NCBI GenBank assembly: GCA_020722005.1
Contig: DYLP01000014.1
Location: forward strand, 1 to 59,829
DNA: 59,829 nt
Direction: 5' to 3'
Source: Melioribacter roseus
Lineage (GTDB): Bacteria; Bacteroidota; Ignavibacteria; Ignavibacteriales; Melioribacteraceae
A program made the translations under genes and the position numbers. Shown here piece after piece: positions 1 to 59,829 of the stretch. The notes below the pieces were generated by a model that saw only the letters and a program-made list of their open reading frames with translations, was not told the origin of the DNA and did no database searches. Within the stretch, counting starts at the first letter, position 1; the number at the start of each line of letters is the position of its first letter.

Positions 1-2
1 CT

Positions 3-2207
3 GACTGGGTTTACGAAACTACTTTTGATAATAAAATTGAAGGTCCTGTTAAACTCGTATTCGAAGGGATAGATACTATCTCAGAAGTATTTCTGAACGG
101 CAAACTATTAGGTAAAACTGAAAATATGTTTATAAAATATGAATATGATGTTACTGAAATACTAAAAGAAAGAAATAACATATTGAAAGTATATTTATAT
201 TCTCCGGTAGAATATAGTCATAATGAAGAAAAAAAATATGGGAAATTACAAGTTGCATTGAATTCCAGCAGAGTATATATAAGAAAAGCTCAATATTCTT
301 TTGGCTGGGATTGGGGACCTTCGTTTCCAACCTTAGGCTTGTGGAAAAAGGTTTATTTAAAAGCACTTGATTATGAAATAATAGACGAATTCTATTTTCA
401 AACATTGAATCTTACTGAAAAAAAAGCAGTAGTAGAAATAAAATTCAGGTCATCTTACAATCTACCAGAATCAATTTTAAGAATGTCAATAGAAGATGAT
501 GTGATTGAAAAGAATATAAATATTAAAAGAGGTATAAATAAAATAATTCTGGAAATAATAAATCCAAAATTATGGATGCCCAACGGTTATGGAAAACCAA
601 ATTTATATCAGCTTGAGATTTTATTGCAGTCTAAGGGAAAAAATATAAACTGCTTATTTGTACGAAAAGTTGGTATAAGAAAAATTGAAGTTAGACTTAA
701 AGAAAAGGATAAAAATACTTTCAAGTTTATCATTAATGGTAAAGAGATTTTTGCTAAAGGGGTGAACTGGATTCCTGGTGATGCATTTTTACCAAGAGTA
801 ACTGAAAGTAAGTATAGAAAAATGCTTAAGATGGCCGTTAATGCAAATATGAATATCATTCGTGTCTGGGGAGGAGGAATTTATGAAAATGATATTTTTT
901 ATGAAATATGTGATGAATTAGGTTTGCTTGTCTGGCAGGATTTTATGTTTGCTTGCGGTGCCTATCCTGAACATAAAGAATTTATTGATAATGTGAAAAA
1001 GGAAATTAAGTTTAACATAAAACGTTTACAATACCATCCCTCGTTAGCTATCTGGTGTGGCAATAATGAAAATGAATGGATCTGGTATCAGACGAATAAA
1101 ACTCATTATAAAAATATGCCGGGCTATAAAATTTATAATAAAATTATTCCCGATTTATTAAAGAAAATTGATCCAGAAAGATTTTATTGGGAATCCTCTC
1201 CATTTGGATATGACGAGGATCCTAATTCAGAAACAAGCGGTAACAGACACCAGTGGTATATCTGGAGCTATTGGAAGGATTATGAAGAAGTTGTTCAAGA
1301 TAAAAGCTTATTTGTTACAGAATTTGGCTTTCAAAGTGCTGCAAATAAATTTACAATCGAAAAATATATCCCAGAAGACGAAAGAAAAATTAATTCAGAG
1401 ACTTTTGAATTTCATAATAAACAAATTGAAGGCCCTGAAAGAATTATTAGATTTCTTAGTGCACATTTACCCTTGAGTACTAAATGGGAAGATTACTTTT
1501 ATTTAACACAATTAAATCAGGCAATTGCACTTAAAACTTGTCTACAACATTGGAGATTCAATAAAGTAACCAAAGGCACAATAATATGGCAATTAAATGA
1601 TACATGGCCTGTTACGAGTTGGTCTTTAATCGATAGCTTGTCTATGCCAAAAATATCTTATTACTTTGTAAAAAAATTATTCGGGCCAATATCATTTAGG
1701 GTTATTCGGGAAGAAGATGACATTAAAATATACGGCTTAAATGAAACAGAGAATGAAATGAAAGGCTTGCTTAAAATAGATATCATTGATTCAAAGAAAG
1801 GAATTATTAAATCTTCATCAATAAGTATATCGTTGGGAATAAATAAACATGAAAAAATTAATGAAGTAAAGAATAAATATGGTAAAGAAGCTATATATGT
1901 TATTTCTATATATAAAGATAATTTATTGATGTTCAGGGATGCCGTACCTATGAAAAGATGGAAATACTTACACCTTTCCAAACCAAATATTAAGTTCGTA
2001 TTCAAAAAAAATGATAATGAAAATATACTCGAATTAAGTACCAATAAACCAGCATTTTATGTTGATGTTGAATATGATGATGTAATGTTTTCAGATCGTG
2101 GATTTATTCTTCTTCCTGATGAAAAAATATTACTACGTATGGATGGCTTTAACGGAAAGTTATATAAGAACAAACTCAAAATATACACTTTGAATGATTA
2201 TTTATAA
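3..2207 (+). CDS. Beta-mannosidase, glycoside hydrolase family 2 (5' end missing)
   Basis: Hydrolyses terminal beta-mannosides from manno-oligosaccharides. The reading frame is open from the window edge (codon at 3-5, reading DWVYETTF), so the gene starts upstream; the Met at 126 is internal. Visible order: end of the sugar-binding jelly-roll domain, an Ig-like domain, then the TIM barrel. The GNNENEW motif at 1059-1079 carries the predicted acid/base Glu (codon 1068-1070) and TEFGFQS carries the predicted nucleophile Glu (codon 1320-1322). About 734 residues are visible against roughly 800-850 for the family. No signal peptide can be judged. The next gene starts 2 bases after the stop, so the two are probably co-transcribed. 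Base composition is very AT-rich compared with genes after 6.5 kb. Family call is secure; the exact substrate is inferred. Confidence 0.9.
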   Translation, partial: DWVYETTFDNKIEGPVKLVFEGIDTISEVFLNGKLLGKTENMFIKYEYDVTEILKERNNILKVYLYSPVEYSHNEEKKYGKLQVALNSSRVYIRKAQYSFGWDWGPSFPTLGLWKKVYLKALDYEIIDEFYFQTLNLTEKKAVVEIKFRSSYNLPESILRMSIEDDVIEKNINIKRGINKIILEIINPKLWMPNGYGKPNLYQLEILLQSKGKNINCLFVRKVGIRKIEVRLKEKDKNTFKFIINGKEIFAKGVNWIPGDAFLPRVTESKYRKMLKMAVNANMNIIRVWGGGIYENDIFYEICDELGLLVWQDFMFACGAYPEHKEFIDNVKKEIKFNIKRLQYHPSLAIWCGNNENEWIWYQTNKTHYKNMPGYKIYNKIIPDLLKKIDPERFYWESSPFGYDEDPNSETSGNRHQWYIWSYWKDYEEVVQDKSLFVTEFGFQSAANKFTIEKYIPEDERKINSETFEFHNKQIEGPERIIRFLSAHLPLSTKWEDYFYLTQLNQAIALKTCLQHWRFNKVTKGTIIWQLNDTWPVTSWSLIDSLSMPKISYYFVKKLFGPISFRVIREEDDIKIYGLNETENEMKGLLKIDIIDSKKGIIKSSSISISLGINKHEKINEVKNKYGKEAIYVISIYKDNLLMFRDAVPMKRWKYLHLSKPNIKFVFKKNDNENILELSTNKPAFYVDVEYDDVMFSDRGFILLPDEKILLRMDGFNGKLYKNKLKIYTLNDYL

Positions 2208-2209
2208 GT

Positions 2210-5200
2210 ATGATGACAAGTAAAATATTATATGTAATTCCCTTACTATTGTTTTTAAGATATAATGTTCATTCACAGCAATTATCGATTGAAAGAATTG
2301 AAGTGATGCCGGAAATACCACAGCCTTATCAAATGCGAAATTGGAAAGAAGTTGCTATAACTTATGATTCGATAGTGTATTATCCAGGTAATTACGGCGA
2401 ACATTTGCCTTTTCTTTTTTTTATAACAAATAGTATTAATTATCCTGAAGAAATTAGTTTTGGTTTACATTCTTATGTAGGAACCTTTAATACCGAAAAT
2501 ACAGAAGCTATAAATGTTTTACCTTCGCTGGTTAGTGCAACTTTATGTGGAATTGACAAAAGTAATCAGTATGGCTACAATTGGGTAAAAATGTCGCGTG
2601 AATATTTTAACAGAAATCAGAATGTTTATAAAAACTCGCCAAAAGACAATACATACGATGATTGGTGGTATGAATCAATGCCAAATGTATTTTTTACACA
2701 GTTGTTTTATCTTTATCCTAAGATTGAAGGCTTTAAGGAACAATTTGTAACAATTGCAGATCGCTTTCTTGATGTAGTGAAATTTAGTGGTGGTAGCTGT
2801 ACACCCTGGGGATATCCAGATTTTAATCAACGCGGATGGGATTTTGTAACTATGAAAGCTTTTAAGCAGGGAGTTACTGAACCCGAAGTTGCAGGTGCAA
2901 TAGCATATATTCTATACAATGCATTTAAAGTTACAGGTGAAAAAAAATATTTAGCAGGAGCAGAATTATGTCTTGAATTTCTTGATTCGTTATTTGATAA
3001 TCCTGCATATGAAATACAACTCCCTTACGGTGTAATTACCGCTGCACGAATGAATGCGGAAATCGGTACAAATTATAATTTATATAAAATGCTAAATTGG
3101 TGTTTTAGTCAGACTAACTTGAGAAATTGGAATGTTTTACTTGGCAAATGGGGTGTATATGACATTTCAGGTTTAATTGGTGAAGATAGCGAACGACAAT
3201 ATGCATTTTCTATGAACACTTTTCAACAAGCAGGTGCATTACTCCCCTTAGTTAAATACGATGAAAGATTTGCCAATGCTTTAGGTAAATGGCTTTTAAA
3301 TGTGGCAAATGCATTAAGACTTTTTTATTCTCGATACCTAGATAATTTGCATCAGGATAGTGAAGACTGGTCAGAGAAATTTGATTTAAATTCATCCATT
3401 GCTTACGAAGCTCTATTAAAATCAGATTCAGGCTGGCCATTTGCAACGGGCGATGCAGTAAAAGGTGGATGGGCTCGAACTAATTTATCTCTCTATTCAT
3501 CCTCTTCTATTGGTTACCTGGCAGCATTAATAGATACTACTAATGTTAAAGGTATTTTAAAAATTGACCTGAATAAAACCGATTTTTTTGGCAATAATGA
3601 TTATTCTACTTACATGCTCTATAATCCATATAATGAAAATCAAATTGTGGAAATTTATGTACAGAGTATTCCTGTGAACATTTATGAAATGATTAATAAT
3701 AAATTTCTTGCTTTTAATATTTCCGGCAGTTTCAATCTGGAAATTCCACCCCGCTCTTCTGTTATCTTACGCTTTATTCCATCCGACGCTAATATTGAAT
3801 ATGATAAAAATGTTCTGAAAGCAAACGGCGTTGTGGTTGATTATAACTATGATTATGCAACGTACAATAAGTCTCCGAGAATTAAATGTTTGGCTACTGA
3901 AAAAGAAAGAATAATGATTAACGATACAATAAGGATTTACTGCACAGCAGTTGACCCCGATAATGAACCATTGAGATATGTTTGGACAGCTAATAGTGGA
4001 ATAATTAAACCACAGAATAATTCAGCACTCTTCGTTGCTCACTCAGCAGGACAATATAAAATTTATTCTACTGTATATGACAGTCATGGGAATAAAGACA
4101 GAGATTCTATAACAATTAATGTAGTCGAAAATATCAATTCAAAACCCGTGATTGAATTGATAAAAGCTGATAGTAGAAAAATTAATATAAATTCGAGTAC
4201 TGGTATTAGATGTATTGCACATTCTCAAACAACTGCTGTGCTTGATTATTATTGGTATTCTCAGGCAGGTAATATTCAAGTAATTAAAAAAGATTCCATT
4301 ATCTGGTACGCTCCTGATAAAGAAGGAATTTATAATGTTTTATGCACAGTTAAAGATGAATGTAAAAATAGTATTACTGATAGTATTAAATTACTTGTAA
4401 GAAATTTCAATGATTATGCAAAAGGGAATCTTGTTGTGTACCTGCCTTTCGATAATAACGCCAGTGATTTTAGTGGAAATAATAATAATGGTATTGTAAA
4501 CGGAGCTTCATTTGTAAATGACAGACACAATAATTTGAAATCAGCACTTTATTTTGATGGGATTAAAGATTATGTACTTATAAAGAATAATTCTTCTCTT
4601 AATTTTACTGAAGCGATAACAATTGCATTCTGGTTCCAGATGGATGACTATCAAAATAAAGAAGTATATCTGCTATCGCACGGGAGCTGGAATAGTCGTT
4701 ATAAAATATCAATAGCAAATAATAAAATCAGATGGACAATTAAAACTGATAAAAATATAAACCCGATTTTAGACCTTGACAGTGAAACAATAATTGAACC
4801 ATATAAACTTTATTTTGTAGTAGTAACTTACGACGGGGAATACGCTGAATTATGGTTGAATGGAACTCTCGATGCATTCACTGAATGGCAGGGAAATTTA
4901 ATGCAGTCAGTATATGATTTAACTATAGGACAAATGCTTCCTGATAATTCAAATTATAATTTCAAAGGTATTATGGATGATATAAGAATTTATGATTATG
5001 CACTTTTGCCAGAAGAAATAATTAAAATGTATGATATAGTAACTGAGGTAAACTTAATTAGTGATTCTTTTCAAAAAGAAAATCTCAGCTTTACTGTATA
5101 TCCTAATCCATTTAATTCAGAAACTATGATAATTTATAATGTAGAAAGAGAAGAAAAAATCAAAATAGAAATCTTTAATATTCTTGGAAGAAAAGTTGTA

Positions 5201-5353
5201 AACCTTGTAAGCAAATATCACCAACCGGGGAAATATCGAGCCATCTGGAGCGGAAGAACAAATGACGGAGAAAAAGTGTCGTCCGGAGTTTATATTGTTC
5301 GAATCAGCAGTGGGAACATTCAAAAAAATTTAAAATTGATTTTATTAAAATAA
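2210..5353 (+). CDS. Large secreted T9SS protein: toroid-like N-terminus, two Ig/PKD-like domains, LamG domain
   Basis: A 1047-residue secreted protein. It opens with a signal peptide (hydrophobic stretch ending near VHSQQ, residue 24). Residues about 100-480 are helical with Trp/Tyr-rich segments (GWDFVTMKAF, PWGYPDF, EDWSEKF) and resemble an (alpha/alpha)-toroid carbohydrate-active fold, but I do not recognise a named family. Residues about 555-640 and 643-732 look like two PKD/Ig-like modules (TAVDPDNEPLRYVW, HSAGQYKIYSTVYDS). Residues about 738-942 are a LamG/concanavalin-like domain (LVVYLPFDNN, DDIRIYDYALL). From about 961 it ends in a T9SS type A sorting domain (YPNPFNSET, GRKV, SSGVYIVRI). 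It follows the beta-mannosidase by 2 bases, which suggests a polysaccharide-binding or degrading role at the cell surface. Catalytic function is not established. Confidence 0.85.
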   Translation: MMTSKILYVIPLLLFLRYNVHSQQLSIERIEVMPEIPQPYQMRNWKEVAITYDSIVYYPGNYGEHLPFLFFITNSINYPEEISFGLHSYVGTFNTENTEAINVLPSLVSATLCGIDKSNQYGYNWVKMSREYFNRNQNVYKNSPKDNTYDDWWYESMPNVFFTQLFYLYPKIEGFKEQFVTIADRFLDVVKFSGGSCTPWGYPDFNQRGWDFVTMKAFKQGVTEPEVAGAIAYILYNAFKVTGEKKYLAGAELCLEFLDSLFDNPAYEIQLPYGVITAARMNAEIGTNYNLYKMLNWCFSQTNLRNWNVLLGKWGVYDISGLIGEDSERQYAFSMNTFQQAGALLPLVKYDERFANALGKWLLNVANALRLFYSRYLDNLHQDSEDWSEKFDLNSSIAYEALLKSDSGWPFATGDAVKGGWARTNLSLYSSSSIGYLAALIDTTNVKGILKIDLNKTDFFGNNDYSTYMLYNPYNENQIVEIYVQSIPVNIYEMINNKFLAFNISGSFNLEIPPRSSVILRFIPSDANIEYDKNVLKANGVVVDYNYDYATYNKSPRIKCLATEKERIMINDTIRIYCTAVDPDNEPLRYVWTANSGIIKPQNNSALFVAHSAGQYKIYSTVYDSHGNKDRDSITINVVENINSKPVIELIKADSRKININSSTGIRCIAHSQTTAVLDYYWYSQAGNIQVIKKDSIIWYAPDKEGIYNVLCTVKDECKNSITDSIKLLVRNFNDYAKGNLVVYLPFDNNASDFSGNNNNGIVNGASFVNDRHNNLKSALYFDGIKDYVLIKNNSSLNFTEAITIAFWFQMDDYQNKEVYLLSHGSWNSRYKISIANNKIRWTIKTDKNINPILDLDSETIIEPYKLYFVVVTYDGEYAELWLNGTLDAFTEWQGNLMQSVYDLTIGQMLPDNSNYNFKGIMDDIRIYDYALLPEEIIKMYDIVTEVNLISDSFQKENLSFTVYPNPFNSETMIIYNVEREEKIKIEIFNILGRKVVNLVSKYHQPGKYRAIWSGRTNDGEKVSSGVYIVRISSGNIQKNLKLILLK

Positions 5354-5365
5354 AGCGAGGATATA

Positions 5366-6463
5366 ATGGCAGAAGTTAGCCTGATCAATTTATCAAAAAT
5401 ATACGATAACAATAATAAAGTAGTAAATAATGTTAACCTGAAAATTCATGATAAAGAGTTTGTTGTAATTGTTGGTCCTTCTGGTTGTGGGAAGTCTACA
5501 ACTCTGAGAATGATTGCCGGCCTGGAAGAAATTTCCGAAGGAGAAATTTATATCGACGGTAAATGCGTAAATAATTTACCTCCTAAGGATAGAGATATTT
5601 CTATGGTATTTCAAAATTATGCTCTCTATCCTCATATGACAGTTTATGAAAATATGGCATTCGGACTAAAAATTAGAAAATTTGATAAACACGAAATAGA
5701 TAAAAGAGTAAAAGAAGCTGCACGAATTCTGGAACTTGAAAAACTATTAAGTAGAAAACCAAAAGAATTATCAGGTGGACAAAGGCAGAGAGTAGCTCTT
5801 GGGAGAGCAATTGTTAGAAATCCCAAAGTATTTTTATTCGATGAACCATTGAGTAATCTTGATGCAAAATTAAGAGTAAATATGAGAGCGGAAATCGCTA
5901 AGCTCCATAAAAAATTACAAACTACGATGATTTATGTTACACACGACCAAATTGAAGCTATGACTATGGGAGACAGAATTGTTGTTATGAAGGATGGTGT
6001 AATTCAGCAAGTAGATGTTCCTATGAATCTTTATTTTAAACCACATAATAAGTTTGTGGCAGGTTTTATTGGAAGTCCAGCTATGAATTTTATTAATGGA
6101 AAAATTATAAATGATGGAAGATTAAAGTTCGTCTCATCAAAAAACGGTCTGAGTTTATACATTACTCCTGAATACTACGATATACTAAAAAAGTACTCCA
6201 ATAAAGAAATAATTATAGGGATACGTCCGGAACATATCAAATATGAAAAACCAGAGCATAATTATTCCACAATCACTATAACCTCGGAATTAGTTGAACC
6301 GATAGGGAACGAATCGATCGTGTATTTTACCATCGATGATGTACAATTTACAGCAAAAATTAATATGGTAAACGGGCTTCATCTTAATAATAGTATTGAA
6401 TTGCATCTTGAACTCAATAATCTCCATTTCTTCGATAAAGATTCGGAAATCAGTATAATTTGA
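5366..6463 (+). CDS. ugpC: Sugar ABC transporter ATP-binding protein, UgpC/MalK/MsmX type
   Basis: Cytoplasmic ATPase that powers carbohydrate-uptake (CUT1) ABC importers. All motifs are present: Walker A GPSGCGKST (residues 37-45), Q-loop Gln83 in QNYALYPHMT, signature LSGGQRQR (135-142), Walker B VFLFDE (155-160) and H-loop His193 in VTHDQ. Residues about 235-362 form the TOBE-type regulatory domain typical of MalK/UgpC. A good ribosome site (GCGAGGA) precedes the start, 12 bases after the secreted protein's stop. No permease or binding protein is next to it in the window, so partner subunits must lie upstream or elsewhere; such ATPases are often shared among several importers. Substrate is not shown by sequence; the neighbours suggest mannosides. 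Confidence 0.92.
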   Translation: MAEVSLINLSKIYDNNNKVVNNVNLKIHDKEFVVIVGPSGCGKSTTLRMIAGLEEISEGEIYIDGKCVNNLPPKDRDISMVFQNYALYPHMTVYENMAFGLKIRKFDKHEIDKRVKEAARILELEKLLSRKPKELSGGQRQRVALGRAIVRNPKVFLFDEPLSNLDAKLRVNMRAEIAKLHKKLQTTMIYVTHDQIEAMTMGDRIVVMKDGVIQQVDVPMNLYFKPHNKFVAGFIGSPAMNFINGKIINDGRLKFVSSKNGLSLYITPEYYDILKKYSNKEIIIGIRPEHIKYEKPEHNYSTITITSELVEPIGNESIVYFTIDDVQFTAKINMVNGLHLNNSIELHLELNNLHFFDKDSEISII

Positions 6464-6571
6464 ATTTATTCACCACTATCTATTTAAACTCAACATCGGA
6501 ACATTAATTCCCTACAATAATCATATTATTCTAAATTTATTTATTTTTACATAATCAATTTCGGAGTTGGT

Positions 6572-7918
6572 ATGGAAAGAATTCCTTGTTTTAAAGCTTA
6601 TGATATCAGAGGCAAAGTTCCTTCTGAATTAAATGCTGATCTGGCTTATAAGGTGGGACGAGCCATTACAAAATATCTTGAGGCCAAATTAATAGTTATC
6701 GGTCACGACGTTCGCCCTTCATCTCCTGAATTGTCGGATGCCCTTGCAAAAGGAATTACGGATGCCGGATGCGATGTTATCGATATAGGATTATGCGGCA
6801 CGGAAATGATTTATTTTGCAACTCCTCATTTTAATGCCGACGGCGGAGTTATGATTACTGCGAGTCACAATCCACCCGAATATAACGGCCTTAAATTTGT
6901 TAAGGAAAGTTCCAAACCCCTCGGTTATGATTCCGGACTTCATGAAGTAGAGAAAATGATACTCAGTAACGACTTGGGTGAAATTTCGAAAGTTAAAGGC
7001 ACTGTTCAAAAGAAAGATATAATGGACGATTTTATCAGCCATATAAATAAATTCTACAATCCTGAAAAGATTTCTCCTTTCAAAGTAGTGGTAAATGCCG
7101 GGAACGGTTGTGTTGGACCAGCTCTCGATAGACTTGAAAAGTTTCTTCCGATTAAAATGGTGAAAGTTTTTCACGAGCCCGATTCACGGTTCCCAAATGG
7201 GGTACCAAATCCATTACTACCGGAAAATCGACAACCAACTATTGATGCTATTAAAGAGAGCGGAGCCGATTGGGGTGTAGCGTGGGACGGTGATTACGAC
7301 CGCTGCTTTTTCTTCGACGAACACGGCAATTTTATCGAAGGCTATTATATCGTGGCATTGCTGGCTAAATCGATTTTGCGAAATCATTCCGGCGAAAAAA
7401 TTGTTTACGATCCACGCCTTACCTGGAATACGATCGACGTTGTTACCAAAGCTGGCGGTATCCCAGTTATTTCCAAAAGCGGACACGCTTTCATTAAACA
7501 AAAAATGAGAGAAGTTAATGCAATCTACGGCGGCGAAATGTCGGCTCATCACTACTTCAGGGAAAATTCTTACTCCGATAGCGGATTGATACCTTTCCTC
7601 CTGATATTACAGCTACTTTCGGAAGAAAATGCCAAATTATCCGAGCTCGTAGGCGAGATGATCAAAGCTTATCCATGTTCAGGTGAAATCAATTCCAAAA
7701 TTGACGACCCGGCAGGCAAACTGACTGCCATTAAAGAAAAATACAGCGACGGAAAGATTGATGAACTCGACGGCGTTAGCGTAGAATATCCCGAGTGGAG
7801 GTTTAATGTGAGAATGAGCAATACAGAACCTCTGCTGAGGCTAAATGTTGAAGCCAGAGGGAATATCGAATTAATGCGCAAAAAAACAGAAGAATTGCTT
7901 AATTTTATCAGAAGTTAA
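6572..7918 (+). CDS. manB: Phosphomannomutase/phosphoglucomutase
   Basis: Interconverts mannose-6-P and mannose-1-P (often also the glucose phosphates), feeding GDP-mannose and surface polysaccharide. The four alpha-D-phosphohexomutase signatures are visible: phosphoserine loop TASHNP (residues 96-101, Ser98), metal loop DGDYDR (239-244), sugar-binding GGEMSAHHYF (320-329) and phosphate-binding SNTEP (416-420). Length 448 is normal for bacterial ManB/AlgC. Ribosome site GGAG lies about 8 bases before the ATG. GC content is clearly higher than in the three genes before it. It could serve mannose catabolism with the upstream mannosidase or surface sugar synthesis; sequence does not separate the two. 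Confidence 0.93.
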   Translation: MERIPCFKAYDIRGKVPSELNADLAYKVGRAITKYLEAKLIVIGHDVRPSSPELSDALAKGITDAGCDVIDIGLCGTEMIYFATPHFNADGGVMITASHNPPEYNGLKFVKESSKPLGYDSGLHEVEKMILSNDLGEISKVKGTVQKKDIMDDFISHINKFYNPEKISPFKVVVNAGNGCVGPALDRLEKFLPIKMVKVFHEPDSRFPNGVPNPLLPENRQPTIDAIKESGADWGVAWDGDYDRCFFFDEHGNFIEGYYIVALLAKSILRNHSGEKIVYDPRLTWNTIDVVTKAGGIPVISKSGHAFIKQKMREVNAIYGGEMSAHHYFRENSYSDSGLIPFLLILQLLSEENAKLSELVGEMIKAYPCSGEINSKIDDPAGKLTAIKEKYSDGKIDELDGVSVEYPEWRFNVRMSNTEPLLRLNVEARGNIELMRKKTEELLNFIRS

Positions 7919-7971
7919 ACATTCTATTTAATGTGCCGTCTAAAATGCACAATAAATAAGGGAGAATTACA

Positions 7972-8187
7972 ATGGGTGAACAGGAAAAGCCGATTGATGT
8001 GGATAAATTACTGCAAAACAAACTCAAGGGAGTAAGCGTTAGCACGCTCGAAAATGCGATCGCTAAAGTAATAAGCGATTTGGTGGGCGAGGATTATAAG
8101 TGCACAATAAGCGAAGTTAAATATACGCTTTTTAGCGGAGCCGACTTTCACGTCAAAGTTGAATTGACTTATAATCCAAACGAGTAA
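7972..8187 (+). CDS. Small conserved-looking protein, 71 aa, unknown
   Basis: A 71-residue soluble protein with no signal peptide or membrane segment: a charged N-terminus (GEQEKPIDVDKLL), a helical middle (STLENAIAKVISDLVG) and a C-terminal beta-like part (VKYTLFSGADFHVKVELTY). It has a strong ribosome site (AAGGGAGA, 7 bases before ATG) and is followed 10 bases later by a strong intrinsic terminator, so it is very likely a real gene, perhaps the last of the phosphomannomutase unit. I do not recognise the family and do not assign a function. Confidence 0.75.
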   Translation: MGEQEKPIDVDKLLQNKLKGVSVSTLENAIAKVISDLVGEDYKCTISEVKYTLFSGADFHVKVELTYNPNE

Positions 8188-8197
8188 GAATTAATCG

Positions 8198-8235
8198 GAT
8201 GCACGGATTTGTCTGTAACCGTGCATCTCTTTTTT
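8198..8235 (+). terminator. Intrinsic terminator after the 71-aa gene
   Basis: Perfect 9-bp stem GATGCACGG (8198-8206) / CCGTGCATC (8219-8227), 12-base loop, followed by TCTTTTTT (8228-8235). It ends the plus-strand transcription unit where a minus-strand gene converges. Confidence 0.85.
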
Positions 8236-8348
8236 CCCATTATTATTCCGGACATCTGTACCAAGATAAAATATACTGTTTCAAATCTATAGCAAAAAAA
8301 CTGCCTGGCAATCGAATTCGGAGCCTCCGTAATCGGAAAAAGATTTCT
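8236..8348. other. Intergenic gap between convergent genes
   Basis: 113 bases with no ORF. It contains only short weak palindromes (CTGCC-T-GGCAG near 8300 and CGGAG-C-CTCCG near 8320) with loops too small for a real hairpin. On the minus strand the first is followed by a T run, so weak termination of the aminotransferase gene is possible but not convincing. Confidence 0.5.
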
Positions 8349-9479
8349 TTACACTGAGTTTTTTAGGACTTCAATCGTTCTGTCTATTTCGTCCCTCGTA
8401 TTGTAAAAATGAGGTGAAAAGCGGATTAATCCCTGCCTCAACGAACAGTGAATTTCATGTCTCTCAAGTTCTTCAAATATTTTTTCGGGGTCGTCAACGG
8501 GTATTGTTACTATACCCGCTCGGTTGCTATCAGGAATATTCTTTAGCACTGGCTCGAAACCCGATTCGTATAGTTGCTTGATAAAATAGTTTGTGTTGTC
8601 GAGAATTCTTTTTTCGATGTTCTCGATACCGTATTTAATAAAAATATCGAGCATGGCGTCAAATAGGGCAACGCCCAGGGTATTCATTGTGCCGTTTTGA
8701 AAACGGTCGGCGTCTTTTTTTAGAATAAGGTTGTAGTCCAGTAAATTCCAGGCGTCTTCAACTGAAGTCCAGCCTACGAATTTCTGGTCAATTTTTTCCT
8801 GTAATTCTTCCGTAATATAAAAATATGCTAGTCCTTCCATCGACATCAACCACTTTTGAGTGCCGCCGGTAAGAAAATCTACATTGTATTTTTGTACATC
8901 TGTATTTATTGCCCCGACGCCTTGAATTGCATCAACGCAAAAAATAATTCCTTTCTTACGGCACAGTTTTCCAATCTCTTCAATATTTGCTCTGTAACCG
9001 CTAAGAAATTGTACCGAGCTGATCGAAATTAATTTTGTTTTCGGAGTTATGGCTTTTTCAATATCCTCTATATCGACAATTCCGTCTCTGTTTTTTATTA
9101 TGATTAAATCAACGCCATGTTTTTTAAGATTTAAAAAAGGATATACATTAGACGGGAATTCAAGATCGTTTATGATAATTTGATCGCCAGTTTTCCATTT
9201 CAATCCCTGTGCAAGAATATTAAGACTGTTGGAAACGTTATCTGTCCATGCAATTCGATTACTTTTTGTATTAAGAATAGAAGCTAGTTTTGATTTTGCG
9301 GAGGCGTTCCATCTCAAGAACGATTTAAAATTCTCGATTTTATCACCGCTCCTCTGGCGTGAATATAAATCCAATCTATCGAGCAAAGGCTTTGACCACG
9401 GTCCTACAGCTGCATGATTGAAATAAATTTGTCCTGTTTTTAAATGTGGAAAGAGATTTCTGATTTCATTTATTTCCAT
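8349..9479 (-). CDS. Class V aminotransferase (NifS/isopenicillin-N-epimerase-like), PLP dependent
   Basis: A 376-residue cytoplasmic PLP enzyme. The Schiff-base lysine is predicted at Lys209 in TGGTQKW; the cofactor-ring Asp183 and Gln186 lie in CVDAIQG. The N-terminal YFNHAAVGPWSKP segment is typical of the aminotransferase class V / cysteine desulfurase superfamily. I see no Cys-containing catalytic loop of a true IscS/SufS, so a different substrate such as an amino acid or epimerase-type substrate is more likely. It stands alone, convergent with the upstream unit and divergent from a small plus-strand gene. Superfamily call is safe; reaction unknown. Confidence 0.85.
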   Translation of the reverse strand: MEINEIRNLFPHLKTGQIYFNHAAVGPWSKPLLDRLDLYSRQRSGDKIENFKSFLRWNASAKSKLASILNTKSNRIAWTDNVSNSLNILAQGLKWKTGDQIIINDLEFPSNVYPFLNLKKHGVDLIIIKNRDGIVDIEDIEKAITPKTKLISISSVQFLSGYRANIEEIGKLCRKKGIIFCVDAIQGVGAINTDVQKYNVDFLTGGTQKWLMSMEGLAYFYITEELQEKIDQKFVGWTSVEDAWNLLDYNLILKKDADRFQNGTMNTLGVALFDAMLDIFIKYGIENIEKRILDNTNYFIKQLYESGFEPVLKNIPDSNRAGIVTIPVDDPEKIFEELERHEIHCSLRQGLIRFSPHFYNTRDEIDRTIEVLKNSV

Positions 9480-9549
9480 AATTTATGTTCCAAGCTATTT
9501 AAAAAATATTTTTCGTTCCGATAATAAATCAGAGATTCTGAGTAATAAA

Positions 9550-9708
9550 ATGAACAAGTTATTGGAATTAGCCGTTGCCTTTTACGGAGTTTTGATACCG
9601 AAGAGATACAGAGAAAAGTTCTGCAAATTGGTGATTGAATATCTCGACGAACGTTACTCCGTTGAAACCGCAATCGGAATGGCACTGAGAAAACTAAATT
9701 TGAACTAA
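9550..9708 (+). CDS. Small protein, 52 aa, unknown
   Basis: A 52-codon ORF starting MNKLLELAVAFYG and ending ALRKLNLN. It looks like a compact helical, basic/acidic mixed soluble protein with no signal peptide. The ribosome site is weak, but a strong Rho-independent terminator begins 34 bases after its stop and points in its direction, which is good evidence that this short plus-strand unit is transcribed. A TATTTTTC sequence near 9507 resembles the -7 box used by this organism. It sits between a divergent aminotransferase and a convergent oligopeptidase. No family recognised; the minus-strand ORF over the same bases (9470-9685) lacks such support. Confidence 0.6.
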   Translation: MNKLLELAVAFYGVLIPKRYREKFCKLVIEYLDERYSVETAIGMALRKLNLN

Positions 9709-9741
9709 TAAAAAAGGGCTAGTTGACCCATAGTTATTGAG

Positions 9742-9770
9742 AGCCCCGCAGTGCGGGGCTGGTTGTTTTT
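9742..9770 (+). terminator. Intrinsic terminator after the 52-aa gene
   Basis: Perfect GC-rich 8-bp stem AGCCCCGC (9742-9749) / GCGGGGCT (9753-9760), 3-base loop, then GGTTGTTTTT and a second T run. The T tract is only on the plus strand side, so it serves the small plus-strand gene rather than the oligopeptidase. Confidence 0.85.
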
Positions 9771-11649
9771 AATTTTTTTTCCTTTCAAGAATTTCTTCCA
9801 TCATATCCATCACTCTGTTCATCTTAGCCATTGTAAGGTCGAATGCTTCCGACGATAGCGGATCGATGCCTGCTTTTCTAATCAAATCGATTGGATATTC
9901 CGAGCTGCCACCTTTCAATATATGGTAAAATTTATCTACTGCGGGCTGTCCTTCATTGACAATTTTTTCGGCAAAGGCTGTGGCATATATTAACGACGTA
10001 GAATACTGATACACATAATATGTATAGTGGACAAAATGGGGAATGTATGCCCATTCATATGCGACGTATGGATCGACTATGCATATTCCTTCGTCGTTGC
10101 CGTAATATTTTTTGACTATATCGAAATAAATTTTACTCAAATCGTCTCCGGTAAGTGGCTCTCCCTTTTCTACCCGTTTGTGAATTTCCCATTCAAATTC
10201 GGCAAACGAAGTTTGTCTGAAGATTGTGGTCCTGAGTAAATCGAGATAAGAACCCAAAAGATAAAGTTTCTCTTCGTCGGATTTGACGTTACTTACCATA
10301 TAATTGTTTAGTAATGTTTCGTTTATTGTCGAAGCAATCTCGGCGACAAATATCGAATATTGAGAGTTGACGAACGGTTGGTGTTTGTTAGAAAAATAGC
10401 TGTGCATTGTATGACCCAATTCATGAGCCAAAGTGGAAACTGATTCGTAATCGTCTGTCCAGTTCATAAGTATATATGGATGATAATCGTAAGCCGCTCC
10501 TGATGAATATGCTCCGCTGCGCTTTCCTTTATTCGGAATGAAATCGATCCATCTTTCTTCGAATGCTTTTTTTACTGTGCTTACGTATTCCTCGCCCATC
10601 GGTTTGAAAACATTGAGCAATAATTTTTGACCTTCTTCTACGTTGTATTTGAATTCAACTGATTTAACCAGAGGAGTGTAGAGATCGTAATAATGAAGGG
10701 TGTCGACACCGAGCATTTTTCTTTTGAGTTCAAGAAATCGATGAAGCGTCGGAAGATTTTTATGAATCTGTTCGATCAGAGTTTCGTAAACGGAAACTGG
10801 AATATTGTTGGCGTTTAGAGAACTTTCCAGAACCGAATTGTACTTTCTGTTCTTGGCGTAGAAATAATCGGCTTTTAATTTACCGACCAAATTGGCGCCG
10901 ATTGTATTTTGGAATTTCTTGTAATTTTCGAATGTCGATTGCATCACCAGTTGACGGTCGGCTCGATTTTCAACAGTGCGATATTTTGTATAGTTAGCCG
11001 AAGTCAATTCAACTTCTTCACCCGTCGAAAGCTTTACAACGGCATTGGGTTTTTCGGCATTGTCGAATATGCTGTAGACTTCGCCCGGAGTTGAAGTCAT
11101 TAAACCAGCACTTGCCAGAATAGCCTCTTCGTTTTCGGAGAGCGTATGATCTTTGAGGCGTAGTATGTCCATCAAATAGAATCTGAATTCGTCTAATTCC
11201 TTTTTCTCGTCGAGAAAGCGTTCTATTTTTTCCCGCCCCACTTTAAGGATTTCGGGATTGACGAATGAAGTGACCTCGGAAAATTTGGTGCCGAGCGTTG
11301 TGGCTTTTTGATTCAAAGCCTGGTTCGAACTTATTCTGAGGTCTTCATCCGCAATGCGGAAAGCATAATCGGAAAGTTTATAGTAATCTTTCTGCAGATC
11401 GAAATAAGTTCTCAACGCGTCGTAGAGAACATCCGCGCTTTTTCCGAGAGCGCCTTTATACTGCGAGAATTTTTCTATTTCTGCTTCTAACCGGTTGTGT
11501 TCCTTTTCCCAATCTCCGACGTTTTTATAGAGAATGGAATTATCCCATTTGTATTTTTCGGGCACTTCGTTTCTTTCGAGCACCTGTGTTTTACCGTTTT
11601 GGAGCATAGCAAATACCATTATTAGTGTTAGAAAAATTTTGGTTTTCAT
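9769..11649 (-). CDS. pepF: Oligoendopeptidase F, M3 family zinc peptidase, exported
   Basis: Zinc metallopeptidase that cuts short peptides. HELGH at residues 409-413 (in LAHELGHTMHSYF) gives the two zinc His and catalytic Glu; the third ligand is the Glu in FVAEIASTINE, about 25 residues on. Length 626 matches PepF (about 600) plus a signal peptide (MKTKIFLTLIMVFAMLQNGKT), so the enzyme is probably periplasmic rather than cytoplasmic as in lactic bacteria. It lies 28 bases downstream of an OPT peptide transporter, in the same direction. I infer a peptide-scavenging pair: peptides trimmed outside the membrane, products imported. Confidence 0.94.
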   Translation of the reverse strand: MKTKIFLTLIMVFAMLQNGKTQVLERNEVPEKYKWDNSILYKNVGDWEKEHNRLEAEIEKFSQYKGALGKSADVLYDALRTYFDLQKDYYKLSDYAFRIADEDLRISSNQALNQKATTLGTKFSEVTSFVNPEILKVGREKIERFLDEKKELDEFRFYLMDILRLKDHTLSENEEAILASAGLMTSTPGEVYSIFDNAEKPNAVVKLSTGEEVELTSANYTKYRTVENRADRQLVMQSTFENYKKFQNTIGANLVGKLKADYFYAKNRKYNSVLESSLNANNIPVSVYETLIEQIHKNLPTLHRFLELKRKMLGVDTLHYYDLYTPLVKSVEFKYNVEEGQKLLLNVFKPMGEEYVSTVKKAFEERWIDFIPNKGKRSGAYSSGAAYDYHPYILMNWTDDYESVSTLAHELGHTMHSYFSNKHQPFVNSQYSIFVAEIASTINETLLNNYMVSNVKSDEEKLYLLGSYLDLLRTTIFRQTSFAEFEWEIHKRVEKGEPLTGDDLSKIYFDIVKKYYGNDEGICIVDPYVAYEWAYIPHFVHYTYYVYQYSTSLIYATAFAEKIVNEGQPAVDKFYHILKGGSSEYPIDLIRKAGIDPLSSEAFDLTMAKMNRVMDMMEEILERKKN

Positions 11650-11677
11650 AATAGTAATCCGTATTTAATTTTCAAAA

Positions 11678-13651
11678 TTATTCGCCTTTACGGGCTCTGA
11701 GAGAATCCCAGATCATATAGATGCTTATTAACGAAAACATAATAATTGCAAGCAATTCTGCTGCATGAGATTTCTGCCAACCATGATTAACCCAGTTATA
11801 TCCTACATAACGGAGTATTGCGCTAAGCACTCCAAAGAGAGCACCGCCTGCAATAAATCCGGAAGCAATCAGAGTTCCTCTTTCACGGCGGGAGTTGTTT
11901 AATTGTTCGTCTTTACTGCGAGTCGATACAAAATGCGCAATTAAGCCTCCGACGAGAAGCGGCGTGTTTAATTCCAAAGGAATATACATACCGAGCGCAA
12001 AAGGAAGAGCAGGTATCTTAATCATTGTAAGAATGAGCGCAAGAAGGGCGCCTCCCAGATAAAGGAGCCAGGGCGCAGGCTGATTTGACATTAACGGTTT
12101 TATAACCGCAGCCATAGCGTTTGCCTGCGGAGCTACGAGCGCATTTTCTCCCGTGAATCCGTAGGTTTCGTTCAATACCATAATAATCCATGCGACAGTT
12201 GCGGCGGAAAAAATAGTACCAACGAATTTCCATTTTTCCTGTTTGTAAGGAGTTGAGCCAAGCCAGTAACCGATTTTAAGATCCGTTATGAAAGCTCCCG
12301 CTTGCGACAGGGCTGTACATACTACGCCGCCTATTATTAATGCCGATACCATTCCAGCAGGACCTGTCAGTCCGACCGATACAAGTACAACAGAGGAAAG
12401 GAGCAATGTCATCAGAGTCATTCCCGAAACAGGATTGGTCCCCACGATTGCAATTGCAGTGGCGGCAACGGTCGTAAAGAGGAACGATATAATTAATACA
12501 ATTAATAGCCCTATAAGAGCATAAAACAGGTTGGTTACTACACCGAAAAAGAAGAAAATGGAAACTAAAATGGTTGTAAAAATAAGTCCGACGAAAATTA
12601 TTTTCATTGGCAGGTCTCTTTGAGTACGTTCGCTGTTCTCGTTAACTTTTTTGCCGAATAGTTCCTGGAAACCGAGCGAAAATGCCTTCTTGATAATTCC
12701 CGATGAGCGGACGATTCCGATAAATCCTGCCATGGCAATACCTCCGATACCGATATGGCGCACATAATTTCTGAAAATTTGTTCAGCCGACATATCTTTA
12801 ATCAGGAAACTAATGTTTGCACCGACTGGAGTGGTAATATAGTCGCCGAAATATGCAATAACAGGAATAATAACGAACCACGAAAGAAAAGAGCCTGCCG
12901 TAATTAGAGCCGAATATTTCAACCCGATAATGTATCCTAGACCAAGAATAGCTGAACTTACGCTTAGTCTGAATTCGAGTTTGATTTTATCTGCAATCGA
13001 CTGCCCGATTGGAATTACTTTTGTAGTAAAGAGTTCGCTCCACCAGCCGAAAGCAGCCACAACGAAATCAAAGATTCCTCCAATTAAACCGGCAACCACA
13101 AGCACGACCGCATGTTTGCCACCTTTTTCGCCTGCAACCAGAACCTCGGTCGTTGCCGTAGCTTCGGGGAAGGGTAATTTACCGTGCATTTCAGAAACAA
13201 AATATTTTCTAAATGGAATAAGGAACAGGATACCGAGGAACCCGCCCAAAGCCGATGCCAGAAAAATCTTATAGAATTCTGCTTCCAGTTCAAGTATGTA
13301 AAGGGCGGGAATTGTAAATATCGCTCCGGCTACAATTGTACCCGATGTAGCACCGATCGATTGAATAATTACATTCTGTCCCAACCCGCCTTTCTTTCTC
13401 AATGTGGCAGAAAGACCGACTGCCAGTATCGCAATAGGAATTGCCGCTTCGAATACCTGACCAATTTTTAATCCCAAATATGCTGCAGCTGCAGTAAATA
13501 TTATTGCCATAAAAATTCCTGTTATAACCGAGTAAGGTGTAACTTCCGGATATTCTTTGTCCGAAAGCATTATCGGAATATATTTTTCGCCGGGTTTTAA
13601 TTCCCTGTAAGCATTCGACGGGAGTCCGTTTGTGTTTGGAGTCTCGCTCAT
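11678..13651 (-). CDS. OPT family oligopeptide transporter
   Basis: A 657-residue integral inner-membrane protein with about 14-16 hydrophobic segments and the OPT superfamily look: the GLKIGQVFEAAIPIAI helix near residue 60, GATSGTIVAGA, the GTNPVSGMTLMTLL segment and the PFALGMYIPLELNTPLLVGG segment near the C-terminus. OPT members carry peptides or metal-chelates by proton coupling. Ribosome site AGGAG precedes the ATG. The downstream exported oligoendopeptidase supports peptides as cargo; an iron-siderophore-like substrate is the alternative. Confidence 0.92.
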   Translation of the reverse strand: MSETPNTNGLPSNAYRELKPGEKYIPIMLSDKEYPEVTPYSVITGIFMAIIFTAAAAYLGLKIGQVFEAAIPIAILAVGLSATLRKKGGLGQNVIIQSIGATSGTIVAGAIFTIPALYILELEAEFYKIFLASALGGFLGILFLIPFRKYFVSEMHGKLPFPEATATTEVLVAGEKGGKHAVVLVVAGLIGGIFDFVVAAFGWWSELFTTKVIPIGQSIADKIKLEFRLSVSSAILGLGYIIGLKYSALITAGSFLSWFVIIPVIAYFGDYITTPVGANISFLIKDMSAEQIFRNYVRHIGIGGIAMAGFIGIVRSSGIIKKAFSLGFQELFGKKVNENSERTQRDLPMKIIFVGLIFTTILVSIFFFFGVVTNLFYALIGLLIVLIISFLFTTVAATAIAIVGTNPVSGMTLMTLLLSSVVLVSVGLTGPAGMVSALIIGGVVCTALSQAGAFITDLKIGYWLGSTPYKQEKWKFVGTIFSAATVAWIIMVLNETYGFTGENALVAPQANAMAAVIKPLMSNQPAPWLLYLGGALLALILTMIKIPALPFALGMYIPLELNTPLLVGGLIAHFVSTRSKDEQLNNSRRERGTLIASGFIAGGALFGVLSAILRYVGYNWVNHGWQKSHAAELLAIIMFSLISIYMIWDSLRARKGE

Positions 13652-13690
13652 ACATTACTCCTATTTTTATTAGGATTATATTTATATAAA

Positions 13691-14503
13691 TCAATAACTA
13701 TCGTTCAGTTTACTGTAGTCGAGTTCCGAGCCCAGTACGCTATGTGGAATAAGATAAATAATGAACATCAATAGTGCGGCTCCTAAGACCCATCTTTCCG
13801 GCTTCGGGGATTTTTTCAGTCTCAGAAAAGTAACAATCCAGCCGAGCATTGCAACGAGAGTCTTATTGTCCGTTAGGTCGTAGCCGAATGGAAACCCCGT
13901 CCAAAATTCTCCAAAAGCGTAATACTGCATAAGAGGTCCAAGTATAAAACCACCGGTAAACAAAAGAATTATTGTCGTAAGCGTGTAAAATTTCAAATTG
14001 CCATCTTTAACAAAAACTTCCAAACCCGTGCGTACTCCGAACAACATAACCGAAAACATGATTATTACGTGAGGAATCAATATGCCAGCAGGAACATCGC
14101 CTTTAAAACGAATCACTATTGTTTTATCGGGTGGAAGATAGATTGCATCTTCATTATTGCGAAGCAGAATGTAATATTCGAGTTTGCCTGCAGGAGGTTG
14201 CTTGGGTAAGGAAGCTATTAGTATTGAGTTGCCCGTCATTTCAATTTTCTCGTATTCCTTATCGAATTTATACCTGCGCCAGAAAACCGTGCCTGTTATA
14301 TCGCCACCTTTTGTATCGAGCGAAATTTGATAATCGCTTGAAGTAGTGTGACTTCTGAGCAATTTGTATTCAATTACTCTGTTCGCAAACTCAATTTTGT
14401 TTTTGTAAGGATAGGTGGGACCTGTCATTCGTTGATAAACTGCAGAAGATAAAGTTATCAAAAAGGCAATAATCCAGAAAAGTAATTTTTTTGATTTTGT
14501 CAT
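13691..14503 (-). CDS. Unknown multi-pass membrane protein, 270 aa
   Basis: Begins with a signal-anchor helix (LLFWIIAFLITLSSAVYQ), then about 120 residues of beta-rich extracytoplasmic domain (about 30-150: TKGGDITGTVFWRRYK, GKLEYYILLRNNEDA, DKTIVIRFKGDVPAG), then four membrane helices ending with LMFIIYLIPHSVLG. The loop QYYAFGEFWTGFPFGYDLTDNK is Trp/Tyr rich. It lies 39 bases upstream of the OPT transporter and is read in the same direction. I recognise a pattern common to uncharacterised FCB-group membrane proteins but no function. Confidence 0.75.
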   Translation of the reverse strand: MTKSKKLLFWIIAFLITLSSAVYQRMTGPTYPYKNKIEFANRVIEYKLLRSHTTSSDYQISLDTKGGDITGTVFWRRYKFDKEYEKIEMTGNSILIASLPKQPPAGKLEYYILLRNNEDAIYLPPDKTIVIRFKGDVPAGILIPHVIIMFSVMLFGVRTGLEVFVKDGNLKFYTLTTIILLFTGGFILGPLMQYYAFGEFWTGFPFGYDLTDNKTLVAMLGWIVTFLRLKKSPKPERWVLGAALLMFIIYLIPHSVLGSELDYSKLNDSY

Positions 14504-14576
14504 ATCTGTTTTTTAATAGTAAATGCAACTTATAAAATCTATCAGATTTAACCAAAGAAAGAGGCTCGTTACTCTA

Positions 14577-14759
14577 TCATTTACGAGCCAGGCATTTATT
14601 ATTCTTGTTGTTGTACCTCTTAAAATATTTGCACCATACGGCTAAATCTTTTCTGCAGGCACCGATTGCCTCCGGATTTGTAAAATCGGCATACTTACAC
14701 GTGTAATCGCAAAATAAAGGGAACCCGTGTAACTCTGCATTATTTTTCTTTTTTGCCAT
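14577..14759 (-). CDS. Small Cys-rich protein, 60 aa
   Basis: Five cysteines in 60 residues: C17, C21, C35, C43 and C55, in CDYTCKYADF, GACRKDL, VWCKYF and NKCLARK. The termini are strongly basic (MAKKKNN, NNKNNKCLARK). The Cys spacing suggests metal binding or an iron-sulfur/zinc-stabilised fold, but no named family is recognised. It has no signal peptide and is divergent from gmhA. Real rather than chance because of the regular Cys spacing and clean position between two genes. Confidence 0.65.
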   Translation of the reverse strand: MAKKKNNAELHGFPLFCDYTCKYADFTNPEAIGACRKDLAVWCKYFKRYNNKNNKCLARK

Positions 14760-14799
14760 AGTATTTTTCGTTTATTTAATGAATTATAATAAAGTTTGT

Positions 14800-14807
14800 T
14801 ATTTTTG
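14800..14807 (+). promoter_or_regulatory. Putative -7 box (TATTTTTG) for gmhA
   Basis: Matches the Bacteroidota consensus TAnnTTTG, 28 bases before the gmhA ATG. No convincing TTG at -33 is visible. Confidence 0.4.
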
Positions 14808-14835
14808 AATAAAATAATAAATGGAAAAATAAAGA

Positions 14836-15420
14836 ATGTTCAACAGAAATCAATTTTTAAAAGATTCTTTGCATGAGAGTGCAGAAACAAAATTAAATAT
14901 AGAAAAAGAATGTGCAGAAGATATATTTAAAGCAGTCGATTTAATTAAAGAGGCTTATCTCGGCGGTAAGAAAGTATTGTTATGCGGCAACGGGGGCAGC
15001 GCCGCCGACAGTCAGCATATTGCAACTGAATTAATGGTAAGACTCAGTCATCATATCGAAAGACCTGCATTGCCCGCAATTGCTCTGACTACCGATTCTT
15101 CTAATTTAACTGCAGGTGGTAACGATATTGGATTTGAAAACATTTTTGCACGCAATGTCGAAGGTCTCGGCAACGAGGGCGATATTCTTATTGCAATTTC
15201 AACGAGCGGCAATTCTCTCAATGTTATTAAAGCTGTCGAAAAAGGAAAAGAAAAAGGGCTGAAATCGATAGGTCTGCTCGGAGGAAGCGGTGGTAAATTA
15301 AAATCGCTGGTCGATACGGCAATTGTTGTACCGTCTGAAAATGTACAGAGAATTCAGGAAGGGCATATTACAATTGCCCATATAATTTGCGAAATAGTTG
15401 AAAACGAATTATTTGGGTAA
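14836..15420 (+). CDS. gmhA: Phosphoheptose isomerase (sedoheptulose-7-phosphate isomerase)
   Basis: Converts sedoheptulose-7-phosphate to glycero-manno-heptose-7-phosphate, the first step to ADP- or GDP-heptose for LPS or surface glycans. SIS-domain phosphosugar loop GNGGSAADSQH at residues 51-61, with His61 and Glu65 as predicted zinc ligands, followed by ISTSGNS (phosphate-binding) and the C-terminal EGHITIAHIICE helix that gives the remaining active-site residues. Length 194 equals the family norm. A putative TAnnTTTG box precedes it. It stands as a single gene, ending 7 bases from a convergent neighbour. Confidence 0.94.
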   Translation: MFNRNQFLKDSLHESAETKLNIEKECAEDIFKAVDLIKEAYLGGKKVLLCGNGGSAADSQHIATELMVRLSHHIERPALPAIALTTDSSNLTAGGNDIGFENIFARNVEGLGNEGDILIAISTSGNSLNVIKAVEKGKEKGLKSIGLLGGSGGKLKSLVDTAIVVPSENVQRIQEGHITIAHIICEIVENELFG

Positions 15421-15427
15421 GAATATA

Positions 15428-16702
15428 TTATTCGATTAGTTCACCTTCATAAAAAGACTGCTCCTCGATAAAATTGCCTTCGGGGTCGTATGAAAAAACT
15501 TTGCCATTAATCAGATTGTCTTTGTATGTAATAAAGTCCGCAAGCTTACCGTTGGGATGATAATATTTAGAAATTCCTTGTCGCAAACCGTTCTGGAAAA
15601 ATTCTTCGGCTTTGATACTCCCGTTTTTATAAAAAGTCTTTACAGTGCCGGAAAGTTTGTCGTTTTTATAAAACATAATGCCTTTTAATTCCCCTGTGGA
15701 ATAAAATGTTTTAGCCTCGCCCTCGCGCATACCGTTTACATAATAAATCTCGGCAATTTTAATTCCTTCTTCATCGAATAAGGTTGCAACGCCGTTTTTC
15801 ATACCGAAGTTGAAATGAACGATCTCTTTCAATACTCCGCCGTCGTAATAAAACCGCGCTTCGCCTTCTGGCTGACCTGCGTTATAGTTGATTTCTTCTT
15901 TAATAAATCCCGAATCGTAATAGCGGAGAATCTTCCCGTCAAGTTTGCCTTCCTTGAAACTCAGGGTAGCCCTTAAAGTGCCGTTATCATTATATTCAGA
16001 AAAGCACTCCTCAACTTTATCGAATTTCCCACCCACATCATATCTTTCACGTTTTACAATCTGACCGTTGTCATAAGTGTCGATAACTTTTATTGAACCG
16101 TCTGGATAATAAAAATACGAATTACCGTCGAGACGGTCGTTTTTATAATTGGCTTCGAGAGCAACCACTCCGAAGTCGAAATAAACGCGGCTTATTCCCT
16201 CGAGTTTGTCGTCCACATAATTTCTTTCGACTTCGAGTTGCCCGTTTTCATAAAAAATTTTGGAGACTCCGTTCAATTTTCCATTTCTGTAGCTCCAAAT
16301 GCCCTGAATGGCTCCGCTCTTGTAATAAGTTTTGCTGAATCCCTCCAACTTGTCGTTTACATAATTAGGTTCCGCCCACAATTCGCCCGTCTCGTAGTAC
16401 CATCGTGAAATGCCTTCCAGTTTGCCGTTGACGTAATTCCATTCCATACTTTTTGTTCCGTCTTCGAAATACCAGATTGAAATTCCTTCTTCAAGACCGT
16501 TTTTGAAATTCCACTCTTTCCACAGTTGACCGTTTTCATAATATTCACGGTAAATGCCATCTCTTTTACCGTCGACATAATAACCTTCGGATTTAACCTG
16601 CCCGTTTTTATAATATTCTTTTCTAAATTCAGGTTTCGATTGAGCGGATAATATTATCGAAAAAATGAGGAAGAATATTATTTTTATTGACTTATATTTC
16701 AT
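15428..16702 (-). CDS. Exported MORN_2/YwqK-type repeat protein
   Basis: Almost the whole 424-residue protein is a tandem array of about 23-residue repeats of the form YYENGQL...NYVNGKLEG, roughly 16-18 copies (MORN_2, as in YwqK antitoxin-like proteins). I chose the ATG at 16702 rather than the longer 16777 start because it opens a proper signal peptide (MKYKSIKIIFFLIFSIILSAQS) and leaves room for a promoter (TATATTTG, 16726-16733). Such beta-hairpin repeats form elongated solenoids that may bind membranes, peptides or glycans; in this group no specific role is known. It does not resemble a toxin-antitoxin pair here, since no toxin neighbour is seen. Confidence 0.85.
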   Translation of the reverse strand: MKYKSIKIIFFLIFSIILSAQSKPEFRKEYYKNGQVKSEGYYVDGKRDGIYREYYENGQLWKEWNFKNGLEEGISIWYFEDGTKSMEWNYVNGKLEGISRWYYETGELWAEPNYVNDKLEGFSKTYYKSGAIQGIWSYRNGKLNGVSKIFYENGQLEVERNYVDDKLEGISRVYFDFGVVALEANYKNDRLDGNSYFYYPDGSIKVIDTYDNGQIVKRERYDVGGKFDKVEECFSEYNDNGTLRATLSFKEGKLDGKILRYYDSGFIKEEINYNAGQPEGEARFYYDGGVLKEIVHFNFGMKNGVATLFDEEGIKIAEIYYVNGMREGEAKTFYSTGELKGIMFYKNDKLSGTVKTFYKNGSIKAEEFFQNGLRQGISKYYHPNGKLADFITYKDNLINGKVFSYDPEGNFIEEQSFYEGELIE

Positions 16703-16725
16703 AATCATAATTAAATTTATCGGGA

Positions 16726-16733
16726 CAAATATA
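16726..16733 (-). promoter_or_regulatory. Putative -7 box (TATATTTG) for the MORN_2 protein gene
   Basis: On the minus strand, 23 bases before the chosen ATG at 16702. It fits TAnnTTTG and supports the shorter start. A TTG lies 14 bases further upstream, closer than the usual -33 spacing. Confidence 0.45.
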
Positions 16734-16763
16734 AAGCTAATAAAAATCAAAAGGGTATTCGAT

Positions 16764-17162
16764 ATGCACAAATTCAAACAGACAATTCGCTTTTATGATT
16801 CTGATCCTGCGGGAGTTTTATTCTACGGGAATCTGCACAGATATTTGCATGCCGCATACGAGGATTTTTTAACAAGTAACGAGCTGAAGAAATATTTTGC
16901 GGGTAATGAAATTCTTTTACCTGTAATTCATGCCGAAGCTGATTTTTATAAGCCTATAAAACCGTTCGATGACGTAACCATAAACATGGGTGTATCGAGT
17001 ATAAAAGAATCTTCTTACGAAATAAACTACGAAGTATATAATGACAGGAAAGAGCTTGCAGCTAAAGGAAGGACGGTTCACGTAGTAGTCGACGCCAATT
17101 TTAGAAAGATTAAAATTCCGGAAGATCTCAGGCAACTCTTGGGGTTACACTTGATTCAATAA
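16764..17162 (+). CDS. Hotdog-fold acyl-CoA thioesterase, probable DHNA-CoA hydrolase
   Basis: A 132-residue 4HBT-type thioesterase. The FYDSDPAGVLFYGN segment (10-23) has the catalytic Asp (Asp14) and the following helix of this family. Start chosen at 16764 because AAAAGGG lies 9 bases upstream and the family motif begins 8 residues in; the longer frame from 16665 would add an unlike hydrophobic leader. Its 3' end overlaps menE by 18 bases, tail to tail. Members of this family hydrolyse 1,4-dihydroxy-2-naphthoyl-CoA in menaquinone synthesis; the adjacent operon otherwise lacks that step, so this role is a good inference, though YbgC-like functions remain possible. Confidence 0.8.
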   Translation: MHKFKQTIRFYDSDPAGVLFYGNLHRYLHAAYEDFLTSNELKKYFAGNEILLPVIHAEADFYKPIKPFDDVTINMGVSSIKESSYEINYEVYNDRKELAAKGRTVHVVVDANFRKIKIPEDLRQLLGLHLIQ

Positions 17163-18584
17163 CTTCAATAATTTTTCAAAATTTATTTTCCCCATTTCAT
17201 TACGGGGAATTTCGGTAAGAAAATAGATTTTCTTGGGAATTTTAAAAGACGAAAGGATGGACCTTAAATCGTCTTTAATTCTGTTTTCATCGATACTATA
17301 ATTTTTTTTGATAACAACAGCAGAGGAAATCCGACTGCCCCATTTATCATCATTTTCTGGGAATACATAAGCATCTTTAGTATATTCGAGTGCTAACAAA
17401 GCATTTAAAACTTCTCGAGAGCTGACGTTTTCGCCGCCTGTGATTATTATATCATCGCGGCGCGCTTCGACGTAAAGAAATCCGTCTTTGTCTATAAATC
17501 CCCAATCGCCCGTGCGGAAATATTTCTCAGTACGATAAATTTCTTCAGGGTATTTCATCCCAATAAAATTTGAAAGTGAATTAACGTAAATTTCTCCAGA
17601 CTCGCCAGCCGGCAACTCTTTACCGTCTTGTATTATTACAATCTTGCAACCGGGCAATGGCTTACCAGACGAAGCGATTTTATCACTGTGTTTGCGGACC
17701 TCCAGTGCCGCAACCATTGAGCACGTTTCGGTTGACCCATAGACCTTCACGATGTTCCAGCCGGCGTCGAGAGCTCTGCTGAGTAATTTAAATTCGGCAG
17801 GCGCGCCTCCGAGAAAAATTGTTTTTGCAACCGGTCGAAAATTTTCGTCGATAAGAATTTTCAATTGAGTAGGTACCAATGATAAAAAATCGAAGGTTTC
17901 TTCCTTCAGAATTTTTTTCACCGATTCAAAAGAAGGATCCTGAAGCAACTTAATTTTGTGCTGCAAAATAAGTGACCTGCATAAGATCATAAATCCGCCG
18001 ATGTGATAAAAAGGCAACGAAGCCAACCATCGAGATTTGAACGCAGGTTTGAAAAACTCTGAAAAAGACAGGACACTTCTGTAAATAGTGTCGAATGTAT
18101 GGACAATTCCTTTCGGCATTCCGCTGCTACCAGAAGTCAACATAATCACTGCAGGCCGGGACGGAATGAATTGATGTGTTATCGGTTCTTCTTCTGCATC
18201 ATTGAGAAGCAACGACTCTACTTCAATGGCGGGAAATTCAGTTCCCAACAGTTCAGCATTACTGTCGTGCAATAATATGTCGGGCTTTATCTTCTTTAAT
18301 AAGTCATTCAATTCATTTGGAGTAAGCCTGTAATTGAGTGGAATTACTATGGCACCGCAAAGCCACAGTGCATTGACAAGCAGAAAAAAATTAAATTGGT
18401 TTTTTGTTAACAATCCAACCTTAGAATCTGACTTAATACCACAGGCTCGTAAAGATCGGAGAGTTTTTATGACCATCTCATAAATTTCTGCATATGTGTA
18501 ATTACGATCTTCATATTCTACTGCAACTGATGATGGAAAATTTTGAACTGCAGATAAAAGCCAATGATTGTTGTTCTCAATCAA
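17145..18584 (-). CDS. menE: o-Succinylbenzoate-CoA ligase
   Basis: Adenylate-forming enzyme that activates o-succinylbenzoate with CoA. P-loop-like LTSGSSGMPKG (149-159), YGSTETCS, YFRTGDWG and the C-terminal hinge RRDDIIITGGENVSSREV are all present. Length 479 fits MenE. The start is TTG: the sequence TTGATTGA lets menE overlap the menC stop by 8 bases, and the next in-frame Met (near residue 38) would cut off conserved sequence. Last gene of the menaquinone operon, overlapping the convergent thioesterase gene at its 3' end. Confidence 0.92.
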   Translation of the reverse strand: MIENNNHWLLSAVQNFPSSVAVEYEDRNYTYAEIYEMVIKTLRSLRACGIKSDSKVGLLTKNQFNFFLLVNALWLCGAIVIPLNYRLTPNELNDLLKKIKPDILLHDSNAELLGTEFPAIEVESLLLNDAEEEPITHQFIPSRPAVIMLTSGSSGMPKGIVHTFDTIYRSVLSFSEFFKPAFKSRWLASLPFYHIGGFMILCRSLILQHKIKLLQDPSFESVKKILKEETFDFLSLVPTQLKILIDENFRPVAKTIFLGGAPAEFKLLSRALDAGWNIVKVYGSTETCSMVAALEVRKHSDKIASSGKPLPGCKIVIIQDGKELPAGESGEIYVNSLSNFIGMKYPEEIYRTEKYFRTGDWGFIDKDGFLYVEARRDDIIITGGENVSSREVLNALLALEYTKDAYVFPENDDKWGSRISSAVVIKKNYSIDENRIKDDLRSILSSFKIPKKIYFLTEIPRNEMGKINFEKLLKLLNQV

Positions 18585-19644
18585 TATGATTATTCCAGTT
18601 AGTTTCTATTGATCTAAATACTTCTTCATAATTTTTGTCAAGAGCTGAAAAATCAATTTCAATTTTTCCTTTGTTAATTGGGAATGGATCGTAGAATGAT
18701 GTTTCAAGCATATCATAAACATCAAGGCCATGTACTGATTCGGGCGTAGTGAAAGAAGCAATAAATGTCAAAACGGATTTGCCCAGCGTAGTTTCAAAAG
18801 CCGATGAGATTACAATTTGTTTATCTTGTCTTCGAGCATAATTAATTAAGTCAATCGTGTTAAAGATGCCGAAACGGATAGACGGTTTGACGACAATATG
18901 TTTAATGTCGTAATTCTGTAGAATATCCAATGTTTCATTAAAGCAGGGTAAAGTCTGGTCGAGCGCTATAGGCACTTTGATTTTCTTTGCTAATTTTAAG
19001 TTGTCTTCCAGATTGCTTGTTGGGTCTTCAATATATTCGATATTAAATTTTTCTAATGAAGGCAGACGGTCTAAAGCTAATTTGTAATTCCATTTTCCGT
19101 TGACGTCGAGGCGAAGAATAATGCTATCGCCGTAGAGAGAATCAACTTTTTTTAATAAACTTAAGTCTTCTTCAAAATCTTTTCTTCCCACTTTAATTTT
19201 AATAACACAGTAACCTTCTTTTACTTTTTCCTCAATTCTTTTTATTGCCCTGTTTATGTCGTCCAAATCGATAATTGCATTAGCCTTAATATTTCGTGTG
19301 TCCGGAAATTGTTTTAAAAAATCTTTTTTTTCCTTAAGCAGATAAAAAAATAATGGTTGTTCCAATCCATATCTTAGAGAATCGTCAATTTCAATTTTTT
19401 TTAAGTAGTTGACCGCATCGTGCATTTGCTCGGGAGTATTTATAAGAAATGATTTAAAAGTCTTTATTATATCTTCCGGAGCGGCTCCAGGAGTCAAACA
19501 GACTTCGCTGAATGAAGAATAACGGTTATCGATATTGAACTTAATTATTAAAAATTCTTTTTTGTCAAAAGAAGCGGTAGCGTTTGTAAATCTCTTTTTG
19601 AATTTGAGTGAGTATTTAAAGTATTTATCGATACCAATTTTCAT
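18577..19644 (-). CDS. menC: o-Succinylbenzoate synthase
   Basis: Enolase-superfamily dehydratase that turns SHCHC into o-succinylbenzoate. Catalytic lysines in VIKIKVG (Lys149, Lys151), metal ligands Asp180 (LRLDVNG), Glu206 (YIEDP) and Asp229 (ALDQT), and the second-face Lys253 (VVKPS) are all visible. The N-terminal capping domain is divergent, as usual for MenC. It overlaps menA by ATGA (start inside the menA stop), showing translational coupling. Confidence 0.93.
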   Translation of the reverse strand: MKIGIDKYFKYSLKFKKRFTNATASFDKKEFLIIKFNIDNRYSSFSEVCLTPGAAPEDIIKTFKSFLINTPEQMHDAVNYLKKIEIDDSLRYGLEQPLFFYLLKEKKDFLKQFPDTRNIKANAIIDLDDINRAIKRIEEKVKEGYCVIKIKVGRKDFEEDLSLLKKVDSLYGDSIILRLDVNGKWNYKLALDRLPSLEKFNIEYIEDPTSNLEDNLKLAKKIKVPIALDQTLPCFNETLDILQNYDIKHIVVKPSIRFGIFNTIDLINYARRQDKQIVISSAFETTLGKSVLTFIASFTTPESVHGLDVYDMLETSFYDPFPINKGKIEIDFSALDKNYEEVFRSIETNWNNHID

Positions 19645-20534
19645 AAGAGTATACCAGCCGCAAATAGTACTCCGTAAATTGCAGAAAGTTTCGCGGTAAG
19701 TTCTAAAGTACGATTTAATTCTTTCCCTTTTAACGTGAAAATCATCCTGATTAATTTAATTGACAACGGTAGGCTTAACAGAGGTAAAAATACTGTAAGA
19801 GTATTTTTATAAGTAAAGTATACAACAAACAGGACTGTATACGATAGAATCATAAAAAAGATGTATTGATATCGAGTAAATTTTTCGCCCATTAATACAG
19901 CCAAGGTATTTTTGCCGTTCATTTGGTCTTCTTCTCTATCGCGATAATTATTTACTACAAGAATGTTGGTAATTAATGCTCCGACTGGTACAGAAGCCCA
20001 GAAAGCAAGCGGGGAAATACGGGCTGCCTGAACATAATATGTCCCTGTAGTACCGATTAGACCGAAGAACAAAAATACGGCAATATCTCCCAAACCATTA
20101 TAAGCCAATGGTAGGGGACCTGCAGTATATGCAATTCCCGCTAAGATTGACACAATGCCTATAACCAAAATCAGCCAGCCACCTAGATAAACCAGATAAA
20201 GCCCCATCAAGAAACTGAGTCCGAATGTAAAGGCGACGGCAAACTTCATTTCGTTTACAGATATTAGTCCTGACACTACTGCCCGTTGGGGTCCTGACCT
20301 TTCTTTTTTATCCGTGCCGTGTAAATAATCGTAAAGGTCGTTTGCAAAGTTTGTGCCTATTTGAATTAAGAGAGAGCACAAAAGCGCAAAAAGAGCTGCA
20401 ATGGGATTGAACATTCCATCGTATACGGCAATTGAAGTACCTACAAGGACCGGTACTACTGCTGCCGGTAAAGTCTTTGGTCGACTGGCAAGAATCCACG
20501 CATCAAATTTTGATATAGCAGTAGAATTACTCAT
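19641..20534 (-). CDS. menA: 1,4-Dihydroxy-2-naphthoate polyprenyltransferase
   Basis: UbiA-superfamily membrane prenyltransferase that attaches the isoprenoid tail to DHNA. First Asp-rich motif NDLYDYLHGTD (65-75), second motif NNYRDREED (about 195-203), and about 8-9 hydrophobic helices. Length 297 is normal. Start ATG 20534 lies 2 bases after the menB stop. It is the membrane step of the pathway and precedes demethylmenaquinone methylation, whose gene (menG/ubiE) is not in this window. Confidence 0.95.
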   Translation of the reverse strand: MSNSTAISKFDAWILASRPKTLPAAVVPVLVGTSIAVYDGMFNPIAALFALLCSLLIQIGTNFANDLYDYLHGTDKKERSGPQRAVVSGLISVNEMKFAVAFTFGLSFLMGLYLVYLGGWLILVIGIVSILAGIAYTAGPLPLAYNGLGDIAVFLFFGLIGTTGTYYVQAARISPLAFWASVPVGALITNILVVNNYRDREEDQMNGKNTLAVLMGEKFTRYQYIFFMILSYTVLFVVYFTYKNTLTVFLPLLSLPLSIKLIRMIFTLKGKELNRTLELTAKLSAIYGVLFAAGILL

Positions 20535-20536
20535 AA

Positions 20537-21370
20537 CTATGGCACTCGTGGAAATTTTGAAAAATCGGGTTTCCTTTTTTCATTGTATGCATTCTTGCCT
20601 TCCTGCGCTTCGTCGGTCATATAATAGAGGAGAGTGGCGTTGCCCGCCAGTTCCTGAATTCCCGCTTGACCGTCGAGTTCGGCGTTAAATGCCGATTTAA
20701 GAAGTCTTATAGACAGTGGACTTTTTTCGAGAATTTCTTTAGCCCATTGAACACCTTCTTCTTCGAGCTGTTCGACAGGAACAACTTTGTTTACCAATCC
20801 CATCTCGTAAGCTTCGTGAGCGTTGTATTGACGACAGAGATACCATATTTCGCGAGCTTTCTTCTGTCCTACTATACGGGCAAGATAACTGGCTCCAAAT
20901 CCACCGTCGAAACTTCCCACTTTCGGTCCGGTCTGACCAAAAATTGCATTGTCAGCTGCAATAGTAAGGTCGCAAACAACATGAAGAACGTGACCTCCTC
21001 CAATTGCATATCCAGCAACAAGTGCAATTACAGGTTTAGGAATGCTTCTTATTTGTTTTTGAACGTCTAGAATATTCAAACGCGGAATGCCGTCGCTTCC
21101 AACGTAGCCTTTATCTCCTCGGACAGATTGGTCACCACCAGAGCAGAATGCGTATTTACCGTCTTTAGCAGGACCTTTTCCCGTAAGTAAAATTACGCCG
21201 ATTGATGAATCTTCACGGGCGTCGTTGAAAGCGTCGTATAATTCTTTTGTAGTTTCGGGGCGGAATGCATTTCTTTTTTCTGGACGATTAATCGTAATTT
21301 TGGCAATGCCCTCCATCTTTTCATAAATAATGTCCTGGTAATCTTTGGCTTTTATCCAATTGAATTTCAT
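20537..21370 (-). CDS. menB: 1,4-Dihydroxy-2-naphthoyl-CoA synthase
   Basis: Crotonase-fold enzyme that cyclises o-succinylbenzoyl-CoA to DHNA-CoA. The N-terminal KRNAFRP segment, oxyanion-hole [30 protein letters not shown] and [14 protein letters not shown] are the MenB hallmarks, together with the C-terminal [10 protein letters not shown] tail that distinguishes MenB from generic enoyl-CoA hydratases. Length 277. The ATG overlaps the menH stop as ATGA. Confidence 0.97.
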
Positions 21371-22200
21371 GATATTTTTCCGTCAAAAATTATTGATAAA
21401 TATGAATTGAGCAAATTTACAAAATCTTCCGGCTTTTCTAAATGTACGTTGTGACCGGCTCCTTCCACAATTTCATGCTTCGAGTTTCGTATCAGTTTGT
21501 TCATTCTGCGGGATATTTCTGTATACTTCAGGTCTGCGCTCCCGCTTATAAGAAGCACGGGGAAATCGATACTGTTTAGTTTAGACCAGTAGCTCGGCAT
21601 TAAACCCGTATTAAAACCCAAAAGGGAATTGGATAAACCGATAACATTATTTTTCCCCCTTTTGTTCTTGATTTGTTCGAAGTTCTTAAGTTTTCTCAAA
21701 TTTTCGAACAGGGGCTGGTTGAACCAATACTCCAGGAAGGAATCGAGACCATTGCTTTTAATTTTTTCAGCAAGTAGAAAATCGTGCTCTACTCTCTCTT
21801 TTTTTTCATTATAATCTTCTATTCCTGCTGACGAGCTTTCAAGAATAAGCGAAAGCACATTTCCGGGATATTTAAAGGAATATGAAAGAGCTGCTCGTCC
21901 GCCCATCGAATATCCACAAAGAATAAAATGGTCATAACCCAAATATTTCATCAGTACATCAATATGTTTTACGATTGTACTACAAGTATAGAAATTCGGA
22001 TCGTCGGGGGAATCGGACCGACCATGTCCTATCAGGTCGATGGCAATGGGAAAAAATGAAGGGTGCACTCTATTCATCAGGAATTTCCAATCGTTCGAAT
22101 TGCCTGTAAAACCGTGAATGAACAGGATGGGAATTCCAGCAGAATGTCTTCCTTCGCCAGTAATATAGTTAATATGGATATTATCTATTTTCAGTCTCAT
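21367..22200 (-). CDS. menH: SHCHC synthase, alpha/beta hydrolase
   Basis: Removes pyruvate from SEPHCHC to give [15 protein letters not shown] (29-38), nucleophile elbow GYSMGG (96-101, Ser98), the acid in ISGSADLKY and the catalytic His in [14 protein letters not shown] near the end. I chose ATG 22200 (MRLKIDN); an in-frame TTG at 22203 is less likely. It overlaps the menD end by 20 bases. Context makes MenH far more likely than a general esterase. Confidence 0.9.
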
Positions 22201-23950
22201 CAATTAAGAAGTCGATTTTTTCTGCCATCTTTTTCCAGAATTTCGTTCTCACTATTTTTGATTCGCTGGCATCGGTTTTAACTTCGATTACAGTGAGACG
22301 GCGGTTTGTGTAGGAAGTTTTCAGATATTGGATAAACTTAGCTTTGGAACTTGCAGTTATAAATTTACCGCCATATGCTTCGACAAATTTACGAAAGTTT
22401 ATATTAAGGGGTGTAATAAAATTTTCCCTGCAGATTTTTTCATAGCGCGAAATAGGAAGCGATTTAAAGATGCCTCCACCGTTGTTATTAATTAAAATGA
22501 CGGTCAGTGGAATTCCAAATTTCATTGAATTGTGGAGTCCATTCATATCGTGATAAAAAGCTATATCGCCTGTGATTAATAGAGTAGGTGATTTTGAAAC
22601 GGCGGAAATGCCAAGCGCTGTCGAGGTTATGCCGTCAATCCCACTCGCACCACGATTGCAATGTAATGTTATCTTGTTATTTTGATTCGATGCAAAAAAA
22701 TCAGTGTCCCTTATTGGCAGACTGTTTGAAACCATTACATCAAATTCACCATTAAGATTTTCGAATACAATGTCGGGTATTAATCCTTCAAAAGAAATTT
22801 TATTCTTTTTGAAGAATGATTTTTTTATTTCTTCAGCATCTTTGTTTAGCTTAATAATTTTATTGAACCATCTGCTCTCAGGAAAGCCTTTTAAAGTTTC
22901 GAGCGCTTTGATACAAAAATCATACGGCTGCACATTCAACACTGTTCTGGCTGTCAATGAAGGATCGAACCTGTCGCCATAACGATTGATTAGAATTTTT
23001 TTTGCCGATGAATCTCTGAAAAAATGAAGCACGATATTCGAAGTGGGCGTACCTCCAAATTGCAAAATAATTTCCGGATTGAAGAAGTCCCTGAATTTTT
23101 TTGAATGGAGCAGCGAAGTCAAATTTTCAATTATCGTGTCTTTACGATGATTTCCAAAACGATAACCCGAGGCTGCGTCGGCATAAATTGGATAACCGAG
23201 TTTTTTCGACAATCGTATTACTGCTTTTATAAATTTTGCATCATAATTATTGTAACCAAGCAAAATTAGTCCCCGACGATGGCTTTTCAGGTTATTGAAA
23301 ATGCTGTCGAGTTTAACAGTGTCGTTATTATGCGGTTTTAACTCGGAAAGTTTAATTGTAGATAATTTGTCGAGTAGGTTACTATCTATTTTGTCTGTGT
23401 AAGAATCGGGTTCAAAAGGTTTAGCAAAAGGGAAATTGATGTGTACAGGACCTCTATCATAACAATAAGAAATGTTAAATAGTTCATCCGCTGTTTTTAT
23501 TAATGATAGCAAGCTCGAATATTTAACCTCAGGAAGTCCGGCATCCTTGAATAATCTTATGTGATTTCGAAATATGTTATCCTGATAGATTGTTTGGTTT
23601 GCGCCGGAATTACGAAGCTCTGGAGGTCTATCGGCAGTACAAACGATTAAAGGGACACGCTGATAATAAGCCTCGATGATAGCAGGGTAAATTTCGGCTA
23701 CTGCAGTACCGGATGTAACCACAATAGCAGATGGATAGCCAGTTTTTTTTGACATTCCAAGTGCAAAAAAAGCAGCTGAGCGTTCGTCCACTATCTGAAA
23801 TGTTTTTATCTTTTTTGAATTTGTGAATGCAAATGTTAATGGAGTGCTGCGAGAACCTGGTGAGATTGTTGCATGCCTAACTCCTAATTTTTCAAGCCGC
23901 TTTACGAAAAGTTCACTCCAGAGAGTGTTCCGATTTACAGATATTTTCAT
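22181..23950 (-). CDS. menD: SEPHCHC synthase (2-succinyl-5-enolpyruvyl-6-hydroxy-3-cyclohexene-1-carboxylate synthase)
   Basis: Thiamine-diphosphate enzyme that joins isochorismate and 2-oxoglutarate. The N-terminal TPP-activating Glu sits in VDERSAAFFALG, followed by VTSGTAVAEIYPA and the ADRPPELR segment; the C-terminal Mg-TPP site lies around GDIAFYHDMNG and NNNGGGIF. Length 589 is typical. Its start overlaps the menF stop (ATGA). Confidence 0.96.
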   Translation of the reverse strand: MKISVNRNTLWSELFVKRLEKLGVRHATISPGSRSTPLTFAFTNSKKIKTFQIVDERSAAFFALGMSKKTGYPSAIVVTSGTAVAEIYPAIIEAYYQRVPLIVCTADRPPELRNSGANQTIYQDNIFRNHIRLFKDAGLPEVKYSSLLSLIKTADELFNISYCYDRGPVHINFPFAKPFEPDSYTDKIDSNLLDKLSTIKLSELKPHNNDTVKLDSIFNNLKSHRRGLILLGYNNYDAKFIKAVIRLSKKLGYPIYADAASGYRFGNHRKDTIIENLTSLLHSKKFRDFFNPEIILQFGGTPTSNIVLHFFRDSSAKKILINRYGDRFDPSLTARTVLNVQPYDFCIKALETLKGFPESRWFNKIIKLNKDAEEIKKSFFKKNKISFEGLIPDIVFENLNGEFDVMVSNSLPIRDTDFFASNQNNKITLHCNRGASGIDGITSTALGISAVSKSPTLLITGDIAFYHDMNGLHNSMKFGIPLTVILINNNGGGIFKSLPISRYEKICRENFITPLNINFRKFVEAYGGKFITASSKAKFIQYLKTSYTNRRLTVIEVKTDASESKIVRTKFWKKMAEKIDFLIDETENR

Positions 23951-25284
23951 GTGTAGAATAAATTAAGTATAGGTTTTAATTTTAGTTTTGTTTCATTGAA
24001 TTCTTCCATGCTATCCGAGCCAGCAACAATTCCGCTTCCGGCATAAAGATATAATTGATTATTTTTTATTAATCCGGAACGTATTGAAACCGTTAACTCG
24101 GCATTACCTTCAAGGTCTTTCCAGCCTAATACGCCTGCATAAAGTCCACGGTCGAACGTTTCAGATTTTTCGATTAGTTCAAGAGCTCGTTTCCTTGGTA
24201 AGCCGCAAACTGCGGGTGTCGGGAAAAGACTATTTATTAGTTCGTCAGTTGAAACCTCTTTATTTATGACAGACGTAACCGGCGTCCAAAGATGTTGAAT
24301 GTTTTGTAGCTTTTTTATTTTTGGTTTTTCTGGATAATGAATTTCAAAGCTGAATTTATTTATTTTATCTAAAATATATGAAAGCACAGCATTATGCTCG
24401 TATAAATTTTTAGAATCGTTAAGTAATTGAATTGCAATCGCTTCGTCTTCAATTTCGTCTTTGCCACGCTTAGCTGAGCCAGCCAGAGCGTCAATTGATA
24501 ATTTTTTCTCTCTAATCGAAATAAATTTTTCGGGAGAAGCTCCGAAAAAAATCGATTTATTACGACGCCATAAATATACATAACACTCGGGATATCTTTC
24601 CTCCAATCTTAATATTATTTGAGATAGGTCCACTTCTTTGTTAAATGTTTTTACGAGATATCTTGCCAGTACAACTTTATCTATATAACCTTTATTTATT
24701 TGCTCGAGTGCTGAGGCTATCTGTCGAGTCCACGTGTTGTAATCGACTTCACTGCCGATAAAATTTGTCGATTCGTCGGCCGACTTCTTATTTTCTGTCA
24801 GTTCATTTAATCTTTGGGATAAGAAATTTATTGAATCAATCTTTTTCTGAGGAGCACTATAGAAATTACTTGCCAGATAAAATTTGCTTTCGTTTTTAAT
24901 TAGGATAAATTCCGGCACAAACCATTCCTCTTTTTGAAAGCTGTTCCATAAATTTGTTTTTTGAGGCAGAGGAAACATAGCCCCGCCGAAGAAGGTTGGT
25001 ATTCGAGTATCAAGATTGATAGCGTGCTGTGAAATGAATTCTTTCCCGGTTTTGAATAAATTCCCGAAAGCAAGGAAAGATTTTTTTTCAGCAGGAGTAT
25101 TGAAGTAGAACCATGAGTTGATATCTTTTATTTTTTTAAATAAAGATTTATAACTCTTTTCGTCTATTTCATCTATATAGGAATAGACTATATTATTATT
25201 ATACGAGCTTTTAGTGTTGTAAGAATTAATAAAGTGCAAAAAATTTTTATTGTTATATATCAAATTTATTTTTAATTTTCTCAT
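23947..25284 (-). CDS. menF: Isochorismate synthase
   Basis: Chorismate-utilising enzyme that opens the menaquinone pathway. The C-terminal catalytic half carries VVLARYLVK, GASPEKFISI, LAGSAKRG, QHLWTPV, FPTPAVCGLPR and RGLYAGVLGW, all characteristic of isochorismate synthases. Length 445. First gene of the operon; a TATCTTTG box lies 33-40 bases upstream of its ATG and an inverted-repeat element sits beyond that. A 2,3-dihydroxybenzoate (siderophore) role is excluded by the men genes behind it. Confidence 0.94.
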   Translation of the reverse strand: MRKLKINLIYNNKNFLHFINSYNTKSSYNNNIVYSYIDEIDEKSYKSLFKKIKDINSWFYFNTPAEKKSFLAFGNLFKTGKEFISQHAINLDTRIPTFFGGAMFPLPQKTNLWNSFQKEEWFVPEFILIKNESKFYLASNFYSAPQKKIDSINFLSQRLNELTENKKSADESTNFIGSEVDYNTWTRQIASALEQINKGYIDKVVLARYLVKTFNKEVDLSQIILRLEERYPECYVYLWRRNKSIFFGASPEKFISIREKKLSIDALAGSAKRGKDEIEDEAIAIQLLNDSKNLYEHNAVLSYILDKINKFSFEIHYPEKPKIKKLQNIQHLWTPVTSVINKEVSTDELINSLFPTPAVCGLPRKRALELIEKSETFDRGLYAGVLGWKDLEGNAELTVSIRSGLIKNNQLYLYAGSGIVAGSDSMEEFNETKLKLKPILNLFYT

Positions 25285-25316
25285 AGAAAAATACTAAAAA
25301 AATACTAATTTATTAC

Positions 25317-25324
25317 CAAAGATA
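25317..25324 (-). promoter_or_regulatory. Putative -7 box (TATCTTTG) for the men operon
   Basis: On the minus strand about 33 bases before the menF ATG; fits TAnnTTTG. A TTG lies 25 bases upstream, slightly further than the usual spacing. The miniature element at 25372-25470 lies just upstream and could affect this promoter. Confidence 0.4.
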
Positions 25325-25365
25325 TAGAAAAAGAAAAATTGAGGAACGACAATTTAACTTTTTTT

Positions 25366-25371
25366 ATCAAT
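25366..25371 (+). repeat. Left target-site duplication ATCAAT
   Basis: Identical to 25471-25476 and immediately outside the inverted repeat arm. Confidence 0.7.
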
Positions 25372-25470
25372 GAGTCCGCTCTAAAAAGCATAAAATTGAA
25401 TTTTTAGGTTTTGAATTCAGACGATAATCAAAACATTTTTTCATCAAAATGACCTTTTTAGGGCGGACTC
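25372..25470. mobile_element. MITE-like element, 99 bp, with 17-bp terminal inverted repeats and 6-bp target duplication
   Basis: Left arm GAGTCCGCTCTAAAAAG (25372-25388) and right arm CTTTTTAGGGCGGACTC (25454-25470) are inverted repeats matching at 16 of 17 positions. The element is flanked on both sides by ATCAAT (25366-25371 and 25471-25476), as expected for a target-site duplication. There is no ORF inside; the 65-base centre is AT-rich. It lies between the divergent menF and marR genes. The terminal sequences imply mobilisation in trans by a transposase that recognises GAGTCCGC ends; none is in the window. Confidence 0.8.
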
Positions 25471-25476
25471 ATCAAT
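25471..25476 (+). repeat. Right target-site duplication ATCAAT
   Basis: Identical to 25366-25371 and immediately outside the right inverted repeat arm. Confidence 0.7.
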
Positions 25477-25577
25477 TAAATTTTATAAGTTATCATTCAG
25501 ATGAAAGAAACTCATATTTTTCTGAGGGATGGGGACCTGATTTTATCGATCGCTATAATTAAACTAAGGAGTAAATA

Positions 25578-26003
25578 ATGTTATCAGAAAAAACAGAAGC
25601 AGCTTTAAAGCTGATTGAAAAACTGAACCGTACTGCCGATAAAATTCGTAAGGTCCAGGCAAAATACGTATTCGAGAAGAATTTGACTTCGCCTCAATTT
25701 GCAGTTCTCGAAATACTGAGTCGAACTGGTCCGGTACCATTGAAAAGAATCAGCGACGAAATGATGGTAACCGGCGCCAACATAACCTGCGTCGTTGATA
25801 ATCTCGAAAAGGAAGGATTTGTACGGCGCGTTCACTCGAAAGAAGACCGAAGGGTTATATTGGGCGAGCTTACACCTGAAGGCAGGAAAAAGGTAGAAAG
25901 TATTTTGCCTGAGTACACAGAAAAATTAGCCAATCTTACTTCGGGGCTCACTGAAAGCGAGCAAAAACAATTGAGTGCCCTTCTGGATAAATTATTGCTC
26001 TAG
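25578..26003 (+). CDS. MarR family transcriptional regulator
   Basis: A 141-residue winged-helix dimer-type repressor. DNA-recognition part about residues 30-100: LTSPQFAVLEILSRTG, PLKRISDEMMVTGANITCVVDNLEKEGFVRR, and the wing HSKEDRRVILGELTPEG. Strong ribosome site (AAGGAG, 8 bases before ATG). MarR proteins usually respond to phenolic or aromatic ligands or oxidants and control themselves and divergent genes; here the divergent gene is menF, 293 bases away across the inverted-repeat element. Whether it regulates men genes is only a hypothesis. Its end overlaps prmA by 12 bases, tail to tail. Confidence 0.9.
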   Translation: MLSEKTEAALKLIEKLNRTADKIRKVQAKYVFEKNLTSPQFAVLEILSRTGPVPLKRISDEMMVTGANITCVVDNLEKEGFVRRVHSKEDRRVILGELTPEGRKKVESILPEYTEKLANLTSGLTESEQKQLSALLDKLLL

Positions 26004-26843
26004 TCGATAAACGATTGAAAGCCATTCGCCCATCGATTTTTTTTCGATAGGGCAAAATCCGATATTTTCATAATGATTATCGATATCATTCTCATCAGCA
26101 TTAAGGAGACCGGAAAGTATCACTAATCCGGTCTTCTTAACTTTCTTTTTAATTTCGTCGGCTATGTCGTGCAAAATATTTTTATTGATGTTAGCCAGTA
26201 CTAAATCGAATGGACCTTCGTCGATATCTGTTATTTCTCCGAGCACAATTTTTACCCTATCTTCCACACCATTGAGTACTCTATTTTCATTACCGTTTAA
26301 ATGACACCATTCGTCGTTGTCAACTCCAATAGCACTTTCAGCTCCTAATTTAACAGATGCTATGGCAAGTACGCCTGTACCAGTGCCAACGTCGAGTACT
26401 TTTATGCCAGGAGAAATATACTTTTCAATCATTTCAATCATTAGTTTTGTTGTCTCGTGCTCGCCCGTACCAAAAGACATTTTTGGATCGATTGTTATTA
26501 TTATTTGCTCTTTGCGCGCGTTATATTCTTTGAATGAGGGTTTAATAACAATTTTATCTGTTACTTCAATTACCCGTACGTTCTTTTCATATTCCTCGTT
26601 CCAGTTCTTGTTTTCTAATTCAGTTTCTGTTAAGTCGTAAATTTCTATCAAATTATTTTTTACAGCTTCTTCCAGAACTTTTTCAAAATCATCGATAGAA
26701 ATTTGAGTCGAAGTATCGTAGTATATTATTAATGAAGTTTCTGTTTCGTTGATCCCTTCGATCGGAAGATTCCATAATAAACCGCTTAACAATTCGTAAT
26801 TACGAGGAATTGAAGTAAGTATGACTTGTTTATAATTTTTCAT
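25992..26843 (-). CDS. prmA: Ribosomal protein L11 methyltransferase
   Basis: SAM-dependent enzyme that trimethylates ribosomal protein L11. SFGTGEHETT (123-132), the SAM loop LDVGTGTGVLA (150-160) and the catalytic-site LANINKNIL are all PrmA features. Length 283. Last gene of the purM-tatD-dacB-prmA operon; its ATG overlaps the dacB stop (ATGA). Confidence 0.93.
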   Translation of the reverse strand: MKNYKQVILTSIPRNYELLSGLLWNLPIEGINETETSLIIYYDTSTQISIDDFEKVLEEAVKNNLIEIYDLTETELENKNWNEEYEKNVRVIEVTDKIVIKPSFKEYNARKEQIIITIDPKMSFGTGEHETTKLMIEMIEKYISPGIKVLDVGTGTGVLAIASVKLGAESAIGVDNDEWCHLNGNENRVLNGVEDRVKIVLGEITDIDEGPFDLVLANINKNILHDIADEIKKKVKKTGLVILSGLLNADENDIDNHYENIGFCPIEKKSMGEWLSIVYRLEQ

Positions 26844-28258
26844 TTCTGTCCTGTCTTTTTTGATAATAATTCTATTATTTTTTCCTGAATATTAAAAGCT
26901 TTTTTCCTGTTGTTTGTGAAATTCTGAAAAAAGAGTGTAACAGCCAATAAATGGTTGTTTTTATCACGTACAAAACCGGTCAGGTTGCTAACTCCGCTTA
27001 ATGTTCCGGTCTTTCCTCTAAAACGGCGTCTGAGCTCGGGTGATGTCATTCTGTTTCTTATTGTTCCGTCGTAGCCGGCTATGGGAAGCATGTTATACAT
27101 CTTCACAAAAATGTCGGGCTCTTTATAATATAAATATTGCCAGAGTTTTGTAACCGTTTCAGCGTTAACCAGATTGTAAAACGATAATCCCGAACCATCT
27201 ACAATTCTGTATTGGTCCTTCTCCATTCCGATTAAAGACATGAGACTATCGATAAGTGCAAGCCCTTTTTCGGTTGAGTAAGGCGGGTCATAACAGCACG
27301 AAGATATTACTTTCAATATCGATTCGGCGCACAAATTGTCGCTTTCCTTGAGCATTCGAGTAAGTACCGTATCGATGTGCCTCTTTATTTCATATAATTT
27401 TTTATTACAGTTGTCGTGCTTTTTAAAATCGATATTGCCTTTAAAATTAATTCCCGCCTGATGGAGGAGATCGACAAAACGATTTAAAGAAAATTTGTCT
27501 GGATTGTTGATGCTGATCTCAATAGTATCGGAGGTGAATTCAGAATTGATAAAGCCATTCAATTTAATGATTATTGTGTCGTTGTATATGAAGCGCTGTG
27601 GCTCGATGCTATTCTTGCATACTTCAACATATCTGAGGCTGTCGATGATCTTGATATGGTTAGATTCAATAAGTGGACGTACAATAGTTTCTCTATCTTT
27701 TCTCTCTACTGCTATTGATATTGTATTTCCATTCAAATTGAATGCTGAAACATAAGGCGCAAAAGAATAAGGGTCGTCATCCCACATCCATCCTTTGCCC
27801 CATGTCAATGAATCTACTATCGTAACATCAGCAAAAATATTGCCTTCTATTGAATTGATGCCTCTGTTTTTCAGTTCGGTTATAAATTCAGATAAATCTT
27901 GATCTGTTAAGAGGGGATCGGCTGAGCATTTTATAAAAATGTCGCCATAATAAACTGTATCCTTAAAAAGACCGTGTGTATGGAATTCGGTTGAGAATTC
28001 AAATCCGCTGTTGAAAATAAGTGCCGCTGCTGCTGTAAATAGTTTTGTAATTGATGCAGGACGCAGAAGAATTTTATTGTTGATTTCGTATAAATTGACG
28101 TTCTCCGTCAAGTCATACACATCTATGGCGGGTATCGTATTATTAAAAAATGGATTGGCAAGTATTGAATCGAGTAGAGTCGCCGTTTCATCTTCTAATT
28201 TCTGTGAATAGATGGAGGTACAGAAAAATGTTATTACTAATATTAGTTTTATCTTCAC
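26840..28258 (-). CDS. dacB: D-alanyl-D-alanine carboxypeptidase/endopeptidase, PBP4 type (S13)
   Basis: Periplasmic penicillin-binding protein that trims or cleaves peptidoglycan peptides. Signal peptide (LILVITFFCTSIYSQ), then SITK (69-72, active Ser69), SDN (306-308) and KTG (416-418), with the large insert between the first two that defines family S13. Length 472. The start is GTG. It lies 8 bases after the TatD/radical SAM gene and overlaps prmA. Confidence 0.94.
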   Translation of the reverse strand: MKIKLILVITFFCTSIYSQKLEDETATLLDSILANPFFNNTIPAIDVYDLTENVNLYEINNKILLRPASITKLFTAAAALIFNSGFEFSTEFHTHGLFKDTVYYGDIFIKCSADPLLTDQDLSEFITELKNRGINSIEGNIFADVTIVDSLTWGKGWMWDDDPYSFAPYVSAFNLNGNTISIAVERKDRETIVRPLIESNHIKIIDSLRYVEVCKNSIEPQRFIYNDTIIIKLNGFINSEFTSDTIEISINNPDKFSLNRFVDLLHQAGINFKGNIDFKKHDNCNKKLYEIKRHIDTVLTRMLKESDNLCAESILKVISSCCYDPPYSTEKGLALIDSLMSLIGMEKDQYRIVDGSGLSFYNLVNAETVTKLWQYLYYKEPDIFVKMYNMLPIAGYDGTIRNRMTSPELRRRFRGKTGTLSGVSNLTGFVRDKNNHLLAVTLFFQNFTNNRKKAFNIQEKIIELLSKKTGQK

Positions 28259-28266
28259 TTTACCAT

Positions 28267-29625
28267 CTAAAAATATTCTCTTTCCCTGAAGTCGACGCCG
28301 AGTTCTTCGACTACAAATTTCTTGGCTCGTTCGGCGTCTACACCATTGATGCCTACGATAGACATTACAACTCGTGAATATTTTTTAGCTTTGCGGGCAA
28401 AGTCGAGCATCTCTGCGTGCATTGAAGGATCGACTCGCATCAGTTTTGAGTACTGTTCAGGATCGACGGAATTCAAACTTATCGACACTACATCTATTAA
28501 CCCCTCGAGTTCCGGAGTAATATCGCGTTTGTTGATATAATTTCCGTGTCCGTCTGTGTTCAATCGTGTTTTGCCTCCGTTTTCTTTTACGTAACGTGCT
28601 ATTTCTTTTACAACGTCCCATCTAATTGTGGGTTCGCCATAGCCGCAAAACACTACTTCCTTATATAGTTTTGGGTCGCCAATTTCTTTGATGTAAACGT
28701 GAGCTTCAGGTTCTTCCGATTTTTTCATTTTAAGGTTATAGCCGTTAATAACAGCGTCGCCCTTCCTATCACAAAAGATACAATCTGCATTGCAACGGTT
28801 GGTTACATTTATGTAGAGTGAATTTCCTATTTTATACGTGAAACTAAGTTCCGGGTTCTTTCCGATACCGAAAAGCTTAAATGCATTATAGGAAGTTGTT
28901 CTTGCAACGTCTTCAACTGTTAGTTGATGAATTTCCGCAATCTTTTCGGCAATTAATCTTATATAAGCTGGCTCATTTCTTTTACCTCTGTGAGGTTCAG
29001 GTGTCATGAATGGCGAGTCGGTTTCAAGAAGCATATTTTCGACTGTAATCTTTTTGACGATATTTCTGAGTGAATTAGCTTTGCTGAATGTTATGTTTCC
29101 TGTAAAAGAAACGAATTGTTTCAATTCTATTAATCTGCGGGCTTCTTCCAGACTCCCTGAATAACAATGGAACTGACCTTTGAGAGGAGTGCCTTTATAT
29201 TTTTCAATAATCTTCATTAAATCTTCGGAAGCTTCACGGTTGTGTACGATAATTGGGAGTTTCCGTTCGAGTGCTAATTCAATTTGAGCTTCGAAGGCTT
29301 TGATTTGTTTTTCCTTGGTAGAAAAATCATAATAATAATCGAGGCCAATTTCGCCAATTGCAACGACTTTTTTGTGTTTTGATAATTCTCTCAAGTTATC
29401 GAGCAGTGAATCATTCCATTCATTTGTATCGTGTGGATGGATACCGACAGATGCATAAATGAAGTCGTATTTTTCTGCAAGATCGATTGCCTGAGCAGTC
29501 GAAGCAAGGTCGGTTGCAGGTACAAGGATGTAATCGACGCCGCTCTGGCGTGCTTTCTCGATTACATTTTCAAGGTCATCCTTAAAATTGGGATAGAATA
29601 AATGAGCGTGTGTATCTATAAACAT
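28267..29625 (-). CDS. Fusion of TatD-type metal-dependent hydrolase with TatD-associated radical SAM domain
   Basis: Residues 1-257 form a TatD nuclease: HAH (6-8), Glu92 in GEIGLDY, His128, His153 and Asp203 in LLETDSP are metal ligands. Residues about 265-452 form a short radical SAM protein: CNADCIFC gives the 4Fe-4S ligands Cys278, Cys282, Cys285, and CGYGEPT (327-333) is the SAM-binding GGE-like motif. Elsewhere these radical SAM proteins are usually separate genes next to tatD (the TatD-linked radical SAM family); here one ORF carries both without a break. The reaction of the radical SAM part is unknown. Between purM and dacB in one operon. Confidence 0.9.
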   Translation of the reverse strand: MFIDTHAHLFYPNFKDDLENVIEKARQSGVDYILVPATDLASTAQAIDLAEKYDFIYASVGIHPHDTNEWNDSLLDNLRELSKHKKVVAIGEIGLDYYYDFSTKEKQIKAFEAQIELALERKLPIIVHNREASEDLMKIIEKYKGTPLKGQFHCYSGSLEEARRLIELKQFVSFTGNITFSKANSLRNIVKKITVENMLLETDSPFMTPEPHRGKRNEPAYIRLIAEKIAEIHQLTVEDVARTTSYNAFKLFGIGKNPELSFTYKIGNSLYINVTNRCNADCIFCDRKGDAVINGYNLKMKKSEEPEAHVYIKEIGDPKLYKEVVFCGYGEPTIRWDVVKEIARYVKENGGKTRLNTDGHGNYINKRDITPELEGLIDVVSISLNSVDPEQYSKLMRVDPSMHAEMLDFARKAKKYSRVVMSIVGINGVDAERAKKFVVEELGVDFREREYF

Positions 29626-29643
29626 TTTTATTATTCACTCTAG

Positions 29644-30639
29644 TTATACAATTTCGCCTATAATCACTCCGGATTCGTCGACAGATTTGAGCAATTCAAT
29701 AGCCTTATCTGCGTCGTTTTTATTCAGGATGGCAATTAAACCGATGCCTAAATTAAAAACATGCCTCATCTCTGCGTCGTCGATTTCTCCGGTTTTCTGA
29801 ATTAGCTTAAAAATCGGTGGAACATCCCACGAATTCCAATCGATTTTAATCGAAAGGTTTTCGGGAACAACTCTTTTGGTGTTGCCGATAATTCCCCCGC
29901 CTGTAATGTGCGAAAAAGCGGCAATAGCCAGGTTTTCTTTTAATATATTAATCGTTTTTAAGTACGATTTATGAATTTTCAAAAGTTCCTCGCCAAGAGT
30001 TCCCTCGAATTCTTCCAATTTATCTTCTAGTTTGAACCTGTCGAAGAGAACTTTGCGAGCAAGCGAATATCCGTTTGTATGTAATCCGGTCGATGGCAGT
30101 CCTATAAGCACATCTCCTTTTTTAACGCCTGAACCGTCTATGATTTTTTCTTTTTCAACTATGCCTACAATCGTACCCGATAAGTCATATTCATCAGGAG
30201 AATAAAGTCCGGGCATTTCAGCGGTTTCACCTCCAATAAGAGCAACTCCGTTTTCTTTGCATGCAATCGAAAATCCTTTGATAATTTGTTCGGCTTTATC
30301 GGGTTCGAGTTTTCCGAATGCCAGATAATCCATAAAATATTGGGGCTCGGCTCCGCAAACGGCGATGTCGTTGACGCAATGGTTTACCAGGTCCTGCCCA
30401 ATGGTATCGTGCCGGTTCATTTTAAATGCAATTTTAATTTTTGTACCTACGCCGTCAACACTAGAAACAAGTACGGGATTTTTCCAGCGGTTTAAATCAA
30501 TTTGATAAAAAGCTCCGAAGTGTCCTATTCCGCTCAATACGTTTTTATTGAAAGTTGATTTTGCATACACTTTTATTTTTTCGACGGTCTTTTCGCCAGC
30601 TTCGATATTAACCCCGGCTTCATTGTAATTAATTGCCAC
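29644..30639 (-). CDS. purM: Phosphoribosylformylglycinamidine cyclo-ligase
   Basis: Closes the imidazole ring (AIR synthetase) in purine synthesis. VDGVGTKIKIA, the GLxGGETAEMPG segment, SHITGGGIIGNTKR and the PurM-fold repeat order are clear. Length 331. The start is GTG, since no ATG lies nearby and the GTG leads straight into the YNEAGVNIEAGE start seen in PurM proteins. A TATATTTG box 29-36 bases upstream makes this the head of a four-gene operon. Confidence 0.96.
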   Translation of the reverse strand: MAINYNEAGVNIEAGEKTVEKIKVYAKSTFNKNVLSGIGHFGAFYQIDLNRWKNPVLVSSVDGVGTKIKIAFKMNRHDTIGQDLVNHCVNDIAVCGAEPQYFMDYLAFGKLEPDKAEQIIKGFSIACKENGVALIGGETAEMPGLYSPDEYDLSGTIVGIVEKEKIIDGSGVKKGDVLIGLPSTGLHTNGYSLARKVLFDRFKLEDKLEEFEGTLGEELLKIHKSYLKTINILKENLAIAAFSHITGGGIIGNTKRVVPENLSIKIDWNSWDVPPIFKLIQKTGEIDDAEMRHVFNLGIGLIAILNKNDADKAIELLKSVDESGVIIGEIV

Positions 30640-30667
30640 TTTGTTGATTCCAGATTATTTTTATTTG

Positions 30668-30675
30668 CAAATATA
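30668..30675 (-). promoter_or_regulatory. Putative -7 box (TATATTTG) for the purM operon
   Basis: On the minus strand, about 29 bases before the purM GTG; fits TAnnTTTG and would give a short leader. No good -33 TTG. Confidence 0.45.
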
Positions 30676-30771
30676 AGCATTAAAATTGGAAACTTTCCTC
30701 TGTCTCAGTTTGTAACACGCAACGCCTGATTATAGTTTTTATCTAATCATGTATAATTCTATTAAATTTGG

Positions 30772-30779
30772 TATTTTTG
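30772..30779 (+). promoter_or_regulatory. Putative -7 box (TATTTTTG) for hrcA-grpE-dnaJ
   Basis: Fits TAnnTTTG, 30 bases before the hrcA ATG. The predicted transcription start falls in the GTACGAT direct repeat (30783-30801). No CIRCE inverted repeat (TTAGCACTC-N9-GAGTGCTAA) is visible in the 170-base gap. Confidence 0.45.
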
Positions 30780-30782
30780 CGG

Positions 30783-30801
30783 GTACGATTTTTAGTACGA
30801 T
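30783..30801 (+). repeat. Direct repeat GTACGAT x2 in the hrcA leader
   Basis: GTACGAT at 30783-30789 and again at 30795-30801, period 12, directly after the putative -7 box. The position suits an operator, but the function is unknown. Confidence 0.5.
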
Positions 30802-30809
30802 GATAAGTT

Positions 30810-31859
30810 ATGTCAGAATATCAATTAAAGAATAGAGAAAAGGCGATACTGAGGTTTGTGATTCATCAATTTATTATGACGGCAAATCCAGTCGGTTCGA
30901 GGAATATATCCAAAAAATACAATATCGGGCTTTCGCCGGCAACAATAAGAAATATTATGGCGGATCTCGAAGAATTAGGATATCTCGATCATCCCCACAC
31001 TTCTGCAGGTCGTGTTCCAACCGACAAAGGATACCGTGTTTATGTCGATTCTCTAATGGAGCCGCCTTATCTCGATAGTAAAATTAAAGAAGTAATCGAT
31101 ACTAATTTAAGCGTCCATTCTTCTTTTGAAACAGAGGATTTACTCACAATTACATCGACCATCTTGAGTAATCTTACAGACCAGCTTGCAATGGTTACAT
31201 ATCCTAAAATTGAACAGGCAAAACTCGAAAGAATTCAGATAGTCCGTTTGTCATCAACAAGAATTTTAGTCGTTGTTGCCATCCAGTCCGGCTTGATAAG
31301 AACTATAACACTTGAACTCGACGCTGAAATTGATGAAGAAAATATTGATGCAGTCGACTATTATCTAAATGAACGGCTTGCGGGATTAAAATTTTCGGAA
31401 ATACGCGCAACAATTGCCGAAAGAATCAAGGATATAGAGGAAACAAAATATAAACCGATCATCCGTGTTTTTCTCGATTCAGTAGATCGTATTTTTACGG
31501 ATATTAGTAGCGACAAAGTGGTGGTTAAAGGGGCTCAGAATATCCTGAAACAGCCCGAATTTGCAGACCATGAACAATTGCAGAGTGTTATTGAACTGAT
31601 TGAAAACAAAGATATCATTATTCACGTGCTCGATAAAAAAAGACAATCCCATAAAGACGACCTGGTTATTACAATCGGCAAAGAAAATCAGGATGAAAAA
31701 CTGAGCGAATACAGTATGATTACTAAAGAATATAAAATTGGTGACCTTGAAGGAACGGTTGGAATTATGGGTCCAAAAAGAATGAACTATTCGAAAATCA
31801 TTGCTGCGGTAGTTTATGTAGCCAATCAATTAACCGAGGAGTTAACAAAACAGAGATGA
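30810..31859 (+). CDS. hrcA: Heat-inducible transcription repressor HrcA
   Basis: Represses heat-shock operons and is refolded by GroEL. N-terminal winged helix (ILRFVIHQFIMTANPVGSRNISKKY, DLEELGYLDHPHTSAGRVPTDKGYR), then the GAF-like and inserted dimer domains typical of HrcA; C-terminal GTVGIMGPKRMNYSKIIAAVVYV is a strong signature. Length 349. It leads hrcA-grpE-dnaJ, overlapping grpE by ATGA. The expected CIRCE operator is missing upstream, so autoregulation may use another site or be lost. Confidence 0.95.
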   Translation: MSEYQLKNREKAILRFVIHQFIMTANPVGSRNISKKYNIGLSPATIRNIMADLEELGYLDHPHTSAGRVPTDKGYRVYVDSLMEPPYLDSKIKEVIDTNLSVHSSFETEDLLTITSTILSNLTDQLAMVTYPKIEQAKLERIQIVRLSSTRILVVVAIQSGLIRTITLELDAEIDEENIDAVDYYLNERLAGLKFSEIRATIAERIKDIEETKYKPIIRVFLDSVDRIFTDISSDKVVVKGAQNILKQPEFADHEQLQSVIELIENKDIIIHVLDKKRQSHKDDLVITIGKENQDEKLSEYSMITKEYKIGDLEGTVGIMGPKRMNYSKIIAAVVYVANQLTEELTKQR

Positions 31860-32488
31860 CTATGAAAAAGAAGACCGACAAGAAAGAAACAGAAGAAGTT
31901 AAAATTAATCAAGAAGAGGAAATCAAAGAATCCGAGCAAACTCAGACTGCAACAGAATCTGAAAATAAAGAAAACGAACAGGAGAAAGACATTATAAAAG
32001 AATTAAATGAAAAATTAGAACAACTCGAAAAAGAAAATTCTGAATTAAAAGATACTCTTTTAAGAAAAGTAGCGGAATTTGAAAACTACAAAAGACGCAG
32101 TGAACAAGACCAGCTCAATATAATTAAGTATGCAGCCGAGCCGTTCATTAAAAGCATTCTAACTGTCTACGACGACCTGCAGCGTTCTCTCTTGCATATC
32201 AACGATATTAATAATGATGCAATTAAGAAAGGACTCGAGTTGGTTTTTGATAAATTTACAAAAACACTGGAAGCTCAGGGAGTTAAAAAAATTGAAGCCA
32301 AAGGTCAACCTTTTGACTTTGAAATGCACGAAGCTTTAATGCAGCAGCCTGTCGAAGGATTGCCTCCTCACACAGTAGTTGACGTTGTTGAGCCCGGATA
32401 CATCTATAAGGATAAAGTAATTCGACATGCCAAAGTGATAGTAAGTGCTGATACATCTGGAAGTCAAAATAACGAGGAAGGAAAATAA
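31856..32488 (+). CDS. grpE: Nucleotide exchange factor GrpE
   Basis: ADP/ATP exchange factor for DnaK. A long charged, Glu/Lys-rich N-terminal tail and coiled coil (about residues 1-75), then the [16 protein letters not shown] helix and the beta-wing [41 protein letters not shown]. Length 210 is slightly long because of the acidic N-terminus. ATG overlaps the hrcA stop; a second ATG two codons on is possible. Confidence 0.95.
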
Positions 32489-32489
32489 T

Positions 32490-33608
32490 ATGGCTAAAAG
32501 AGATTATTATGAAATATTAGGTGTAAGCAGGGATGCTTCGGAGGAAGAAATTAGAAAAGCATATCGAAAGTTGGCAATGCAATATCATCCAGACCGCAAT
32601 CCTGGAGATAAAGATGCTGAAGAAAAATTCAAAGAAGCTGCCGAAGCTTATGAAGTTTTGAGTAACGCCGAAAAGAGAGCTAAGTACGACCGTTTCGGTC
32701 ACAGCGGTCTGAAAGGTGGTCAGGACTTTCATGGATTTGACAACGTCGGCGATATCTTCAGTCATTTCTCGGATATTTTTGGAGGGGCATTTGGTGGTTC
32801 TTCAATATTTGATGATTTCTTTGGCGGCACTTCTACGAGAAGAACTCAAAGACGCACTACAGGTACTCCCGGTTCCGATATTAAAATAAATTTAAAATTA
32901 ACACTCGAAGAGATAGCAAGAGGAACAACCAAGAAAATCAAACTTAAAAAGTATATGAAATGTGATTCCTGCGGAGGTACAGGTGCCAAAGCTGGGACGG
33001 GATACAAAACTTGTAGCGTATGTAACGGTAGCGGAGAAATTCGTCAGGTATCCAAGTCGATCTTTGGACAATTCGTTAATATAACCACGTGTAATAATTG
33101 CGGAGGTTCAGGAAAAGTTGTTACTGAACCGTGTCCAAAATGTTCTGGCGAAGGCAGAATCTATGGAGAGACTACAATTAAAGTTAATGTGCCAGCTGGT
33201 GTGCACGATGGTAGTTATATGACTCTGCGAGGTGAAGGAAATGTTGGTAAAAACGGTGGTCCTGCGGGTGACATAATAGTCGTTTTTCAGGAACAGCCCC
33301 ATGAATTCTTTTCACGAGAAGGCGACGACGTTATATACGAACTTACGATTAGTTTTCCTGAAGCTGTACTGGGAACGGAAGTAGAAGTGCCGACTTTAAC
33401 GGGAAGAGCCAAACTTAAAATTGAACCCGGAATTCAACCCGGTAAATTTCTGCGAATGAGAGAAAAAGGAATTCAGCACCTCAACAGCCATGGAGCAGGC
33501 GACCAGTTAGTACGCATCAATATACACGTCCCAAATAAAGTCAATGCAAAGGAAAAGGAACTCCTGAAAGAATTGATGAACATGCCAAATATAAAAGTGG
33601 ATAATTAA
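32490..33608 (+). CDS. dnaJ: Chaperone DnaJ (type I Hsp40)
   Basis: Stimulates DnaK. J domain with HPD at 33-35, Gly/Phe region ([16 protein letters not shown]), four zinc-binding CxxCxGxG repeats ([32 protein letters not shown]) and the C-terminal peptide-binding domain. 372 residues. Start chosen at ATG 32490, preceded by GAGGAAGG; the frame upstream to 32445 lacks the family N-terminus. dnaK is not in the window. The final 'motor' of the heat-shock operon. Confidence 0.97.
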
Positions 33609-33655
33609 TGTTTGTATATTATTAGATTATAACTTAATTTTGTATTAAACTTTAG

Positions 33656-34195
33656 TTGAGGTGCGACATAGGGCTAATTTACAATTTTACGCGTAAGCTA
33701 GGATTTACTCAGTCGGAAATCCGGGTTATTTTTTATTTGATCTTCTTTCTCATTGTCGGGGGCGTATTCAATTATTACCTCAGAACGAACGGCAACAAAA
33801 TCTTGCTTTATAATTATAAGCAAGATGACAGCTTATTTTTAAACAGTATAGAATTAGATGACCTGGTTAATGAATCAAAAATAATTGAAAATAATGTTGA
33901 TATTAAACAGGAACTTTTAGATTTTAGGAATGCTAAAATTCGGGTTAATAATAAGTATAATACGGCGGAATCTGAGTTCGTCTCCGTAAATATTAACAAT
34001 GCGAGTATTGACGAACTTATTAAACTGCCAGGCATCGGACATAAAACAGCCGAAGCCATAGTCCAATACAGAAATAAATATGGCAAATTTAATTCTGTTG
34101 AAGATTTGCTGAAAGTAAAAGGTATTGGAAATTCAAAACTCGAGACTATAAAGGACAAAATTATTGTAAAAAAAGAAGATTTATCGGAGGAATAA
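33656..34195 (+). CDS. ComEA-like membrane helix-hairpin-helix protein
   Basis: One membrane helix (about residues 22-40, VIFYLIFFLIVGGVFNYY), a 60-residue linker, then a C-terminal double helix-hairpin-helix: SVNINNASIDELIKLPGIGHKTAEAIV and FNSVEDLLKVKGIGNSKLETIKDKI (about 105-175). These bind DNA non-specifically; ComEA takes part in DNA uptake across the envelope, although many FCB homologues are unstudied. The start is uncertain: the best in-frame codon is TTG at 33656 without a clear ribosome site. Its stop overlaps the next ATG (TAATG), so the two are coupled. Confidence 0.8.
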   Translation: MRCDIGLIYNFTRKLGFTQSEIRVIFYLIFFLIVGGVFNYYLRTNGNKILLYNYKQDDSLFLNSIELDDLVNESKIIENNVDIKQELLDFRNAKIRVNNKYNTAESEFVSVNINNASIDELIKLPGIGHKTAEAIVQYRNKYGKFNSVEDLLKVKGIGNSKLETIKDKIIVKKEDLSEE

Positions 34196-34752
34196 TGTCT
34201 TACAAGTCTGAACCATGGTACATCCATGCAATTCTCTATGCAATTATAGCTGTCTTGGTCTTTGTATTAATTAAAGTAGCTTATCTCGATCCGGTGACAG
34301 TTCTTGAAAAGGAGCAGTTTTTTAAAAAAGAATCGCGACTTAGAATGTCGAATCTGAGAGCCGCTGAAAGACTATGGCACGCAAAGTACAATCGTTACAC
34401 CGATTCGATCGACAGCCTGATAGCTTTTCTAAAAAATGACCCTTCGGTTAAGAAAGCAATTGAAGGCGTCGATACGATCACGAGAAGATCAACAAATCCA
34501 TTTCTCAATTTAGCAGACGGAAATCTCGTCTGGGATTCAATAACTCATTCGCCGAAATCGGGTAAACCGTACCTGCTTCAGGTCGATACTTCCATTTCAG
34601 TCGATACTATAATTGACCGCAGAGGAAGGATTATAAATATCGATACTATTAGAGTCATCGGTCAAAGATATTATATTGAGTGCCCCGACGGATATGGTAC
34701 AATTGGGGATCTCAGAAGCGACGCTCTGCAAAATACTGCTTCGTGGGAATAA
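34195..34752 (+). CDS. Single-pass membrane protein with pilin-like extracytoplasmic part
   Basis: An N-terminal membrane helix (AILYAIIAVLVFVLIKVAYL, residues about 13-32) is followed by an amphipathic LRMSNLRAAERLWHAKYNRYTDSIDSLI segment (about 49-76) like the pseudopilin helix of type II secretion/type IV pilus proteins, then a beta-rich part. It lacks the usual Gly-Phe-Thr-Leu-x-Glu prepilin cleavage site, so it is probably not a processed pilin. Coupled to the ComEA-like gene before it (1-base overlap) and followed after 18 bases by a PilM-like gene. Function inferred from context only. Confidence 0.6.
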   Translation: MSYKSEPWYIHAILYAIIAVLVFVLIKVAYLDPVTVLEKEQFFKKESRLRMSNLRAAERLWHAKYNRYTDSIDSLIAFLKNDPSVKKAIEGVDTITRRSTNPFLNLADGNLVWDSITHSPKSGKPYLLQVDTSISVDTIIDRRGRIINIDTIRVIGQRYYIECPDGYGTIGDLRSDALQNTASWE

Positions 34753-34770
34753 CTTGAGTATCGAGTCGTT

Positions 34771-35697
34771 GTGTTTCAAAATCATGTAGGAATAAATTTA
34801 ACTGAATCAAAACTGCAGCTAGTTGAAATAAGTTATAAAAACAATTCGTTCTTTCTGGAGAATATCGACCAGTCTATACTCGGAAAACCAATTAAAGCCT
34901 ATGCCGAAGACGAAAAAGATTGGCAAAAAAAAACACTCGATATTCTCCAGGATGCTTTTAATAAACTTTCTGTTAAGACACGAATCAATTCAAGATATTC
35001 CTCTTTTACACTGTCGAATTCTTACTTTACCATTTTCGAACTTCCATACGAACCCTCGCTTACCAGAAAGGATCTATTGGAGCATCTCAAATGGGAAATC
35101 TCCATTCTTTTCCCCGCTATTGACCCTGAAGAGTTTCTCATTCAGTATATTGAAGTTGATAAATCAGAAATACGTAAAGAAAATAAGTTGATTGTTTTTT
35201 TATTAAAGCGTAGTCTGGTAAATTTAGTCAAACAATTTTGCTTGCAAAACGGATTTATTCTAAAATATATTGATAATGCTCATCTGTCGACGCTTGCATT
35301 TTTTTATCTTTCAAAAAAAAATTTCATGGAAAAAATTACGTTTAGTTTTTATATCGAACAGGATTATTCCTCGTTTATGGCACTTGAAGGAGTTACCCCG
35401 TTTTATTTCGAGAAATATCACAACCAGAACGATTTAATAGTTGCTATGGATAACACGGTGGGAATGATGTCAAAATACGGTATTGATTACGACAAAGTCG
35501 ATAATTTTGTCATTAGTGGACAGAGCCTGACCGACGAATTCATCAATAAATTTGGTGAAAAATTTCCGAAGAAAATTATCAAAATCAATCCCTTCGAATA
35601 CTTTGAGACAACCGAACATGTGAAAAAAAATCCTCTCTATCTTTCACAACGTAATTCATTTACAGCTGCAACCGGTATCGCAATAAGGATTGTTTGA
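34771..35697 (+). CDS. PilM-like actin-fold protein of type IV pilus/secretion assembly
   Basis: A 308-residue cytoplasmic protein. Features that fit PilM/GspL: N-terminal VGINLTESKLQLVEI (nucleotide phosphate-1-like), FELPYEPSLTRKDLLEHLKWE (about residues 92-112), YIDNAHLSTLAFFYL, FVISGQSLTD and C-terminal FTAATGIAIR. The start is GTG at 34771. PilM anchors the pilus alignment complex through PilN; PilN/O/P/Q genes are not next to it, so it stands alone with two envelope proteins. Actin-like fold is likely, the pathway is inferred. Confidence 0.6.
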   Translation: MFQNHVGINLTESKLQLVEISYKNNSFFLENIDQSILGKPIKAYAEDEKDWQKKTLDILQDAFNKLSVKTRINSRYSSFTLSNSYFTIFELPYEPSLTRKDLLEHLKWEISILFPAIDPEEFLIQYIEVDKSEIRKENKLIVFLLKRSLVNLVKQFCLQNGFILKYIDNAHLSTLAFFYLSKKNFMEKITFSFYIEQDYSSFMALEGVTPFYFEKYHNQNDLIVAMDNTVGMMSKYGIDYDKVDNFVISGQSLTDEFINKFGEKFPKKIIKINPFEYFETTEHVKKNPLYLSQRNSFTAATGIAIRIV

Positions 35698-35699
35698 AG

Positions 35700-36248
35700 A
35701 TGAGAATTATATCCGGAAGATTCAAAGGCAGAACGGTTAAATTTCCTAAATCGAAATTGGTAAGGCCAACAACCGACAGGGTTAAAGAATCGATATTTAA
35801 TTACCTGAGTAATATCATTGATTTCGGAAATATTAAAGCGTGCGATATTTATGCCGGTTCCGGTTCGTTGGGACTCGAAGCCTTGAGCAGGGGTGCTGCG
35901 CTGGTTCATTTTGTGGAAAAAGATTTTTTCGTCTCAAAAGTTCTCAAGGAAAACATTGAATTGCTCGGAGTAGTGGATTGCACGCAAATATTCAGGACGG
36001 ACGCGCTTCGCTTTTCGAGTCAGAACTCGCACGAAGTTTACGATTTAATTTTAGCCGACCCTCCTTTCTTCAAAGACGATATTCATAAAGTTGTCAAAAA
36101 AATAATGGCTAACCAATTTTTGTCCGATACTGGAATTATGATAGTTGAACGGTCAGTTCAAACATACGATAAGGATAAAGTGGAGTTCGCATGCGAACCA
36201 ATAAAAAAAGTAGGCGACAGCTTAATTTATCAGTTTACTTTTCGATGA
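35700..36248 (+). CDS. rsmD: 16S rRNA (guanine966-N2)-methyltransferase RsmD
   Basis: Methylates G966 of 16S rRNA. MRIISGRFKGR opening, SAM loop DIYAGSGSLGLEALSRG (49-65) and catalytic DPPF (120-123). Start at ATG 35700, which overlaps nothing essential; an in-frame TTG at 35694 is the only alternative and lies inside the upstream gene's stop. Followed closely by coaD, a very common pairing. Confidence 0.93.
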   Translation: MRIISGRFKGRTVKFPKSKLVRPTTDRVKESIFNYLSNIIDFGNIKACDIYAGSGSLGLEALSRGAALVHFVEKDFFVSKVLKENIELLGVVDCTQIFRTDALRFSSQNSHEVYDLILADPPFFKDDIHKVVKKIMANQFLSDTGIMIVERSVQTYDKDKVEFACEPIKKVGDSLIYQFTFR

Positions 36249-36303
36249 CTTACGATTTTTTTATTATAATAGAATTATCGATTTTAAATTTGATGGATTT
36301 AAT

Positions 36304-36783
36304 ATGGCAAAAGTAATTTATCCTGGTACTTTCGACCCTGTTACAAATGGACATATCGATATAGTCAAGCGCGCTAGCGAATTGTTCGACGAAGTAGTTG
36401 TAACAGTTGCGAACAATCCGATGAAAACTGCGCTCTTCTCTGTCGAAGAACGACTGGAGATGCTTCGGGAAAGTCTTAAAGATTTTAGGAACGTTGCGGT
36501 AGATTCGTTTAATGGATTGGTTGTAGAGCACGCTAAAAATGTAGGTGCTATCGGAATCATAAGAGGGTTGAGAGCTGTGAGCGATTTCGAGTACGAGTTT
36601 CAAATGGCATTAATGAATCGCAAACTTGCCGGCGAGATAACTACAATTTTATTAATGCCGCATGATAAGTATACTTATCTGAATTCCACGATTGTGCGTA
36701 ATCTTGCTCAATTTCACGGGAATGTGTCCGATTTCGTCCCTCCGATAGTCGAGAAAAAATTGAAAGAGAAATTTGGTTATTAA
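36304..36783 (+). CDS. coaD: Phosphopantetheine adenylyltransferase
   Basis: Fourth step of coenzyme A synthesis. N-terminal YPGTFDPVTNGH (nucleotidyltransferase TxGH-type site, His17), RGLRAVSDFEYEFQMALMN and the C-terminal STIVRNLAQFHG (phosphate contact). Length 159 is standard. It ends 3 bases before the stop of the convergent symporter gene, so no terminator fits between them. Confidence 0.97.
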   Translation: MAKVIYPGTFDPVTNGHIDIVKRASELFDEVVVTVANNPMKTALFSVEERLEMLRESLKDFRNVAVDSFNGLVVEHAKNVGAIGIIRGLRAVSDFEYEFQMALMNRKLAGEITTILLMPHDKYTYLNSTIVRNLAQFHGNVSDFVPPIVEKKLKEKFGY

Positions 36784-36786
36784 TTA

Positions 36787-38904
36787 TCACATTTCTTTCT
36801 CGCCATAGAGAATTTTTCCTTCGACAAACAAACCCGACTCAAGATGACGTTTCCGAATGTAGACGATGCCGTCTTCAGTGTGTGGTTCTCCATAAACAGT
36901 ATGAACAGATTTCAAGCCGCCTAAATATTTACGTGCGTCGCATAGATAAACCAGGTCACCTGGATGAGCTTCCATTTTGTGCATATCTCTTTGGGAAAAA
37001 CTAATTATATCTTCATTATCGTCAGTAATTAATTTCCAGTGTACAAAAACTTTTTCACCTTCGCGCTCATTTAATTTCCGTCCTTTGAAATATTCTTTCG
37101 CCTTATGAATCGACCAGATTGTTAATCCAGTCGTTTGAGCTTCGGGGTCGTATTTCACATAATGAGTTGTAATTAGTGCCACGAAGAAAGACATTATAAT
37201 CGAAAGCGAAAAAAGTACTTCTACGGAGGCAACATCGAGTCGTAATAACGTTACGAGAATGTCGGTAATAACCACAATAGTACTGAATGCAATCATACCG
37301 TATATAATTAAATTATGTCGCTTGTTTTTATAAATTCTCGCCGATAACTTTTTAAGTTGATGCTGAAAGAGAGTAACCAGAACGGCTAATGCTCCGCATA
37401 CAATCAGATTGTAAAGAGCGCTAATATAAGTATATGGATGTACGGGATCGAACGGAGTGCCGTGGGCGATCGGTCGAATCAATTCATACGGAAAGCGATT
37501 GCCCAGCAGCATAAGCGAAATTCCTCCAATTACTGTAGTGACCAATCCGGCGGGTGTATATTTTTTCCAGAAAGCCCCCAGGAAAATTGCAATCATCAAA
37601 GGCGGTGTTAGAGTAGCGTGAAAAAATGCATGTGCCTGATAAATTGTGGGATATGAAACAAACGCATAGACCGCCAGAACACCCAGAAAAGTAAACGCAA
37701 CCGTAGAAAGTCTTGCTACAAACATGGCTTTCTTTTCTTCAAGACGTTGACCCCTGTCTAATTTTTTCAACCAAATTCTGAGTGGCTCGTCGACATCATT
37801 GACGTAAATTGCAGAAGCTGCATTAAGTAGAGTGCTTACTGTCGACATTAAAGCAGCTGCTATGGCAGCTACGACAAATCCGAATACTCCCGGACCGGTC
37901 AATATATTTGCCACCACCACAAAAATCGTATCGGGATTGGTATTCGGTGGTAAAATATTGGGATTCATTTCCGAGATTGCTTTTGCTACCCATCCGCCGC
38001 CACCAACAACTACTGCCGATATTGGCAGCATGAACAATATGTTCGCTGCAGCAGCTTTTCTACCTTCGTGTACGTTTTTAGTAGCCATGAATCTCATTAT
38101 AAGTCCCATATTCATAAACAGGAATCCAACCGAACCTGCAATCGCATCTTCCCAGAAGGTTCCTACTGAATTGAATTCAGCAGGCGAGTTATAACCCGCA
38201 AAAGGTAGTTTCCAGCTTGTAGGCAATAAATTCCACAATGAATTCCATCCACCGACGTATGAAATACCGAGAAAGAATACGAGCAAACCTGCAAAGATCA
38301 ACATCGTTCCCTGAACAAGATCAGTAAAGATAACCGCCGTTTGCCCGCCAAAAGTTATATAGGCACCTGTAATAATCGCAGTAACCCAAATTAATCCCAT
38401 TAAAGTAACATGAAAATTTATGCCGAATATTGACATCGATTCGGGCATCAAAGGCAATATTGCTTTTCCCATTGTAAGAAAACCAATTCCAACGTAACCT
38501 ATTAAGTAGAGTAGCTGAAGAATTGTAACCAGAAATCTTGCAGCGGGCGAAAACCTTCTTTCGAAATATTCTGGTATCGACCTGATTTTTGAATAGATAA
38601 TAATTGGCAACCATCCAAACATGAAGAGAGGTACGAAGAACCAATCATTGATATACGACATTGAAGAAGAAAAGCCGTATTTGAATCCCATTGCGGAATA
38701 TTTAACAAAGCTGTGGCTGCTAATACCTGTGGCAACAATTGACATGGCGATAAGCCACCAGCTAAAACGTCGTCCGCCGAAGAAAAAATCGTTTGTGTCT
38801 TTGTTATATTTTGCGAAATAAGATCCAAAAAGGAGCATTGTAATCATGTAAACGACCAGAACAATCCAGTCGGTCTGAGTTCCGATATTAGTAATGTTAT
38901 TCAT
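36787..38904 (-). CDS. Sodium/solute symporter family (SSS) transporter with C-terminal cytoplasmic domain
   Basis: Start set at ATG 38904 (MNNITNIGTQTDW), which has GAGAAC upstream; the longer frame to 38931 starts with TTG. About 14 membrane helices, beginning DWIVLVVYMITMLLFG, with the SSS features FFGGRRFSWWLIAMSI and the KYSAMGFKYGFSSSMS helix. After the last helix about 100 residues of soluble sequence (HKAKEYFKGRKLNE to GKILYGEKEM) form an extra C-terminal domain rather like a small regulatory module. 705 residues, longer than the usual 450-550. Substrate unknown. Seven bases from its 71-aa partner. Confidence 0.9.
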   Translation of the reverse strand: MNNITNIGTQTDWIVLVVYMITMLLFGSYFAKYNKDTNDFFFGGRRFSWWLIAMSIVATGISSHSFVKYSAMGFKYGFSSSMSYINDWFFVPLFMFGWLPIIIYSKIRSIPEYFERRFSPAARFLVTILQLLYLIGYVGIGFLTMGKAILPLMPESMSIFGINFHVTLMGLIWVTAIITGAYITFGGQTAVIFTDLVQGTMLIFAGLLVFFLGISYVGGWNSLWNLLPTSWKLPFAGYNSPAEFNSVGTFWEDAIAGSVGFLFMNMGLIMRFMATKNVHEGRKAAAANILFMLPISAVVVGGGGWVAKAISEMNPNILPPNTNPDTIFVVVANILTGPGVFGFVVAAIAAALMSTVSTLLNAASAIYVNDVDEPLRIWLKKLDRGQRLEEKKAMFVARLSTVAFTFLGVLAVYAFVSYPTIYQAHAFFHATLTPPLMIAIFLGAFWKKYTPAGLVTTVIGGISLMLLGNRFPYELIRPIAHGTPFDPVHPYTYISALYNLIVCGALAVLVTLFQHQLKKLSARIYKNKRHNLIIYGMIAFSTIVVITDILVTLLRLDVASVEVLFSLSIIMSFFVALITTHYVKYDPEAQTTGLTIWSIHKAKEYFKGRKLNEREGEKVFVHWKLITDDNEDIISFSQRDMHKMEAHPGDLVYLCDARKYLGGLKSVHTVYGEPHTEDGIVYIRKRHLESGLFVEGKILYGEKEM

Positions 38905-38911
38905 ATTGTTC

Positions 38912-39127
38912 TCATAAATATAGTGCGGCAATAATTAGAAAGGCATGAAGAGCCATAAAATAGAAATACCCAAATATTAAAGCTTTCCACCAGAAACGAT
39001 GGCGTTTTTGTCGCATGTCGAGTGCTTTGGATTTACGGATAATTATTAAACCCATTAAAAAGAAAATTCCGCCACCCACATAGAGATAGATAAAAGGCAG
39101 CCAGGTGTTCATAAAATCGAGTTTCAT
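38912..39127 (-). CDS. Small two-helix membrane protein, likely symporter partner
   Basis: A 71-residue protein with two membrane helices (FIYLYVGGGIFFLMGLIII and ALIFGYFYFMALHAFLIIAALYL) joined by a very basic loop (RKSKALDMRQKRHRFWWK). It is read in the same direction and ends 7 bases before the SSS symporter ATG. Small two-helix partners are known for other SSS transporters (for example YhdT with PanF, YjcH with ActP), so an accessory-subunit role is a reasonable inference; the sequence itself is not recognised. Confidence 0.65.
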   Translation of the reverse strand: MKLDFMNTWLPFIYLYVGGGIFFLMGLIIIRKSKALDMRQKRHRFWWKALIFGYFYFMALHAFLIIAALYL

Positions 39128-39311
39128 GTCTAAAACCTTTAAAAATCGTCCTTCAAGTTAGAACGCTTTAAAATTAATCGCAAATTAATTTTGGGTGATC
39201 CTTTCAAATTTTGAATTGTTTCAAGGCAATAAAATGATTGCTTTTAAGTTGATGTGTATCTAAATTAACCTTCTAAAATTAATTTATTTCTTAAAACGGA
39301 GGTTGTCTTAT

Positions 39312-41402
39312 ATGGCTATGATGGCACGGATGAGGAGTTTAGCTCCGTGGTTCATCCTATTGGTTGGCGGTTTGTTTGTTCTCTTTATGGTTATTTCGGA
39401 TTCACGTGTCCTCGAGTTTCTGGGACAGCGCTCACAAAACGTTGGCTCGATTAATGGAGAAAGTATTTCTTATCAGGAATTTTCCAATATGGTTGATAGA
39501 GCCCGTCAAAACCAGGAAAAAGCTACCGGTCAATCAATTGATGAAAACCAGATGGATTTTTTCAGAGACCAGGTGTGGGATGCTCTGGTTACTCAAAAAT
39601 TAATCGACGAAAAAATTAAAGAATATGGAATAGTTGTCACGGATGATGAAGTAAGAGAGGCTTTGCTGGGTCCTAATCCACCCGCAGAACTGAGACAACA
39701 GTTTACCGATACAACAGGAACTTTCAACAGGCAATTGTATGAACAGGCTATGAGAGATCCGCGTAATAAAGAAATCGTACTCTATTACGAAGATTTGATT
39801 AGAGAACAATTAAAACAACGCAAACTACAGGATTATCTCTTTGCTTCTCTTATTGTAAGCGAAGAGGAAATTAAAGACGCTTTCATTAAACAGAACATAA
39901 AAATGAAAGCCGATTATATTCAGTTGAATCCAAATATAATTCCCGATAAAGACGTTAAAGTAACAGACGATGAACTCAGAGAATATTACGAACAGAATAA
40001 AAAAGATTTCAAGATTGAACCCGCAAGGAAAATTAAATACGTTCTTTTCCGCAGGGTCCCTTCGAAGCAGGATTCGCTCGGTATTAAAAATAATCTCGAA
40101 GCAATAGTCGCGAAACTGAAAGACGATACAGCTTCTTTTAAATCCTATGTGGAAATCTACTCCGATATACCTTACTCCAGAGATACCGTATCATTAACTT
40201 CTATTCCCGTTGAAGCTCAGAACCTGATTTATAATAGCAATGTAGGAGATATAATCGGTCCGGTTGCAACAAGTCAGGGGTACATTATATATCGTATTGT
40301 AGAAAAAATAAACAGCAGCAATCCGGTAGTAAGAGCTTCGCATATTCTAGTGCGTTCATCTGCAAATGATAGCGAAGATTTGAAGAAAGCAAACGAAATT
40401 TATAATCAATTGATAAACGGCGCTGATTTTGCAAGTCTGTCCAGAGAAAAATCCCAAGACCCTGGCAGTGCGTCACGTGGTGGCGATCTGGGTTGGTTTG
40501 GTAAGGGACAAATGGTAAAAGAGTTCGAAGATGCCTGTTTCAAAGGTCAAATTGGAGTGGTTCAAAAACCCGTTAAAACCAATTACGGTTACCATATAAT
40601 CAAAGTAACTGGAAAAACAAACACAGAGTATGTAATTGAAAAAATTGTTAATCGAATTCAAATGTCCGCTTCGTCTTTGGATGACTTATATCAAAGTGCA
40701 TCCGATTTTTCCTACATTGCGAAAGAAAACGGTTTCGAGTCGGAAGCAAAATTGGTGAACTATAACGTTGTTGAAACGCCTCCATTCTATGAAGGAAGTC
40801 AATTTATTCCAGGACTTGGTGGTAACAGGGCTCTTGTAAAGTGGGCATTCGAAAACAACGTCGGAGAAATAAGCGACGTTTACAAAGTGCCAGCCGGTTA
40901 TATAGTGGCAATGGTTTCCGATAAAATCAAAGCAGGATTTAAAGAATTCGACGAAGTTAAAGATATTGTCCGCAATCGTGTCTTACGCGAAAAGAAATTC
41001 GAAAAAGCTATGTCGATTGCCGAAAAAATCCGTGCTCGCGTAGGCGACAACGGCAATCCTGAAGTCGCTATGGAAGTATGGGGCGGAGTCCGTATCGATA
41101 CTACCGGCGAATTTACTGCTGCATCTACAATTCCGAGATTAGGACAAGAATTTACGGTTACCGAATATTGTCTCAAAGGCAAACTGAATAAATGGTCGAA
41201 TCCAATTAAAGGCAACAACGGCGTATATCTTATTAACATAAAATACAGAACGCAATTTTCGCCCGAAACTTATCAACTACAAAAGAATGGCTTGGCAATA
41301 CAACTGCTTAACAGAAAGAAAAATACTTTTCTAAGTCAGTGGATCCAGAAATTAAAGGAGGAAGCTGACATAGTCGATAATCGTCATCTATTTTTTAGAT
41401 AA
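39312..41402 (+). CDS. PpiD/SurA-like periplasmic peptidyl-prolyl isomerase chaperone
   Basis: Membrane-anchored folding factor for exported proteins. N-terminal cytoplasmic stub and membrane helix ([20 protein letters not shown], about residues 10-30), then a PpiD/SurA N-terminal chaperone domain ([19 protein letters not shown]) and a parvulin domain (about 335-436: [41 protein letters not shown]). I choose ATG 39312 because GGAGG lies 9 bases upstream; the TTG at 39303 falls within that spacer. Long C-terminal part also helical. Stands alone; a perfect inverted repeat begins 11 bases after its stop. Confidence 0.9.
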
Positions 41403-41412
41403 TTTTAACTAA

Positions 41413-41498
41413 GGTGACTAAAAAGTAATGTTTATATAAGCCGTGAATTCCTCTGATTATTTACGAGTTTATTCTTGAAAAATTACTTTTTAGTCACC
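41413..41498. repeat. Perfect 17-bp inverted repeat with 52-base loop
   Basis: GGTGACTAAAAAGTAAT (41413-41429) and its exact reverse complement ATTACTTTTTAGTCACC (41482-41498). T-rich sequence follows on the plus strand (CTTTTTTTATCC). Located after the PpiD-like gene and before an outer-membrane protein gene. The loop is long for an ordinary terminator. No flanking direct repeat was found, so whether it is a terminator, a remnant of a small mobile element or a regulatory hairpin is open. Confidence 0.7.
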
Positions 41499-41547
41499 CT
41501 TTTTTTATCCTTTCTATTTTTCCCTCAATGGTTTATTTTTATTCTCG

Positions 41548-42246
41548 ATGAAACACCTGATAATCATATTAATAGCATTGGCTATTCCCGTCGAAGCTCA
41601 AATTTCGGAAATTTCATTTACAGGCAATTATACTACTACGTCGAAATTGTTTTTGAATTCTGAATTATCAGATACTGAAATGAAGTCTGTTTATCAGGAA
41701 TTAAACGATATTTATAGCTTTGGAGTAGAAATACATTACAGAATATCTGAATCTGTCGAGTTCGCTCTGGCATTCGAAATGCTTCGCAAGACAATCACAA
41801 GAGATGACTTCAACCTTAATGGAACAGCTATATCGATCGAAGAAGGATACAAAGTCTTTCCAGTTGGTCTCAGTATTTATTATCGACTTCCTTTTTCGTC
41901 GAATAAGTTTAAGTTTTTTATGGGCGGAGGATTCGGAATTTATGCTGGGAAAATGATTCGCAACGTTTTAAATGTATCGACGAAAGATGCAAGATTCAAT
42001 ATTGACTTTGGAATCCAGGCTTCGCTGGGAATCGATTATTTTATAAACGATAGGATAGCTGTGAGGGGACATATCATTTTCAGAGACCCTGAAATTAAAT
42101 TGAAAAATAAGTACAGCGACACATTCGTGAATTATGAAGGAAGGATTTATTTGCTTCCGGAAGAGTATACTACAAAGGTAAATGTCGACGGCATAACATT
42201 CGGTATCGGCATAGTCATAAATACTGTTGCACTAATGCCTTTCTGA
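41548..42246 (+). CDS. Outer-membrane beta-barrel protein
   Basis: A 232-residue exported protein: signal peptide (MKHLIIILIALAIPVEAQ) followed by alternating amphipathic strands (VEFALAFEML, LSIYYRLPF, FKFFMGGGFGIYAGK, FNIDFGIQASLGIDYF, VDGITFGIGIVI), the pattern of an 8-strand OmpA-like/porin-type barrel. No named family is recognised. It lies between the PpiD-like chaperone (a folding factor for such proteins) and the aroK gene, with the 86-base inverted repeat between the first two. Confidence 0.75.
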   Translation: MKHLIIILIALAIPVEAQISEISFTGNYTTTSKLFLNSELSDTEMKSVYQELNDIYSFGVEIHYRISESVEFALAFEMLRKTITRDDFNLNGTAISIEEGYKVFPVGLSIYYRLPFSSNKFKFFMGGGFGIYAGKMIRNVLNVSTKDARFNIDFGIQASLGIDYFINDRIAVRGHIIFRDPEIKLKNKYSDTFVNYEGRIYLLPEEYTTKVNVDGITFGIGIVINTVALMPF

Positions 42247-42309
42247 TTGATTAACTATTTCTCGTAAGTTGCTTATATTTCGAACCAGTAAAAAGTGATA
42301 ATTTGAAAG

Positions 42310-42858
42310 ATGGTTATTTATCTTACAGGTTTCATGGCAAGCGGCAAAAGTACGATAGGTCCCATACTGGCGAATGTGCTGGGTCTCGACTTTTTTGACC
42401 TCGACGATGAAATAATTAAACGGGAAGAAATGTCGATAGTTGATATATTCGAAAAAAAGGGTGAAACCTATTTCCGAAATGTCGAAACCCAGCTTTTGAA
42501 AGAAATATCGCATAACGACCATGCTATTATATCGCTCGGGGGGGGGACAATTACTTTTAATGAAAATTTAAAATTCATGAAGGAACATGGCTTGGTAGTA
42601 TATCTTAAAGTAGATATAGAAACTCTCTATAACAGATTAAAAAACAAAACGGATAGACCGCTATTCAAAGATCTTGTATTGAATGATTATAGCAGGGAAG
42701 AATTTATAAAAAGAATAAATAAGTTGTTCGACAAACGAAGTTATTATTATGAACAGGCTGATTTAACAATTGTTTGCGACTCGCGACCTGTTGGTCTTAC
42801 AGTTGACAGAATTGCCCAACAGATTCAAAGGAAAATAAATGAAAAAAATAAACATTGA
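42310..42858 (+). CDS. aroK: Shikimate kinase
   Basis: Phosphorylates shikimate in aromatic amino acid and menaquinone precursor synthesis. Walker A GFMASGKST (7-15), DLDDEI, the shikimate-binding FRNVETQLLKE, and the LID region RPL. Length 182 is normal. The stop overlaps the aroB start by 20 bases (ATG at 42839). A TATATTTC sequence at 42274-42281 resembles the local -7 box. Confidence 0.94.
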   Translation: MVIYLTGFMASGKSTIGPILANVLGLDFFDLDDEIIKREEMSIVDIFEKKGETYFRNVETQLLKEISHNDHAIISLGGGTITFNENLKFMKEHGLVVYLKVDIETLYNRLKNKTDRPLFKDLVLNDYSREEFIKRINKLFDKRSYYYEQADLTIVCDSRPVGLTVDRIAQQIQRKINEKNKH

Positions 42859-43936
42859 TGCTCCTTCCAAAAATTACGGCGTTTTTATCGGGAACAACGT
42901 TTTTAATAAGTATGCTTCAAAAATTAGTTCACTTTCAGAAAATAATGACTCAATAATTATAGTCGACTCGAAAGTATACGAACTTCACAAAGAAAAAATA
43001 AAACATTTGTTACAAAGAGTTAAAGGAATCTCAGTTGTATATAAATTCAAAGCTAATGAAAAAAATAAATCCTTCGAGAGCATGAAGAAAATTTTCGATT
43101 TAATGCTGCGTAAAAAAATGGGAAGGAACACTTTATTGATAGCAGTCGGAGGTGGCATAACGGGGGATCTGGGTGGTTTTGCAGCTTCGGTTTATGCACG
43201 AGGAATTCGTTATATTCATATTCCAACTACTCTGCTTGCAATGGTCGACAGTGCAATAGGCGGCAAAACAGGCATCAATTACGGTCAAACAAAAAATATT
43301 ATCGGCACGTTTTATCAGCCCGAATCAGTACTGATTGATACGGAATTTATTAAAACTCTTCCTCGGGAAGAAATACTGTGTGGGCTCGGCGAAGTAATTA
43401 AATACGGTTTACTCATTGGCGACAATTTTTTTAATTACGTGGCAGGAAATTATCACAAGGCTTTTGACTATAACGAAACTTTTCTCAATAAAATAATCCA
43501 TGAATCTGTTTCGTTCAAAGGAAGCACGGTTGAAAAGGACGAAAAAGAAAAAACCGGATTGAGAAAAATTCTAAATCTCGGGCACACTTTTGCACATGCA
43601 ATCGAAGTCGAACAAAATCACAAAATCAAACACGGCATGGCTGTAATTGCAGGTATTGGATGTGCTTTGCATCTTTCGAATAAGCTGGGACTGATGAACG
43701 ATAAATATCTTGAAAACTATCTTTCGTTGATTATCGAATTCAGAGACGAAATAAAATTGAAAAAATATAATTCCGAGTCAATCTATAATATTATGCTTCG
43801 TGACAAAAAAAATAAAAAAGGTTCAATTAATTTTGTGTTAATCGAAAAAGCGGGCAAACTGGTAATTGATGCAGAAGCCGATAAGATGGCTGTACTCAAC
43901 TCGATTAAAAATGGTCTTCAATACTTTGAAGTATAA
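42839..43936 (+). CDS. aroB: 3-Dehydroquinate synthase
   Basis: Makes the carbocycle of the shikimate pathway with NAD and zinc. AVGGGITGDLGGFAASVYARGI, HIPTTLLAMVDSAIGGKTGINYG and the metal-binding LNLGHTFAHAIE with HGMAVIAG are present. Length 365. Coupled to aroK by a 20-base overlap. Chorismate from this pathway also feeds the men operon. Confidence 0.96.
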   Translation: MKKINIDAPSKNYGVFIGNNVFNKYASKISSLSENNDSIIIVDSKVYELHKEKIKHLLQRVKGISVVYKFKANEKNKSFESMKKIFDLMLRKKMGRNTLLIAVGGGITGDLGGFAASVYARGIRYIHIPTTLLAMVDSAIGGKTGINYGQTKNIIGTFYQPESVLIDTEFIKTLPREEILCGLGEVIKYGLLIGDNFFNYVAGNYHKAFDYNETFLNKIIHESVSFKGSTVEKDEKEKTGLRKILNLGHTFAHAIEVEQNHKIKHGMAVIAGIGCALHLSNKLGLMNDKYLENYLSLIIEFRDEIKLKKYNSESIYNIMLRDKKNKKGSINFVLIEKAGKLVIDAEADKMAVLNSIKNGLQYFEV

Positions 43937-43942
43937 TTGTAA

Positions 43943-45601
43943 ATGAAAAAAATTCTGATATTGTTGTTAATTGTGTCAGGAATAATTCCCGCAGAATCGA
44001 AAAGAGAAACTCGCGCTGTATGGCTGGCAACAAACCATCGTCTCGACTGGCCTCCTGCAACGTATGACATCGATATTCAGAAAAATACATTAATTGAAAT
44101 TTTCGATTCGATAAAAGCAAAAAAACTAAATACGGTTTACTTCCAGGTCAGAAGCAACGGAATGGTTATGTTCAATTCTTCTTACGACCCGCCAAGTCCT
44201 TACATTTCATCGGGATTTGATGTACTTGCTTTTGCAACAGAAGAGGCTCATAAGAGAGGACTCGAAATTCACGCATGGATTAATGCCGTTCAGGTTTTTG
44301 CTACAAATTCTATGACAATTGATTCAAACCACATTGCAGTTAGAAAACCAGAATGGATTTTAAAATATAAAGATGAAAACAACACTTCACTGTGGTTAGA
44401 CATAGGACGTCCGGAGGTCAGAAATTATCTTAATAATCTGGTTATGGAATTAATTGAAAAATATGATATTGACGGAATTCAACTCGATTATATAAGGTAT
44501 CCAGGTAACAATATTAGCGACGACTCTTCTTATTACAATTATGGCAGAAATAAAAATCGCGATGAATGGCGCAGAAACAATGTGACGGAATTGATTGAAC
44601 AGATCTATAAAAATGTAAAATCAAAAAAGCCATACGTTAAAGTTGGCGCCACTCCAATTGGCATCTACAAAAACCTTGACGGAATGTACGGCTGGGAAGG
44701 TTATTCCCAGGTTTATCAGGATTCGCGGGAATGGTTGCGCAGGGGCATTCTCGATTATATTGCTCCCCAGATCTACTGGTCTTTTGAAGACCAAACTTCA
44801 TTCGATAAAATTGCACGCGAATGGGTCAATAAATCGTACGGGAAAGACGTAGTAGTTGGAATAGCGGCTTATAAACCGGAAGTAAAAGGAGTGATAAATA
44901 GAATGGTCAATTTTTCCAGAGATATCGGCGCTGCTGGCATTGCGTTTTTCCGGTACTCGAACATTAAGGAAATCCGCATTGAATCGTTTACAAACATTTC
45001 TATTCCACAAAAAGTTGATGGGATGGGTATATTTAACAATTTTCACCTATCAGCTTTTACCGCCGAATATTCAAAAAAATCGAGCTCGATAGAATTGAAA
45101 TGGCAAAAAAATACCAATACTGTTTCTGATATCAATTATTTTGCAATTTATTGCCTGCCCGATTCGAGTTCACTTTTAAGCAACGATTATTTAATCGATA
45201 TTATTCCAGCTGAAAATAATTCTTACAGCCTGGAGATTACCCGTTTGAAATTTCAACGTTGCTACTTTGCAATTACGTCCCTCAACAGATATTGGCTGGA
45301 AAGTAATCGAGATTCACATCTGCCATCTTTCGATTTATTTGGAGTCTCGAGCGACATTCTGACAAAAGAACAAAAGCCTTTGCTTGTTAAAGGTAGCGAC
45401 GGCACTATTAAATTGCTTTTGTACAGTAAAGAAAGTGATACAATTAAAGTCGAATATAAATCAATAGATACAAATCTAATTAAAGAATACATTTTGGAAT
45501 CAGGTAAAAATATAATTGTGGAGAAAAACGTGCCGACAGGTTTGAATCATATAATTATAACCTTTAAAAAGTCGAATAAAAAAAACGAACTAAAATTCTA
45601 A
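43943..45601 (+). CDS. GHL10-family glycoside-hydrolase-like exported protein
   Basis: Exported (signal peptide MKKILILLLIVSGIIPAES) 552-residue protein with the GHL10 (YngK-like) TIM-barrel at about 20-330: RAVWLATNHRLDWPP, EEAHKRGLEIHAWINAVQVF, YDIDGIQLDYIRYPG, YIAPQIYWS and VVGIAAYK. The Asp/Tyr-rich IQLDYIRYPG strand is diagnostic. Some homologues act on peptidoglycan-linked or other glycans; the substrate here is not known. The C-terminal about 200 residues look like fibronectin-type beta modules. Seven bases after aroB. Confidence 0.85.
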   Translation: MKKILILLLIVSGIIPAESKRETRAVWLATNHRLDWPPATYDIDIQKNTLIEIFDSIKAKKLNTVYFQVRSNGMVMFNSSYDPPSPYISSGFDVLAFATEEAHKRGLEIHAWINAVQVFATNSMTIDSNHIAVRKPEWILKYKDENNTSLWLDIGRPEVRNYLNNLVMELIEKYDIDGIQLDYIRYPGNNISDDSSYYNYGRNKNRDEWRRNNVTELIEQIYKNVKSKKPYVKVGATPIGIYKNLDGMYGWEGYSQVYQDSREWLRRGILDYIAPQIYWSFEDQTSFDKIAREWVNKSYGKDVVVGIAAYKPEVKGVINRMVNFSRDIGAAGIAFFRYSNIKEIRIESFTNISIPQKVDGMGIFNNFHLSAFTAEYSKKSSSIELKWQKNTNTVSDINYFAIYCLPDSSSLLSNDYLIDIIPAENNSYSLEITRLKFQRCYFAITSLNRYWLESNRDSHLPSFDLFGVSSDILTKEQKPLLVKGSDGTIKLLLYSKESDTIKVEYKSIDTNLIKEYILESGKNIIVEKNVPTGLNHIIITFKKSNKKNELKF

Positions 45602-45614
45602 AAAGAGATTGAAA

Positions 45615-46175
45615 ATGGTAAAAATCAAATCCAAAAAAAGTCAAAGTCGGAACAAAATGATTAAGATAATTGCAGCTCTGGCAGCAATCATTTTTTTGAT
45701 TTATTTATTGAATTTGCCACGACTTTTTATGAATAAAAATAAGGGTAATGAAGAATTGAACAGAGCTTTAAAAAACAGGACAGCTTTTTCGTTCGTAATA
45801 GAAGGTGAACTTTCGTTTGTCAACAAGAAAGAAGAGCAGATTGTAAAAATCGACGTGGAAATTGCCGACGACGATGTTCAACGTGCTACAGGATTAATGT
45901 ATCGCGAATATATGGCAGAAAATCAGGGGATGCTATTCGTCTTCCCGCACGAAAGCCCGCAATCATTCTGGATGAAGAATACAATTCTTCCCCTCGATAT
46001 GATATTTGTAGATGCTGAAGGGAATATTGTTAAAATTCATAAATACACAACTCCATATTCAGAAGAGTCGTATCAATCGGGCGACCCTGCAAAATTTGTG
46101 GTTGAAGTCAATGCAGGATTTACCGATAAGTATGGCATTAAAGAAGGCGACCGAATTGTCTGGCGTAGATTGTAA
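45615..46175 (+). CDS. DUF192 domain protein, membrane anchored
   Basis: Start at ATG 45615 with an AAGAGA upstream; the 45609 TTG is unlikely. One N-terminal helix (MIKIIAALAAIIFLIYLLNL, residues about 15-35) is followed by the DUF192 domain (about 80-186): DVQRATGLMYRE, GMLFVFPHESPQSFWMKNTILPLDMIFVDAEG and FVVEVNAGFTDKYGIKEGD. DUF192 is widespread and of unknown function. Last gene of the aro group. Confidence 0.9.
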   Translation: MVKIKSKKSQSRNKMIKIIAALAAIIFLIYLLNLPRLFMNKNKGNEELNRALKNRTAFSFVIEGELSFVNKKEEQIVKIDVEIADDDVQRATGLMYREYMAENQGMLFVFPHESPQSFWMKNTILPLDMIFVDAEGNIVKIHKYTTPYSEESYQSGDPAKFVVEVNAGFTDKYGIKEGDRIVWRRL

Positions 46176-46180
46176 ATGAG

Positions 46181-46206
46181 CTGTCCCGATCGTTCGACCG
46201 GGACAG
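46181..46206. terminator. Hairpin between convergent genes (weak terminator)
   Basis: 8-bp stem CTGTCCCG (46181-46188) / CGGGACAG (46199-46206), 10-base loop. No T run follows on either strand (TGAAAAATG on the plus strand), so Rho-independent action is doubtful, although its position between convergent genes suits a terminator. Confidence 0.4.
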
Positions 46207-46215
46207 TGAAAAATG

Positions 46216-46830
46216 TTACATGACGAACATACTTATATCGCCGGCGCCTTCGCGAATTATTTCTGGTTCTTCTTCGCTCAAATCAATTATGCTGGATGGT
46301 TTTCCCTCTAAAGCTCCAACGGAAAGCATTAAGTCAATCTGGTTGTTGAAGATCAACCTTATTTCTTCTGGGTCAAATAAGATTTCTCCCTTTCTGTTCG
46401 TAACGCTTGTGCTAATAATCGGATTGCCCAATTCTTTTGCAAGCAACAATGCCACTTTGTTGTCAGGGATTCTTATACCAACGGTTTTTCTTTTTGTCCA
46501 TAACTTTTTAGGCACTTCTTTTGCAGCAGGAAGTACGAAAGTGTAAGGTCCGGGCAGCAATTTTTTCATCGTTTTATAAGCATAGTCCGAGACCTTGGCG
46601 TATTTCGAAATATCTTTCAGGTCGGGACAAATGAAGCTGAAGAGTTTGGTTCCGGAGTCCTGTTTTATGGTATAAATTCGCTCAAGAGCTTCATGGTTGA
46701 AAATGTCGCAGCCGATACCGTATACAGTATCGGTAGGATAAATAATCACACCTCCCCGGCGCAATACGTCGACGGCTTTGTTGATGAATCTTTGCTGGGG
46801 TGTAATGGGATGCAATTCGAAAAACTCCAT
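46216..46830 (-). CDS. Sua5/YciO/YrdC family protein (probable threonylcarbamoyl-AMP synthase)
   Basis: Makes the threonylcarbamoyl-AMP used for t6A in tRNA, or is a YciO-like relative. PTDTVYGIGCDIFNHEALERIYTIKQ (32-57), KLFSFICPD, GPYTFVLPAAKEVPKKLW, RKTVGIRIPDN, NPIISTSVTN and SSIIDLSEEEPEIIREGAG are the family landmarks. 204 residues, single-domain. The N-terminal spacing and lack of a C-terminal Sua5 domain look closer to YciO/YrdC. Ribosome site AGGAGG on the minus strand directly precedes the ATG. Confidence 0.88.
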   Translation of the reverse strand: MEFFELHPITPQQRFINKAVDVLRRGGVIIYPTDTVYGIGCDIFNHEALERIYTIKQDSGTKLFSFICPDLKDISKYAKVSDYAYKTMKKLLPGPYTFVLPAAKEVPKKLWTKRKTVGIRIPDNKVALLLAKELGNPIISTSVTNRKGEILFDPEEIRLIFNNQIDLMLSVGALEGKPSSIIDLSEEEPEIIREGAGDISMFVM

Positions 46831-46984
46831 TTATCCTCCTATTATCTGATTGGATTGGATTTATGCGGTTGATAATGCGACGAAATTTTAGATAGCTTTA
46901 ACATCACATCATAATGTTATAAGTTATTTCCAAATTGTCAACTAAAAAGATATATTTCTTCTGAATTTTTAAGCAGGAAGTAAA

Positions 46985-48142
46985 ATGTTCAAAAAAATAC
47001 CACGTTCGGTTATAGTTCTCGGCTTTATCAGTTTTTTTACGGATTTTGCCAGCGAAATGCTCTATCCGGTAACGCCTCTCTTTTTGACCGCCGTACTTGG
47101 TTCTTCGATGGCTGTAGTGGGACTTATTGAAGGTCTGGCAGAAATAACAGCGGGATTTATGAAAGGATATTTCGGTGTCCTTTCGGATAAGATCGGCAGG
47201 CGAAAAATATTCGTGCAAACAGGTTACGGACTGTCGGGTTTATTCAAATCTATACCTGGAATTTTACCGTATATTCCTGCGGTATTTGTTTCAAGAATTG
47301 TAGATAGAATTGGCAAGGGAATCAGAACTTCACCCAGAGATGCATTACTCGGCAGTTATTCGAACGAAAACAATTCCGGAAGAGTTTTTGGATTTCATCG
47401 CTCGATGGATACTCTGGGCGCTGTTGCAGGTCCTCTTATTGCAATGGTTCTTCTTTATTTTTACCCTTCAAATTATATATTGGTTTATCTTGTGGCTTTT
47501 TTGCCTTCTTTGTTCGCAATAGGATTTACGTTTCTTGTAAAAGAAGTTAAGACACCGCCTGCCAAAATCGGAAGCCGGAAAACATTCCTTCTGTTCTGGA
47601 AATCCGCTCCGAAAAATTATAAATATGTGGTTTTCATGATAACCCTGTTTTCGATAGTCAATAGCAGCGATGTATTTCTGATTCTACGTTCACAGGAGAT
47701 AGCAAAGTCTGATACTCTGGCAATTGCCGGTTATGTCTTTTTTAATATCGTCTATTCTTTGATGTCATATCCGCTTGGAATAATCTCGGATAGAATTGGT
47801 AAGAAATATATTATCTCAGCCGGTTTAATGATCTTTTCGTTTGTCTATCTGATTTTTGCTTTCTATCAATCGATTATTGTTATCTGGTTTTGTTTTGCAC
47901 TCTATGGCATTTATTCGGCTTCTACAGAAGGTATAATTAAAGCCTGGATAAACGATCTGGTTGACCCGTCATTTAAAGGTTCGGCTATTGGATTGTTGAA
48001 TGGTATGATGAGTCTCGGAATTTTAAGCGGGTCGTTTTTTACGGGACTGCTGTGGGATGCATACGGATTTCAATTGCCCTTTTTGATTTCTTCGACGGTC
48101 AGTTTTATAGTGGCTGTTATGCTTCTCATAAAAAAAATTTAA
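46985..48142 (+). CDS. Major facilitator superfamily transporter
   Basis: A 385-residue permease with about 12 membrane helices. The loop 2-3 signature LSDKIGRRK (about residues 65-75) and its duplicate ISDRIGKKY in the second half show the two six-helix bundles. FxSRIVDRIGKGIRTSPRDALL is typical of one clade of uncharacterised MFS efflux-like proteins. Substrate unknown. Its last 4 bases overlap the rseC-like gene, tail to tail. Confidence 0.9.
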   Translation: MFKKIPRSVIVLGFISFFTDFASEMLYPVTPLFLTAVLGSSMAVVGLIEGLAEITAGFMKGYFGVLSDKIGRRKIFVQTGYGLSGLFKSIPGILPYIPAVFVSRIVDRIGKGIRTSPRDALLGSYSNENNSGRVFGFHRSMDTLGAVAGPLIAMVLLYFYPSNYILVYLVAFLPSLFAIGFTFLVKEVKTPPAKIGSRKTFLLFWKSAPKNYKYVVFMITLFSIVNSSDVFLILRSQEIAKSDTLAIAGYVFFNIVYSLMSYPLGIISDRIGKKYIISAGLMIFSFVYLIFAFYQSIIVIWFCFALYGIYSASTEGIIKAWINDLVDPSFKGSAIGLLNGMMSLGILSGSFFTGLLWDAYGFQLPFLISSTVSFIVAVMLLIKKI

Positions 48143-48585
48143 TTGTTTAAGTCGGTTCTAAATATGGAAATTATTTTGGGATTTGAGAATCGGAAAAATT
48201 TTTTTGAAGCGAATGAAAAAAGCGTGTAGTAAATACCGGTAATTAATATTGCTATAACGAAGGACATGAACTCGTTGCTCGGGTACATAAATTCTAATGA
48301 GTATGCCGCAGTTATACTAATTATAAAAATCAAAACCGGAAGACCATAAAGAAGAAAAGCCGATTTGAGTATAGTCGAACCGCCGATTGCAATTTTAACT
48401 TTGTCGCCTGGCCTTGCTCCGAAAGGGTCGTGAGCTGTAATAATCTTTGTAGTGTCACCTCTGGACTTGCAAATTAAACGGGCGGAACATTCGTGGCAGT
48501 TGGTAGCATTCTCTAAAATTATCTCCGAATATTTTCCCAGCGACTGCAAAACAATACCTTCTTCAACTATAAATTCTTCTTTCAT
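48139..48585 (-). CDS. SoxR-reducing-system/RseC-like membrane protein
   Basis: A 148-residue protein: short N-terminal domain with Cys30, Cys33 and Cys39 (NCHECSARLICKS), a beta core (DKVKIAIGGS), then two membrane helices (SAFLLYGLPVLIFIISITAAYS, FVIAILITGIYYTLFSFAS). This matches RseC/RsxC-operon RseC proteins. Overlaps nothing of rnfB (ATG follows by one base). In many bacteria rseC lies with rnf/rsx genes, as here, so it probably acts with the Rnf complex; the three Cys may hold a cofactor. Confidence 0.85.
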   Translation of the reverse strand: MKEEFIVEEGIVLQSLGKYSEIILENATNCHECSARLICKSRGDTTKIITAHDPFGARPGDKVKIAIGGSTILKSAFLLYGLPVLIFIISITAAYSLEFMYPSNEFMSFVIAILITGIYYTLFSFASKKFFRFSNPKIISIFRTDLNN

Positions 48586-48586
48586 T

Positions 48587-49405
48587 TCAATTAGTCGACG
48601 TCGTTACTTTTTCTACTTTATTTATGGCGTGAGTTGGACACTTTTCAATCGGAATTTCAAGCGAGTTCAATAATTCGTAATGAATTACTGCGAGGTTGTC
48701 GATAATTTCAATTGCACCGTTTGAATTACGCGAACAGATGCCACAGCCAATACATGCAGCCGAGCAATTCTCTTTCGAAGTTTTCGGATCGTCGTGATTT
48801 TTGCAATAAACGAATAAATCTCTGTCTGCAGGATGCATCTCGATTATTCCAAGTGGGCAGGCTTGAGCACATAATCCACACCCTTTACACAATTCTTCAA
48901 TAATAACCGGTAGTTTGTCCTCACTCATGTAAATTGCATTGAATTTGCAAGCATTGACGCAATCGCCACCGCCGAGACATCCATAACTACATTTTTTATT
49001 GCCGCCTGATACAATTTCCATCAAAGCGCAACTTGAAGGACCTGCATAAAAAACGTCTTTGCTCTTTGCTTTGTCGACTCCGCCACGGCATAAAATTCTG
49101 GGTAAATATTTAACAGTATTCCCTACATCGCTGCCTACCAAACGTGCAATTTCAGACGCAGTTTCCTCATCGCATACTGGACAAGAAATTGGTGCAGCTT
49201 TATCATTCACTACTTTAAACGCAAAATCGTAACAACCGGCATTGCCGCAGGCTCCACAATTTGCATTGGGAAGGAGTTCGTTTACTTTTGCAATTAGCGG
49301 ATTTTCTTCCACTCTCAATTTTTTATCGGCAAATGCTAGTCCTCCGGCAAAAATAAATCCGAGTCCTCCCATGGTTGCCAGTGCTATTATCAATATCGAG
49401 TCCAT
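48587..49405 (-). CDS. rnfB: Rnf complex iron-sulfur subunit RnfB
   Basis: Electron entry subunit of the ion-translocating ferredoxin:NAD oxidoreductase. One N-terminal membrane helix (ILIIALATMGGLGFIFAGG), a 4Fe-4S domain with Cys50, Cys53, Cys58 and Cys75 (NCGACGNAGC, ISCPVC), then ferredoxin-like cysteine clusters CSYGCLGGGDC, CKGCGLCAQACPLG and a third set CIGCGIC/CPTHAIN. Length 272. ATG overlaps the apbE stop (TAATG). Confidence 0.95.
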   Translation of the reverse strand: MDSILIIALATMGGLGFIFAGGLAFADKKLRVEENPLIAKVNELLPNANCGACGNAGCYDFAFKVVNDKAAPISCPVCDEETASEIARLVGSDVGNTVKYLPRILCRGGVDKAKSKDVFYAGPSSCALMEIVSGGNKKCSYGCLGGGDCVNACKFNAIYMSEDKLPVIIEELCKGCGLCAQACPLGIIEMHPADRDLFVYCKNHDDPKTSKENCSAACIGCGICSRNSNGAIEIIDNLAVIHYELLNSLEIPIEKCPTHAINKVEKVTTSTN

Positions 49406-50370
49406 TATTCCCTCACGATATAGTTATCAAAATTATGAGATTTGTGGATTGTACCTGAGGAGTCGACAATTATGGCTTCCGTATTTTTGAGTGAGTTAAT
49501 TAATTTCAAAGCTTCTTCAATTTTCATTGCAAAAAGTGCAGTCGATAGAGCGTCGGCGGTCATTGCATCCGGTGCGATTACCGTAACGGATTCGCATTCA
49601 TCTGCAGGCTTGCCCGTCAATGGATTAAAAATATGTGTAATTCTTTTGCCGTTTGAATCGATATATTTTTCATAATCGCCGGAAGTTGCCACTCCGTAGT
49701 CGTCGACTTTAATGGCTGTCAACAGCTCGTTGGGTTTTCGAGGATGTTGAATTCCCACTTTCCAATCTTTTCCCCTGGCAAAGATTTCGCCGCCCACGTT
49801 AATCAGATATTCTTTAATGCCGAAATTAGAAAGCAGGTTTGCAATTCTATCGGCAGTGTAGCCGGGAATGCAGGAGTTAAAGTTGATTTTGATTCCTGCA
49901 GGTTTGATAAGAATATTCGGTTCGCGGAGTGTAATATGTTTCCAGCCGGAATTCGCAAGAGCTTTTTGAATTTCTTCTTCTGAAGGTATACGATAATTGT
50001 CAGAGTCGCTGTCGAAGCCGTAAAGCAAGCCTAGATTTGCAATCGTCGGATCAAAAGCTCCGTTGGTTAGTTTCCAAAATTTATCGCATCTTCTCATCAC
50101 ATAAAATATCTCGCGTTCGATTATAATTTCATCAGCAACTGTGTTATTTATTTTCCACATTGGATTTCCGTCGATATACGTAGAAAAGAGGGTATCGATG
50201 CGACGTGCCTCTTCAAAAGCTTCTGTAATAGCTTTATTAGCTTTAACTTCATTAACCCCGCGCACTTGAATTTCTAACGTGCTTCCCATTACAATAGTTG
50301 TGCGCTTGTAAGTTGTGTTTTCCGAACAGGCAAGCATAAATAAGATCAATATGGCAAGAGACTTTTTCAT
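49405..50370 (-). CDS. apbE: FAD:protein FMN transferase (ApbE), lipoprotein
   Basis: Covalently attaches FMN to Ser/Thr of RnfG, RnfD and other flavoproteins. Lipoprotein signal with Cys16 in FMLACSEN puts it on the periplasmic face. Inside: KRTTIVMGSTLEIQVRG, EARRIDTLFSTYIDG, GALDPTIANLG-type segment, GGEIFARGKDWKVGIQHP, VATSGDYEKYIDSNGKRITHIFNPLTGKPA, ESVTVIAPDAMTADALSTALF. Length 321. Lies between rnfA and rnfB in the rnf operon, so it can load flavin on the products of the same transcript. Confidence 0.95.
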   Translation of the reverse strand: MKKSLAILILFMLACSENTTYKRTTIVMGSTLEIQVRGVNEVKANKAITEAFEEARRIDTLFSTYIDGNPMWKINNTVADEIIIEREIFYVMRRCDKFWKLTNGAFDPTIANLGLLYGFDSDSDNYRIPSEEEIQKALANSGWKHITLREPNILIKPAGIKINFNSCIPGYTADRIANLLSNFGIKEYLINVGGEIFARGKDWKVGIQHPRKPNELLTAIKVDDYGVATSGDYEKYIDSNGKRITHIFNPLTGKPADECESVTVIAPDAMTADALSTALFAMKIEEALKLINSLKNTEAIIVDSSGTIHKSHNFDNYIVRE

Positions 50371-50943
50371 TTAAATCATTCCTGCAAATCCCATAAATGC
50401 CAGAGCAAGAAGTCCGGCTGTAATTAGAGTGATTGGAGCGCCTTTAAATGCTTCGGGCACGTCTGCCATTTCGAGTTCTTCACGTATACCGGCCATTATA
50501 ACCAATGCCATCGTAAATCCAGCGCCCGCTCCAAGTCCAAAAAAGATGCTCTCCCAAAACGAATAATTTCTCATCGACAATAATAAAGCGAGACCCAATA
50601 TAGCACAATTCGTTGTAATCAGAGGGAGGAAAATGCCGAGCGATCGATAAATCGGTTGACTTACCTTCTTGATTACCATCTCTACGAACTGTACAAGAGA
50701 AGCAATAACCAATATGAACGAGGGTATCTGAAGAAATTTGAGATTATAAGGAAGCAATATTTTGAAATAAAGAATCCAGCTTACTACAGCAGTAATAACC
50801 ATAACAAAAGTCGTAGCCATTCCCATCGACAGCGAAGACGAAATTTTATTCGAAACGCCGATAAAAGGACAAATACCCAGAAAGAGCGAAAGCACAAAAT
50901 TGTTAACTATTGCCGCCGATATGAAAATAATCAAAAGTTCCAT
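50371..50943 (-). CDS. rnfA: Rnf complex membrane subunit RnfA
   Basis: Integral membrane subunit with six helices; paralogue of RnfE. NNFVLSLFLGICPFIGVS near the N-terminus and TTNCAILGLALLL in the middle are the family signatures, the former with a Cys thought to hold a membrane iron-sulfur centre with RnfE. Length 190. Start ATG shares bases with the rnfE stop. Confidence 0.96.
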   Translation of the reverse strand: MELLIIFISAAIVNNFVLSLFLGICPFIGVSNKISSSLSMGMATTFVMVITAVVSWILYFKILLPYNLKFLQIPSFILVIASLVQFVEMVIKKVSQPIYRSLGIFLPLITTNCAILGLALLLSMRNYSFWESIFFGLGAGAGFTMALVIMAGIREELEMADVPEAFKGAPITLITAGLLALAFMGFAGMI

Positions 50944-51617
50944 TAAGCTTTACTCTCCTCGAAAGTTGCTTTGCTTTCTTTGTATTTTGATATAACGGAA
51001 TCGATCTCGGACTTTTTCTTTTTATTCATATAAATGTTAGCAAGTCCCATCATTAATCCGAGTGTAATAAAAGCTCCGGCCGGCAATATCATAATTAATA
51101 AAGGCTGAAATGATTCGGGCAATAATTGGTAACCGAAAATAGTTCTGTTGCCTAATAATTCGCGAATGCTGCCCATTAAAGTAAGTGCAATCAAAAAACC
51201 AGTACCGTTACCGAGTGCATCGAGCAACGAACGAAGGGGATTGTTTTTAGAAGCAAAAGCTTCAGCCCGGCCTAAAATCACACAGTTTACTACAATTAAA
51301 GGGACAAAAGGACCGAGAGCTTTGCTCAATTCGGGAAATTTTGCTTTCATAACAAAGTCGGCTATCGTTACAAATGTTGCTATGATAACAATGTATGCTG
51401 CTATACGAACCTGGCTGGGGACCAATTTTCTAATCGTTGAAATCAGCATGCTCGAAAAGATAAGTACAAAGGTAGTTGCCAGCGCCATTGCCACTCCGTT
51501 GATCGCCGAGACGGTAACAGCAAGTGTGGGACACATTCCAAGCACCTGCTTGAAAGTTGGATTAATTTCCCATAATCCTTTAGAAAATTCTTTCCAGTAT
51601 GAAATTTGTTTTTTCAT
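50943..51617 (-). CDS. rnfE: Rnf complex membrane subunit RnfE
   Basis: Six-helix membrane subunit that pairs with RnfA. NPTFKQVLGMCPTLAVTVSAIN, VVNCVILGRAEAFASKNNP and SLLDALGNGTGFLIALTLMGSIRELLG identify it. The Cys in LGMCPTLA is the RnfA/RnfE iron-sulfur Cys. 224 residues. ATGA overlap with rnfG. Confidence 0.96.
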   Translation of the reverse strand: MKKQISYWKEFSKGLWEINPTFKQVLGMCPTLAVTVSAINGVAMALATTFVLIFSSMLISTIRKLVPSQVRIAAYIVIIATFVTIADFVMKAKFPELSKALGPFVPLIVVNCVILGRAEAFASKNNPLRSLLDALGNGTGFLIALTLMGSIRELLGNRTIFGYQLLPESFQPLLIMILPAGAFITLGLMMGLANIYMNKKKKSEIDSVISKYKESKATFEESKA

Positions 51618-52177
51618 AATTTATTCGATTGTTTTTCGATCCTTGCTTTTTGTAATACATCGTTAATGATGGCGCAAACGGATTTGGATGATATTGTAGC
51701 TCCGGTAATCGCTTCTATTTCATTTGGCTTTTCCGGCGTTTTACCTTTAACCCAATTTACGGAAGGCTGAGCAGATAAATTTCTAAATTGATTTTTAAAT
51801 TCGTCTTCTGTGATACGGGACCCGAGTCCGGGCGTTTCGACTTGTTCTAAAATTTCGATTGCTGTAATCTTTGTCAATGCCGTGTCGACCCCTATCATTA
51901 ATCTAATCTTTCCCTGAAATCCGTTGCCTTCAGATACAATAGAATACCCTATTGGAATACCTTCTTCATCATAAACTTTATAGACTTTGCCGAATTCCGT
52001 TTCGATTTTCTTGTAGCTTCTGGCATTATTATGTACCAGATAAATAGCGGCTTCGGTTTCGGCTATTCTGTTAGACTCGATATGCGGAGCTGCCCAGTTC
52101 GAAACTCCCGACAAAACGACGCCCGATACGAGAGCAATTGAAGTAAGCACAATAATCATTTTAATGCTGTTGTTCAT
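51614..52177 (-). CDS. rnfG: Rnf complex FMN-binding subunit RnfG
   Basis: Periplasmic flavoprotein anchored by one N-terminal helix (MIIVLTSIALVSGVVLSGVS). The FMN is carried by the Thr in the TGATISSKSV motif (residues about 157-166). GLGSRITEDEF is the other Rnf/Nqr signature. Length 187. Substrate of the apbE product encoded two genes downstream. Confidence 0.94.
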   Translation of the reverse strand: MNNSIKMIIVLTSIALVSGVVLSGVSNWAAPHIESNRIAETEAAIYLVHNNARSYKKIETEFGKVYKVYDEEGIPIGYSIVSEGNGFQGKIRLMIGVDTALTKITAIEILEQVETPGLGSRITEDEFKNQFRNLSAQPSVNWVKGKTPEKPNEIEAITGATISSKSVCAIINDVLQKARIEKQSNKL

Positions 52178-53148
52178 TTTCCCTCCCCGAAAATTTTCGG
52201 GTGTGTGAATTTATTTATAAGCGGTACAAAGGCGTTCATTATTAAGATGCTGTACATAACACCTTCCGGTAGGCCTCCAAAAAGTCGTATTACTACAATT
52301 ATCAATGAAATTAACAGACCATAAATCCACATGCCCGTGGAAGTATAAGGAGAAGTAACCCAATCCGTTGCCATGAAGAATGCGCCCAATAGAAATCCAC
52401 CGCTGAAAAGATGAAACAGAGGATTAGGATATTTTAATGGATCGATAAACCAGAAGATGGAGCTGAAAAAGAGCAAACTAAGAATCATCGATAATGGAAT
52501 TCGCCAGTTTACAATTTTAATCCCAATTAAAAAAATGCCTCCTATGATTATTGCCAGGGCAGATGTTTCTCCTATTGAACCGCCGACGTTACCGATTATC
52601 AAAGGTTTAATTTCGGTTACTATTTTATCGAATTTAAATGCAGCTAATGGTGTGGCGGAGGTGACGGTATCGACTGCAAAATTCGGTTTGCTCCATGTCG
52701 TCATTGCGACGGGATATGCCGCCTGAAGAAATGCTCTTCCTATCAATGCAGGATTAAAGATATTGTATCCTAGTCCTCCAAATAATTCTTTCCCAATGAT
52801 TATTGCAAATGCCGAGCCGATGGCTGTCGCGGTTAATGAAAAATTCGGAGGTATAATTAAACCAAGCAATAATCCTGTTAAAAATGCGCTGCCGTCATAA
52901 ATCGTAATTTCAGCGCCCCTTATTTTTTTTACTATCGCTTCGGATATAATTGCCGAGGCGCAACTTACGCCAATTACAATTAATTGATAAAGTCCGAAAA
53001 AAATTACTGCCGATATTATAACTGGCACCAACGATAAATTTACCAGCCACATTACCTGTTGCGTGGTATATCTGGAATGAATGTGTGGCGAACTGCTGAG
53101 TTCTAATTTCGGGATTAAATTAACCGATTGATTTTCCAAATTTGACAT
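52174..53148 (-). CDS. rnfD: Rnf complex membrane subunit RnfD
   Basis: Integral membrane flavoprotein with about 8-9 helices. SSPHIHSRYTTQQVMW opening, YDGSAFLTGLLLGLIIPP, VTSATPLAAF (the Thr expected to carry covalent FMN), GSIGETSALAIIIGG and TDWVTSPYTSTGMWIYG. Length 324. Overlaps rnfG (ATGA). Confidence 0.95.
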   Translation of the reverse strand: MSNLENQSVNLIPKLELSSSPHIHSRYTTQQVMWLVNLSLVPVIISAVIFFGLYQLIVIGVSCASAIISEAIVKKIRGAEITIYDGSAFLTGLLLGLIIPPNFSLTATAIGSAFAIIIGKELFGGLGYNIFNPALIGRAFLQAAYPVAMTTWSKPNFAVDTVTSATPLAAFKFDKIVTEIKPLIIGNVGGSIGETSALAIIIGGIFLIGIKIVNWRIPLSMILSLLFFSSIFWFIDPLKYPNPLFHLFSGGFLLGAFFMATDWVTSPYTSTGMWIYGLLISLIIVVIRLFGGLPEGVMYSILIMNAFVPLINKFTHPKIFGEGK

Positions 53149-53161
53149 TGATTTATCTTGT

Positions 53162-54481
53162 TTAATTTGTCCTTTGTTTGAGCAAAGCTAACGATTTTAG
53201 TTTGCCAAAACGAATCCATTGTACAAGCGGAATTCCTGCAGGACAGTTGTAAGCGCATGTTCCGCATTCCATGCAGGATTGTATTCCCATATCGATTGCT
53301 TCTTCGAATTTGCTGAATCTGGTAAGTTTGTATAAACGTGTCGGAGCAAGATTGAGCGGACAAACAGATAAACATTTACCACAATTAAGACAATTACTTT
53401 CTTTTGTTCTGGATGCTTCTTTTTCAGTTAGAACCAGTATTCCAGAGGTAGCTTTTGAAACAGGAGAATTCAAATCAAATTGAGCATATCCCATCATCGG
53501 ACCGCCTGCGATAATTTTTCTTGCGGTTTCTTTTAGACCGCCACAATAATCGATAATATTTTTTAATGGCGTTCCTATCGGCACAACAAGATTTTTGGGG
53601 TTGTTAATACCGAGTCCGGATACGGTTAAAAAAGCGTTAATTTGGGGCTCGCCCTTTGCTACCGAGTAATAGACTAAAATTGCAGTACCGACATTCTGAA
53701 TAATACAACCGACATCAAAAGGCAGTTTGCCCGGAGGTACTTCTCTTCCCGTTACTGCCTTTATCAGCATTTTTTCTGCACCCTGTGGATATTTTGTTTT
53801 TAATACTTTGAGAAAAATATTTTTTTCTTCCTTTAAGTGAGAACTCAATTTTTTTATTGCTTCGGGTTTGTTGTCCTCAATACCGATGATTCCGGTTGAA
53901 ACACCGGTAGCTTTAAGAATTAATTTTAGTCCAGCAATTAATTCTACCGTCTTTTCAAGAAGTAAGCGAAAGTCTCTTGTAAGGTAAGGCTCGCATTCGC
54001 AAGCATTGATAATAACGTAATCTATCTTTTTATCCGACGGAGGTGATAATTTCACATAAGTAGGGAATGCGGCGCCTCCCTGTCCTACAATCCCTGCAAG
54101 TTTAACTCGTTCTATTATTTCTTGACGTGTCACTGATTCGGTATTCAGAGGTACCATAAAATCTTCTTCATCATTATCGTTACGATTGATGATAACTGCA
54201 TTTGTTCGCGTTCTATTTAATGTGGTTATCGAACTCACTCTGTTAATTATGCCTGTGATAGGCGAATGTACCGGGGCTGATATAAAACCGTCGGGTTCGG
54301 CAATCATTTCGCCTTTTTTTACAGTGTCGCCCTTCTTTTTTATTAAACGCGCTGGCTTACCTGCATGCTGAGAAAGCGGTAGATAGATTTGATTAGGAAT
54401 GGGTAAAAATTCGAATGCTTTTTCCAAACTAAGTTCTTTCATCTCAGTCGGATGAACCCCGCCTTTGAATGTAATACGCAT
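53162..54481 (-). CDS. rnfC: Rnf complex NADH/FMN and iron-sulfur subunit RnfC
   Basis: Start at ATG 54481 (MRITFKGGVHP), preceded by GAGGAGG 5 bases upstream; the longer frame to 54514 lacks a ribosome site. NADH/flavin domain: GIVGQGGAAFPTYVKL and NACECEPYLTRD; SLBB domain, PQGAEKMLIKAVTGREVP. C-terminal ferredoxin clusters CLNCGKCLSVCPLNL and CMECGTCAYNCPAG each bind 4Fe-4S. 439 residues. First gene of the operon. Confidence 0.95.
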   Translation of the reverse strand: MRITFKGGVHPTEMKELSLEKAFEFLPIPNQIYLPLSQHAGKPARLIKKKGDTVKKGEMIAEPDGFISAPVHSPITGIINRVSSITTLNRTRTNAVIINRNDNDEEDFMVPLNTESVTRQEIIERVKLAGIVGQGGAAFPTYVKLSPPSDKKIDYVIINACECEPYLTRDFRLLLEKTVELIAGLKLILKATGVSTGIIGIEDNKPEAIKKLSSHLKEEKNIFLKVLKTKYPQGAEKMLIKAVTGREVPPGKLPFDVGCIIQNVGTAILVYYSVAKGEPQINAFLTVSGLGINNPKNLVVPIGTPLKNIIDYCGGLKETARKIIAGGPMMGYAQFDLNSPVSKATSGILVLTEKEASRTKESNCLNCGKCLSVCPLNLAPTRLYKLTRFSKFEEAIDMGIQSCMECGTCAYNCPAGIPLVQWIRFGKLKSLALLKQRTN

Positions 54482-54484
54482 AGC

Positions 54485-54491
54485 CTCCTCG
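54485..54491 (-). promoter_or_regulatory. Strong ribosome binding site deciding the rnfC start
   Basis: Minus-strand GAGGAGG just upstream of ATG 54481 is the best Shine-Dalgarno in the window and sets the start inside the longer frame. Confidence 0.75.
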
Positions 54492-54611
54492 TAAATTAAA
54501 TAAAGAGAAAACATAAATTATGCCAGTGAAGAGCAAAATATTTGTGAAATTGAATTTAGGTTTTGAATCGAGAAATGGAGTATAAAGCAGTTAATTAGAG
54601 TCAGTATCGAC

Positions 54612-54637
54612 GATTATTTTATATTGAGAAAATAATC
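54612..54637. other. AT-rich hairpin between the phosphoesterase and rnfC
   Basis: Perfect 9-bp stem GATTATTTT / AAAATAATC with 8-base loop. The pure AT stem is weak and no strong T run follows on the minus strand, so a terminator role for the upstream phosphoesterase gene is only possible. The surrounding 184 bases (54482-54665) contain no gene. Confidence 0.4.
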
Positions 54638-54665
54638 TTCTCTTTTGTAAGAATTACATTCCAGT

Positions 54666-55571
54666 TTAAATTGCTATTGGTTCTTGATAGTAATCCGACA
54701 TCCTGACGTTCATGGGCGGCAAAATTTCGGAGCTTATATTGAGGTTGCCCGGTTCAATGTCAACGAAGAAGAGTGAAGAATGGGTATTGTCGATTGATGC
54801 GCCTGCGTTTAGTATTACAATTCCTTTACGCTCGTAGATTTTCATATCATGACTGTGCCCGTGCATTATTATCCGAACGCCATGCCTCTTGAAAAGCGAC
54901 AACAATTTCTTTTTGCCTCTAAGTTTCATTGTATGACTTTCAATACGATTCCAGATTGATTTTTCAGAACTCTTACTTGCTTCTGAATTTTTATAGAAAT
55001 GGTGATGAATTAATACTATCTTTTCCCTGTTTTTCATCTCTTCAGCGGACAACAGCAGGTCGATTTCTTCACGGTCCGATTTTTTTACTTTCCCGTTGGA
55101 TGCAAAAGGATTTTTCAGTTTGGAATAATTATCGACCGAATTTATACCGATTAAAGCTATATCGTTGATAATTTTCAAATAAGGGAAACGTTTTCCCTCA
55201 TATACAGTAACGGTCGATTCGAATAGGTTACTGAAGTATTCGCAAAATATTTCTACTTTCAGTTCGTAATTTGTTTTTTCACAGCGGGAAGGAAATTTGA
55301 TTATATCCGAGGCAAGCTCAACGCCACCGAATATATCATGATTCCCAATTACAAGAGATACTTTGTCCGCACGAAATAGATCATACTTTATTAATAAATC
55401 TCTCAAATCTGCAAAATCTCTTTCGTTCGAATTGTCCGATATATCGCCTGTTATTACGATATGGTCTGCGAAATTATTGAGAGCAAATTCAATTAACCTC
55501 TCGGTTTTCTCTAAATTCTGTCTTCTGAATTTCCTGTTTAAATGTAAGTCTGAGATATGGGCTATTTTCAT
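54666..55571 (-). CDS. Metallophosphoesterase (calcineurin-like)
   Basis: Dinuclear-metal phosphoesterase with the five blocks in order: ISDLHLNR (residues 5-12), ITGDISD, LVIGNHDIF, LIHHHFYKN and IMHGHSHDMK. Length 301. No signal peptide; cytoplasmic. Substrate (cyclic nucleotide, phospholipid or polyphosphate) cannot be read from sequence. Stands alone between rnfC and the divergent surface-sugar cluster. Confidence 0.9.
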   Translation of the reverse strand: MKIAHISDLHLNRKFRRQNLEKTERLIEFALNNFADHIVITGDISDNSNERDFADLRDLLIKYDLFRADKVSLVIGNHDIFGGVELASDIIKFPSRCEKTNYELKVEIFCEYFSNLFESTVTVYEGKRFPYLKIINDIALIGINSVDNYSKLKNPFASNGKVKKSDREEIDLLLSAEEMKNREKIVLIHHHFYKNSEASKSSEKSIWNRIESHTMKLRGKKKLLSLFKRHGVRIIMHGHSHDMKIYERKGIVILNAGASIDNTHSSLFFVDIEPGNLNISSEILPPMNVRMSDYYQEPIAI

Positions 55572-55809
55572 AAAAGAATTAATTTATTTGCAGTAAATTT
55601 AACCATCTAGTATTAAGAGAATTTTATCGTAATGTTAAGTAAAAATTAAGTATTCTTTTTGATGCTTAAACGGAATTTGACTAAATTCGGATGAAGAAAT
55701 AATGAAATTAACGACTTAACAATTTGATAACAGTTATCTAACTTTTTCTTAATATAAAATAAAAATATTTTTGCCAGTTTTGTATTTTCTCAAATAAAGA
55801 TAATTCAAT
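55572..55809. other. Divergent intergenic region with promoters
   Basis: 238 bases between the phosphoesterase and the glycosyltransferase-like gene, without an ORF. A TATTTTTG box (55766-55773) serves the plus-strand gene. The phosphoesterase promoter is not clear. Confidence 0.55.
55766..55773 (+). promoter_or_regulatory. Putative -7 box (TATTTTTG) for the surface-sugar cluster
   Basis: Fits TAnnTTTG, about 36 bases before ATG 55810. No clear -33 TTG. Confidence 0.45.
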
Positions 55810-56817
55810 ATGAAAAAGAAGGTACTCTTCATCGGTGGTTCTCTCAATCAAACAACAATGATGCACAAAATATCGAAGTATTTCGAAGATTACGATTGTA
55901 ATTTTACTCCATTTTACGACGACGGATACATTGGATGGTTTGCTTCCAGAGGAATACTCGATTTTACGATACTCGGAGGGAATTTCAAGAAGATGACACT
56001 TGAATACCTCGAAAGCAATAATCTTAAAATCGATTATAAAGGGAAGTTGCATCACTACGATCTTGTTTATACATGTGCCGATCTAGTTGTGCCCAAAAAC
56101 ATCAGAAATAAAAAATTGATTCTTGTGCAGGAAGGAATGACCGACCCCGAGAATTTTGCATTCTATCTGGTAAAATATTTTAATTTACCGAGATGGATAG
56201 CAAGCACTTCCACAATGGGGATGTCTAATCTGTACGATATTTTCTGTGTAGCTTCCGAAGGGTATAAAGAATTATTTGTACGTAAAGGCGCCGACCCGAA
56301 CAAAATTTTCGTAACTGGAATTCCTAACTTCGACAACGCGAAGGAATTTTTGAATAACGATTTTCCTCATAAAAATTATGTACTTGTCGCCACTTCCGAT
56401 ACGAGGGAAACATTTAAATACGAAAACAGAAAAAAGTTTATTAAGAAATGCGTGGAGATTGCAAACGGTAGGCAGTTAATTTTCAAACTTCACCCGAATG
56501 AAAATGTGGAGAGAGCAACACGGGAAATTAATAAATACGCTCCCGGAGCGCTGGTCTATCACAATGCAAACACAAATCATATGATTGCCAATTGTGATGT
56601 GCTGATTACAAAATATTCTTCGGTCGTTTATATCGGTCTGGCACTTGGGAAAGAAGTTTATTCGTCATTTGATATAGAAGAGTTGAAAAGATTGATGCCA
56701 ATTCAGAACAATGGCACATCGGCGGAAAGAATAGCAAAATTGGGTCTCCATTATATCGAGTCGTCCCGGGATTCATTAAATGATATTCATCAGATTTTTG
56801 ACTTGATTACGGCATGA
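55810..56817 (+). CDS. GT-B-like glycosyltransferase or CDP-glycerol-type transferase
   Basis: A 335-residue soluble protein starting KKKVLFIGGSLNQTTMMHKI (Rossmann-like). The C-terminal half has IFKLHPNENVERA, LVYHNANTNHMIANCDVLITKYSSVVYIGLALGKEVYSSF, the nucleotide-sugar binding layout of CDP-glycerol glycerophosphotransferase/UDP-GlcNAc epimerase-like GT-B enzymes. Length is short for a full capsule polymerase. Overlaps the next ATG by 4 bases (ATGA). First gene of a cluster for surface sugars; exact donor is unknown. Confidence 0.7.
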   Translation: MKKKVLFIGGSLNQTTMMHKISKYFEDYDCNFTPFYDDGYIGWFASRGILDFTILGGNFKKMTLEYLESNNLKIDYKGKLHHYDLVYTCADLVVPKNIRNKKLILVQEGMTDPENFAFYLVKYFNLPRWIASTSTMGMSNLYDIFCVASEGYKELFVRKGADPNKIFVTGIPNFDNAKEFLNNDFPHKNYVLVATSDTRETFKYENRKKFIKKCVEIANGRQLIFKLHPNENVERATREINKYAPGALVYHNANTNHMIANCDVLITKYSSVVYIGLALGKEVYSSFDIEELKRLMPIQNNGTSAERIAKLGLHYIESSRDSLNDIHQIFDLITA

Positions 56818-57620
56818 AAATAGTCACTGTTATACAGGCTCGAATGACTTCGACTCGACTTCCCGGCAAAGTGATGCTGCCGGTGCTCGGCAAACCTTTG
56901 CTTGAAAGAATGATCGAACGGGTGGGAAGATCGATTATGACAGATGAAATAGTCGTAGCAACGTCTATCCAGAAAGAAGACGACCCGATCGAAAATTTGT
57001 GTCGCGATTTAAAGGTAAAATGCTTCCGTGGGCACTTGACCGATCTTCTCGATAGGCATTATAAAGCAGGAATTAAATACGGAGCCGAAGCGGTTGTTAA
57101 AATTCCATCTGATTGTCCTCTAATTGATCCTGCAATTATCGACAAGGTGTTGAAATTCTTTTCTGATGGCGATTACGATTACGCTAGCAATCTTCATCCT
57201 GCTACATACCCCGATGGTAACGACGTCGAAATAATGTCGATTGAAGCGCTCGAAAAAGCCTGGCGAGAAGCACATAAAAATTACGAGCGCGAACACACTA
57301 CACCCTATTTCTGGGGAAATCCCGGTCTGTTCAAAATTGGAAATGTAGTTTGGGAAACTGGATTGAATTATTCGACTACAATGCGCTGGACGATCGATTA
57401 TGAGGAGGATTATCTTTTTATAAAAAGAATTTTCGAAGAACTTTATCCGATCAAATCGGATTTCAGTATAAATGATATTCTCGTTTTGCTCGAAAGAAAA
57501 CCCGATATTAAAAAAATAAATCAAAAATATGTCGGCAAGTACTGGTACGAAAATCATCTTGAGGAGTTGAAAAATATCGATGAATATAAAATGGCAATTA
57601 ATAAAAAAACGGAACATTGA
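56814..57620 (+). CDS. SpsF-like cytidylyltransferase
   Basis: A 268-residue enzyme with the N-terminal nucleotidyltransferase motif IQARMTSTRLPGKVMLPVLGKPLLERM (7-33), KIPSDCPLIDP and YDYASNLHPATYPDGNDVEIM. This SpsF/NeuA-like group activates acidic or amino sugars as CMP-derivatives, or activates other phosphosugars. Length and signature fit SpsF rather than KdsB. ATGA overlap with the gene before; 3 bases from the aminotransferase after. Confidence 0.85.
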   Translation: MKIVTVIQARMTSTRLPGKVMLPVLGKPLLERMIERVGRSIMTDEIVVATSIQKEDDPIENLCRDLKVKCFRGHLTDLLDRHYKAGIKYGAEAVVKIPSDCPLIDPAIIDKVLKFFSDGDYDYASNLHPATYPDGNDVEIMSIEALEKAWREAHKNYEREHTTPYFWGNPGLFKIGNVVWETGLNYSTTMRWTIDYEEDYLFIKRIFEELYPIKSDFSINDILVLLERKPDIKKINQKYVGKYWYENHLEELKNIDEYKMAINKKTEH

Positions 57621-57623
57621 ATT

Positions 57624-58961
57624 ATGGCAAACAAAATAAGTCTTGATAATGACTATCCGGTTATAACCAAATCGAATGAGCTTTACAAAAGGGCGCTCGG
57701 TTTGATTCCATCGGTTACTCAAACTTTAGCCAAGGGTCCCACGCAATGGATTAATGGCGTAGCGCCCAAGTATCTTGTTAAAGGAAAAGGTTCACACGTC
57801 TGGGATGTGGATGGTAACGAGTATATCGATTTTTTAATGGGGGTTGGTCCCTTGTCGCTCGGCTATGCGAATCCCAGAGTGGACGAGGCTATTAAAAAGC
57901 AATTAGAAGACGGAATTACATTTTCGATGATGCATCCGCTTGAAGTGGAAGTGGCAGAAATGATACGGGATATTATTCCGAATGCCGACTCTGTAAAATA
58001 CAGTAAAGCAGGTGCGGACGTTACGAGCGCCGCAGTTCGCCTTGCACGGGCTTATACAGGTAAAAACAAAATTCTCTGTTGCGGCTATCATGGCTGGCAT
58101 GACTGGTATGCTGCGGTTACTGCGCGTAATTATGGCATTCCTGAAGAAGTCCAAAAATTAACTTTTACTTTTGATTACAACAATATCGATTCGCTGAAGG
58201 ATTCAATCGACGACGATACAGCTGCAGTTATACTCGAACCCGTAGTCTTTCAGGAACCGAAAGACAATTTCCTGCATAAAGTTGCGGAAATATGCAATGA
58301 AAAAGGAATTGTGTTAATCTTCGACGAAATGTGGACTGGTTTTCGTATGGCTTTAGGAGGAGCGCAAGAATATTTCGGTATTACTCCTGACCTGGCAACT
58401 TATTCAAAAGCAGTTGCCAATGGAATGCCGATTGCAATTTTAACTGGTAAAAAAGAAATAATGAGTCTGGCTGAAGAAGATGTATTTTTCTATACGACTT
58501 TCGGAGGAGAAGCGCTTTCGCTGGCGGCAGCTAAAGCCACAATAGAAGAAATTAAAGATAAAAATGTGATATCGTATCTCGATAAACAGGGCAAAAAAAT
58601 TAAAGACGGATACAATGAAATTGCAACAAAACTCGGTCTCGATTCAACGAAAGCAATTGGTTATAACTGGCGTTCTTTGGCAACGTTCGATCCGAAAGGA
58701 GGTGACCCACTTTTGCAAAAATCCTTTATGCAACAGGAAATGATTAAACGCGGAGTGCTCTGGCAAGGATTTCACAATATTAGCTTTTCGCATACAGACG
58801 AAGATATCGATTATACGCTTCAGGCTCTGGAAGAATCATTGGCGCTCCTTAAGAAAGCTATAGAAGGCAACAATCTCAAATCGCTCCTCAGAGGCAAACC
58901 CATCGAACCAGTTTTCAGAAAAACGGATAATTTTAATATGAAACCAGTGTCAAAAAAATGA
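57624..58961 (+). CDS. Class III aminotransferase (glutamate-1-semialdehyde-aminomutase-like)
   Basis: A 445-residue PLP enzyme. YHGWHD at 155-160 (ring stacking), DEMWTGF (234-240, the Asp that holds the pyridine N) and the Schiff-base lysine Lys262 in YSKAVANG. Resembles HemL in length, yet the neighbours (cytidylyltransferase, SDR, glycosyltransferase-like) suggest a sugar-modifying aminotransferase in surface-glycan synthesis rather than tetrapyrrole synthesis. Distinguishing the two needs a family tree. Confidence 0.85.
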   Translation: MANKISLDNDYPVITKSNELYKRALGLIPSVTQTLAKGPTQWINGVAPKYLVKGKGSHVWDVDGNEYIDFLMGVGPLSLGYANPRVDEAIKKQLEDGITFSMMHPLEVEVAEMIRDIIPNADSVKYSKAGADVTSAAVRLARAYTGKNKILCCGYHGWHDWYAAVTARNYGIPEEVQKLTFTFDYNNIDSLKDSIDDDTAAVILEPVVFQEPKDNFLHKVAEICNEKGIVLIFDEMWTGFRMALGGAQEYFGITPDLATYSKAVANGMPIAILTGKKEIMSLAEEDVFFYTTFGGEALSLAAAKATIEEIKDKNVISYLDKQGKKIKDGYNEIATKLGLDSTKAIGYNWRSLATFDPKGGDPLLQKSFMQQEMIKRGVLWQGFHNISFSHTDEDIDYTLQALEESLALLKKAIEGNNLKSLLRGKPIEPVFRKTDNFNMKPVSKK

Positions 58962-58968
58962 GTGAATC

Positions 58969-59772
58969 ATGAAGTTGTTTACGCTCGAAAATAAAATTGC
59001 AGTTGTAACCGGAGCTCTCGGATTACTTGGAAGAGAACACTGCAAAGCTTTATCCTCAGCAGGCGCAACGGTTGTTGTTACGGATATCGATGGCGAAGCG
59101 GCATCGGAATTTGCTAAAGATTTATCCTTCAATTCCGTCGGGCTGGGAATGGATGTAACTAATCCGAAGTCGATTAAAAAAGCAAGAGATTTAATCCTTC
59201 AAAAATTTGGACAAATCGATGTACTTGTAAACAATGCAGCTATCAATGATATGTTCGAAAATCCGAAAGCTGCTGCTGAAGAATCAAAATTCGAAAATTA
59301 TCCGCTTGAATTGTGGCAAAAATCTCTCGATGTAAATCTAACGGGAATTTTCCTTACGTCTCAGATACTTGGCACTCCAATGGCAGAAAGAGGCAGAGGA
59401 AGCATTATTAATATTGCCTCGACATATGGAATTGTCGCTCCAGACCAATCTCTTTATCGCGATAAGGAAGGTATCCAGTCTTTTCATAAACCTCCCGCTT
59501 ATTCGGTTACAAAAGGTGGGGTGGTTATGTTTACGAAGTATCTCGCTGCATATTGGGGTCACAGAGGTGTTCGCGTTAATACACTTACTCCTGGAGGAGT
59601 TGAAAACAATCAGGATGAATTCTTTATTGAAAAATACTCTTCAAGAACGCCACTCGGAAGAATGGCTAAACGCAACGATTACTGGGGAGCGTTGATATTC
59701 CTGGCAAGCGATGCTTCGGAATATATGACAGGCGCTAATCTGGTAGTCGACGGCGGATGGACTTGCTGGTAA
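58969..59772 (+). CDS. Short-chain dehydrogenase/reductase
   Basis: A 267-residue NAD(P)-dependent SDR: VVTGALGLLGREH (N-terminal dinucleotide loop, slightly variant), DVLVNNAAIND, INIASTYGIVAP, catalytic YxxxK in PAYSVTKGG and the C-terminal GANLVVDGGWT. Starts 7 bases after the aminotransferase stop. Probably oxidises or reduces a sugar intermediate in the same pathway. The cluster likely continues beyond the window. Confidence 0.9.
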   Translation: MKLFTLENKIAVVTGALGLLGREHCKALSSAGATVVVTDIDGEAASEFAKDLSFNSVGLGMDVTNPKSIKKARDLILQKFGQIDVLVNNAAINDMFENPKAAAEESKFENYPLELWQKSLDVNLTGIFLTSQILGTPMAERGRGSIINIASTYGIVAPDQSLYRDKEGIQSFHKPPAYSVTKGGVVMFTKYLAAYWGHRGVRVNTLTPGGVENNQDEFFIEKYSSRTPLGRMAKRNDYWGALIFLASDASEYMTGANLVVDGGWTCW

Positions 59773-59829
59773 AATTTATCCCAAAATTGTCATTAGAAAT
59801 TGATTAAGTTTATTAAAAATTGATAAAAG

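Follow-up and report, generated by a model that had tools for sequence, protein, structure and literature searches.

A 99-bp miniature inverted-repeat element between menF and marR in Melioribacter roseus and its likely IS1182-like partner

The segment at 25372-25470 of the window (the whole stretch of 59,829 nucleotides analysed here, contig DYLP01000014.1 of Melioribacter roseus, GCA_020722005.1) is a genuine miniature inverted-repeat transposable element (MITE), belonging to a previously undescribed family of a familiar type. The element and its target duplication, an empty site in a related genome, related copies elsewhere, an insertion sequence (IS) whose ends match, and terminal sequences of the IS type in the window's own genome (G000) were all found directly. 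Judging from the terminal sequences, it is highly probable that an IS1182-like transposase, belonging to an IS with ends GAGTYYRCTCTAAAAAG, moved the 99-bp MITE in trans into a 6-bp ATNNAT target; we infer both the identity of the mobiliser and its action in trans.

The element, its setting and the empty site

The MITE is 99 bp long and has inverted ends of 17 bp that agree at 16/17 positions. The left terminal repeat, GAGTCCGCTCTAAAAAG (25372-25388, plus strand), agrees at every base with the left end of the IS in genomes G098 and G089, and the right one, CTTTTTAGGGCGGACTC / GAGTCCGCCCTAAAAAG (25454-25470, minus strand), has one mismatch against the left arm. ATCAAT stands directly outside both arms as a direct repeat (25366-25371 and 25471-25476). 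The first-pass annotation had already given these coordinates, the length, the match between the arms and both ATCAAT copies, and all of them were exact. The interior (25389-25453) is non-coding, and the ORF list of the window contains no ORF of at least 60 aa within the element. Counting pairs of 17-bp arms with at most one mismatch, the second arm starting within 500 bp and shifted registers being counted separately, we found 10 pairs in the real window, with an exact flanking hexamer repeat only at this element. Forty dinucleotide-shuffled windows gave a mean of 0.25 pairs, none of them with a flanking hexamer repeat.

The neighbouring genes are divergent. On one side lies a menF-type isochorismate synthase, the first gene of menF-menD-menH (23947-25284, minus strand), with its start codon 87 bp from the element, and on the other a MarR-family regulator (25578-26003, plus strand; PF01047), with its start codon at 107 bp. 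The isochorismate synthase (TIGR00543), MenD (TIGR00173) and MenH (TIGR03695) all score above the cut-offs of their models. Elsewhere in the window, a single ORF of 452 aa (28267-29625, minus strand) joins a TatD nuclease with a TatD-linked radical SAM domain (TIGR00010 and TIGR04038, above cut-off).

In G050, a genome of the same genus whose MarR is 94% identical to that of the window, the menF-marR gap aligns on both sides, lacks the element and keeps one hexamer, reading ...CCTTTTATCAATTAAATTT... with a single ATCAAT. The flanking DNA is about 79-81% identical between the two genomes. This is the empty site that had been anticipated for a related strain. Since the duplication in the window is intact, an insertion younger than the split between the window and G050 is favoured over the alternative, a precise loss in G050. 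The earlier view of the locus as a recent transposition of a non-autonomous element is thus supported by the empty site, by the other copies and by the IS with matching ends. Gene order is conserved as menD-menF-marR-prmA in 16 of 24 loci fetched by a MarR query. When 20 MarR loci were scanned for the end pattern with at most one mismatch, three matched (L063, L066 and L072), and none of the 20 had it within the menF-marR gap of distant relatives.

The insertion added 105 bp (the element plus one hexamer) to the spacer that separates the divergent genes; menF begins 87 bp from the element and marR 107 bp from it. A MITE placed in this way could have been recruited after its arrival by transposition and could now alter the expression of either gene, through promoter spacing, an outward promoter or a binding site, and regulation by bacterial MITEs, including via IHF sites, is among the subjects of a review (PMC10969869). 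We consider such a recruitment unlikely, and the change in menF or marR expression that the first-pass annotation had suggested is the one part of its reading to have gained no support. A sigma-70 scan of 25200-25650, with a model that may not suit this phylum, returned no promoter-like sites where shuffles lead one to expect 2.5. The DNA adjoining menF and marR is conserved in G050, and the core promoters may therefore have stayed intact. An effect on the control of the menaquinone genes, if true, would be of local interest only.

Copies in other genomes and their relationships

The window's own genome has a single full copy of the element; all further full copies were found in other genomes. 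Within the family, 16 of 79 genomes, the window's own included, gave a match at E<=0.001. Ten of these 16 genomes show only short partial matches at E no better than 7e-5, possibly due to chance; stronger partial matches come from G018 and G027, and full or near-full homologues from G066 (at least 11), G055 and G002. When the order was queried with a copy taken from a different family, 16 of 161 genomes were positive at E<=1e-8, again counting the window's own; they belong to two families and to 11 of the 67 genera. A class-wide draw gave 10 positives in 294 genomes, all inside the order. Copy numbers are lower bounds, being taken from the best candidates scored per genome (11 in the family, 5 in the order and 3 in the class).

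An alignment of twenty-one copies, 97 to 100 bp long, has a mean column identity of 86%. It contains the copies with both ends recognisable and leaves out L108, L109 and L127, as well as a second, damaged copy in L222. Single-base indels distinguish some of the aligned copies. Across the alignment, the interiors are 65-83% identical to that of the window element. The interior is homologous to those found in other genera and in another family, and its best conserved block is AATCAAAACATTTTTTCATCA (25424-25444), where many columns are invariant or nearly so. In all 19 loci compared, similarity to the window is confined to the element and the flanks are unlike (E 1e-3), while the same comparison does match the window flanks to the syntenic locus of G050.

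Among the 20 other aligned copies, the closest to that of the window belong to another family, namely those of G100 (88% identical) and G091 (86%). Identities range from 74 to 88% for the copies of the other family (n=7) and from 73 to 83% for those of the window's own family (n=13). In a tree of 26 copies, which lacks five of ten extra copies that the end pattern failed to recover, the four rows nearest to the window comprise three from the other family and one from its own (G055), and a constraint grouping the 14 own-family copies was rejected (p-AU 0.027). Because the closest copy belongs to a different family, these comparisons suggest that the 99-bp family may travel horizontally between bacterial families. 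The alternative is that ancient subfamilies were sorted by loss. On the tree the family labels form clusters (3 changes, compared with 8.8 in shuffles, 0 of 500 being as low), which argues against free mixing between families; this clustering is owed largely to the 11 copies of G066, and 3 of the 23 inner branches are well supported. As a tentative proposal, which we think less probable than not by a good margin, the copies could form a MITE lineage that travels horizontally throughout the order. Selection would then preserve its length and its inner block AATCAAAACATTTTTTCATCA, the block being no passive filler but a second site required for transposition (for example, a subterminal site for the transposase or for a nucleoid protein), and several IS1182-like transposases of Ignavibacteriales would share it.

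Other miniature elements have ends of this kind. Similar ends and 6-bp duplications surround quite different interiors at L111, L289, L314, L318, L151 and L281, including the palindromes GTCATTCCC..GGGAATG and GTCATTCTGA..GAAGAATC, which we take to resemble dispersed repeats of other bacteria. Ends of the MITE type may work as a cassette into which palindromic repeats are taken up. Further miniature families whose ends are related to these occur in G044 (L261-L272), where elements are often 176 bp long, in G025 (L273-L280), with elements of 99 and about 206 bp and one arm reading GAGGCGTATCTAAAAAG, and in G138 (L297), with a length of 169 bp.

A probable partner insertion sequence with matching ends

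The likely mobiliser is an IS1182-like IS of 1.88-1.90 kb, the partnership being deduced from the ends and partly from the form of the duplication. Two such elements, each with ends matching the MITE and a single long gene, were found in G098 (C36, 320-2220; 1901 bp) and G089 (C668, 3-1880; 1878 bp), with the left end GAGTCCGC and the right end GAGTTCAC. A near relative in G099 (C197) measures 1892 bp end to end and is flanked by the duplication ATGAAT. The two ends can be told apart in all three genomes, the left one running to ...AAAAAGC and the right one being GAGTTCAC...AAAAAGG. A transposase gene flanked by the MITE's ends, as the first-pass annotation had proposed, is thus present in G098 and G089, with a near relative in G099, and the same end types occur in the window's own genome.

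The reading frames of the two transposases, P0002 (530 aa) and P0003 (527 aa), are uninterrupted. Both score above the Pfam cut-offs for PF13751 (DDE_Tnp_1_6) and PF05598 (DUF772), and their best NCBIfam model is that of IS1182 (NF033551), with 94.3 and 111.1 bits, below its cut-off of 270. Relatives at E<=1e-30 were detected in 12 of 156 genomes of the order; three are distant, at 27-30% identity, and some are broken. The end pattern in its exact form, GAGTYYRCTCTAAAAAGS, occurs in 33 of 160 genomes of the order, with a backward control of 0 in every row listed, and in the looser form GAGTCTGCTCTAAAAAG, allowing up to two mismatches, in 42 of 75 genomes of the family, where the control gave 0 to 2 per genome, so single matches mean little. 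Viral contigs gave one exact end match, with no partner end in the stretch examined beside it.

In the assembly of G000 (79 contigs), 41 distinct flanks near contig ends bear the ends of one repeated IS. Distinguished by the asymmetry between left and right, these are 17 distinct left-end and 24 right-end flanks, and the contigs break about 5-83 bp inside the repeat. A search of the same assembly for the transposase gave no match to P0002 at E 1e-30. The genome of the window perhaps carries 17-24 copies of the IS with matching ends, to judge from these fragments, visible only as contig ends, and the repeated IS is a likely cause of much of the fragmentation of G000. When left and right ends were paired by their hexamers, 13 of the 17 left ends found a match at 6 bp, a pairing that is ambiguous because the flanks are AT-rich.

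We collected 46 short elements of up to 250 bp with the same end type, from several subfamilies and excluding one element of 409 bp among 47. Identical hexamers flank 37 of them, a share conditioned on at least 5/6 agreement, since the elements had been chosen with no more than one mismatch between the flanking hexamers. Of these 37 duplications, 28 have the form ATNNAT, against a background of about 1% of positions, taken from the window alone. Around the IS ends in the window's own genome, the hexamer is ATNNAT in 11/17 left and 14/24 right flanks (25/41 together). Where both flanks of IS-like copies could be read, the hexamers agree exactly in two of six (G099 and the distant G162), are one base off in G098, and disagree in G080, G061 and the truncated G148.

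Under the mechanism that we propose, the DDE transposase of the IS1182-like IS would recognise both 17-bp ends of the MITE in trans, move the 99 bp and join them to a 6-bp staggered ATNNAT target, and gap repair at this target would leave the two ATCAAT copies. The MITE does not appear to be an internal-deletion derivative of the IS, an origin that we rejected for want of a convincing alignment between the interiors (best z of 3.4 among 18 comparisons). Since its interior does not convincingly resemble that of the IS, the MITE may have originated in another relative. An interior ORF on the minus strand, MKKCFDY.., was also discarded as a transposase remnant: single-base indels break its frame in some copies, and P0002 and P0003 begin with MFKKNTKHTQ.

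Mobilisation by another IS family, such as IS1634, is very unlikely. It was suggested by a 507-aa IS1634 transposase lying near an end GAGCCTACTCTAAAAAG in G066 (C106). This transposase and three relatives (L242, L246 and L250) have the terminal sequence TCCTGTTTTGTGC, not GAGTC, and we dropped this candidate as its own ends differ from those of the MITE, which the IS1182-like elements bear directly. The G066 scaffold, moreover, contains an N gap and repeated ends, and the neighbourhood of IS1634 and the end is probably accidental. At this locus (L221, G066:C106:11200-16000), the same end sequence of about 100 bp stands on both sides of the IS1634 gene, probably as a result of a misjoin at the repeat. 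A transposase of the PF01609 type, found next to an end in G002, was set aside as well, since it belongs to a separate IS that has ends of its own. This second IS (L165, G002:C9:73700-79800) has the ends GAGGCTGTGTGAAAAG with TTAA on both sides, and lies apparently inside another miniature element with ends of the MITE type.

Folding, significance and known systems

That the segment is a native, fixed hairpin or attenuator regulating the menaquinone operon or marR is extremely unlikely, even though it lies between two divergent genes and folds strongly (z of -7.5 as RNA and -6.6 as DNA), as the inverted ends by themselves produce a strong single-strand fold. The element is missing from the corresponding gap of G050, and its end pattern from every menF-marR gap among the 20 distant loci scanned. 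A lone copy in an arrangement shared with distant relatives, which would have pointed to such a hairpin, is not what was found, given the copies elsewhere and a locus arrangement that is not conserved. Rfam returned no family at its gathering score, the three weak matches (two microRNA families and one snoRNA family) reaching 19.6-25.3 bits where 45-135 are needed. In the consensus fold of the 21 copies (RNAalifold), 12 pairs are retained, all in the terminal repeats, with no inner hairpin and a covariation term of -0.18. At two of the 12 pairs both positions have changed, in each case in five copies (G066 copies, and for one pair also G002), which can also be explained by one protein recognising both ends. 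A regulatory RNA was accordingly rejected, as Rfam, the single folds and the consensus fold revealed only the terminal repeats.

What started as a guess from the sequence alone is now a documented insertion, with the element, an empty site, sister copies and a probable mobiliser. The MITE family could serve as a marker of recent DNA exchange among uncultured Ignavibacteriales, and its partner IS offers a likely explanation for the breakage of such genomes into contigs. From the conserved interior arises a testable question, namely what the movement of a bacterial MITE needs besides its ends.

No description of this MITE family, or of three forms of its end sequence, was found in the literature searched, most subscription literature being outside its scope; papers that name both 'Ignavibacteri' and 'MITEs' appear to be microbiome or environmental studies. 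Nezha and other bacterial MITEs have the same general architecture. MITEAba12 of Moraxellaceae, in another host group, has likewise been reported as a MITE family found across a bacterial family (PMC6382973). With respect to the IS1182 family itself (NF033551, PF13751, PF05598), the partner transposase scores best there, below the NCBI cut-off, whereas the window element has no transposase. Among the closest parallels are the MITEs assigned to ISMac2, an IS1182 element of Methanosarcina acetivorans (PMC3852290). They too are short and non-coding, with ends matching an IS of the IS1182 family and little similarity to it past those ends. A mismatch between MITE and IS interiors is common: the same paper reports conservation of the borders alone between the archaeal MITEs that it covers and their partners. 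Compared by description, the ISMac2 MITEs are archaeal and measure 160-169 bp, with ends of 25-26 bp and duplications of 4 or 0 bp (PMC3852290), whereas the window MITE has a bacterial host, 99 bp, ends of 17 bp and 6-bp ATNNAT duplications.
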